Source: Actinomycetota bacterium
Lineage (GTDB): Bacteria; Actinomycetota; Rubrobacteria; Rubrobacterales; Rubrobacteraceae
NCBI GenBank assembly: GCA_902810695.1
Contig: CADDYV010000035.1
Location: forward strand, 1 to 36,571
DNA: 36,571 bases
Direction: 5' to 3'
Part shown: one piece after another, positions 1 to 36,571 of the stretch
Position numbering within the stretch: position 1 is the stretch's first letter
Layout of the letters: every line of letters starts with the position of its first letter
Position numbers and translations under genes: made by a program
Notes under the pieces: generated by a model
Told to the model about the DNA's origin: nothing
Databases searched by the model: none
The model's input: the letters and a program-made list of their open reading frames with translations, nothing else

Positions 1-1
1 G

Positions 2-1531
2 GTCGGAACCTACACGGCGATGGTGATCCCGATCCTCGTCGCCAGCTCGCTTATCGTCCCCTGGGGCGGTTTCGTGGTGGCGGCTCTGATGATCGCATTC
101 GCTTTCATGTTTGACGTAGCTTCACTTTCCCTGGTGATGTTTGTCCCCATATCTGCCCTGGCTTATCTATTTGCCGGCAGCATCAACCGGGCGTATCTCG
201 AAAACCGCCACAGGGCGCTCCACGATGAGCTGACCGGTTTGCCGAATCGCTCGCTGCTCGTGGACCACGTGCAACAGGCTGTGGACCGCTCTGCCAGAGA
301 CGACGAGCCCTGCGCGGTGCTGTTCATGGATCTCGATGACTTCAAGGTCATAAACGACAGTCTCGGTCACGAGGCGGGAGATGAGTTGTTGGTCGAGATG
401 AGTCGCCGCCTGAAGGCCGAGTTGAGGCCTGGAGACACGGCGGCCCGGCTGGGCGGCGATGAGTTCGCCGTCCTGCTCGATGGCATCTCGGACGCCGGGG
501 ACGCCGTCCGTGTCGCGGGGCGGCTCATCGCCGCTCTGGCGCTGCCCGTTACGATCGCAGAGAGGGAGATCCGCATGCGTTCGAGCGTGGGGATCGCGCT
601 CTCCACCAGTGCCAGGGAGCGCCCGCATGTGCTCCTGCGCAACGCGGACGTGGCGATGTATGAGGCCAAGAGAGCGGGGAAGGGACAGGCCAGGGTATTC
701 AACTCCAGGATGTACGCCCAGGCATTGCGGCGTCTGGAGCTGGAGAACGAACTCAGGCAAGCCATAAAACGCGGAGAGCTCAGGCTTCATTATCAGCCGC
801 AAGTTTGCCTGAAGACGGGTGAGATCACCGGCATGGAGGCGCTGGTGCGTTGGGAACATCCCCAGCGCGGGCTGATAGCGCCCAACGAGTTTATTCCTCT
901 TGCGGAGGAGACAGGGCTCATAGTTCCGCTTGGCTGGTGGGTGCTGGAGGAAGCGTGCCGCCAGACTCGCGAGTGGCATAGAGAGTATCCCGCTGCTTCA
1001 TCACTGATGATCGGCGTCAACCTCTCCGTTAAGCAGTTTCAAGAACCGCAACTCGTCGAGAAGCTCGACAGGCTTCTCCGGGACACAGGGTTGGATCCCC
1101 GTTACTTGCATCTGGAGATAACGGAGACCGTAGTTACCGAGGATGTCGAGCACGCTCTCAAGCTTCTGCAGGAACTGAAGGAGCTGGGAGTAGGGCTGGC
1201 GATAGATGACTTCGGCACTGGCTACTCTTCGCTGGCCTCTTTGAAAGATTACCCGTTCGACGCGCTCAAGATCGACAAGGAGTTTATTAGAGGAATCGGT
1301 GATACCAGCCAGGATGCGGCCATAGTACAGCTCATAGTAGATCTCGCGCATGTGATCGGCATGCAAGCCATCGTGGAAGGTCTGGAAACTCCGGAGCAGC
1401 GGATTCAGCTAGAGAACATGAACTGCGACCAGGCCCAGGGCTTCTACTACTCGAAGCCGCTTGCAAGCGAAGACGCAAGCGATCTGCTCCTCAGTATGTC
1501 GGAGTTTCGGGCCACACCCAGGCTGCCTTGA
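2..1531 (+). CDS. GGDEF-EAL cyclic-di-GMP cyclase/phosphodiesterase (5' partial)
   Basis: Membrane-attached protein with both cyclic-di-GMP synthesis (GGDEF) and breakdown (EAL) domains. The frame is open to the window edge and the residues before the first ATG (position 20) still read as membrane sequence, so the gene probably starts upstream. Counting from that ATG, two to three hydrophobic helices fill about residues 1-55. The GGDEF motif is intact at residues 145-149 (RLGGDEFAVLL). The EAL domain starts near residue 250 with E-A-L intact at 273-275, followed by HLEITE, DDFGTGYSSL and EGLETPEQ, so the phosphodiesterase half also looks active. The net activity cannot be told from sequence. 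The missing N-terminus may hold more membrane helices or a sensor domain. No partner gene is visible; the next gene lies 67 bp on. Confidence 0.93.
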   Translation, partial: VGTYTAMVIPILVASSLIVPWGGFVVAALMIAFAFMFDVASLSLVMFVPISALAYLFAGSINRAYLENRHRALHDELTGLPNRSLLVDHVQQAVDRSARDDEPCAVLFMDLDDFKVINDSLGHEAGDELLVEMSRRLKAELRPGDTAARLGGDEFAVLLDGISDAGDAVRVAGRLIAALALPVTIAEREIRMRSSVGIALSTSARERPHVLLRNADVAMYEAKRAGKGQARVFNSRMYAQALRRLELENELRQAIKRGELRLHYQPQVCLKTGEITGMEALVRWEHPQRGLIAPNEFIPLAEETGLIVPLGWWVLEEACRQTREWHREYPAASSLMIGVNLSVKQFQEPQLVEKLDRLLRDTGLDPRYLHLEITETVVTEDVEHALKLLQELKELGVGLAIDDFGTGYSSLASLKDYPFDALKIDKEFIRGIGDTSQDAAIVQLIVDLAHVIGMQAIVEGLETPEQRIQLENMNCDQAQGFYYSKPLASEDASDLLLSMSEFRATPRLP

Positions 1532-1598
1532 CTAACCAGCACGTCTCTCTATCTCGAGAGAATTCCCTCACGCAGCGGTACGTTTATCCACGTCTACT

Positions 1599-2855
1599 AT
1601 GTGCCTTGTGAGTCTGGTTCGCGGAAAAAAGCTCGGCTCGAACTTCCAGAAGTTTCTGTTCGGGCAGACCATCTCGAATGTCGGAAGTTCTTTTACGACG
1701 CTCGCGCTTCCACTTCTAGTCTTCAAGCAGACCGGCTCTGCTGTGGATCTGGCGCTCATCACCGTGGCCGAATACGCTCCTCATCTGCTCTTCGGGCTGG
1801 TGATTGGCGCGTGGACGGACAGAATAGACCGCAGACGGCTCATGATCTTCGCCGACGTTATGCAAGCCCTGGTGATATCGACCATTCCCTTGCTCGCTGC
1901 CTTCGGCTCGCTGCCGGTGTGGTGGATCTACGTGGTAGGGTTCTTCAGCTCGACGCTCTGGGTTTTGTTCAGCACCGCAGAGTTCGCCGTTGTCCCGGCT
2001 CTGGTGGGACGGGACGCCCTGATGGCGGCTAACGGACGTTTGCAGGCCAGCTACTCGGCGGCCACGCTCATCGGCCCGCTGCTCGCCGGGTCGCTCATGG
2101 CGGTGATCCCCGTTTATGCATTGCTGATCTTCGATGCCCTCTCGTTTCTCGTCTCGGTGGGCTCCCTGTTCCTGATCCGGGCCAACCTGGCGGTACATAC
2201 TCCGGACGCTTTGGAAGGGCAGGAGACCGTTACATTTTCCCGCAACGTCGTAGAGGGACTCAAGTATGTGCTAAGCAACCCGGTCTTACGCGGCACTTGC
2301 TGCATGATGGCGCTGGTAAACTGCGTAGGGTTCACCACTTACGCCCAGCTAGTGCTCTTTGCGAAGAGGCAGCTACACGCCAGCGACACCCAGGTTGGTC
2401 TGCTTTACGCCGCGGGCAGCGCGGGGATGATTCTCTTCGCGCTGGCTGCAAGTCCGCTGCGCAGTCGCCTGTCCTTCAGCAAGGTGGCTCTGGGTACTCC
2501 GATGCTCGGAGGAATTCTCCTCGTGCTTATGGCCGCGACGCACGGTTACTGGGCCGCTCTGGTTCTCTGGGCGGCTGTGTGGGGACTCGTAATACTCTCT
2601 GACATCAACAGCAACAGCCTTTACCAGGCTGTCGTCCCTGATCGGTTGCTGGGCCGCGTGCGGAGCGTAACTTCGATGCTGTCATGGTCGGCCATACCCT
2701 TGGGGGCCCTTGTCGGAGGCGCGAGTATCCGCTGGACGCACGATGTGGGGCTGGTGTACGGGGTTATCGGGGCGGCGGTCTTCTTTATCGCTCTCGCGTT
2801 CTCCCCGACAGCCGTAGGACACGCAGGGCGTTACCTCACGCGGGAAGAGGCATGA
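1599..2855 (+). CDS. MFS exporter (MFS_3 / EntS-like)
   Basis: A 418-residue major facilitator of the MFS_3 group, which includes enterobactin and macrolide exporters. The chain is hydrophobic throughout, consistent with 12 helices. An N-terminal NVGSSFTTLALPLLVF helix and the cytoplasmic loop with WTDRIDRRRLM (the family's D-R-x-x-R-R loop) are clear. A second conserved stretch, ASYSAATLIGPLLAGSL, lies near residue 150. The substrate is unknown. No convincing ribosome site precedes the ATG; a GTG three codons later is another possible start. It follows the GGDEF-EAL gene on the same strand but need not be co-transcribed. Membrane exporter is secure, substrate is not. Confidence 0.85.
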   Translation: MCLVSLVRGKKLGSNFQKFLFGQTISNVGSSFTTLALPLLVFKQTGSAVDLALITVAEYAPHLLFGLVIGAWTDRIDRRRLMIFADVMQALVISTIPLLAAFGSLPVWWIYVVGFFSSTLWVLFSTAEFAVVPALVGRDALMAANGRLQASYSAATLIGPLLAGSLMAVIPVYALLIFDALSFLVSVGSLFLIRANLAVHTPDALEGQETVTFSRNVVEGLKYVLSNPVLRGTCCMMALVNCVGFTTYAQLVLFAKRQLHASDTQVGLLYAAGSAGMILFALAASPLRSRLSFSKVALGTPMLGGILLVLMAATHGYWAALVLWAAVWGLVILSDINSNSLYQAVVPDRLLGRVRSVTSMLSWSAIPLGALVGGASIRWTHDVGLVYGVIGAAVFFIALAFSPTAVGHAGRYLTREEA

Positions 2856-2876
2856 GGCAACGCCCTTTCGCCAGGT

Positions 2877-3284
2877 CTACTGCCCGTTCTGTGAGGTGAA
2901 AAAGCCTTCCAGCTCAAAGTCAACCGTAACCAGACCCAGACCTACAAGCTCGGTAGTGGTCTCTCCGTGGCAAGTTACCAGGTTGTCGTCCAGGCCGGTC
3001 TTGTTACCCGACCCGTACTGGTCGCTTCCTATGACCTCTCCTGTCTCGGGGTCCTTGTAGATGAGGGTATACTCTTTGATCTCCAGGTTGCCCGACTCGT
3101 CCGGCAGGTGTCCCACCTTGCCCATCCCGTTGATCACAAAAGTGTGGGTCGAGCCGTCGTCGCAGGTGGCATTGGGCACCGTGATCTGATTCTTCTGCGG
3201 CTCGGCCAGGGCTGCGCTCGCCAGACAGGCAACCAGTGCTGCGGCCAGTGCCATCGCGGCCAGCAGGGTAGCTACTCTCTTCAT
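2877..3284 (-). CDS. small secreted protein of unknown function
   Basis: A 135-residue protein with a clear Sec signal peptide: KR near the N-terminus, a hydrophobic run to about residue 26, and an ALA-EP cleavage site. The mature part is acidic and predicted to be beta-rich. It has two cysteines (in NATCDDGS and LVTCHGE) that could form one disulfide outside the cell. I do not recognise a family. The start is supported by GGGAG about 9 nt upstream. A TATAAC-like -10 lies only about 20 bp before the ATG, so the leader would be short. It converges with the MFS gene, 21 bp between stops. Confidence 0.75.
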   Translation of the reverse strand: MKRVATLLAAMALAAALVACLASAALAEPQKNQITVPNATCDDGSTHTFVINGMGKVGHLPDESGNLEIKEYTLIYKDPETGEVIGSDQYGSGNKTGLDDNLVTCHGETTTELVGLGLVTVDFELEGFFTSQNGQ

Positions 3285-3415
3285 TTCTACTCCCTTCAGG
3301 TTATATTCTTCCCGAGAAAGTTATCGGTCAGAAGGGAAGAAAACTTTAGCGGAGCGAGGAGTGAATTGCCCGGTTCATGGAGCAGAGAAGAGGTTTTGAG
3401 AGCGGAACACTTGTG

Positions 3416-3790
3416 CTAGAACCTTCCGATCACGACGTAGCCTACAGAGGCGACGCCGAGCAAGATGAGGCCCAGGATGATCAGGATGTATATCAGGGCG
3501 GAGGAGGTGAAGCTGCCCTGGGTGATGGTTGTCCTGTATCTGATGAACCTCGCGACTGCCGCCATCTCTACGAGGGCCCCGAGGACGACGAGGCCAAACC
3601 CGAAGAGGGTAAAACTGGCCGCGGCGGAAGTCCCTTTCGAGACGGCGCTCAGGAAACTGGATGCGAAGTGGAGCAATATTCCTGCGCCGATCATATTGAC
3701 CCCGGTTCTCACCCACGTGAGCAGGGTGCGCTCGTTGGCGAGGTGCTCACGAGAGAGCGTTTCTCCTCTCGGTATGTTGTCCTCTTGCAC
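3416..3790 (-). CDS. DUF202 membrane protein, second of tandem pair
   Basis: A 124-residue DUF202 (YidH-type) membrane protein with the family signature EHLANERTLLTWVRTG near the N-terminus and three hydrophobic helices (about 35-55, 65-90, 100-122). The start is a GTG five bases after the stop of the preceding gene, with AGGAA just upstream. A longer open frame runs upstream but overlaps the preceding gene and is not credible. It resembles its neighbour most in the signature motif, so the pair probably arose by duplication. DUF202 proteins have no settled function. The two genes are almost certainly co-transcribed. Confidence 0.85.
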   Translation of the reverse strand: MQEDNIPRGETLSREHLANERTLLTWVRTGVNMIGAGILLHFASSFLSAVSKGTSAAASFTLFGFGLVVLGALVEMAAVARFIRYRTTITQGSFTSSALIYILIILGLILLGVASVGYVVIGRF

Positions 3791-3795
3791 CGTTC

Positions 3796-4239
3796 CTACG
3801 AGAAGATCGTGTAGACGATAAACGCCGCCGCCAGGACCAGGCTTCCAGCCACGACTACCATGTAAGGCGCTGCCCTGGCCGCGAAGACTCCCTCCCGGAT
3901 CATCCGCCGGTTGCGGAAGAACTGCGTGGCACCCACGATTAGGGTCAGGCACCCCAGCGCCACCAGCGCAAGCCCGAAGCCCGTGGAGGCGCGCGCGTCG
4001 CCGCCGGAAGAGCTGGCGACCAGCGCACCGGCCCTCTCCACCACCAGCCCCACCGAGATCAAACCCACCCCGGTTCTCACCCACGCGAGCAGCGTCCGCT
4101 CGTTGGCGAGATGCTCCCTTATCTCGGCATCCCGCCTGGGCCGGTGCGGCTGCTCACCAGACCATCTCTTCCCGAAAAGCCTCAACCCGATCTCCTGGGA
4201 GCTCGGCGACAGTAGTCGAACTTGCTTCAAGCATATCAC
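3796..4239 (-). CDS. DUF202 membrane protein, first of tandem pair
   Basis: A DUF202-family inner-membrane protein of up to 147 residues, with EHLANERTLLAWVRTG about 42 residues in and three hydrophobic helices after it. The longest form starts at a GTG (4239) without a good ribosome site. A TTG at 4185 has AGGAG six bases upstream and gives a 129-residue product starting just before the conserved region, so I favour the shorter form. The role of DUF202 is not established. It is followed immediately by a second DUF202 gene, and the tandem arrangement suggests the two form a hetero-oligomer (inference). Confidence 0.83.
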   Translation of the reverse strand: MICLKQVRLLSPSSQEIGLRLFGKRWSGEQPHRPRRDAEIREHLANERTLLAWVRTGVGLISVGLVVERAGALVASSSGGDARASTGFGLALVALGCLTLIVGATQFFRNRRMIREGVFAARAAPYMVVVAGSLVLAAAFIVYTIFS

Positions 4240-4270
4240 CGCTCGACGGGGAGGTGGAGCGGGATGTGCG

Positions 4271-5410
4271 CTAGAGTCGGTACAGACGCCTCGCGTTGTC
4301 GCGCAGCACGCTCTTGCCAGCGGCTTCGGCTTCAGCCGAGCCTAACTCCCCGCTTGCCACCAGTTCTCCGAGCGCCTCGCCGAGCACGCGCCGACCGTCG
4401 GCGGCGGCCATCCAGTGCAACTCCGGCACGCCTATACCGTCGGAGCTGTACATCAGCTTCGAGGTCGGAGCGACGCCGAGCGCAGCCCGCGTGAAGGAGA
4501 GCATCTCGCCGTAGCCGAGGAAAGGGATGCCGTAGGAGAGGTCCAGGTAGACGTTCTCGTAGACGGCGGCCAGATAACCGCCCTGCCTGGTGTAGGGGTA
4601 GCACTCGTGCAGCAGCACGACGGGCATGCCGCGGTAGTCTGGATGCTGGAGCACCGCCCGCAGGTAGAGCGGGTTGCCGAGCAGGAGGTCGGTGTCGGCG
4701 TCGCCGTAGCCGACGTGGAACTGGACTGGAACCTCCTGGCGGGACGCCTGCGCGAATGCGACGCGGAGCAGGTTATCCAGTAGCGGCTTGTGCGCGAGGC
4801 GCAAAGAGCCCGCTCCAGCGTCTTTTCTGTACTCGCGGAACGATTCCTCCGCCTCTTCCCGGGGCCACTGCCGCACGTCGAGGCCCGTCCGGTAGGCTAC
4901 GATGCTCTTGAGCGCCACGTAGCCCTGGCCTCTCACATCTTCCAGAGCGTCTGAGAGCGCCGCCTCGGTCTCGGCGAGTGAACCGTGTTCGGAGAGCAGG
5001 CTCTCCATCAGGACCTCAAGCCTCAACATCGGCTCGGCGCGGCAGCCCCCGATATCTCCCATCTCAGGTACCGTCAGCGCCTCTTCGGGTGGCGGGAAGC
5101 CCGTGTCGAGGAGAAGGGTGTCAATGTTCGCGTCGTGCAGCAGCGCGGAGGCGAGCATCCGTCCATCCTTCGCGGCGCGGGCGGAGAATACGGCTTCTTC
5201 TTCGGGCTCGCAATCGAAAAAGGATGCCAGAGCACGGATCAAACGCCGGTAGAAGGTTGTAGTGGCGACGTGGTCGCGCGGCATCCCGGGGTCCGCGGAT
5301 TCGGTGAAGGCCCGTCGCCAGCTTGCAAGGTCCTCGAAGGTCTGGTCAGGCTTTATCGCGTGGCAGTGGTTGTCCACGACCGGGATCCGTGTGAGGTCTA
5401 CCGTTTCCAT
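4271..5410 (-). CDS. FluG-type amidohydrolase
   Basis: A 379-residue metal-dependent amidohydrolase (amidohydrolase-2 type) with the N-terminal metal motif VVDNHCHAI (H-x-H at residues 15-17). Further likely ligands are FHVGYGD near residue 230, LLHECYPY near residue 270 and a late Asp in YSSDG near residue 322. It closes a minus-strand cluster after a glutamine-synthetase-like gene (26 bp gap). In the fungal and plant FluG/nodulin family an amidohydrolase of this kind is fused in front of a GS domain, so the two genes here look like the split form. A likely role is to hydrolyse a gamma-glutamyl or amide intermediate made by the ligase (inference). GGAGG seven bases before the ATG supports the start. 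Confidence 0.85.
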   Translation of the reverse strand: METVDLTRIPVVDNHCHAIKPDQTFEDLASWRRAFTESADPGMPRDHVATTTFYRRLIRALASFFDCEPEEEAVFSARAAKDGRMLASALLHDANIDTLLLDTGFPPPEEALTVPEMGDIGGCRAEPMLRLEVLMESLLSEHGSLAETEAALSDALEDVRGQGYVALKSIVAYRTGLDVRQWPREEAEESFREYRKDAGAGSLRLAHKPLLDNLLRVAFAQASRQEVPVQFHVGYGDADTDLLLGNPLYLRAVLQHPDYRGMPVVLLHECYPYTRQGGYLAAVYENVYLDLSYGIPFLGYGEMLSFTRAALGVAPTSKLMYSSDGIGVPELHWMAAADGRRVLGEALGELVASGELGSAEAEAAGKSVLRDNARRLYRL

Positions 5411-5436
5411 GCGCTACCTCCGTAGAGCGTCGCGTA

Positions 5437-6777
5437 TCAGTAGAGGGCTGCGGCTGTGGCCGCCACCTCCTCCGGGGTGATCTCTCGGGCGATTTTCGCC
5501 TGCGCCCGCGCCACGGCCACGTGGGTGCGCACCAGCGGTTCGCCCAGCGCCGCTATGAGAACCTCATCTCCCTCCAACGCGTCTACAGCTTCCTCCAGAG
5601 AGACGGGGAGCGGCCGGATGCCCCGCGCGTCGCGCTCTTTGTCGCTCAGGGTGGCCGGGTCCACTACCGTCGGCTCTCCTGGATCGAGGCCACGATCCAT
5701 CCCGTCCATCCCGGCGACGAGGACCGCGGCGAGCGCGAGGTAGGGATTGCACGTAACGTCAACCGGCTTCAGCTCGATATTCGCGGTCGCGGACTCTCTG
5801 CCAGCCACGGGCGAGGCGAGCCTGACGGCGGCCTCCCTGTTGTCCAGGCCGTAGGCGGCGTAGGCGGAGGCCCACATGCCGGGGGCGATGCGCTGGTAGG
5901 AGTTGGGGCTCGGGGCGGTGAATGCCATGACGGCGGGCAGGTGCTCCAGTATCCCGGCCACGAAGCCAGAGCCGGGGCCGCTCAAAGCCCCCGAGGCGTC
6001 GAAGAGCACCGGGGTATCGTCTTCGTAGAGGCTCACGTGCAGGTGGTGGCCGTTGCCGGCCTGGTCCAGGTATGGCTTCGGAGCCATCGTGGTCTGGAGT
6101 CCCATACGGTGGGCCACCCCCCGGATCGCCTCCAGCACCATCACGCGCTTGTCTGCTGCGATCAGGGCCTCATCTTCTCCTACGGAGAGTTCGAGGTTCC
6201 CGTGTCCGACCTCGGCGTGGCACTGTTCGGGGCGGATGCCCATCTGCTCCAGCGTCTCGGCCAGCTCCGCGACGAATTCCGCTGCCGGTGTCAGCGCGAA
6301 GCTTCCCGCGTACGGTGTGCTGTCCAGCGGACCTTCGGACCCGCGCAGGTAGAACTCGGCCTCGTAAGAGGCGAGCGATCTGTACCCCCTCTCTGCGAGC
6401 CGCCCGAGCACTTTTCTCAACGCGTTGCGCGGGCATCCCGCCCACGGCGTGCTCGCGTCCGGCTCCGTCATGTCGCAGCAGACCATCGCCTGACCGCGGG
6501 CGAACGGGAGCCGGGTGAGGGTCGAGAGATCCGGAACCAGCCGGCACTCCCCGACCGGGCCCAACCCCGACTCCGGGTGCAGCGCCCCGCTCGGGTCCAG
6601 CGCCAGAACTCCCTTCGCGAGCCCCACCCCGGCCCGCGCTCTTTTGGCGAAGCCATCTTTGTAGACGGCCTTCGCCTTGGGAATGCCTGCGTGGTCCACG
6701 AACACGAACCGGACCCACGAGGTATCCTCCGGCAACGGACGCGGCTTATTCTCCTGTAACTCGCGCTCGGCTTGCAT
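5437..6777 (-). CDS. glutamine-synthetase-like gamma-glutamyl ligase
   Basis: A 446-residue member of the glutamine synthetase superfamily. It has YEAEFYL near residue 140, AEVGHGNLEL near 197 (metal-binding Glu), GNGHHLHVSL near 245 (the usual NGSGMHxH block), NSYQRIAPG near 295 and CNPYLALAA near 345. The usual arginine after the late Glu is a lysine (NIELKP). I recall this change from FluG-like and non-canonical GS enzymes, not from true GlnA. The neighbours are an amine/amino-acid permease and a FluG-type amidohydrolase, so gamma-glutamylation of an imported amine (polyamine, ethanolamine or an amino acid) fits better than ammonia assimilation. AGGGGG lies a few bases before the ATG. The substrate is an inference. 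Confidence 0.88.
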   Translation of the reverse strand: MQAERELQENKPRPLPEDTSWVRFVFVDHAGIPKAKAVYKDGFAKRARAGVGLAKGVLALDPSGALHPESGLGPVGECRLVPDLSTLTRLPFARGQAMVCCDMTEPDASTPWAGCPRNALRKVLGRLAERGYRSLASYEAEFYLRGSEGPLDSTPYAGSFALTPAAEFVAELAETLEQMGIRPEQCHAEVGHGNLELSVGEDEALIAADKRVMVLEAIRGVAHRMGLQTTMAPKPYLDQAGNGHHLHVSLYEDDTPVLFDASGALSGPGSGFVAGILEHLPAVMAFTAPSPNSYQRIAPGMWASAYAAYGLDNREAAVRLASPVAGRESATANIELKPVDVTCNPYLALAAVLVAGMDGMDRGLDPGEPTVVDPATLSDKERDARGIRPLPVSLEEAVDALEGDEVLIAALGEPLVRTHVAVARAQAKIAREITPEEVAATAAALY

Positions 6778-6892
6778 CGCACCCCCTATGATGTAACCGG
6801 GTACCTATTACTGCGGTAAAGCATCCTCTCACCCCGACTCACGGCGTTCGGGATCTACCGGTCGCGTTTTGCGGCGCAGGGGTCGGTTAACG

Positions 6893-8377
6893 TCAACCCT
6901 CCGCCCTGGTTCCCGCGGCGAGCCCTTCCTCGGTCATCAGCCTCTCGCCGGCCCGCTGTGTTGCGGCGTAGCGGACGAAAGTGATGAGAATCCCGGCGAC
7001 GACCCAGACTGCGGCGATGATCGGGTACCACGCTGCCGCCCCGGTCGGATACGGGTAGACGTTGCGGAAGAGCGTGTAGCCGATGACGACGAGTGCCAGG
7101 AACGGCACGACGATCTCCCACGCGGCGACCTGCCGCTCGCCGGAGAAGAACAGCAGCTTCGCGGCCCCGATGGTCGCGAGCGCGTACACCAGCAGCAGGA
7201 TCAGGGTTCCTATCGTGCCTGAGGCCACGAACAAATCGAAAGGCTTCACCCCGAAGACGAACCAGCCAAGGGCGACGATGACGTACGCGGTGGTGGCGAC
7301 GGCAGCCGTAGACCGCGTCGGGACGCCGTTTCTGGCGGAGACGATACCCAGTGGTGCCGGGCCGACCTCATCGCGCGAGAGCGCGTACAGGAGGCGTGCG
7401 GATCCCACGATGCACGCTAAAGCGCAGCCGAAGGCACTGACCGCGGCACCGATGGTGATCAACTCCCCGACCCACCCGGCGACGAACTGGCTGCCGAGAT
7501 CTCCGAGCAGGGAGCCCGAGGCGATGAACTTCTTGATCCCGGCTGCGCCGGTGCCGAAGCCCATCACCTCGACTGCTGTAACGAAGATGAAGTACAGCCC
7601 GCCGAAGATGGCGACGCCGAGGATCGCACGCGGGATGTCGCGGCGGGGCTCTCGCGCCTCCTCGCCCAGCGTCGCAGCCGCCTCGAACCCGGCGAAGGAG
7701 AGGAACCCGAACACCACCCCCAAAAACACCGCCGAGGCGCCCGTTCCGCTCGGTATCGTGAACACCGAGAGATCTATGCCGTTCCCGTTAGGGGCCGTGC
7801 CGGTTGCTAGTTTGATCAGGATGATGACGCTGACGACGAGGATGAGCGCGACCGTCGTCCCCTCGATAGCCAGCAGTACCCTGGTTCCCTCCCGGATGTT
7901 CGAGGCGGCGAGCGCCCACACTCCGGCGAGAGCGATGACGCTGACGACGAACGGCGCCCACTGCGGCTGGTTCGTCCAGATGCCCAGAGCGCCCAGGAAG
8001 TCCGCGCCGAAGATGCCCGCCGCAGTGGACGTGACGACGCTGTAGAAGATGTAGGTTCCCATCAGCGCCCATCCGGAGATGACGCCGGCTCTGGCCCCGA
8101 GCGTCGCGCCGACGAAACCGTAGACGCTGCCAGCGTGGTTGAAACGCTGGGTGAGCCGGACGAAGGTCCAGGCGATGAGCAGGACGCCGATGGTAGCCAA
8201 CGCGAACGCGAGGGGAACGGCACGTCCGACGCTGCCAGCGGTGCCCTGCGGGTTGATGTTGGCGGCCATTGACGGCGCCATCAGAGCCAGCGAGATGCCG
8301 ACCGCCTCCCACAGGTGCAACTCGCGCCGCAGGCGCGGGCTCTCAGTACGGCCGGTGTTCCTCACCTCGGTGGTCAT
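6893..8377 (-). CDS. APC-family amino acid/amine permease
   Basis: A 494-residue APC-superfamily transporter with about 12 hydrophobic helices. The first helix region carries LHLWEAVGISLALMAPS, followed by GTAGSVGRAVPLAFALA and a conserved FLSFAGFEAAATLGEEA with PRRDIPRAI (about residues 220-250), typical of amino-acid and polyamine permeases. A short charged tail follows the last helix. AGGAG sits upstream of the ATG. It is the first gene of a minus-strand cluster (permease, ligase, amidohydrolase); the 115-bp gap to the ligase leaves room for a second promoter. It is divergent from a TetR gene that may control it. The exact substrate cannot be told. Confidence 0.9.
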   Translation of the reverse strand: MTTEVRNTGRTESPRLRRELHLWEAVGISLALMAPSMAANINPQGTAGSVGRAVPLAFALATIGVLLIAWTFVRLTQRFNHAGSVYGFVGATLGARAGVISGWALMGTYIFYSVVTSTAAGIFGADFLGALGIWTNQPQWAPFVVSVIALAGVWALAASNIREGTRVLLAIEGTTVALILVVSVIILIKLATGTAPNGNGIDLSVFTIPSGTGASAVFLGVVFGFLSFAGFEAAATLGEEAREPRRDIPRAILGVAIFGGLYFIFVTAVEVMGFGTGAAGIKKFIASGSLLGDLGSQFVAGWVGELITIGAAVSAFGCALACIVGSARLLYALSRDEVGPAPLGIVSARNGVPTRSTAAVATTAYVIVALGWFVFGVKPFDLFVASGTIGTLILLLVYALATIGAAKLLFFSGERQVAAWEIVVPFLALVVIGYTLFRNVYPYPTGAAAWYPIIAAVWVVAGILITFVRYAATQRAGERLMTEEGLAAGTRAEG

Positions 8378-8753
8378 GATGGCTCCTTTACTTGGTCGTG
8401 TCGTGATGCGGAAAATTGATGAGGAATCGGACAGGAACCACGGGCATCTCGTCCGGTGTGGCGACCAGGCCAGCCCGGCTATCCGTATTCAGCCCCATGA
8501 CCTCCTGTACCCTTCCAAAGTTCTCCTAGCCTGCATCATAGCGTTGATCAACACCCGACGCACTACCTTACTGCTGACGACATCACCGCCTCTGTGGAGA
8601 GAGCCTCGGGACCGAATCCTTGCAAGGGTAGGCTGCGGCTAGCATAATCACTTGACTGGGGCGAGGCGCGTGCGAAAATCCGGTTCAGCGGCCTGGGCTT
8701 TTGAACCCCGGATTTCGAAGGCTGGCGTCCAGCAGCAAAGAACGGAGGATTGT
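8378..8753. promoter_or_regulatory. divergent permease / TetR control region
   Basis: This is 376 bp without a gene, lying between divergent genes. It holds a perfect 10-bp palindrome GTTGATCAAC (8543-8552) and a TTGACT box at 8652-8657 with a poor -10 17 bp on. It also holds a large inverted repeat at 8676-8715, listed separately. A second small palindrome, TACCACAGGTGGTA, lies at 8771-8784 just inside the TetR gene. These are candidate repressor sites; no further gene is seen. Confidence 0.45.
8676..8715 (+). repeat. 12-bp inverted repeat upstream of TetR gene
   Basis: The arm AAATCCGGTTCA (8676-8687) pairs with 8702-8715, interrupted only by a two-base CC bulge; the loop is 14 bases. It lies 39-78 bp before the TetR start codon. 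It could be an operator dyad or a leader-RNA hairpin. No U-run follows, so it is not an ordinary terminator. Confidence 0.5.
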
Positions 8754-9362
8754 ATGGCTAGAGGTATATCTACCACAGGTGGTAATCAACCAATGAAATC
8801 TTCAGGACGGATGACGGGTTCGCAGCGCCGCAGCATGGTGATAGACGCTGCCATCGCCGAGTTTGCGTCCTACGGGCTCTACGGGGTATCTACCGATGCG
8901 ATCGCCGACAGGGCAGGGGTCTCCCAGCCGTATGTGATACGGCTCTTCGGTTCGAAGAAGAAGCTCTTTCTGGAGTGTGGCAACAGGGTCTTCGAGCGCA
9001 TCCTGGCTGCGTTCGAGGATGAGATCGCAAAGAATCCCGAGAATCCGCTGAGCGCGGTGCAGCGGGCCTATGTGGGGTTGCTTGCCAGCCGCGAGGAACT
9101 CTTGGTGCTGCTGCAGTTCTTCGCGGCCTGCGAGGATGAGGACGTCAAGCGCGCCGTACACCGGGGGATGGAGCGTCTCTACGTCTACGTCAGGGACGTA
9201 ACCGGGGCGGACAAGGACACCATAAGGGAGCTTTTTACCCTGGCGATCATGCGCACCGTCTCGATAGGCATCGGCATGTCCGAGGCAGCCAAGGAGAGCG
9301 AGTGGGCGCGCGTGCTTCTGGGTCTCGAAACGGAGAGCCCCAGCGAGGACGTTCGGGTGTAA
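8754..9362 (+). CDS. TetR/AcrR-family regulator
   Basis: A 202-residue TetR-type repressor. The helix-turn-helix domain occupies about residues 20-75 and reads through FASYGLYGVSTDAIADRAG and VSQPYVIRLFGSKKKLF, the usual pattern for the recognition helix and following helix. The C-terminal half is all-helical and would bind the ligand. The start chosen has GGAGG seven bases upstream; a longer open frame reaches back 34 codons but would read through the control region. It is transcribed divergently from the amine permease, the usual layout for a TetR repressor and its target. It converges with the DUF6114 gene, 18 bp between stops. The ligand is unknown. Confidence 0.88.
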   Translation: MARGISTTGGNQPMKSSGRMTGSQRRSMVIDAAIAEFASYGLYGVSTDAIADRAGVSQPYVIRLFGSKKKLFLECGNRVFERILAAFEDEIAKNPENPLSAVQRAYVGLLASREELLVLLQFFAACEDEDVKRAVHRGMERLYVYVRDVTGADKDTIRELFTLAIMRTVSIGIGMSEAAKESEWARVLLGLETESPSEDVRV

Positions 9363-9380
9363 GGGGGATCAGGCCGGATC

Positions 9381-9878
9381 TCAGGTGCCGATGTCCTCCC
9401 AGTCTATTCGGTGCGAAGCCCGCGTTTTCCGAGTGGATTCTCTGGCGGGGAAGTTCTCATGGGTGGATTTAGTTCTGGAAAGACGCTCTCTCAGAGAGAA
9501 GCGGGTCTTCTTCTCCCTCTCATCGTAATGCTGAGGCTTCGGGCCCCAGGCGAGGCACAGACAACCGCCCACGAGCCCCAGGTTCATGCCGATTATCATG
9601 CCGCCGAACGCCCCCATGAGCGAGAGTATGGAGAACACGATTCCCACCGCGCCGAAGATCTGGACCCTCTCCGGGAAGATCCAACCCAGAACCGCGCATC
9701 CCAGCACTATGAGCCCGATCACCACGCCCCCGAAAGCCATGCTGAAGTGCGCGAACTCGCGCAGGTAGAGGATGAGCGGCATCCAGATTATGAACAGGCC
9801 CCCGAGAGCCAGGAGCGAGAGCCCCAACTTCGGTCGCCGGGTTTTCTTCTGGAGATTTCTCGTCGTTTCGTCGGCCAC
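9381..9878 (-). CDS. DUF6114 membrane protein
   Basis: A 165-residue protein with four hydrophobic helices between about residues 18 and 110, then a basic, charged cytoplasmic tail. The helical part resembles DUF6114 proteins, which in Streptomyces and relatives are encoded beside DUF6230 proteins, as here. The tail after residue 112 (rich in R, K, E) is longer than I recall for the family. It starts 32 bp downstream of the DUF6230 gene and should be co-transcribed with it. The function is unknown; a membrane partner of the exported DUF6230 protein is a reasonable guess. Confidence 0.75.
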   Translation of the reverse strand: MADETTRNLQKKTRRPKLGLSLLALGGLFIIWMPLILYLREFAHFSMAFGGVVIGLIVLGCAVLGWIFPERVQIFGAVGIVFSILSLMGAFGGMIIGMNLGLVGGCLCLAWGPKPQHYDEREKKTRFSLRERLSRTKSTHENFPARESTRKTRASHRIDWEDIGT

Positions 9879-9910
9879 CTTTTCAGAACCTCCTGCTGGC
9901 CCCGAACGTC

Positions 9911-10486
9911 CTACACGAAGCTGGCCGAGACCTTCAGCCCGGGCAGCGTTATGGTGTTGGCGAACTGGTAGTCGTCCTTGCTCCTGAAGTTGTTGAGCGT
10001 CACGCTCGGTGAAAGCTGGAAGAAAGATCGCTGGTAGTTGCCTCCGGTCTTGGAAGGTGGGGCCTCATCTATCTCAAGCTGGTTGAAGGACGCGGAGCTC
10101 GCCGACTGCTGCGTGATGTCCTGAATGAGCCCGTTTATCCTCACGGTGCCGCTGGCCGTGATCTTGACCCGCAGCGTCTTGTAGGGCGTCGGTATGTCCT
10201 TGTAGAGCACCAGCCCATCAACCTCCGCGTGCCGCGCCTGCACCCGCGTCTCGGGCGAGGCGTTGCTGGAGGAGTTGTCGCCGATCCTGGGCGTGAGCAC
10301 GAACCCCTGCAGCCTGACCTGATCCGCGTTGATGTGAAAGTCGCCGATGCCGGCAATGGGCACCGCAACCGCCACCCCACCCATGTAGATTGCAGCCAGA
10401 ATCGCCAGCAAAGCGCCAAAAGAAGCTCCCAGAGCGGCCATCAGCCGTCTCCTCCTGTAATGCATCTCCATTATGTATTCTTGCAC
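9911..10486 (-). CDS. DUF6230 exported protein
   Basis: Up to 191 residues: a short basic stretch (HYRRRR), a hydrophobic signal or anchor helix (about 16-45), then a beta-rich extracytoplasmic domain. The domain opens with FHINADQVRLQGF, matching the F-x-V-x-A-D-x-L-x-G-x-G-F pattern of DUF6230 proteins, and includes LRVKITASGTVRINGL. The start is uncertain. The longest form uses GTG at 10486, ATGs lie at 10471 and 10465, and a strong AGGAGG precedes the ATG at 10441, but that start drops the basic stretch. It sits upstream of the DUF6114 gene in one transcript. The family function is unknown. Confidence 0.75.
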   Translation of the reverse strand: MQEYIMEMHYRRRRLMAALGASFGALLAILAAIYMGGVAVAVPIAGIGDFHINADQVRLQGFVLTPRIGDNSSSNASPETRVQARHAEVDGLVLYKDIPTPYKTLRVKITASGTVRINGLIQDITQQSASSASFNQLEIDEAPPSKTGGNYQRSFFQLSPSVTLNNFRSKDDYQFANTITLPGLKVSASFV

Positions 10487-10526
10487 CCCCTGATCATCAT
10501 CAACTCCCCGATGCTTCCCTCGTTTA

Positions 10527-10545
10527 TTGTCATCAGGTGATAATT
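10527..10545 (-). promoter_or_regulatory. 19-bp ATTATCA motif, copy A
   Basis: On the minus strand it reads AATTATCACCTGATGACAA, directly after the candidate -10 of the DUF6230 genes. It matches copy B (11606-11624) at 16 of 19 bases and copy C (25332-25350) at 15 of 19, in the same orientation relative to transcription. It is a candidate operator or conserved leader. Confidence 0.4.
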
Positions 10546-10546
10546 T

Positions 10547-10576
10547 AACTTAGCAGATCCGGCTGGGGCATGTCAA
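10547..10576 (-). promoter_or_regulatory. candidate promoter of DUF6230-DUF6114 genes
   Basis: A perfect TTGACA -35 (10571-10576, minus strand), an 18-bp spacer and a TAAGTT -10 (10547-10552). The expected start of transcription falls in the 19-bp motif at 10527-10545. The -10 match is only moderate. Confidence 0.4.
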
Positions 10577-10621
10577 CCGCTATGCACGCCTGATGTTCTA
10601 TAAGGCGTTAGTTTTCAGTTA

Positions 10622-10650
10622 TTGATTTATAACTTGGGATTTGTTATGTT
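10622..10650 (+). promoter_or_regulatory. candidate promoter of LPxTG protein gene
   Basis: TTGATT (10622-10627), a 17-bp spacer and TATGTT (10645-10650), within an AT-rich patch that stands out from the high-GC surroundings. It lies about 70-120 bp upstream of the possible start codons of the wall-anchored protein. Confidence 0.35.
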
Positions 10651-10722
10651 GAATTTCCAGACGTTTTCCTGGGGAGGGATGCGTATGGAGAGTGAAGCCG
10701 TAGATGTTTCTTCTATAGAGGA

Positions 10723-11553
10723 ATGCCTTTGAATGGGCAGTTAAAGGAGGGCTTTGGGGGTGAGCTTTTTGTGATCTTTGGGAGAGTGGTTTCTGCAGCG
10801 GTTTTTCGGGGAAGATTCGCGGCTCTGATCGGGGCGTTCACGTTGGCCGGGGTTCTCTACGGCTGTTTGTTTCCCGCGACGGCGGTCTCTGCCACCGGAA
10901 CCTCTCCGGCGGCCAGCGTATCCACCGGTTCTGCCGGCTCGGGCGCGCAGCCGTCGGAGCGCGGGGCCATCCCCAACCCCGGAAGAGAGCAACCCTCCGA
11001 GCGCGGAGCCATTCCAATGCCTGGAGGCAAGCAACCTTCAGAACGCGGAGCCATCCCCGCATCGGGAGGCAGGCAGCCCTCAGAACGCGGGGCGGTGCCG
11101 GACTCCGGAGGCAAGCAGCCCTCCGAGCGGGGGGCCGTCCCCGGTACGGGACAAACCCCGAATACCAAACCCTCGAACGTGGCCGGGTCGAATCAGACTC
11201 CGCCGCCGTCGCTGGGCAGCAACCAGACGCCACCTCCTTCGCAGGGGAGCAACCAGACCCCTTCCACCGTTTCGGGAAGCTCCCGGTCTCCCGAACAGGT
11301 CACAAGCGGCTTCTTTGCCTCTCAAGCCGCCTCCGCGAGTACAGCTTCTACGCCTTCAGCCGCGCAGGGTACGTCTTCTCCGGCGACCACATCCAGCGCG
11401 AGCAACTCTCCCCAAAGTTCCGCGAGCAGTTCGTCCGGTTCTTCCCTGCCCCTGCCCAACACCGGCGGGCCATTCGTGGTGGAGGTCTTGATCATTGCCG
11501 CCGCCGTGGCCGGACTCGGATTCTTCCTGAAACGCCTCGTCAAAGGGTCTTGA
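10723..11553 (+). CDS. LPxTG wall-anchored repeat protein
   Basis: An up to 276-residue exported protein built of low-complexity repeats and ending in a sortase signal: LPNTGG, a hydrophobic helix (VVEVLIIAAAVAGLGFFL) and a basic tail (KRLVKGS). The N-terminus has a signal peptide ending near ATAVSA. After it come five 14-residue repeats starting QPSERGA, three 10-residue repeats starting SNQTP, then a Ser/Ala/Thr-rich stalk. A sortase should anchor it to peptidoglycan; no sortase gene is in the window. A GTG at 10771 with GGTGAG six bases upstream gives a shorter, more typical signal peptide than the ATG at 10723. It probably forms a flexible wall stalk. No binding or enzyme domain is visible. 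Confidence 0.82.
   Translation: MPLNGQLKEGFGGELFVIFGRVVSAAVFRGRFAALIGAFTLAGVLYGCLFPATAVSATGTSPAASVSTGSAGSGAQPSERGAIPNPGREQPSERGAIPMPGGKQPSERGAIPASGGRQPSERGAVPDSGGKQPSERGAVPGTGQTPNTKPSNVAGSNQTPPPSLGSNQTPPPSQGSNQTPSTVSGSSRSPEQVTSGFFASQAASASTASTPSAAQGTSSPATTSSASNSPQSSASSSSGSSLPLPNTGGPFVVEVLIIAAAVAGLGFFLKRLVKGS
10948..11157 (+). repeat. five tandem 42-bp repeats (QPSERGA units)
   Basis: Five in-frame 42-bp units start at 10948, 10990, 11032, 11074 and 11116. Each encodes Q-P-S-E-R-G-A-(I/V)-P plus five variable residues (for example NPGRE, MPGGK, ASGGR, DSGGK). The first nine positions hold while the last five drift, and the third codon positions vary, so the array is old and under protein-level selection. 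Confidence 0.95.
11188..11277 (+). repeat. three tandem 30-bp repeats (SNQTP units)
   Basis: Three in-frame 10-residue units at 11188, 11218 and 11248, each starting S-N-Q-T-P; the first two are SNQTPPPSLG and SNQTPPPSQG, the third has drifted. They form the Pro-rich part of the wall-protein stalk. Confidence 0.9.
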
Positions 11554-11572
11554 GATGCCCCGCATCCGCCAG

Positions 11573-11601
11573 TTGACACGGCAGCAAAAATGTTCTTCAA
11601 T
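11573..11601 (+). promoter_or_regulatory. candidate promoter of peptidoglycan hydrolase
   Basis: A perfect TTGACA (11573-11578), a 17-bp spacer and TTCAAT (11596-11601). The leader is about 110 nt and begins with the 19-bp motif copy B. The two leader hairpins just before the start codon are described in the findings. Confidence 0.5.
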
Positions 11602-11605
11602 CACG

Positions 11606-11624
11606 AATTATCATCTAATGCCAA
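11606..11624 (+). promoter_or_regulatory. 19-bp ATTATCA motif, copy B
   Basis: AATTATCATCTAATGCCAA, four bases after the -10 of the hydrolase promoter. It is 16/19 identical to copy A, which has the same position and orientation in the DUF6230 promoter. A shared regulator of the two surface transcripts is a fair inference. Confidence 0.4.
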
Positions 11625-11719
11625 CTAAATTTGGTAATGGGGAAGGAGGCGGGAAAACTGCTTCGCTTAGAGCCATCAGCCGGGATGCAGTTCTGCCGTG
11701 CCGCAGGTAGCAGCGAGGT

Positions 11720-14557
11720 GTGAGTGCGGATCCCGTGTTTTTGCGTGAAGGCATGGCGAGGCCTCTAAAGTGGATCTACTTCCGGCGCGAGTTCTATTCC
11801 GGCACGAAAGATGCGCCACCGGAGATCGGAGACGGCCAGGAGGCGAAGCCTGGAGATGCTTCTCGCAAGGAGTCTCGCAGCCGGAGATGGCGGCGGTTCG
11901 CGCGGCTGGCGGGCCTTGCGGTGCTGATAGTTCTCTGCTTTCTGTCCCGCTCGGATATTTCGGGGGCTCAGGATTACGCATTCTCCGGCCACTTTTTCCT
12001 GCAGGCGCAGAAGATCGTCGGTAGGGGGCTCACGGTTTCGCTGGCGCGTCCGCAGGCGGGGCAACCGCCGCAGTTGCAGTTCGGGTTCCAGAGCGCAAAA
12101 GTCTACGGGCTCAAGCTCTCGGGGAAGTCAAGATCCGCGGAGTTCCAGCGGCTGCAGAGCGCCGTTGCCAACGAGAGATCCGGGTCCGTAGAGCTGCAAA
12201 ACATGAAGGTGGACGCCTCGGCTTTCAGGTTCGCGGTCTCGGGGGGGTGTCTTCAGGCTGGTGCGCACCCGGTAGACGCGACACTGAGCAACGTCGGGCT
12301 GAAGGCGTCCAGGCTCACCGCCGGTGGCGTGAGTTTCCCCGGTTCCACCGGAGGACAGCCCGCTCTCATGGTGAGTGCTGACTCCGAGCCCATTGCTGGA
12401 GGGGCCCCGCTCATCGGGGTGGGGAGTAGTCTCAAAGACGTCAACGCCACGCTCAAAGAACTCTCGGGAGGCGGGGTGTGCGGGGCGAAAACAGGAGGGA
12501 AACCCCAGAGAAGCTCTCCCCTCTCTCCCATCCCGCGGGCAACCCGCGCGAGCATCCCCGCGGACTACCTTGCGGCCTACCGCGATGCGGACAGGAAGTA
12601 CGGGGTTGATTGGGCTATTCTCGCGGCGATTGGCGACATAGAGAGCGGCCACGGCGAGGGAGGCCATAAACATCTGTGTATTGCGGGTCCGCCCACCCCG
12701 TACGGCAACGCCATAGGTCCTATGCAGTTTTTGCCCCAGACCTGGCAGATAGCGGAGACGGACGGCGACGGAAACGGCAGCGCGGACGCCTGCAACTACA
12801 AGGATGCCATCTTCGGGGCGGCGAAGTATCTCAGGCAGAACGGCGCTCCGGGCGACTACTTCCGGGCGATCTTCGCCTACAACCATGCCGGCTGGTACGT
12901 AAAGGAGGTGCTCGCGCTGGCCTCCGCCTACCGCAACGGGCAGCCCGTCCAACCCCCGCCGCTCGGTGGTTTCTCCTTCTGCGATACGCCCAGGATCCTT
13001 CGCGTCAACGAGGACAAACCGCAGAGGGCCAGGATCTCCGGAAACGGCAGGGCGGTATTTCCTCTGCCCAGACAGTACTTCGGCTCCTACACCGATTCCT
13101 GGGGAGCCTCAAGGCCCCAAAACGTCTCGACCGGGGCCTCGGATATACACGAGGGCGTGGATCTCATGGCTCCGGAGGGAACCCCGATCTACTCCATAAC
13201 CGGCGGTACCGTGGAGCCGGTGGCGGGCTCGGATGGCGCGGGGTGGAACTATCTCGGCGGGTGGGCGCTCATGGTGCGCGCGAACCATCCCATCGGCCCC
13301 ATTCACAAGGGAGATGAGATCTACTACGCCCACATGCAGAGACCTTCTGCTCTCAAACCGGGGGATCATGTAAAGCCAGGAGAGGTCATAGGCCACGTCG
13401 GAAACACCGGGCAGGGACCCGACGGAACTTCTGGCGAGTTCCCCTCGCACCTGCACCTCGGCTGGTACGACCCCACCGGCCAGAGGGCGCAGGTTCCCTC
13501 CGGAGCCATGAACCCCTACCCGCTCCTGAACTGGCTGAAAGAGAACGGCGGTGTCGCCAAGGGCGGTGAGGTCGGGGCAACCTTCGAAGGACCTACCGTT
13601 CAGTCGGGCGCCTGTCCCGGAGCTTACCCGGCGGGCGGGTACCCGGCCACGACTGCGTTCGGTGAAGGAGGGGTGCCCGCAAGTCTTTCGGGAGGGCAGG
13701 CGAACTTTTTTAATCCCGGCGGACAGATGGAGCAGGTCTCCCGCCCGGCTCCGGGCTTCTCTAGTAGTGTGAAAAGATCGGGCGTTGCGTACCACCACGC
13801 GCGCAATGTCAACATCGAAACTGTGAAGATGCACCACGAGCAGCACGCCAATAACAATAAGCATCACGAACAGCGCGCCAACAAACACACCGGGCATAAA
13901 GCCCACGGGAAGCACCCGCGAAAGCACTCACGCCATGGCCGGGACCACAAGAAAGCGCCTCCTCATCACAGGCGAAGAGCGCCCGGCAGGAAACACTCTC
14001 CGCCCCCCGAACGGGCTTCCGTTGGGGCAGGGCAGTCGGCGAGCGCCGGCAGCAGCCACCCCGCTAGCGAGCAGGGGTCTGCGAGCGCTTCCGCCGGAAG
14101 TAGCGGTGGATCTATCTCCGAAGGCCAGTCGGCGAGCGCACCGGTGCCCACGGGCGGTTCCGCCTCGGCCCGGCAGTCGGCGAGCACCCCCGCCGGCACG
14201 CAGGGACCAGCCAGCGCGCGGGTATCCGCATCAGCTCCTGCGGGCGGCGGTTCGGTGGGCGCCAGAGCCTCGGCGAGCGTGTCGCCCGAAAGCGGCTCTG
14301 TGGGAGCCTCGGTGGATACCCCGGTCGGGAGCGCGGGTGTTTCGGCGGGAACATCCTCAAGCTCTTCGAGGTCCGGCCCGCCGCCCTCGTCGAGTTCGAG
14401 CTCCTCATCGAGCCCCTCCTCTTCGCCAGCTTCGAGCGCCCCGCCGTGCTCGTCTCCGGCCTCCAGCCCGTCGGATAAGAGCACTTCGTGTTCGGATTCG
14501 GCCTCGGGCGCCCTGGGCGGCGCGGTCAAGAAGGTTGGCAAGGATGCGGGGCTTTAA
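11720..14557 (+). CDS. two-enzyme peptidoglycan hydrolase: lytic transglycosylase + M23 peptidase
   Basis: A 945-residue exported wall hydrolase. A basic region (RRWRRFARL) precedes one hydrophobic helix near residues 55-72. Residues 80-250 form a beta-rich domain whose start (YAFSGHFFLQAQKI) faintly recalls DUF6230. A lytic transglycosylase domain (about 279-400) carries the catalytic Glu at 308 (DIESGHG), GPMQFLPQTW and FAYNHAGWYV. An M23 zinc endopeptidase (about 460-600) has H477-x3-D481 and H577-x-H579 intact. Residues about 690-760 are very rich in His, Lys and Arg, and 760-930 are Ser/Ala/Pro low complexity with QSASA-like units. It would cut both glycan and peptide, for growth, division or spore-related remodelling. 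The GTG start at 11720 is uncertain; an ATG lies at 11753. Confidence 0.9.
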   Translation: MSADPVFLREGMARPLKWIYFRREFYSGTKDAPPEIGDGQEAKPGDASRKESRSRRWRRFARLAGLAVLIVLCFLSRSDISGAQDYAFSGHFFLQAQKIVGRGLTVSLARPQAGQPPQLQFGFQSAKVYGLKLSGKSRSAEFQRLQSAVANERSGSVELQNMKVDASAFRFAVSGGCLQAGAHPVDATLSNVGLKASRLTAGGVSFPGSTGGQPALMVSADSEPIAGGAPLIGVGSSLKDVNATLKELSGGGVCGAKTGGKPQRSSPLSPIPRATRASIPADYLAAYRDADRKYGVDWAILAAIGDIESGHGEGGHKHLCIAGPPTPYGNAIGPMQFLPQTWQIAETDGDGNGSADACNYKDAIFGAAKYLRQNGAPGDYFRAIFAYNHAGWYVKEVLALASAYRNGQPVQPPPLGGFSFCDTPRILRVNEDKPQRARISGNGRAVFPLPRQYFGSYTDSWGASRPQNVSTGASDIHEGVDLMAPEGTPIYSITGGTVEPVAGSDGAGWNYLGGWALMVRANHPIGPIHKGDEIYYAHMQRPSALKPGDHVKPGEVIGHVGNTGQGPDGTSGEFPSHLHLGWYDPTGQRAQVPSGAMNPYPLLNWLKENGGVAKGGEVGATFEGPTVQSGACPGAYPAGGYPATTAFGEGGVPASLSGGQANFFNPGGQMEQVSRPAPGFSSSVKRSGVAYHHARNVNIETVKMHHEQHANNNKHHEQRANKHTGHKAHGKHPRKHSRHGRDHKKAPPHHRRRAPGRKHSPPPERASVGAGQSASAGSSHPASEQGSASASAGSSGGSISEGQSASAPVPTGGSASARQSASTPAGTQGPASARVSASAPAGGGSVGARASASVSPESGSVGASVDTPVGSAGVSAGTSSSSSRSGPPPSSSSSSSSSPSSSPASSAPPCSSPASSPSDKSTSCSDSASGALGGAVKKVGKDAGL

Positions 14558-14663
14558 GTTCGTTCGCTTCGCGAGAACGCCCGGCCTCTCGCTCGCCCTT
14601 GTGATAAGAATGTCTCTCCCACTCCGTATGCGTTAATATAGGTCTACTGAGGAAGGGGTAGAG

Positions 14664-16616
14664 ATGGCGCGGGTATCGCCGCCGCCAGCAGAAGGAGGAA
14701 TGGTGAGCATTCAGGACTACCGGGCTTTTCACCGACGTTCGATCGAGGATAAGGAAGGCTTCTGGGCGGAGCAGGCCCGCATGATCTACTGGCACAAAGA
14801 CTTCGAGAGGGTGCTGGACTTCTCGCGGCCGCCCTTCGCAAAATGGTTTTTAGGCGGGGAGACGAACCTGTGCCACAACGCGGTGGACCGGCACCTGGAG
14901 GACCGCGCCGAGCAGAACGCCCTCGTCTACGTCTCGACTGAGACCGGCGAGCAGAAGTCATACACCTACCGCGAGCTGTACGGGGAGGTCAACACGTTCG
15001 CCGCCTCGCTCAAGGAGCTTGGGGTGGGGCGCGGGGACCGGGTCGTCATCTACATGCCGATGATGGTGGAGGCCATCTTCGCGATGCTCGCGTGCGTTCG
15101 GCTGGGTGCGATCCACTCTGTAGTCTTCGGGGGGTTCGCCGCGGAGAATCTCGCCAAGCGCATAGACGACGCGAAACCGAAGGTGATGGTTACCGCCAAC
15201 GCGGGCGTGCGGGGCGGCAGAGTTATCCCCTACCGGCCGCTGGTGGACGAGGCGATGGAGGCCACCGGGCACCCGCCGGAGACGGTCGTGATCTGCCGCC
15301 GCGAGGTGGACGCGGAGATGCCGCAGGCCGCGGGGCGGGGGATGGACTACGCCGATCTGCGCAGGAAACACGAGGGGGAAGAGGTTCCGGTCGAGTGGGT
15401 CGAGTCGAGCGAGCCGAGCTACATCCTCTACACCTCCGGCACGACCGGGACTCCCAAAGGGGTGCAGCGGGATACCGGCGGGCACGCGGTGGCGCTCACC
15501 TCTTCGATGAAGCACGTCTTCGCCTCCAACCCCGGCGAGACGATGTTCACCGCCTCGGACATCGGGTGGGTCGTGGGGCACTCCTACATCGTCTATGCTC
15601 CGCTGATGTACGGGATGGCCTCCATCGTGTACGAGGGCCTCCCCATCCGCCCCGACCCCGGCATCTGGTGGAGGATCGTGCAGGATCACGGGGTAAACAT
15701 TATGTTCACCTCGCCTACGGCCATACGCGCCCTGCGGAGGCAGGACCCAGAGTACATGACAAAGTACGACACGAGCACCCTGAGAAACCTCTTCCTCGCG
15801 GGCGAGCCGCTCGATGAACCGACCTCGCGCTGGGCGGCGGAGTCGCTCGGAACTTCTGTCCGGGACAACTACTGGCAGACAGAGACGGGGTGGCCGATCC
15901 TCTCCAGTATGCTTCCGGGCCTCGAAGACGAACCCGTTGTGGCGGGAAGCGCCGGATACCCGGTCTACGGCTACGACGTGAGGTTGATGCACGAGGTGAC
16001 CGGCGAGGAGGTCCCCGCGGGGGAGCGGGGGATAGTCGCGATAAAGGCTCCCTTGCCGCCAGGATGCATGAGCACCATCTGGGGCGATGACGAACGCTTC
16101 GTCCAGACCTACTTCTCGGACTTCCCGGACCCTGAGATGTACTCCACCTTCGATTGGGGCGTCAAGGACGAGCGCGACGGGCGCTACTACATCATGGGCC
16201 GCTCGGACGATGTGATCAACGTCTCCGGCCACCGGCTGGGAACACGCGAGATCGAGGAGGCCATAAGCGATCACCCCGAGGTCGCCGAGGCCGCCGCGGT
16301 GGGCGTGAAGGACGAGTACAAGGGGCAGGTAGTGCTGGCCTACGTGGTCCCCAAGGACGGCGGGAAGGTCGAGACTGATGCGGGTAGGGCCGAGCTGGAG
16401 CAGTCCGTGAAGGACATCGTGGACCGGAAGGTTGGGGCCATCGCGCGTCCGGCCTCGGTGTACTTCGTCGAGGCCCTGCCGAAGACGCGCAGCGGCAAGC
16501 TGCTACGCCGCTCCATCCAGGCTCTGGCCGAGAGTAGAGACCCTGGAGATCTCTCGACGCTGGAGGATCCCGGCACCCTCGACAGTGTGCGCGCCACCGG
16601 TCCGGTGCGGAAGTAG
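14664..16616 (+). CDS. prpE: propionyl-CoA synthetase
   Basis: A 650-residue acyl-adenylate ligase making propionyl-CoA from propionate, ATP and CoA in the cytoplasm. The P-loop YTSGTTGTPKG near residue 256 continues as VQRDTGGHAVAL, a pairing characteristic of PrpE rather than acetyl-CoA synthetase. YWQTETGWPI lies near 403, and the C-terminal KTRSGKLLRR near 611 carries the catalytic lysine. The N-terminal FHRRSIEDKEGFW also fits PrpE. AAGGGG supports the ATG at 14664. An AGGAGG before the ATG/GTG pair at 14700-14703 would give a start closer to the family norm. It ends 6 bp from the stop of the convergent TetR gene. The product could feed methylmalonyl-CoA or methylcitrate metabolism, not seen here. 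Confidence 0.92.
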   Translation: MARVSPPPAEGGMVSIQDYRAFHRRSIEDKEGFWAEQARMIYWHKDFERVLDFSRPPFAKWFLGGETNLCHNAVDRHLEDRAEQNALVYVSTETGEQKSYTYRELYGEVNTFAASLKELGVGRGDRVVIYMPMMVEAIFAMLACVRLGAIHSVVFGGFAAENLAKRIDDAKPKVMVTANAGVRGGRVIPYRPLVDEAMEATGHPPETVVICRREVDAEMPQAAGRGMDYADLRRKHEGEEVPVEWVESSEPSYILYTSGTTGTPKGVQRDTGGHAVALTSSMKHVFASNPGETMFTASDIGWVVGHSYIVYAPLMYGMASIVYEGLPIRPDPGIWWRIVQDHGVNIMFTSPTAIRALRRQDPEYMTKYDTSTLRNLFLAGEPLDEPTSRWAAESLGTSVRDNYWQTETGWPILSSMLPGLEDEPVVAGSAGYPVYGYDVRLMHEVTGEEVPAGERGIVAIKAPLPPGCMSTIWGDDERFVQTYFSDFPDPEMYSTFDWGVKDERDGRYYIMGRSDDVINVSGHRLGTREIEEAISDHPEVAEAAAVGVKDEYKGQVVLAYVVPKDGGKVETDAGRAELEQSVKDIVDRKVGAIARPASVYFVEALPKTRSGKLLRRSIQALAESRDPGDLSTLEDPGTLDSVRATGPVRK

Positions 16617-16622
16617 GCTCTT

Positions 16623-17213
16623 CTACCCTACGCCGAGGGCGTTGCGGATAAAGCGGGCGACCTCGGCGACGAAGGGTTCGGGTGGGATGTCGGGGTTGTA
16701 GACGAAGCAGTCGGCTCCGGCGCGCTCTATGAGGCCGACTATGATCCTTGCGGTCATCTCGGGGTCCAGGTTCCGGTCCACATCACCAAGCTCCTGCCCG
16801 CGCTCTATGAGCTTTATGACCATCTGGTGGTAGGGACGCTCGGCCTCCCGGCGCTCGTGTACCCCGCCCTGGAAGCCGAGACCGCTCAGCACCACCCCCA
16901 GGATGTCCCGGTAGCGCTCCAGCACCTCCAGGGCTGCCTTCACCGCGGCTTCTATGGCCTCTCCCGTGTCCCCGGTCTCGTTGACCGCCTTGAAGACGGC
17001 GCTCTGGATGTCCTTCTGCATCTCGCGGTGGAACTCGGCGACGAGGGAGAGCTTCGAAGTGAAGTACAGATAGAACGTGCCCTGCGAGACGCCGGCGCGC
17101 TTTACGATCTCGGAGACCCGCGCCCCGTCGAGCCCCTTCTCGGCGAGCACCTCCCTTGCTGCCGCCAGAAGCTGCTCCCTGCGGTCTACCATCCCGGGCG
17201 CTGCATCAGACAT
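16623..17213 (-). CDS. TetR-family regulator, probable FadR-like repressor
   Basis: A 196-residue TetR-type repressor with the DNA-binding domain at about residues 12-60: LLAAAREVLAEKGLDGARV, then IVKRAGVSQGTFYLYFTSKLSLV. The C-terminal ligand domain is helical. It is the last gene of a minus-strand run (acyl-CoA dehydrogenase, thiolase, FadB fusion, SDR), starting only 40 bp after the SDR, so it is probably in the same operon. TetR-type FadR proteins of Gram-positive bacteria repress beta-oxidation genes and release on long-chain acyl-CoA. The 17-bp dyads at 22729, 25401 and 27759 are its likely targets. The assignment is by context; the divergent-type TetR at 8754 is the only other candidate here. 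Confidence 0.85.
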   Translation of the reverse strand: MSDAAPGMVDRREQLLAAAREVLAEKGLDGARVSEIVKRAGVSQGTFYLYFTSKLSLVAEFHREMQKDIQSAVFKAVNETGDTGEAIEAAVKAALEVLERYRDILGVVLSGLGFQGGVHERREAERPYHQMVIKLIERGQELGDVDRNLDPEMTARIIVGLIERAGADCFVYNPDIPPEPFVAEVARFIRNALGVG

Positions 17214-17253
17214 TCTCCCATTCTAGCTCAAAGCCTGGGGATTACTTCTCGAG

Positions 17254-18000
17254 TTACGTCACCTTCGCCACCCACCTGAGCGGCATGAAGCGCAGGGCGG
17301 CGGCGATGGGGGACCACGGCCAGGCCGGGACGAAGGCCTGGGCGGGCTCCTTCTCGATGGCCTCGGCGAGCAGGCGGCAGCCTTTCTCCGTATCCAGCAT
17401 GAAGCGGGGGTTCTTCACCCGCTCGTTCATCTCGGTGCGGATATAGCCTGGGTAGATGGTGCTCACCTTCACAGGGGTGTCCAGGAGATCCGCCCGGATG
17501 CCCTCTGCCAGCGTGGCGAGGCCCGCCTTGCTCGCCGAGTAGACCATCATGTTGCCCGGCATCCCCCGCATCGCGCCCATCGAGGAGATGACCACCAGGT
17601 GTCCCGAGTTCTGCTCACGCAGTATCTCCGCAGCCGCCTCGCACTGGGCCAGAGCGGCGATGAAATTCGTCTCGGCGGTCTGCCGGTTAGCGTGGAAGTA
17701 GCCGGTCCCCACGGGCCGCCCCTTGCCCAGCCCGGCGTTGACGATCACCCGGTCCAGAGACCCGAGGCTCTCCCGGAACTCGCGGAAGGCGCGGAAGACG
17801 TCGTCGTGGTCGTTCACGTCGAGGCGACGGGTTACGACCCTGATGCCGGGATGCCTGACCTCCAGGTCGGCCCGCAGCTCCTCCAGCCTCTCCACGCGGC
17901 GCGCGCAGAGGGCCAGGTTGCTCCCGCGGGCGGCGAACTGGCGGGCCATGCCGTACCCCAGCCCCGAACTAGCGCCGGTAATGAGAATGTTCCTCCGCAA
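17254..18000 (-). CDS. short-chain dehydrogenase/reductase
   Basis: A 248-residue classical SDR. The nucleotide motif TGASSGLG spans residues 8-15, VNAG follows at 87-90, and the catalytic set is S140, Y154 and K158 (YSASK). CARR after the second strand favours NADP(H). The last 40 residues are rich in Trp and Pro and hydrophobic (WPWSPIAAALRFMP), suggesting membrane contact. It lies 22 bp downstream of the FadB-type gene in the beta-oxidation operon, so a hydroxyacyl or fatty alcohol substrate is likely. It could alternatively be an acyl reductase. The exact substrate cannot be assigned. Confidence 0.88.
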   Translation of the reverse strand: MRRNILITGASSGLGYGMARQFAARGSNLALCARRVERLEELRADLEVRHPGIRVVTRRLDVNDHDDVFRAFREFRESLGSLDRVIVNAGLGKGRPVGTGYFHANRQTAETNFIAALAQCEAAAEILREQNSGHLVVISSMGAMRGMPGNMMVYSASKAGLATLAEGIRADLLDTPVKVSTIYPGYIRTEMNERVKNPRFMLDTEKGCRLLAEAIEKEPAQAFVPAWPWSPIAAALRFMPLRWVAKVT

Positions 18001-18022
18001 CGCTTTCCTCCCGGATCTCTCT

Positions 18023-20131
18023 CTAAGGGTAGAACCTCCTGCCCGAGGTCGCGTACTCCTCCAGCAGCCCGGCGGGCGCGAAGCGCTCGCCGTGGGCCGC
18101 GCGAAGGTTGTTCAGCTTCACGACCGCCCGCTCCGGTCCCATCTGGTCCAGATACCAGAACGGGCCGCCGCGAAACGGCGCGAACCCGAGCCCGAACACG
18201 GCCCCCACGTCTCCATCCTGCGGCGAGGAGATGATCCCTTCCTCCAGGCAGCGCACCGCCTCGCCCACCATCATCATCGCCATCCGGTCCCGGATGGTGC
18301 GGGCGGGAATGGGACGGCGTTCGGTGCCGAGGAACTCGTAGACCTCCGGGTTGACCTCTCCTTTGTTCTTCCCCTCGTAGAGGTAGAAGCCGCGCCCGCT
18401 CTTGCGGCCCTTGTAGCCGGCTGCGACCACCCCTTCACCCCGGTCGCTGGTTTGGACGGATCGCTTCTCGAAGAGGGGGCGCATGACCTCGTTGATCTTC
18501 ACCCCCGTGTCTATGCCGACCTCGTCGAGGAGCTTCAGGGGGCCGACGGGGAATCCGAAGTCCATCATGGCCTTGTCTATGCCGTCTACGGTCGCGCCCT
18601 CTTCCAGGAGCAGCAGAGCTTCGTTCATGTAGAAGGAGAGGATACGGGTGGAGTAGAAGCCGGGGCCGTCGTTCACCGTGATCACGGTCTTCCCCTGCCT
18701 CAAGCCCTCCTCGATGCAGGTGGCGAGCACCCACTCCGGGGTGTCCTCCTTACGGACCACCTCTAAGAGCGGCATCCTGGGCACCGGAGAGAAGTAGTGC
18801 ATCCCGACCACCCGCTCGGGGCGCTTCGCCTCCGCCGCTACCTCTCTTATCGGGATGGCCGAGGTGTTGGAGGCTATGACGAGGTCCTCCTTCCCCACGG
18901 CCTCGACCTGCCGGACCATCTCGCGCTTGAGGCCCACCTCCTCGGGGACCGCCTCTATCACGAGATCCGTCTGCGAGAGGGGCGCGTAGTCGTCCACGGG
19001 TACGATCCGCTCGACGATGCGGTCCCGCTCGAAGGCGTTTATCCCCTTGCCGACGCGCTTGCTGAGATCCTTCCAGACTTCTCCTCTTCCCCTGGCCGCG
19101 AGTTTCAGCTCGGCGTCCTTGAGCAGAACCCGGCGGCCAGCCCTGGCCGCGCTGACCTGGGCTATGCCGGAGCCCATGAGCCCGGCCCCGAGGATTCCGA
19201 CCGTCCCGACTTCCTTCTCCTGGCCCTCGTACGGGTTCTTCTCGGCGGCGTTCTTTATGAAGAAGAGGTGGCGCTGGGCTCTGGACTCCGGGGTGAAAAG
19301 AAGCTCGGCGAAGGCGTCCATCTCGGCTTCGAGACCGGCCTTTATTCCTTTGCGCTGGCCCGTGCGGATGCACTCGATGATTTTCGGGATCGCCGGGTAG
19401 TTACCCCGAGTCCGCTGGTAGGCATTTTTCTGTGCCCGGTCGTAGACGAGGTGGTCGAGGGGGGTGTCCTCCAGCACCCGGTCTCTCACGGAGGGCTTCC
19501 TGTGGCGGGGCTTCAGGGTCCCTTCCGCGAGCCCTCCGGCGGCGCGCTTTGCGGCGTCGAGCAATCCCTCGGGATGGATGGTCGCGTCGATCAGACCCAT
19601 CTTCTTGGCCTGGGCGGGGTAGACGTTCTTGCCGGTCATTATGATCTCCAGCGCCTTCTGCACGCCGATGAGGTTAGTCGCCCGCTGGGTTCCGCCGAGC
19701 GCCGGGAGCAGCCCCAGCAGGACCTCCGGAAAGGCGAACTTCGTCGCCGGGTGGTCGGTGGCGAGGCGGTAGCGGCAGGCGAGTGCCAGCTCCAGCCCCC
19801 CGCCGACCGCCGGGCCGTGGATCGCCGCCACCACGGGTTTTTTCAGGGACTCCATCCTGCCGAGGAGCCTGTGTCCCCTGCGGATGATCTCCTTTAGCTC
19901 TTCTTTGGTCTCTAGGCGGGAGAACTCCTCTATGTCCGCCCCGACGACGAAGGAGTCTTTTTTCGCGCTGATCAGGACCCCCGCCCGCACGGCGTCCTCG
20001 CGCTCCAGCTCGTCGAGCGCCTCCTCGAACACCCGCACCGCCGAGGTGGTGAGCTTGTTAACCCGGCTCCCGGGCTGGTCCAGGTAGACGAAGGCGATCT
20101 TATCCTCTTTGTACACGTCGAGGTAGCCCAT
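18023..20131 (-). CDS. fadB: FadB/FadJ-type enoyl-CoA hydratase / 3-hydroxyacyl-CoA dehydrogenase
   Basis: A 702-residue fusion doing two beta-oxidation steps: hydration of enoyl-CoA and NAD-dependent oxidation of the 3-hydroxyacyl-CoA. The hydratase/isomerase domain (1-190) has the oxyanion stretch HGPAVGGGLELALA with E114, and E136 in FPEVLLGLLPALGGTQR. The dehydrogenase begins at about 310 with GILGAGLMGSGIA (312-323) and carries HYFSPVPRMPLLEVV with catalytic H445 and NDGPGFYSTRIL. A second C-terminal domain repeat ends with FGLGFAPFRGGPFWYLD. Length and order match FadB/FadJ alpha subunits. It starts one base after the stop of the thiolase gene, the usual partner, so the two are translationally coupled and likely form a trifunctional complex. 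Confidence 0.94.
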   Translation of the reverse strand: MGYLDVYKEDKIAFVYLDQPGSRVNKLTTSAVRVFEEALDELEREDAVRAGVLISAKKDSFVVGADIEEFSRLETKEELKEIIRRGHRLLGRMESLKKPVVAAIHGPAVGGGLELALACRYRLATDHPATKFAFPEVLLGLLPALGGTQRATNLIGVQKALEIIMTGKNVYPAQAKKMGLIDATIHPEGLLDAAKRAAGGLAEGTLKPRHRKPSVRDRVLEDTPLDHLVYDRAQKNAYQRTRGNYPAIPKIIECIRTGQRKGIKAGLEAEMDAFAELLFTPESRAQRHLFFIKNAAEKNPYEGQEKEVGTVGILGAGLMGSGIAQVSAARAGRRVLLKDAELKLAARGRGEVWKDLSKRVGKGINAFERDRIVERIVPVDDYAPLSQTDLVIEAVPEEVGLKREMVRQVEAVGKEDLVIASNTSAIPIREVAAEAKRPERVVGMHYFSPVPRMPLLEVVRKEDTPEWVLATCIEEGLRQGKTVITVNDGPGFYSTRILSFYMNEALLLLEEGATVDGIDKAMMDFGFPVGPLKLLDEVGIDTGVKINEVMRPLFEKRSVQTSDRGEGVVAAGYKGRKSGRGFYLYEGKNKGEVNPEVYEFLGTERRPIPARTIRDRMAMMMVGEAVRCLEEGIISSPQDGDVGAVFGLGFAPFRGGPFWYLDQMGPERAVVKLNNLRAAHGERFAPAGLLEEYATSGRRFYP

Positions 20132-20132
20132 C

Positions 20133-21446
20133 TCATCCCTCCCCGGTGCGTTCGATCAGCATGGCGTGGCCCAGGCCCCCGGCGGCGCAGGCGGTGACGA
20201 GCGCGAAGTGCCCGTCCTCCTCTTCGAGACGGTGGGCGGCGGTCGTGACGAGCCGGGCTCCGGTGGCTCCGAAGGGGTGCCCGAGGGATACCGAGCCGCC
20301 CCAGGCGTTGACCCTGTCCATGCCTATGTCGCCTACCCGCTTGCCCCTCTGGAGCTTCTCGGAGGCAAAGTCGTCGGACTCCAGCGCCTTCAGCACGGCG
20401 AGTACCTGCCCGGCGAACGCCTCGTGGATCTCTACTACATCTATGTCGTCCAGGGTGAGGCCGTTGCGGTCCAGGATACGCGGCGTGGCGTAGGCGGGGC
20501 CGAGCAGCAGCTCCTCTCCGGGGTCCTGGGCAACGTAGAGGTAGTCGCGGAGCCGGGCCCTGGGTCTGTACCCTGCCGCCCTCGCTGCTTCCTCCTCCAT
20601 CAACAGCGTCGCCGAGGCCCCGTCGGTGAGCGGAGAAGAGTTGCCCGCCGTTATGGTCCCGAACGGCCTGACGAAAGCCGGTGAGAGCCTAGAGAGCTTC
20701 TCGATATTCGTGTCCCTGCGGATGGTGTTGTCCTCGGTCAGAAGCTCGAAGTCCGGCGGGACGGCGGTGGGCAGTATCTCTTCGGCGAGCCTGCCGCTCT
20801 CGGTGGCCTTCGCCGCCAGGGTGTGGGTGCGCAAAGCGTAGCGGTCCTGCTCCTCGCGCGAGATACCGAAGGCGGCAGCGAGCCGGTCCGCGCTCTCGCC
20901 CATGAGCTCCTCCGTGGAGTACTCGGAGATGGTCGGCGCCTTGGGTAGGAAGTCGCTCGGGCTCATGCCCTGCAAAATCTTGCGGAACTCCAGGGGAGAC
21001 TTGAAGCTCTGCGCCTCGAAGAGCCGCTCGCGCACCTTCTTGTCGAACTGCGGCGGGGTATCGGACATCACCTCGACGCCCCCCGCGACCGCGGCATCGG
21101 CGTTACCGGAGCGGATCGTCTCCAGGGCGCTCGTGATCGCCTGGTTGGAGGAGATGCAGGCCATCGTCACCGTGTGGGCCGGGACGGAGTTCGGTATCCC
21201 CGCCGCGAGCGCCGCGTCGCGGGCCACGTTGGAGGTGCGGATGTTCTGGATGACGGTGCCCATGACGACGTAGCCCACATCAGAAGATTTGATCCCGGTG
21301 CGCTCCACAATACCCTTGAGCACGGTGCGCGCCAGGTCGTAAGAAGTCGTCCTCAAGTACTCTGTCCCGGAGCGCATGAAGGGTGTTCTCACCCCGTCTA
21401 CTAGGACGACGCTGCGCCCGGAGCCGTCTGTGCGTGCGGTCGCCAT
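20133..21446 (-). CDS. fadI: acetyl-CoA acyltransferase (FadI-type thiolase)
   Basis: A 437-residue thiolase that cleaves 3-ketoacyl-CoA to acetyl-CoA and a shortened acyl-CoA. The nucleophile is C97 (TMACISSNQA). The C-terminal active-site loops are GGSVSLGHPFGATGAR (H390) and CAAGGLGHAM (C420). The length and the loop at 120-170 (FKSPLEFRKILQGMSPSDF) resemble the FadI / trifunctional beta group rather than biosynthetic AtoB-like thiolases. It lies between the acyl-CoA dehydrogenase (18 bp upstream) and the FadB fusion (1 bp downstream). Regulation is probably through the dyad at 22729-22745 in front of the operon. Confidence 0.94.
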   Translation of the reverse strand: MATARTDGSGRSVVLVDGVRTPFMRSGTEYLRTTSYDLARTVLKGIVERTGIKSSDVGYVVMGTVIQNIRTSNVARDAALAAGIPNSVPAHTVTMACISSNQAITSALETIRSGNADAAVAGGVEVMSDTPPQFDKKVRERLFEAQSFKSPLEFRKILQGMSPSDFLPKAPTISEYSTEELMGESADRLAAAFGISREEQDRYALRTHTLAAKATESGRLAEEILPTAVPPDFELLTEDNTIRRDTNIEKLSRLSPAFVRPFGTITAGNSSPLTDGASATLLMEEEAARAAGYRPRARLRDYLYVAQDPGEELLLGPAYATPRILDRNGLTLDDIDVVEIHEAFAGQVLAVLKALESDDFASEKLQRGKRVGDIGMDRVNAWGGSVSLGHPFGATGARLVTTAAHRLEEEDGHFALVTACAAGGLGHAMLIERTGEG

Positions 21447-21464
21447 CTGTACTCTCCTCCAACC

Positions 21465-22661
21465 TCAGCCGGCGGGGACGAACGCCTGCTCGCCCGTGAT
21501 CGAACGCCCCACGATCAGGGACTGCACGGTATCGGTGCCCTCGTAGGTGTAGATGATCTCCATGTCCGCCAGGTGCTTGCCGACGAGATAGTCCACGAGC
21601 ACGCCGTTGCCGCCGAGGATGTCGCGGGCCTCGGAGCAGACCTGCTTCCCCTTCTTTGCGGTGATGAGCTTGGCCAGAGAAGCCCTGCCGTGGGTCATCT
21701 CGCCCCTGTCCAGTAGCTGCGCGAGCCGGAAGCAGACGAGCTGCATCTGCGTGAGGTCGGCGAGCATGTTGGCGAGCCGGTACTGTATTAGCTGGAAGCT
21801 AGCCTGGGACATCCCGAAGATCTCACGCTCCTTCGCGTACTGCACGGCGGCCTCGTAGCAGGCGAGCGCGTGCCCGAGCCCCTGCCAGGCCACACCGTAT
21901 CGGGTGTTGGTGAGCACTGTAGAAGTGTCTTTGAAGGAGCCGGCGTTCTCCAGCTTGTTCTCCGCCGGCACGCGGACGTTGTCCAGGGTGATATCGGCCT
22001 GCCAGGAGGAGCGGTTGCCAATCTTACCCTCTATCTTCCTGGTCTCGAAGCCTTCGGTGCCCTTCTCCACGAGGAATCCTTTTACCTCCCCGTCCTCCAT
22101 GTCGCGTGCCCACACGACGACCACGTCGGCGAAGGTGGCGTTGCCGATCCAACGTTTCTCGCCGTTGAGGACCCACCCGTCGCCGTCCTTCTCGGCGGTG
22201 GTCTCCAGCATCACGACATCGGAGCCGTGATCTGGCTCGGTGAGGGCGAACGCGCCTATCTTCTCCATCTTCGCCATCTGAGGCAGCCACTTCTGCCGCT
22301 GCTCCTCGCTGCCGCAGAGGGCGATGGAGGCCATAGCGAGCCCCGAGTGGACCCCGAAGAAGGTGCTCAGAGAACCGTCGCCCCGCGAGAGCTCCATCAT
22401 GACCAGCCCCGAGGCGAGGTTGCTCATCTCGGGACAGCCGTACTCCTTGGGGATGACGTGCCCGGCGATGTTAAGCTCGGCGAGCTTGGGGATAAGCTCG
22501 AAAGGGAACTCCTCCTTGTTCCAGTACTTCCCCATCACCGGGATGACCTCCCGGTCGCAGAACTCCCTGACTCTGTCCCGGATCCTACGGTCCTCGTCGC
22601 TCATCCACTCCTCGACCAGGTAGTAGTCGGTCCCGAGCGGCTTGCCTATGTCGGCGATCAT
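21465..22661 (-). CDS. acyl-CoA dehydrogenase (glutaryl-CoA dehydrogenase-like)
   Basis: A 398-residue FAD acyl-CoA dehydrogenase, the first step of beta-oxidation. FALTEPDHGSD (flavin/substrate loop) and WIGNATFADVVVVWAR are clear. The catalytic base is E374 in TYEGTDTVQSLIVGR, the same position as in glutaryl-CoA dehydrogenase, and TEPxHGSD also fits that branch. Because the neighbours are long-chain beta-oxidation genes, I call only the superfamily. The ATG at 22661 follows GGAGGGAGGAAG, a very strong ribosome site; an open frame 20 codons longer at its start runs into the leader. It is the first gene of the fad operon, with a dyad operator in its promoter region. Confidence 0.92.
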   Translation of the reverse strand: MIADIGKPLGTDYYLVEEWMSDEDRRIRDRVREFCDREVIPVMGKYWNKEEFPFELIPKLAELNIAGHVIPKEYGCPEMSNLASGLVMMELSRGDGSLSTFFGVHSGLAMASIALCGSEEQRQKWLPQMAKMEKIGAFALTEPDHGSDVVMLETTAEKDGDGWVLNGEKRWIGNATFADVVVVWARDMEDGEVKGFLVEKGTEGFETRKIEGKIGNRSSWQADITLDNVRVPAENKLENAGSFKDTSTVLTNTRYGVAWQGLGHALACYEAAVQYAKEREIFGMSQASFQLIQYRLANMLADLTQMQLVCFRLAQLLDRGEMTHGRASLAKLITAKKGKQVCSEARDILGGNGVLVDYLVGKHLADMEIIYTYEGTDTVQSLIVGRSITGEQAFVPAG

Positions 22662-22728
22662 CTTCCTCCCTCCGGTACGGGTCGTCTTCGATGTTTTTCT
22701 CTGCCTCGACCCCTCTTCCACCAGTATG

Positions 22729-22745
22729 TGACTGATCGTCAGTCA
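22729..22745. promoter_or_regulatory. FadR-like operator, site 1
   Basis: A perfect 7-3-7 inverted repeat TGACTGA-TCG-TCAGTCA. For the minus-strand acyl-CoA dehydrogenase operon it falls just after the expected transcription start of the promoter at 22761-22788, a position that would block initiation. It shares both arms exactly with the site at 25401. As I recall, TetR-type FadR sites in Bacillus have a related TGAATGA...TCATTCA form. Confidence 0.75.
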
Positions 22746-22760
22746 ATAGCTTTGACGCAC

Positions 22761-22788
22761 ATTGTACGTGCTGGGAGAGGCGAGTCAA
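22761..22788 (-). promoter_or_regulatory. candidate promoter of fad operon
   Basis: TTGACT (minus strand, 22783-22788), a 16-bp spacer and TACAAT (22761-22766), five of six matches at both boxes. It lies between the aldehyde dehydrogenase stop and the operator. Confidence 0.5.
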
Positions 22789-22801
22789 GCCGTCTCCTCC
22801 T

Positions 22802-24421
22802 CTATCTGACTCCGGGGAGGTGGCGCAGGAGTTTGATCGAGGAGGACATCAGGTGTTCGTAGGTCTTGCCGTCCATGCCGAGGAAGGGGGAGACGAGGGG
22901 CAGGAGGCGCTGGGTGGCGACTGTCTGGGACTCGGTGTACTTGGTGATCCCCTCCTCGCCGTGTCTGCGGCCGAGCCCGGAGTCCTTGAACCCTCCCATC
23001 GGGGAGTCGGTGGAGGCCCAGCCGGGAGCGTAAGCCTCGTTTATATTCACGGTGCCTGCGCGGATGCGCGGCGCGATCTCTCTTTGCGCCCAGCGCGTGC
23101 TGCGGGTCCAGAGGCTGGCGCTCAGGCCGTAGCGGGTGTCGTTGGCCAGCTCGACGGCTTCCTCCGGGGTGGAGAACGCAGAAGCGGCTACCACCGGCCC
23201 GAAGGTCTCCTCGGAGGAGAGGGGCATCTCTGGGGTTACGTTCGAGAGGATGGTCGGTTCATAGAAGTATGGCCCGAGGTCCGGGCGCGGGCGGCCGCCG
23301 GTCAGGACCCGCGCTCCCTGTGCTACCGCCTCCCCGACGCGGGAAGAGACGCGCTCAAACTGCTCTCGGGAGATCAGGGAGCCCACCTCTGCCGTGTAGT
23401 CGAGGCTCGCTCCGAGCTTGATGCGGCCTGTTCTCTCTACCAGACGGGCGACGAACTCCTCGTAGATGGCGCAGTGGACGTAGAGCCGCTCGGCCGAGAT
23501 GCATAGCTGCCCGGCGTTGGAGAAGCATGCCCGGACGGCGCCCTCTACCGTGCGGCCCAGGCCGGCGTCGGCGAAGACGATCATGGGATTCTTTCCCCCG
23601 AGCTCCATCGAGGAGCCCACGAGGCGGGAGGCTGCTCTCGCGGCCACCTCCCGGCCCGTCCTCGTGCTGCCGGTGAACATCACGAAGTCCGCGCGGTCCG
23701 TGATCTGCGGTCCGATCTCCTCTCCCGGTCCGGTCACGACCTGGATGAGATCTCGCGGCAGCCCGCACTCTGCGAGGAGCCGCACGAGCCACAGGGCGCT
23801 GAAGGGCGTCTTTCCGTCGGGCTTTATTACAGCGGCGTTTCCGGCCATGAGCGCCGGGATGGCGTCGGTGATCGCGAGCGTCAGCGGGTAGTTCCACGGC
23901 GAGATGAACCCTACGACCCCCTTGGGATGCCGGTGGTGCGTGACCGAGGTGAGCAAAGGCATAGCACCCTGCCTGCGGCGGCTCCTCAGGTACTTCCTTG
24001 CGGTGTTGGCGTAGTAGCGGGCGACGATGGCCGCATCGAGCAACTCCTCGAAGACGTGCAGGCGGGCCTTGCCGCTCTCGAGCTGCGCGAGGTCCAGGAT
24101 ATCCTCCCGCCGCTCCAGCAGCAGGTCGTGGAAGCGCAGGAAGACCTCGCCCCTCTTCTCGAAGCTCGTCTTCGCCCACTCTCTCTGGACCCGCCTAGTC
24201 CGCCGGAACGCCTCTTCCACGTCCTCCTCGCGGCAGCGCGGTATGCTGCCGAGAATCTCCCCGGTAAACGGGCACTCCACCTCCAGGAACTCTTCTTCTG
24301 TATCCCTCGCCACAGTCACCCAGCCTCCCAGCTCCCGTAGCGTCTCGCAGGTAATGCGCCCGGTCGTAGCCATCAGTGCCTCGGTGGCAGAGGGTTTATT
24401 TCCGTCTCTTACCCGCATCAC
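22802..24421 (-). CDS. NAD(P)-dependent aldehyde dehydrogenase
   Basis: A 539-residue aldehyde dehydrogenase with all catalytic elements: N177 in SPWNYPL, E273 in MELGGKNP, C307 in GQLCIS, and EETFGPVV further on. Overall it resembles actinobacterial succinate-semialdehyde dehydrogenases of the GabD2 type. In this setting a fatty aldehyde substrate is more likely: the gene overlaps the preceding SDR by four bases (GTGA) and is divergent from a long-chain acyl-CoA ligase under a shared operator. AGGAG lies a few bases before the GTG; an ATG 16 codons in is an alternative start. The C-terminal extension (LLPLVSPFLGMDGKTY) is longer than in soluble ALDHs and mildly hydrophobic. Confidence 0.9.
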   Translation of the reverse strand: MMRVRDGNKPSATEALMATTGRITCETLRELGGWVTVARDTEEEFLEVECPFTGEILGSIPRCREEDVEEAFRRTRRVQREWAKTSFEKRGEVFLRFHDLLLERREDILDLAQLESGKARLHVFEELLDAAIVARYYANTARKYLRSRRRQGAMPLLTSVTHHRHPKGVVGFISPWNYPLTLAITDAIPALMAGNAAVIKPDGKTPFSALWLVRLLAECGLPRDLIQVVTGPGEEIGPQITDRADFVMFTGSTRTGREVAARAASRLVGSSMELGGKNPMIVFADAGLGRTVEGAVRACFSNAGQLCISAERLYVHCAIYEEFVARLVERTGRIKLGASLDYTAEVGSLISREQFERVSSRVGEAVAQGARVLTGGRPRPDLGPYFYEPTILSNVTPEMPLSSEETFGPVVAASAFSTPEEAVELANDTRYGLSASLWTRSTRWAQREIAPRIRAGTVNINEAYAPGWASTDSPMGGFKDSGLGRRHGEEGITKYTESQTVATQRLLPLVSPFLGMDGKTYEHLMSSSIKLLRHLPGVR

Positions 24422-25281
24422 CTGCTCCTGCCGGATGCCCAGGATGTCTCCCTATTCTTGCCCTTTGCGTGGCCCACGAACTCGTCCATCGAGTGGTTTA
24501 CGCCGAAGAAGTCCATGATCCAGTCCAGAACATCGGCGGGCAGCACGTGAAGCGCCGGGACCGTGGTTACGATCGGGGGCATCTTTATCTCCTGGCGGTT
24601 GCGTTCGATCAGACGCATGACCTTCTCCGCCACCTTCTCGGGGTCGAGGATGGGCAGCACCACCCTTGGGAAGCGGCTCTTGACCCCTTCGAACATCCCC
24701 GTGTTCACGTAGTAAGGGCTCACGATAGTGGTCCTCACTCCATCGTAGCCGTACCTCTTCAGTTCCACCCGCAAAGACTCCATGAATCCTATAGCCGCGT
24801 GCTTGCTCGCCGAGTAGTCGGTCTGCTTGCTCACCCCCACGATGCCTGCCGCCGAAGCCATCGTGACGATGTGCCCCTCATTTCTCTCCATCATGTAGGG
24901 CAGAAACGACTTCGTCACCCAGTAGAGCGCGAGAGTGTTTACCCCAAATACCTTCTCTATCTGCTCGTCTGTGGCCTCCAGAAGCCGCCTGCCGGTTACA
25001 ACCCCGGCGTTATTGATCAGTATCTCCACGTCCCCGACCTCGTCGCGCACCCTCTCTGCAACCTCGTAGACTACACTTCGGTCCGAGACGTCGCAGAGGT
25101 AGCCGCAGGCTTGGCCGCCTTGAGATTCGATCTCCCTAACAGTCTCGTCTATGGCCTGCTGGTCTACGTCGTAGATGACGATCCGACGCGCCCCTCTCCG
25201 GGCGAGCTTTGAGGCCATGAGCCTCCCCAGGCCGCTCGCTCCGCCTGTGACCAGCGCAACCTTGCCCCTGATATCCGTCAT
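24418..25281 (-). CDS. short-chain dehydrogenase (SDR16C / retinol-dehydrogenase-like)
   Basis: A 287-residue classical SDR: TGGASGLG at residues 12-19, INNAG at 89-93, S143, and Y156/K160 in YSASK. The D in YDVD (38-40) after the second strand suggests NAD(H). The C-terminal part (LPADVLDWIMDFFGVN) resembles the membrane-associated tail of lipid-active SDR16C enzymes. Its stop overlaps the aldehyde dehydrogenase start by four bases, so alcohol to aldehyde to acid in one operon is the natural reading. The ATG has AGGGGG upstream. A dyad operator and a TTGACC-17-TAAACT promoter lie in the divergent region. Confidence 0.88.
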   Translation of the reverse strand: MTDIRGKVALVTGGASGLGRLMASKLARRGARRIVIYDVDQQAIDETVREIESQGGQACGYLCDVSDRSVVYEVAERVRDEVGDVEILINNAGVVTGRRLLEATDEQIEKVFGVNTLALYWVTKSFLPYMMERNEGHIVTMASAAGIVGVSKQTDYSASKHAAIGFMESLRVELKRYGYDGVRTTIVSPYYVNTGMFEGVKSRFPRVVLPILDPEKVAEKVMRLIERNRQEIKMPPIVTTVPALHVLPADVLDWIMDFFGVNHSMDEFVGHAKGKNRETSWASGRSR

Positions 25282-25331
25282 GAAATCCCCCTTCCGAGCC
25301 TAGCTTCAAAGACTGACCACTTTACAAATAG

Positions 25332-25350
25332 TTGTTATCGGATGATAATA
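25332..25350 (-). promoter_or_regulatory. 19-bp ATTATCA motif, copy C
   Basis: The minus strand reads TATTATCATCCGATAACAA, 10 bp after the candidate -10 of the SDR gene. It matches copy A at 15 of 19 and copy B at 14 of 19. It is also a near-palindrome: TTGTTATC-GGAT-GATAATAA on the plus strand, one mismatch. Confidence 0.35.
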
Positions 25351-25360
25351 AGCCAGTGTC

Positions 25361-25389
25361 AGTTTACATTTCCGGGGTGTTACGGTCAA
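25361..25389 (-). promoter_or_regulatory. candidate promoter of SDR-ALDH operon
   Basis: TTGACC (25384-25389, minus strand), a 17-bp spacer and TAAACT (25361-25366). The dyad at 25401-25417 lies about 11 bp upstream of the -35. Confidence 0.4.
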
Positions 25390-25395
25390 CAGTCA

Positions 25396-25424
25396 TTGTT
25401 TGACTGATGGTCAGTCAGTATAGT
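25396..25424 (+). promoter_or_regulatory. candidate promoter of acyl-CoA ligase
   Basis: TTGTTT (25396-25401), a 17-bp spacer and TATAGT (25419-25424). The spacer is almost exactly the FadR-like dyad, so a bound repressor would exclude RNA polymerase. Confidence 0.5.
25401..25417. promoter_or_regulatory. FadR-like operator, site 2
   Basis: A perfect inverted repeat TGACTGA-TGG-TCAGTCA with the same arms as site 1. It lies between the divergent SDR-ALDH operon and the acyl-CoA ligase gene, filling the -35/-10 spacer of the ligase promoter. A half-site (GGTCAGTC, minus strand) lies near 25305-25316. Confidence 0.75.
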
Positions 25425-25476
25425 ATTTTGAGCTATGTCGGGAGTGGGGAGAGTTGCAGGGGGTTGAGGGAAACCG

Positions 25477-27315
25477 ATGATGTCTGATCGAGCGGGGGTG
25501 ATTTGCTTGCTACGGATCGAGCGTGATGAGAACAGGACGCGGGAGGTTCTGGAGCGGGTGAGGAGTGCCCGGAGCCTTCCTGATGCTTTCGGGCTTGCTG
25601 TGCTGGAGAAAGAGGATAAGGTAGCCCTCGGGGAGAAGGTCGGGGGGCGCTGGCAGACGGTGTCTTTCCGGGATCTCTACCGCAGAATTGAGCACTTTGC
25701 CGGGGGACTTGCCGGGCTTGGGGTGGATGCGGGCTCCCGGGTTGCCCTGATGTCTACCAACTGTATCGGGTGGACCGTGGCGGACCTTGCGATCATGAGT
25801 CTGGGAGCGGTGACGGTCCCGATCTTTCCTACGCTCGGGCCGAAGCAGACGGCGCACATACTGAAAGATTCGGGCGCGGAGATCGTCATAGTCGAGGGCG
25901 GGGAGCAGCTCGAGTCCGTCAGAGAATCCGGGGTTCCGGTGCGGCGCGTGATCGTTATAGACGAGGATGGAGCCAACCGGGATGTCCTGCGCTTCTCCGA
26001 GGTGGAGCGGGAAGGGGCCAGAAAGCAGAATCCGGGTTGGGAAGAGAACCTGCTCTCGCTGGGGCGGGACGACGTTGCGACCCTCATCTACACCTCGGGC
26101 ACTTCGGGTCGGCAGAAGGGTGTGATCCTGACCCACGGCAACATCCTCTCCAACTTGGAGGCCATCATAGAGGTCGTGCCGATCTCCGACGACGACATCG
26201 GGCTCTCCGTGCTGCCCCTTTCCCACGTCCTGGAGCGCACGTGCAGCCAGTTCGTCAACCTGGTAGGCGGCGGCACCAACTACATCGCCGAGTCCGTAGA
26301 TGAGGTGCAGCAGAACCTCCTGGAGGTGCGCCCCACCGTGCTACTCGTCGTCCCGCGACTGTTCGAGCGGGTGTTCGGGGTGATACGGGCGCAGGGTACT
26401 GCCAACCCCGTGAGGGCCAGGATCTTCGAGGGCGCGGTCCGGCTGGCCCGGCGCAAGTATGAGCACGATTGCGGAGAATCCACGATGAGCCTCGCCGAGC
26501 GGGCCCTGTTTGCGATCTGCGACCTGCTCGTCTACCGCAAGGTCCGCAAGGGACTGGGGGGCAGGGTCAGGTTCTGCGTGAGCGGCGGGGCCCGGCTGGA
26601 GCCGTGGCTGGGAGAGTTCTTCTACGGGGCCGGAGTCCCGATAATCGAGGGCTACGGTCTGACGGAGACTTCGCCCGTGATCTCCGTCAACCATCCCGAA
26701 GATCTCCGGTTCGGCACCGTGGGACCGCCGCTGCCCAACGTCGAGGTCAAGCTCTCGGAGGACGGTGAGATCCTGGTGCGCGGGCCGAGCGTAACACCGG
26801 GCTATCACAACCTGCCCGAGGAGAACGAGGCATCCTTCGAGGACGGCTGGTTCCGCACCGGCGACGTCGGCGAGTTCGACGAGGGAGGCCGCCTGAGGAT
26901 AACCGACCGCTCCAAGGACATCATGGTCCTCGATACCGGCAAGAACGTCGCCCCGCAGCCGGTAGAGACGGCGCTCTCGAACACTCCTCACATCGAGCAG
27001 GCGATGCTCATCGGCGACGGCAGAAAGTTCGTGTCGGCCCTGATCGTGCCGGACTTCGAGGCCGTGCGCAGGAGCCTGCAGGAAGATCTTTCCAACGAGA
27101 AGATGTGCTCTGATAGGCGGGTTATGGAGCTGATCCAGTCCGAAATAGACGAAGTGTCGGCAGACTTCCCACGCCACGAGAGGCCGAAGAAGTTCGCGCT
27201 GGTACCCTACGAGTGGACCGAAGAGAACGGCGAGATGACCCCGACCCTGAAGCTGAAGAGAAAGAGGATCCTCTCCCGCAACGAAGATCTGGTGCGGGAG
27301 ATCTACGCCAGCTAA
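25477..27315 (+). CDS. long-chain fatty-acid-CoA ligase
   Basis: A 612-residue AMP-forming acyl-CoA synthetase of the long-chain FadD15-like group. The P-loop YTSGTSGRQKG starts near residue 205, YGLTETSPVI near 393, and DGWFRTGDVG with ITDRSKDIMVLDTGKNVAP near 456-490. The last motif, with a late Lys in LKLKRKR, is typical of membrane-associated long-chain ligases. It activates free fatty acids for the beta-oxidation genes upstream. GAGGG seven bases before the ATG supports the start. It is divergent from the SDR-ALDH operon across a region with a FadR-like dyad inside its promoter, so induction by fatty acids is expected. Confidence 0.92.
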   Translation: MMSDRAGVICLLRIERDENRTREVLERVRSARSLPDAFGLAVLEKEDKVALGEKVGGRWQTVSFRDLYRRIEHFAGGLAGLGVDAGSRVALMSTNCIGWTVADLAIMSLGAVTVPIFPTLGPKQTAHILKDSGAEIVIVEGGEQLESVRESGVPVRRVIVIDEDGANRDVLRFSEVEREGARKQNPGWEENLLSLGRDDVATLIYTSGTSGRQKGVILTHGNILSNLEAIIEVVPISDDDIGLSVLPLSHVLERTCSQFVNLVGGGTNYIAESVDEVQQNLLEVRPTVLLVVPRLFERVFGVIRAQGTANPVRARIFEGAVRLARRKYEHDCGESTMSLAERALFAICDLLVYRKVRKGLGGRVRFCVSGGARLEPWLGEFFYGAGVPIIEGYGLTETSPVISVNHPEDLRFGTVGPPLPNVEVKLSEDGEILVRGPSVTPGYHNLPEENEASFEDGWFRTGDVGEFDEGGRLRITDRSKDIMVLDTGKNVAPQPVETALSNTPHIEQAMLIGDGRKFVSALIVPDFEAVRRSLQEDLSNEKMCSDRRVMELIQSEIDEVSADFPRHERPKKFALVPYEWTEENGEMTPTLKLKRKRILSRNEDLVREIYAS

Positions 27316-27325
27316 CGAAAATCAG

Positions 27326-27357
27326 CGGGGGAGCGAGTTGTTCGCAGTGCCCCCCCG
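27326..27357 (-). terminator. terminator hairpin between convergent genes
   Basis: The outer arms CGGGGG/CCCCCG (27326-27331 and 27352-27357) enclose inner GCGA/TCGC arms. On the minus strand the hairpin is followed by TGATTTT, so it best serves the SCP2 gene ending at 27366. It also sits right after the ligase stop and may work in both directions. Confidence 0.6.
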
Positions 27358-27365
27358 ATTCCCGG

Positions 27366-27695
27366 CTAGCCCAGCACCACCTTCTGGAGCTTCATGGCCT
27401 TGCCGGTGCTGCCCTTGACCTTGAGCTTGCCCTTCATGAACGCGCTCATCGGCTTGGTCTCCTTGGAGACGATGGAGAGCCAGTCGTCTTCGTTTGCCAT
27501 CAGGGTGCACTCGGGCTCGACGTCCGAACCATCGTCCAGGACATCCAGCGTACCATCCTCGTTGAACCGTACGATGAACCTCCCGGCCCCCTTGATGTCG
27601 AACCCGTAGACTCCCCTGAGCTGCCTGATATCCTCCCCAGTAAGCTCCTCCCTCATCTGCTCGAAGTACTCCCGGGCCGAACCGTACCTGGGCAA
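27366..27695 (-). CDS. SCP2 sterol-carrier-type lipid-binding protein
   Basis: A 109-residue single-domain SCP2-family protein. It runs from helix EYFEQMREEL through GVYGFDIKGAGRFIVRF, then MANEDDWLSIVSKETKPMSAFMKGKLKVKGSTGKAMKLQKV cut here into family elements: the D-W-x-x-I and the F-M-x-G-K-L-K-V-x-G-S loop. These proteins bind acyl-CoA or fatty acids and are often encoded with beta-oxidation genes. The open frame extends to 27797 but would run through the promoter and operator. A TTG at 27695 with AGGGGG six bases upstream fits both the family length and the promoter at 27743-27772. An ATG at 27734 lacks a ribosome site. Confidence 0.85.
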   Translation of the reverse strand: MPRYGSAREYFEQMREELTGEDIRQLRGVYGFDIKGAGRFIVRFNEDGTLDVLDDGSDVEPECTLMANEDDWLSIVSKETKPMSAFMKGKLKVKGSTGKAMKLQKVVLG

Positions 27696-27742
27696 TTTTG
27701 TCCCCCTCTCATATTCTCGTACTCCTCGATGCATCTGACCAA

Positions 27743-27772
27743 TGTATACACCACTAACTGACTGACTGTCAA
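27743..27772 (-). promoter_or_regulatory. candidate promoter of SCP2 gene
   Basis: A perfect TTGACA (27767-27772, minus strand), an 18-bp spacer and TATACA (27743-27748). The -35 is inside FadR-like site 3. Confidence 0.55.
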
Positions 27773-27775
27773 TCA
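27759..27775. promoter_or_regulatory. FadR-like operator, site 3 (one mismatch)
   Basis: TGACTGA-CTG-TCAATCA: one arm is identical to sites 1 and 2, the other differs at one base. It overlaps the -35 of the SCP2 promoter. Confidence 0.65.
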
Positions 27776-27843
27776 TAAGTTTGAATCGCAGAGGCATCCT
27801 CCGGGGCAGACGCTCCTATCCCGCTCCCTACGGGAGAGTGCGG

Positions 27844-28659
27844 CTAGCTCTGGCTTGCCACCAGCGTCTCCTCGAAGAACTCCAGCGTGCGCCGCCAGGC
27901 GTCTCTGGCGGCATCTTCGCGGTAATTGGGACGGGTGTCGTTGAAGAAGGCGTGGGGCGCTCCGGGATAGACCTGGTAGCGGAAGTCTTTGCCCGCTTTC
28001 TTCATCGCCGCCTCCAGATCCGGCACGGCATCGGTGATGCGGTGGTCCTCGCCGCCGTAGATGCCGAGCACCGAAGCTCTGATATCGGGCACGCGCTCCA
28101 GCGGCGGGTTCTGGCCGTAGAAGATCACCGCCGCCGCGAGGTCCGGGCAGATGGTGGCTAGATCTGCTGAGATGCCGCCGCCCATGCAGAAACCGATGCT
28201 GCCGATCCGCCTCTCGTCCACCTCGGGCCTGCCTTGCAGGTAGCGCACCGCTCCCAGCAGGTCGCGAGCGAAGCTGTGCCGCTGCTCCGGGGTGAGGAGT
28301 CTGCTCAGGATCTTTATCGCGTCCCGCTCCGCCTGCGGCTTCTCCGAGAGCGCGCCTTCCAGCTTCGAGGGGTCGCGCTGGACCTCCTGCGAGGCCGAGC
28401 GAACGAACTGCATGCCCGCCGCGATGCGCTCGGGGGTGAGCTTGTCATTCCACTCCCCCGTGTAAAGGTTGGGGGCCAGCGCGGCATATCCTTCGCCCGC
28501 GAACCGCCGGGCCACGTCCTTTATGTGCTCGTCGAGTCCCCATATCTCCTGTATGACTATGACCGCCGGAAGATTGCTGCTCTCTGTGTCGGGCAGCGCC
28601 AGATAACCCTCGATATCACGCCCCTCTCCCTCGAGGCTGACCATAAACCTTTCAGGCAT
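27844..28659 (-). CDS. dienelactone hydrolase family protein
   Basis: A 271-residue alpha/beta hydrolase of the dienelactone hydrolase (carboxymethylenebutenolidase) family. The catalytic triad is visible: nucleophile C158 in GFCMGGG, D205 in YGGEDHRI and H236 in PGAPHAFFND. EIWGLDEHIKD near residue 38 is also a family block. Substrates may be lactones, esters or ring-cleavage products; no aromatic-degradation genes are next to it. GGAGG seven bases before this ATG supports the start; a frame longer by 33 codons begins in the AT-rich leader. It is a separate transcript from the SCP2 gene, which follows about 100 bp on. Confidence 0.9.
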   Translation of the reverse strand: MPERFMVSLEGEGRDIEGYLALPDTESSNLPAVIVIQEIWGLDEHIKDVARRFAGEGYAALAPNLYTGEWNDKLTPERIAAGMQFVRSASQEVQRDPSKLEGALSEKPQAERDAIKILSRLLTPEQRHSFARDLLGAVRYLQGRPEVDERRIGSIGFCMGGGISADLATICPDLAAAVIFYGQNPPLERVPDIRASVLGIYGGEDHRITDAVPDLEAAMKKAGKDFRYQVYPGAPHAFFNDTRPNYREDAARDAWRRTLEFFEETLVASQS

Positions 28660-28893
28660 CGCCGTACCTCCGCGACTCGCTTCCCCTCGCAGACAAAAGC
28701 GCACGTTTACGTACAGGTGTGTTATTTTATATGAAAGGCCAGAATTGGAAAGCTTCACGGAGGTTGCGGCCCGCAGGGGTGATGACCTTCGTGAGGCTCT
28801 TAGATTTGGAGTCTAGCGGGTAGCGCGTTGCAGCGCGGACGATTTAGATAACTCTATTTTAATAACACGATTTGACGTTGGGAGGAGCGACGG

Positions 28894-30711
28894 ATGGATG
28901 GGAGTAACGGGGAGGTTCGCAAGAACGTAATCTTCATCGGGCTGGCCCTGGGGATGCTGGCGGCGGCGGCGAGCCAGACGATAGTTTCCCCGGCGCTGCC
29001 GGTGATCGTCTCGGAGCTTGGCGGGGTCAGCCACTACAGTTGGGTGGCTACCTCGGCCCTGCTGGTCTCGGCTGTAACGGTGCCGATGGTCGGCAAGCTC
29101 TCCGACCTCTACGGCAGGCGGCTCTTCTTCATCGCGGGGCTTGTGATCTTCATGCTCGGGTCGGTCGCGGCGGGTGCGGCCCAGGACTTCTGGTGGCTGG
29201 TCGGGGCGAGGGCCATCCAGGGGCTCGGCATGGGAACCATCCTGCCGCTCGCCCAGACCATCCTCGGCGACATCGTGAGCGCCCGCGAGAGGGGACGCTA
29301 CGTCGGATACCTCGGCGGGGTGTTCGGGATAGCCTCCGTCAGCGGCCCGCTGGTGGGAGGCTGGGTCACGGACAATTTCTCCTGGCGGTGGCTCTTCTAC
29401 ATCAACCTGCCGCTCGGCATAGCGGCGCTCGCCTTCGTTATCGTGTTTCTCCATCTGCCCCACGTCCCCCGCAAGCACGCCATAGACTACCTGGGCTTCT
29501 CGACACTGGGGCTGGGGCTCGTCGCGGTGCTTCTGGCTACCTCCTGGGGCGGCACGCAGTACCCCTGGGACTCCTGGCACGTCATCGGGCTGTACGCGGT
29601 GGGCGCGCTGTTGTTGATAGCATTCCTCATAAACGAGCGGTACGCCGAGGAGCCTGTGATCCCTCTGGGGCTGTGGAAGAACTCCATCTTCAGCCTCTCC
29701 AACATCGCCAACCTGGCCGTGGCGATGGGCATGTTCGGGGCCATCTACTACGTGCCCGTCTTCGCGCAGGGGGTTCTGGGCGTGAGCGTTACCGGCTCGG
29801 GAACCATAACGATACCCCTTACGGCCTCGATGATCCTGACCAGCATCGTGGTGGGCAGGCTCATAACGCGCACCGGGCGCTACAAAGTGTTCATCCTGAC
29901 GGGCACGCTCATCATGTGCTTCGGCTACTTCCTCCTCACCCACCTCGGCTACCACTCCTCCAAGAACGAGGTCCGGCTCTTCCTGGTGGTCGTCGGGCTG
30001 GGTCTCGGGTGCGTGCTGCAGACCTACACCCTGATCGTGCAGAACGCCGTCTCGCGCGAAAACCTGGGCGTCGCGACGGCGGCCACGCAGTTCTCGCGCT
30101 CGGTGGGAGCCACGATCGGCATCGCCATCTTCGGCACCATCCTCACGAGCAACATGAAGACCGAGATCCCCAGGCACCTGCCGCCCGCCGCGAGGTCGCA
30201 GGCCGCGCACCTCTCCCATTCCGGCGTCCAGACCGTGCTCGACCCGAACGCCATAGGCAAACTGCCGGAAGCGGTCGCTAACGGCATCCGGGAGGGACTC
30301 GCCGCCTCGATACACCCGCTGTTCGTAGTCGGCATCCCCATCGTGGCCGCAGCCTTCGTCATGAGCCTGTTTATCAGGGAGATACCGCTGCGTACCGTGG
30401 CCTTCGTGGACGAAGGGAAAAGGAGCCCAACCCCGGAGTCTGCGGATGTCAACATTGACAGCAGTAGCAGGGATCTGCTGCTGGCTGGTATCGCCCTGGA
30501 GTACCTGGCCCGGCGCGCGGAGAACGCCAACGGGGACTATCCGAACCTCGTCGCCGCCGCTTCGAGGCTGATTCCCGCGGAGAACGGCGAGAGCGCCAGT
30601 GAACGTGCCAGGATAGCCGCGCGGGAGGTGATGCGTCCGCTCGCGCTCCAGATGGTCCTGAGCGGCATCCAGAAAGATGGCAATGCCCGCGAGAACGAGA
30701 GGTCTGGCTGA
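28894..30711 (+). CDS. DHA2-family (EmrB/QacA) multidrug exporter with C-terminal extension
   Basis: A 605-residue 14-helix MFS drug:H+ antiporter. GKLSDLYGRRLFF (motif A loop between helices 2 and 3), GARAIQGLGMGTILPLAQ and GPLVGGWVTDNFSWRWLFYINLPLG cut into family blocks (motif C then W-R-W-x-F-x-I-N-L-P) are all present. Transport domains end near residue 500. The following 100 residues are soluble and partly helical (SSRDLLLAGIALEYLARR), unusual for this family. GGAGG eight bases upstream supports the ATG. A second DHA2 gene follows on the same strand after 87-108 bp. Substrates are not predictable. Confidence 0.9.
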   Translation: MDGSNGEVRKNVIFIGLALGMLAAAASQTIVSPALPVIVSELGGVSHYSWVATSALLVSAVTVPMVGKLSDLYGRRLFFIAGLVIFMLGSVAAGAAQDFWWLVGARAIQGLGMGTILPLAQTILGDIVSARERGRYVGYLGGVFGIASVSGPLVGGWVTDNFSWRWLFYINLPLGIAALAFVIVFLHLPHVPRKHAIDYLGFSTLGLGLVAVLLATSWGGTQYPWDSWHVIGLYAVGALLLIAFLINERYAEEPVIPLGLWKNSIFSLSNIANLAVAMGMFGAIYYVPVFAQGVLGVSVTGSGTITIPLTASMILTSIVVGRLITRTGRYKVFILTGTLIMCFGYFLLTHLGYHSSKNEVRLFLVVVGLGLGCVLQTYTLIVQNAVSRENLGVATAATQFSRSVGATIGIAIFGTILTSNMKTEIPRHLPPAARSQAAHLSHSGVQTVLDPNAIGKLPEAVANGIREGLAASIHPLFVVGIPIVAAAFVMSLFIREIPLRTVAFVDEGKRSPTPESADVNIDSSSRDLLLAGIALEYLARRAENANGDYPNLVAAASRLIPAENGESASERARIAAREVMRPLALQMVLSGIQKDGNARENERSG

Positions 30712-30819
30712 GATACCAGCTTCCTCCAGAAAACACTCGAACACGGATACGCGGAGATCCGGGGCGAGAGAGCAGCCGGACCCGCTGGTTCGTCTAGAAT
30801 GTTTCTCTCTGGAGAGAGC

Positions 30820-32358
30820 ATGAAATCTGCGAACACAACCTCCGTAAAGCAGGCCTATCCCGAGCGTGGGAAGGTACTCGCCGGGCTGGTCCTGGCGATG
30901 GGGCTCGCGGCGATGGACACCACCATCGTAGCCACGGCGGTGCCCTCGATCGTGCGGGATCTCGGCGGATTTTCTCTCTTTACCTGGGTGTTCTCCGTCT
31001 ACCTGCTCGTCCAGGCGATTACGGTCCCGATCTATGGCAAGCTCGCCGACCTCTACGGCCGCAAGCCGGTCTTGCTCGCCGGCGCCGCTATATTCCTGCT
31101 CGGCTCGGCTCTTTGCGGCCTCTCCTGGAGCATGCTGGCCCTGATCTCCTTCCGCGCCATCCAGGGTATAGGGGCGGGGGCCATCCAGCCCATCGTCACG
31201 ACGGTCGCGGGCGACATGTACACCATCGAGGAACGCGCCCGCATCCAGGGCTGGCTCTCCAGCGTGTGGGGCATCTCGGCGGTCGTCGGGCCGGTAGTCG
31301 GCGGCTTCTTCGCCGACTATGGCTCGTGGCGCTGGATCTTCTACGTCAACCTGCCCGTCGGGGCCGTTGCCCTGTTTATGGTCAGTGCCTACCTGCACGA
31401 GGGCATAGAACGCAAACCTCACCAGATAGACTACGCCGGTACCGCGCTGCTCGCCGTCGGGGTGGGCCTGCTCATACTCGGGCTCCTCGAAGGAGACGTG
31501 GGTTGGGCGTGGATCTCGGCCCCGAGCCTGCTCATCTTCGCAGCAGCAGTCCTCGCGCTCGCCGCGTTTGTCTGGCAGGAGCGCCGGGCCGCGGAGCCGG
31601 TCGTGCCGCCCTGGGTCTTCAGGCGGCGGCTCCTGATAGGCGCGAACCTCGCGACCGCCGTGCTGGGGTTGCTCGTCATGGGGCTCTCGACGTTTCTACC
31701 TACCTATGCCCAGGACGTTCTCGGGGCGGGCGCGATCGTCGCCGGATTCTCGCTCGCCGTCATGTCTATCGGCTGGCCCCTCGCCTCGACGTTCTCCAGC
31801 AGGATCTACCTGCGCATCGGCTTCCGCGATACCGCGCTCATCGGGACGCTGTTTTGCCTCGCTTCGGGTCTCATCTTCGGCTCGTTGCCGGAGTCGGCTC
31901 CGGTGTGGCTGGCCGCTGTCGGAAGTCTCGTCATGGGAGTCGGGCTCGGGCTCCTCTCCACCCCCATCATAGTCGGCCTCCAGTACGTCGTGGACTGGGA
32001 GCACCGGGGCACGGTAACCGGAGCCAACATGTTCACCCGCCAGCTCGGACAGACTCTGGGAGCCGCCATCTTCGGCACCGTCGCCAACTCCACCCTCGCG
32101 AGGTGGTTGGACCGCGCGCCCGCGAGCGTAGCGGGACACGCCCCCAAAACGGTCAACGCGGTGGGAAAGTTGCTCGGTGGCAGAACGCATCGCCCCGGCA
32201 CGTCCATCGAGACCTACCTCCGTCACGGCCTCTACCTCGCCACCCATCAGGTCTTCCTGGGGCTCGCCGTCGTAGCCGCTTTCGGCATCCTCATACTCCT
32301 CTCGACCCCGCGCCGCTTCGAGAAGCTGAGCTTCGATAATGGAGCCTCGGAAACCTGA
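30820..32358 (+). CDS. DHA2-family (EmrB/QacA) multidrug exporter
   Basis: A 512-residue 14-helix MFS exporter. D in AMDTTIVATAVPSIVRDLG (helix 1), GKLADLYGRKPVLLAG (motif A), FRAIQGIGAGAIQPI and GPVVGGFFADYGSWRWIF are standard DHA2 features. The ATG at 30820 has GGAGAG six bases upstream; another ATG seven codons earlier lacks one. Unlike its upstream neighbour it ends soon after the last helix. The two genes look like a tandem pair of related but diverged pumps, possibly co-transcribed. It is followed after 58 bp by the OsmC-like gene with its own -10-like TATACT (32380-32385). Confidence 0.9.
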   Translation: MKSANTTSVKQAYPERGKVLAGLVLAMGLAAMDTTIVATAVPSIVRDLGGFSLFTWVFSVYLLVQAITVPIYGKLADLYGRKPVLLAGAAIFLLGSALCGLSWSMLALISFRAIQGIGAGAIQPIVTTVAGDMYTIEERARIQGWLSSVWGISAVVGPVVGGFFADYGSWRWIFYVNLPVGAVALFMVSAYLHEGIERKPHQIDYAGTALLAVGVGLLILGLLEGDVGWAWISAPSLLIFAAAVLALAAFVWQERRAAEPVVPPWVFRRRLLIGANLATAVLGLLVMGLSTFLPTYAQDVLGAGAIVAGFSLAVMSIGWPLASTFSSRIYLRIGFRDTALIGTLFCLASGLIFGSLPESAPVWLAAVGSLVMGVGLGLLSTPIIVGLQYVVDWEHRGTVTGANMFTRQLGQTLGAAIFGTVANSTLARWLDRAPASVAGHAPKTVNAVGKLLGGRTHRPGTSIETYLRHGLYLATHQVFLGLAVVAAFGILILLSTPRRFEKLSFDNGASET

Positions 32359-32416
32359 TGAGTTCTGGCATCATCCGGTTATACTCGTCTGTGAAAGCGT
32401 GAGAGGAGGTAGCAAG

Positions 32417-32902
32417 ATGAGCGAGGTCGCCTACACTTCCCGGGTGAGGGTGGAGCCGGTGGAGGGCAAGACCCGCCGCGCCTACATACCGCCCGATGAG
32501 GAGAAGGTCCTCTTCGGCGTCCACAGCGAGGTCGCTGCTCATTACGGCGTTTCTCCCGACCAGGAGACGCCTCGCCCCACGACGCTCGACTACCTGGTCG
32601 CCGCCGCCGGGGGTTGACTGCTCGGCACCTTCTCGGGCGCGCTGGCAGCGCGTCATGTTTCCTTCAGCGACCTCCGCGCCGATGTTACGGGGGAGATCGA
32701 ACTGGAGAACAAGGTCCTCGTCGTCAAGAGGATCAAAGTCCTCTACCACCTCGCCGCGAGCGAGAGCGACCGCAAGACCATCGAGCGCGTCATCTCCTTC
32801 TACGCCGATGGCTGCCCGGTCGCGCGCTCCATCAGGGAGAGCATCGAGATCTCAAGCGACTTCGAGCTTTTACGCCAGCCTGAGACAAACAGCAAACCTT
32901 GA
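32417..32902 (+). CDS. OsmC-like protein, probable selenoprotein (TGA = Sec67)
   Basis: A 161-residue OsmC/Ohr-family thiol peroxidase-like protein if the in-frame TGA at 32615-32617 is read through. OsmC proteins reduce organic hydroperoxides with two conserved cysteines; the first lies in a GGC motif on a long helix, the second in a C-P-V-x-R-(A/S) motif. Here the frame reads LDYLVAAAGG, then TGA, then LLGTFSGALAARH, so TGA stands exactly at the first cysteine (residue 67). The second, C133 (DGCPVARSI), is intact. The frame stays open and family-like for another 94 codons. A hairpin at 32636-32654 fits a bacterial SECIS. AGGAGGT six bases before the ATG supports the start. The alternative is a single nonsense mutation or sequencing error. 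Confidence 0.82.
32636..32654 (+). promoter_or_regulatory. candidate bacterial SECIS hairpin
   Basis: An 8-bp stem (GGCGCGCT with AGCGCGTC, one G-U pair) and a GGC apical loop at 32644-32646. The loop begins 26 nt after the in-frame TGA. As I recall, published bacterial SECIS models ask for a G in the first two loop bases, a stem of a few to 16 bp and 16-37 nt from UGA to the loop; this fits all three. Confidence 0.65.
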
Positions 32903-32984
32903 CCGCCGCCCGTCCAGAGTATAGAAACCAGAACAACTAACCATCGGCCAACAACCGGGGTTGCGGCTGAGAGGAGTATGGTTG

Positions 32985-33200
32985 ATGGCCGCTCGAGTTA
33001 TGCCGCCGGGTCCAGGGAGAAGGTTTTTGACCGGGAACCTCTCGGAGTACATGCGAGATCCTCTGGGCTTCCTTTTGCGGTGCGCGCGGGAGTATGGAGA
33101 TTTCCGAGGGTGAAATCGTACATGATAAACAACCCGAAATATATCGAGGAGATCCTGCTCAAGAGCAACCGCGGATTCATCAAGGATAGGGGCGAACGTA
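32985..33200 (+). pseudogene. cytochrome P450, 5' fragment with frameshift
   Basis: The start looks like a P450: from the ATG at 32985 (GAGGAG eight bases upstream) the frame gives PPGPGRRFLTGNLSEYMRDP, then GFLLRCAREYGD, a typical proline-rich hinge and A helix. It stops at a TGA near 33110. The next P450 segment, SYMINNPKYIEEIL and KSNRGFIKDRG, continues in another frame, so a short deletion or frameshift has occurred. About 85% of the gene, including the haem cysteine, is missing; an IS remnant begins at about 33200. It cannot be functional. Confidence 0.75.
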
Positions 33201-33758
33201 GTAGCTCTCCAAAAGGAAAGCTAAAGTGCTTTGAGGTGCTGGCTCAGAACGTAGCTCTGGTGGTGCTCTTCTACCAGTTCCATCTTTTCGGACACCCTCA
33301 GCTCCCGCCCAAGAGTTTTTGGTAGGGCCAGCTCGATCTCCTTCTGATCGATTATCCGCTTCAGATCCGCGATCCCCTTCTCGCGTGCTTGACCTCTTCA
33401 TTGCCACCAGAGACCTCCGCGCCATGCTCCAAAAATTGCTGCTTCCACTTGGAGATGGTAGTGTGGTGGGCACCGTAGATACGGCCGATCTCCACTTTGG
33501 AATACTCTCCCTGAAACGCTTCCAGCACCGGCTGAAATTTGAACTTCGGGATGTGTAGGTTTTGGGTTTGTTGTGAGCTATTGTCTCCTCTCCCTGCTCG
33601 AGGAGAAGATAGCATCTCCTGGGGCCGGGACTTTGGCGCTGTGAGTCGTTCGAACCTATGGGCGCACCTGCTACAGGCAAGGTTACACCGGGAGGAATGG
33701 TATTGGTCGCTGCATCTCCTGGGGGCTAAGCAGTTCGAGCAACCGCGAGGGAGGGGGC
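33200..33758 (-). mobile_element. IS3-type insertion sequence remnant
   Basis: This degenerate element lies between two truncated genes. It contains a decayed orfA-like transposase (33221-33553). The remaining stretch to 33758 has no recognisable gene; it holds a 13-bp direct repeat GCATCTCCTGGGG at 33612 and 33712, exactly 100 bp apart. No orfB and no clear terminal inverted repeats or target duplication were found, so the ends are approximate. Confidence 0.6.
33221..33553 (-). pseudogene. IS3-family transposase OrfA, frameshifted
   Basis: The minus strand encodes PKFKFQPVLEAFQGEYSK, then IGRIYGAHHTTISKWKQQFL, the helix-turn-helix of an IS3-type OrfA, followed by GAEVSGGNEEVKHAR. One frame then hits a stop while the family sequence resumes one base over (KGIADLKRIIDQKEIELA, then RELRVSEKMELVEEHHQSY) and ends at TAG near LKAL. 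The expected start ATG before PKF is ATC. The gene is therefore dead by both start loss and a frameshift near 33380. Confidence 0.75.
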
Positions 33759-33995
33759 TCACTCCGCGGGTGACACCTCAGCGAGGTCCCTCATTCGACG
33801 ATTTCTTTGTTCCCGCCAGTCCGCGCGCGACAATCCCGTGACAACGGCCGGAATGCCCGCCTGCACGATCGTCGGGCACATCTCGGCCGAGGTCGCCCAC
33901 CGCACCTCATGGCCGTCTGCCACCAGCGTCCGAGCAAGAGGCACCATCGGGTAGACGTAACCTACCACACCAACCGATGAGAACAGGACCCTCAC
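33759..33995 (-). pseudogene. glycosyltransferase, 5' fragment
   Basis: A GTG start overlaps the stop of the amidohydrolase (GTGA). The 78-residue product begins RVLFSSVGVVGYVYPMVPLA and continues LVADGHEVRWATSAEMCP, the N-terminal Rossmann half of an MGT/macrolide-type UDP- or NDP-sugar glycosyltransferase (normally about 400 residues). It ends in unrelated sequence where the IS remnant begins. Everything after about residue 60, including the donor-sugar domain, is gone. The overlap with the amidohydrolase shows the two were once an operon. Confidence 0.75.
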
Positions 33996-34993
33996 GCCCA
34001 GAGGATCTTCCTGATGTTGCCTTGGAAGATCGCGCTCTGCTCGGTCTGGTTGTTGATCGCGCCTTCGATGTCGGAGATCGTTCTCGGGATGAAGTACGAG
34101 CCAGCTTGTGCGTCGAACGGGGCGTCGGTTCCGAACAGCACTCGCTCGGTACCGAAGAAGTCGACGGCGCACCTGACACCGTGCTGTCCGCCGAACATCG
34201 CCGTGTCGATATAGAGCATCTTGAAGTAGTCGATCGGCTGCTTCTTGAGTTGCGCCAGCGCTTGGTCGAGATTGCCGCTGGGGTCCAGGTCGCCAAACGC
34301 GGGCATCATCTCGATCCGTCCAGAGAAGTGCGGGATCATGCCGCCTCCGTGGTGGGCGATCAGCTTCAGGTCCGGGTGCCGGTCGTAGATCCCCGCGAAG
34401 ATCAGCCTGGAGATGGTGATAGTCGTGTCGAACGTTCAGCCGAACACCTGCCAGAGCAGGAACGGAGTGGTTTCCGGTGGCGCCCCGGGTGTCGCTGGCG
34501 TCCGGAAGGGATGCAACCACACTCCCGCGCCCAGCTCCGCCATCGCGGCGAACAGCGGGTCGTAGTGGTCCTCGTGGAGGGGGAGGTTGAGTGCGTCCTC
34601 CTCGAGCTGTACCCCGAGGGCGCCGAGCTCGCGCACGCCGCGGATCGCCTCCTCGGTCGCCGCGTCGGGATCGGTGACCGGGGTGGCGGCCACGAATCCC
34701 GCGAAACGATCCGCATGCTGCGCGGCGATCTCGGCCATCTGTTCGTTGTTGCGACGCACGACGTCGACCAGAGTCGGAACGGACGGGGACTGAGTTCCGA
34801 ACACGTGCATCCCGGGGACGGGCGTCAGGACCTGCCGGTAATCGCCGTACGCGTCGATCACGCGGAGGCGGAACTCGATGTCGTGCAGCGCCCGCTGGGC
34901 CCGCAGGAACGCACCCGGCCCGCGTGGACCCTGCACGTCAAGATGACGGGCGTACGCCCGGGAAAGAACGTGTGTCCAGACGTCGATCCTCAT
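33992..34993 (-). pseudogene. amidohydrolase-2 family protein with in-frame TGA
   Basis: An amidohydrolase/decarboxylase of the ACMSD-like group, 333 codons with one in-frame TGA at 34436-34438 (codon 186). The frame before it (IDVWTHVLSRAYARHLD ... PFLLWQVFG) and after it (TFDTTITISRLIFAG, then LKLIAHHGGGMIPHFSGRIEM, then LFGTDAPFD) align end to end. Relatives usually have W at this place (FGW-x-FDTT), so TGG to TGA is the simplest cause. The metal residues HHGGG and the Asp in GTDAPFD are otherwise kept. The neighbours are decayed too. The start has AGGAGG seven bases upstream, paired in a leader hairpin. Confidence 0.75.
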
Positions 34994-35000
34994 CCTTTAC

Positions 35001-35016
35001 CCTCCTACCAAGGAGG
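35001..35016 (-). promoter_or_regulatory. hairpin covering the amidohydrolase ribosome site
   Basis: In the minus-strand RNA, CCUCCU (35011-35016) can pair perfectly with AGGAGG (35001-35006), the ribosome site seven bases before the start at 34993; the loop is UGGU. It shares three bases with the larger hairpin upstream, so the two may exclude each other. Confidence 0.5.
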
Positions 35017-35047
35017 CCCGGTGTTAGGGAACCCTAACACCGGGCCT
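35014..35047. repeat. perfect 34-bp palindrome
   Basis: Two 16-bp arms (AGGCCCGGTGTTAGGG and its complement) around an AA centre, with no mismatch. It lies 20 bp upstream of the amidohydrolase start and 85 bp after the stop of the membrane-protein gene. No U-run follows on either strand, so it is not a standard terminator. It could be an attenuator, an operator or part of a lost mobile element. Confidence 0.85.
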
Positions 35048-35132
35048 GTTGTTGAAGTCCGGTTGCGCGGGGGTTAGCTCGAGTGTGCGCGCTGTGTATC
35101 AACAAGATATATGAACCTTGAGGGTGCTCCGA

Positions 35133-35675
35133 TCACGCCATCGTACCAACGTGGGGATGAACGATGTTCCACCCATACCCGGCAATTGCTGCCGCGCCAA
35201 CTAATGCTCCCATAAATCCAAACATGTCTGCGAGGGGCTGAACGCCAGCAAACCCGCTCGCAAAATTGAGCACGCTACCTGCGATGAGCAGCCATCCGAT
35301 CCATACGGAAACTACCCGGGCGCGGCTCGTTCGCCACCCGACGATCAACGCCCCAAGAAGACCCACCAGGGCGCTCGTGAATGGAAGGGCATCATTGACA
35401 CCCGTTCCACCAGCAAGAAAGAACACATTGATAAGGAACGCCATGATGGCTCCGATGCCCAAAAGCAGGAGACCCAACTGCCCCAGCCGTCCGATCTGCG
35501 GCTGGCGTAACTGAATGGCCGGGAGACCAATGATAAAGAGGAGTGAACCGAGCAGGGTGATGCCGCGAATCAGGGGAGTGGGTGAACCGCTGAACAGATC
35601 GTCCCATGTAGCCGAGAGCAGGGAGATCCCGGCACTCACGAGCAAGGCCCATCCACCAAATAAACGGAACTCCAT
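35133..35675 (-). CDS. hypothetical multi-pass membrane protein
   Basis: A 180-residue protein with five to six hydrophobic helices and very short loops; only one basic loop (GWRTSRARV) stands out near residue 117. The ATG at 35675 has AGGAGG six bases upstream; a frame 26 codons longer reads through a hairpin and is not credible. I do not recognise a family with certainty; it resembles small DUF4386-like or unknown integral membrane proteins. It lies 93 bp after the SnoaL-like gene on the same strand. Confidence 0.7.
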   Translation of the reverse strand: MEFRLFGGWALLVSAGISLLSATWDDLFSGSPTPLIRGITLLGSLLFIIGLPAIQLRQPQIGRLGQLGLLLLGIGAIMAFLINVFFLAGGTGVNDALPFTSALVGLLGALIVGWRTSRARVVSVWIGWLLIAGSVLNFASGFAGVQPLADMFGFMGALVGAAAIAGYGWNIVHPHVGTMA

Positions 35676-35704
35676 AGATGCCTCCTTAACCCCGCTAGGC
35701 TCGC

Positions 35705-35751
35705 GGGCCCCATACGTCACAAGGCTATGCCTTAGCCCGCTCTTGGGGCCC
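35705..35751 (-). terminator. nested hairpin between SnoaL-like and membrane-protein genes
   Basis: The outer arms GGGCCCCA/TGGGGCCC (35705-35712 and 35744-35751) enclose an inner AAGGC-TAT-GCCTT stem (35721-35733). It lies just after the SnoaL-like stop on the minus strand. No clear U-run follows; it may be a terminator or a leader structure of the next gene. Confidence 0.4.
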
Positions 35752-35768
35752 ACTCTACATGTATAGGT

Positions 35769-36206
35769 TCACCCCGCCGGTGCCGGCGCCGGGATAAGGC
35801 CAAGTTGCTCGAGCATCAGGAGCCGGTCGAACATCAGGTTGAACGAGACATGCTCGCCGTCGCGGAATCGGAGCACCTGGATATACTCCAGCCTGACAGA
35901 GCGGCCGGTTGGCGATACGTCGCCGGTAGGGCTGTGGAGGATGCCGTTATGCGTCCCGGTGAACGTGCCTTCTTCGACAACGACGTCGTCGATTATATGA
36001 AGGCCGTGAACCTCGACGTGCGCGTCGGGGAAGGCCTGAAACCAGCCGCCGAAGAACCCGGCGCAGGCTGCCTTTCCTTCGCCGCGCATCCCGCCCGGCG
36101 CTTCGAAGACGACGTCGTCCGCGAGCACTTGCGCAAATCCGCCGATGTCGTGGGCGTTGAAGGTCTCCGTCCCTCTCTCGAAAGCCTCGCGTGTGGTCAT
36201 CGTCAT
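35769..36206 (-). CDS. SnoaL-like / NTF2-fold protein
   Basis: A 145-residue SnoaL-like (NTF2-fold) protein. It has the N-terminal helix REAFERGTETFNAHDIGGFA, then LADDVVFEAPGG, GFFGGWFQAFPDAHVEVHG and a C-terminal VLRFRDGEHVSFNLMFDRLLMLEQLGL, the usual order of helices and cone-shaped sheet. Such proteins are small-molecule cyclases, isomerases or hydrolases, or have no known activity; the substrate is unknown. The ATG at 36206 has AGGAGG six bases upstream, which rules out the longer open frame. It lies 62 bp downstream of the LuxR-family gene and may be under its control. Confidence 0.87.
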   Translation of the reverse strand: MTMTTREAFERGTETFNAHDIGGFAQVLADDVVFEAPGGMRGEGKAACAGFFGGWFQAFPDAHVEVHGLHIIDDVVVEEGTFTGTHNGILHSPTGDVSPTGRSVRLEYIQVLRFRDGEHVSFNLMFDRLLMLEQLGLIPAPAPAG

Positions 36207-36268
36207 GAGTAACCTCCTTCGGTCGATTGAGTGCACACCGAAGGATCGCGCAGGTGATGGGTTCTTCG

Positions 36269-36571
36269 CTAGAGGGTTGGTACCCTGGTATTTTCTCCTT
36301 CGAGCACCCGGGATAACTGCCCGCGACCCTCGATCCCGAGCTTGATGTACGCACGCGAGAGGTGGCCCTCGACGGTCTTGAGCGTCACGTAGAGCTCGTG
36401 GGCGATCTCGCGGTTGGAGCGGCCCGCGGCCGCCAGCCGCACGACACGAAGTTCGCTGGGGGTCAGCGCTTCCAGACCGGTGCGCCACTCGCGCCGCGGG
36501 CGGGCGCCGGTGGCTTTGAGTTCCTCGCGTGCGCGAACGGCCAGCGGCCGGGCGCCGCAGCGGGCGGCGAG
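36269..36571 (-). CDS. LuxR-family regulator, C-terminal end (5' partial)
   Basis: The last 100 residues of a LuxR-type regulator, cut by the window edge. The HTH reads LTPSELRVVRLAAAGRSNRE, then IAHELYVTLKTVEGHLSRAYIKLGI, the four-helix DNA-binding domain. The sequence before it (AARCGARPLAVRAREELKATGARPRR) is the linker typical of large ATP-binding LuxR (LAL) regulators, so the whole protein is probably around 900 residues. It is upstream of and in the same direction as the SnoaL-like gene. Confidence 0.88.
   Translation of the reverse strand, partial: LAARCGARPLAVRAREELKATGARPRREWRTGLEALTPSELRVVRLAAAGRSNREIAHELYVTLKTVEGHLSRAYIKLGIEGRGQLSRVLEGENTRVPTL

Follow-up and report, generated by a model that had tools for sequence, protein, structure and literature searches.

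In Ohr and OsmC, a first cysteine reduces the organic hydroperoxide and a second cysteine serves as the resolving residue. A selenium-containing counterpart, an OsmC-like selenoprotein with the motif UxxT (U, selenocysteine), has been known since 2005 from the Sargasso Sea and GOS marine metagenomes (PMC1088965, PMC2398784), and this UxxT type is the only OsmC entry that we found in the reviews of 2022 and 2026 (PMC9312934, PMC13188914). For Rubrobacter xylanophilus, five selenoproteins were credited in 2006, with OsmC unnamed in the main text (PMC1794560). The gene described here, encoded at positions 32417–32902 on the plus strand of the window (the whole stretch of 36,571 nucleotides analyzed), shares with the marine UxxT selenoprotein the OsmC fold (PF02566/COG1765), a predicted selenocysteine (Sec) at the position of the active-site Cys, and a downstream hairpin of the bacterial SECIS type. 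However, the motif of its family is U-L-[L/T/V]-G-T, that is, UxxG and not UxxT, the 18 rows of alignment A1 having Gly at +3 and Thr at +4 relative to Sec.

The gene resides on contig C35 of a draft genome of 3.59 Mb (148 contigs, 98% complete), whose closest named relatives are metagenome-assembled genomes (MAGs) of Rubrobacteraceae and Rubrobacter. A Shine–Dalgarno-like GAGGAGG (32403–32409, plus strand) lies 7 nt upstream of the ATG at 32417; the sole in-frame TGA, at codon 67 (32615–32617), is followed by 94 sense codons and the stop TGA at 32900–32902. Re-translation reproduced exactly the coordinates, the single in-frame TGA, and the 94-codon continuation given in the initial annotation of this DNA, and its assignment to the OsmC family was upheld by the fold and by the Pfam score, the read-through product of 161 residues matching the OsmC profile (PF02566) with 54.7 bits against a cut-off of 27.5. 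The second conserved cysteine, Cys133 (TGC, 32813–32815) in the CPV motif of DGCPVARSI, is predicted from the alignment to relatives and to the structures 2onf and 1ml8 to be the resolving residue; already described as intact, it is Cys in nearly all aligned TGA and Cys forms. Automatic gene calling would shorten this protein to 66 residues.

The codon at position 67 is TGA, never TAA or TAG, in 48 non-redundant genes (a count that ignores kinship) spanning Rubrobacterales, other Actinomycetota, and MAGs labelled Chloroflexi, Acidobacteria, and Gemmatimonadetes, labels that can be wrong for draft MAGs. In 25 of the 39 genomes of the class, 27 full-length or nearly full-length copies contain exactly one TGA each, always at this codon, and 10 more distant loci, whose labels (Nitriliruptoraceae, Acidimicrobiia, Chloroflexi, Acidobacteria, Gemmatimonadetes, or other) can likewise be wrong, carry the same TGA. 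Among 396 genomes across the phylum, the TGA form was found in 13 further actinobacterial genomes outside the family, and two more genomes, in family f27, contain a divergent TGA form; the f27 members L101 (genome G078) and L102 (G208) read U-M-M-G-T and have a differently placed hairpin, e.g., CTGGCCACGGCGCTGGCCAG. Because the codon is identical in every TGA-type relative, its occurrence is far beyond chance. An actinobacterial sister family, f14, has TGC or TGT in the Sec column in seven copies and Asp in one further copy. The comparison of orthologues called for by the initial annotation has thus yielded both TGA and Cys codons, and the Cys of the seven f14 copies bears out its proposal that the TGA stands at the position of the catalytic Cys. 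The Asp-containing copy (L100, G337 C43:5578–6009) is a paralogue that also has Ser in place of the second Cys (HSPCARS) and, judged from these substitutions, can probably no longer carry out the redox chemistry.

The window comes from a draft assembly, and a TGC codon might have been misread as TGA by an error of sequencing or assembly; this reading is already refuted, and its residual probability is negligible, because independent genomes show the same TGA, including assemblies of two or three contigs (G009, G024) and of a single contig (G147, G245). The interpretation of a standard gene caller, in which the TGA is a true stop and only a pseudogene or a 66-residue protein is left, finds a parallel in decayed copies among the relatives, namely a copy with extra stops and a frame break on contig C346 of G033 (L110), a genome having an intact copy elsewhere, and a frameshifted copy in G028 (L109, C1:3821623–3822028). 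It is nevertheless very unlikely in view of the restriction to TGA at one codon in 48 distinct genes, the Cys carried at this codon by the non-TGA family, and the retention of Cys133, together with the selection acting on the codons beyond the TGA. Among the Rubrobacterales copies, the median dN/dS amounts to 0.10 immediately upstream of the TGA and to 0.16–0.20 downstream of it, so that the frame on both sides of the TGA is under purifying selection. Over the 16 codons that follow the TGA, dS is at its minimum (0.43, compared with 0.84 upstream and 1.45 nearer the C-terminus); an RNA signal carried in addition by these codons would be expected to lower dS in this way.

All four components of the Sec pathway that the initial annotation had proposed to look for are present in the window genome above curated cut-offs. 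Profile searches located selB (354.6 bits, cut-off 242) and selA (519.8 bits, cut-off 268) on contig C12, where they adjoin a tRNA-Sec gene (64.7 bits, anticodon UCA), and selD (341 bits, cut-off 125) on contig C23. The selD gene (locus L067, C23:18901–19815, minus strand) itself contains an in-frame TGA within AG-U-ASK, a stretch that we take to correspond to AGCGCK, the catalytic sequence in E. coli SelD; downstream of the TGA, a hairpin of 8 bp closed by a GGA loop is predicted, a layout that matches the hairpin of the OsmC gene; selD is therefore apparently a selenoprotein gene as well. With two independent Sec genes in one genome, a working Sec pathway is likely, and judged from its gene content the organism is very probably able to insert Sec. 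Within the class, selB and tRNA-Sec were each detected in 29 of the 39 genomes. In one genome having the TGA gene (G004, 98% complete), the search found neither; since both genes are neighbors in many of these genomes, one missing contig could explain the gap. Another genome, G015, contains a second tRNA-Sec candidate (C19:10563–10652, 57.1 bits) besides the copy adjacent to selB. Outside Rubrobacterales, selB exceeded the cut-off in 14 of 15 genomes with the TGA form, and all eight public MAGs with this form that were tested for selB were positive. Four of the five genomes of the f14 Cys family have no selB over the cut-off, and the fifth gives a partial match of 219 bits. Insertion of another residue at the TGA, through near-cognate suppression or a reassigned code, has nothing specific in its favor and is extremely improbable: TGA remains a stop in this organism, since the OsmC gene itself terminates with it, the Sec machinery is complete, and the aligned residue of the non-TGA family is Cys.

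Downstream of the Sec codon, a stem-loop of the sequence GGCGCGCT-GGC-AGCGCGTC (32636–32654, plus strand) comprises 8 bp, including one G–U pair, and a GGC loop at 32644–32646, located 26 nt from the TGA; for the 33-nt segment that contains the hairpin, the minimum free energy (MFE) is −13.2 kcal/mol. It lies within all the published limits for bacterial SECIS elements, i.e., a loop of 3–9 nt with G among its first two nucleotides, a stem of 4–16 bp, a distance of 16–37 nt from UGA to loop, and an MFE of at most −7.5 kcal/mol (PMC13188914). The SECIS-like hairpin proposed in the initial annotation accordingly holds in its geometry, its coordinates, and its fit to the SECIS model; its energy alone is not unusual. 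Folding energy was in fact rejected as proof of a SECIS, the window gene giving p = 0.09 against synonymous shuffles, because random synonymous encodings of this GC-rich peptide come close to it in stability; the Cys forms show the same mean folding z as the TGA genes, and a comparison of the 56-nt stretch with its dinucleotide shuffles yields z = +1.1. The signal is instead that of a fixed position and frozen codons. When at least six contiguous pairs around a loop 26 nt after the TGA were demanded, with synonymous shuffles as the null, the hairpin was found in 37 of the 48 TGA genes against 2.7 expected, and in none of the seven Cys genes; in the remaining 11 TGA genes, which lack the exact hairpin, a variant SECIS would be needed. 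In Rubrobacterales, the codons GGC GCG CTG GCA GCG CGT are nearly frozen, with Ala encoded by GCA in 18 of 20 genes. The excess codon homozygosity there is 0.52 in the hairpin codons compared with 0.11 elsewhere, the top-ranked six-codon windows lying at or just before the hairpin, while outside Rubrobacterales the freezing is weak (0.14 versus 0.08). No compensatory double changes were seen in the 8-bp register. Some actinobacterial genes have a shifted hairpin with double changes (GGTGCC-CTCGA-GGCAC); for this group, the shifted 5-bp register contains six double-change cells, a number reached in 0 of 500 shuffles, a signal that is weak owing to relatedness. We infer from their sequences that these shifted hairpins and the variant ones of f27 may act as SECIS elements. 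An Rfam scan of the window gave no match, and a terminator-like call on the hairpin was not accepted, as it arises from the SECIS hairpin together with the loose T tract behind it.

Considering the translation with TGA as Sec, the Pfam match, the fold, and the selection on the frame, along with the Sec machinery and the Cys codon of the sister family, we assign a probability of about 0.95 to the main reading, namely that 32417–32902 encodes a selenoprotein of the OsmC family with Sec at position 67. Its relation to the described OsmC selenoproteins is distant. The window protein has a weak similarity (residues 53–150) to the NCBIfam model OsmC_like_Se (NF041052), scoring 37.1 bits, under the cut-off of 95, and genome G026 contains, besides the TGA gene of the present family, another gene that belongs to NF041052 (95.7 bits) and has no TGA. 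In a phylogenetic tree, the Cys genes of f14 and the TGA genes of f27 fall together with the present family and separately from the NF041052 members (97/97 support, subject to a warning of long branches). The marine OsmC selenoproteins mentioned in the initial annotation do exist in the literature, but they constitute a family different from the subfamily of the window gene. The two types can coexist, since genome G206 carries beside the present family's gene a partial NF041052-like match (L123, C176:5931–6101) whose in-frame TGA, in the context GL-U-MLTQI, gives the UxxT motif known from the literature and whose frame breaks off shortly thereafter. In G081, which also has the present family's TGA gene, a further OsmC-family TGA gene (L122, C444:64802–65233) reads SLAD-U-TIVTL and later CPVSNSL, a UxxV type. 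In the open-access literature searched, we found no report of the U-L-x-G-T group, an earlier mention elsewhere being possible. By its sequences, the group appears to be a real, conserved selenoprotein subfamily, separate from the known UxxT type.

The AlphaFold model, calculated with Sec replaced by Cys, has a pLDDT of 82.7 and matches the structures of OsmC and Ohr, the best Foldseek matches being 2onf and 1qwi; VIA-align gives Z scores of 10–12 over about 110 residues. The protein shares its fold and the two redox positions with the OsmC/Ohr hydroperoxide reductases (E. coli OsmC, 1qwi/1nye; the Thermoplasma acidophilum protein, 2onf; Ohr, 1n2f), whereas the first Cys would be substituted by Sec, and the identity in the structural alignments is 8–20%. 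A direct search of PDB sequences with the single protein and a PHROGs search returned no match. In the profile alignment, position 67 and Cys133 fall in the two columns in which the family has Cys, Cys133 coinciding with the second Cys of 2onf and 1ml8, in agreement with the Sec–Cys active site envisaged in the initial annotation.

The gene product would accordingly be a thiol-redox enzyme of the OsmC/Ohr fold, in which the reactive first Cys is replaced by Sec. In the predicted mechanism, SelB binds the hairpin at 32636–32654 when the ribosome meets the UGA of codon 67 and delivers Sec-tRNA-Sec, which SelA makes using the selenophosphate that SelD supplies; the 161-residue protein would thereby be produced rather than the 66-residue fragment. 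By analogy to OsmC and Ohr, Sec67 would then reduce an organic hydroperoxide, being itself converted to the selenenic acid, which Cys133 would resolve to a selenenylsulfide; a dithiol reductant, inferred likewise, may regenerate the Sec67–Cys133 pair. On balance, the product probably acts as a peroxidase. A possible but clearly less probable alternative, which shares the Sec claim with the preferred explanation, is that the substrate is not a hydroperoxide and the enzyme performs some other thiol/selenol redox reaction, for example on protein or small-molecule disulfides. The OsmC families are diverse, several relatives in the PDB being labelled hypothetical or of unknown function, and the neighboring genes, mostly for transporters, are not conserved, one relative having a DsbA-like gene and a different one a gene with a CMD domain; the position of the Cys pair and the fold, on the other hand, match the hydroperoxide reductases. 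No conserved operon was found around the OsmC gene, the flanks varying among genomes with MFS and ABC transporters as the most frequent neighbors. Downstream in the window, two open reading frames (33977–35077, plus strand, 366 residues; 35133–35753, minus strand, 206 residues) have no Pfam match.

Returning to the selenoprotein with its predicted Sec67–Cys133 pair, we consider it quite likely from the sequences compared that it represents an OsmC subfamily (U-L-x-G-T) not listed before and containing Sec almost without exception, a regular part of the selenoproteome in Rubrobacterales and several other Actinomycetota that is common to some MAGs labelled Chloroflexi, Acidobacteria, or Gemmatimonadetes, with Cys relatives in one family mostly without clear selB. 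The current OsmC selenoprotein model of NCBI would miss this subfamily, and gene callers would truncate its members. The SECIS element, locked within conserved codons, would offer a test case for recognition by actinobacterial SelB, and the natural Sec/Cys pair of one enzyme, in Rubrobacterales and f14, respectively, may show what selenium buys an OsmC-type enzyme. Altogether, a widespread selenoprotein subfamily would be added to a stress-tolerant group of bacteria.
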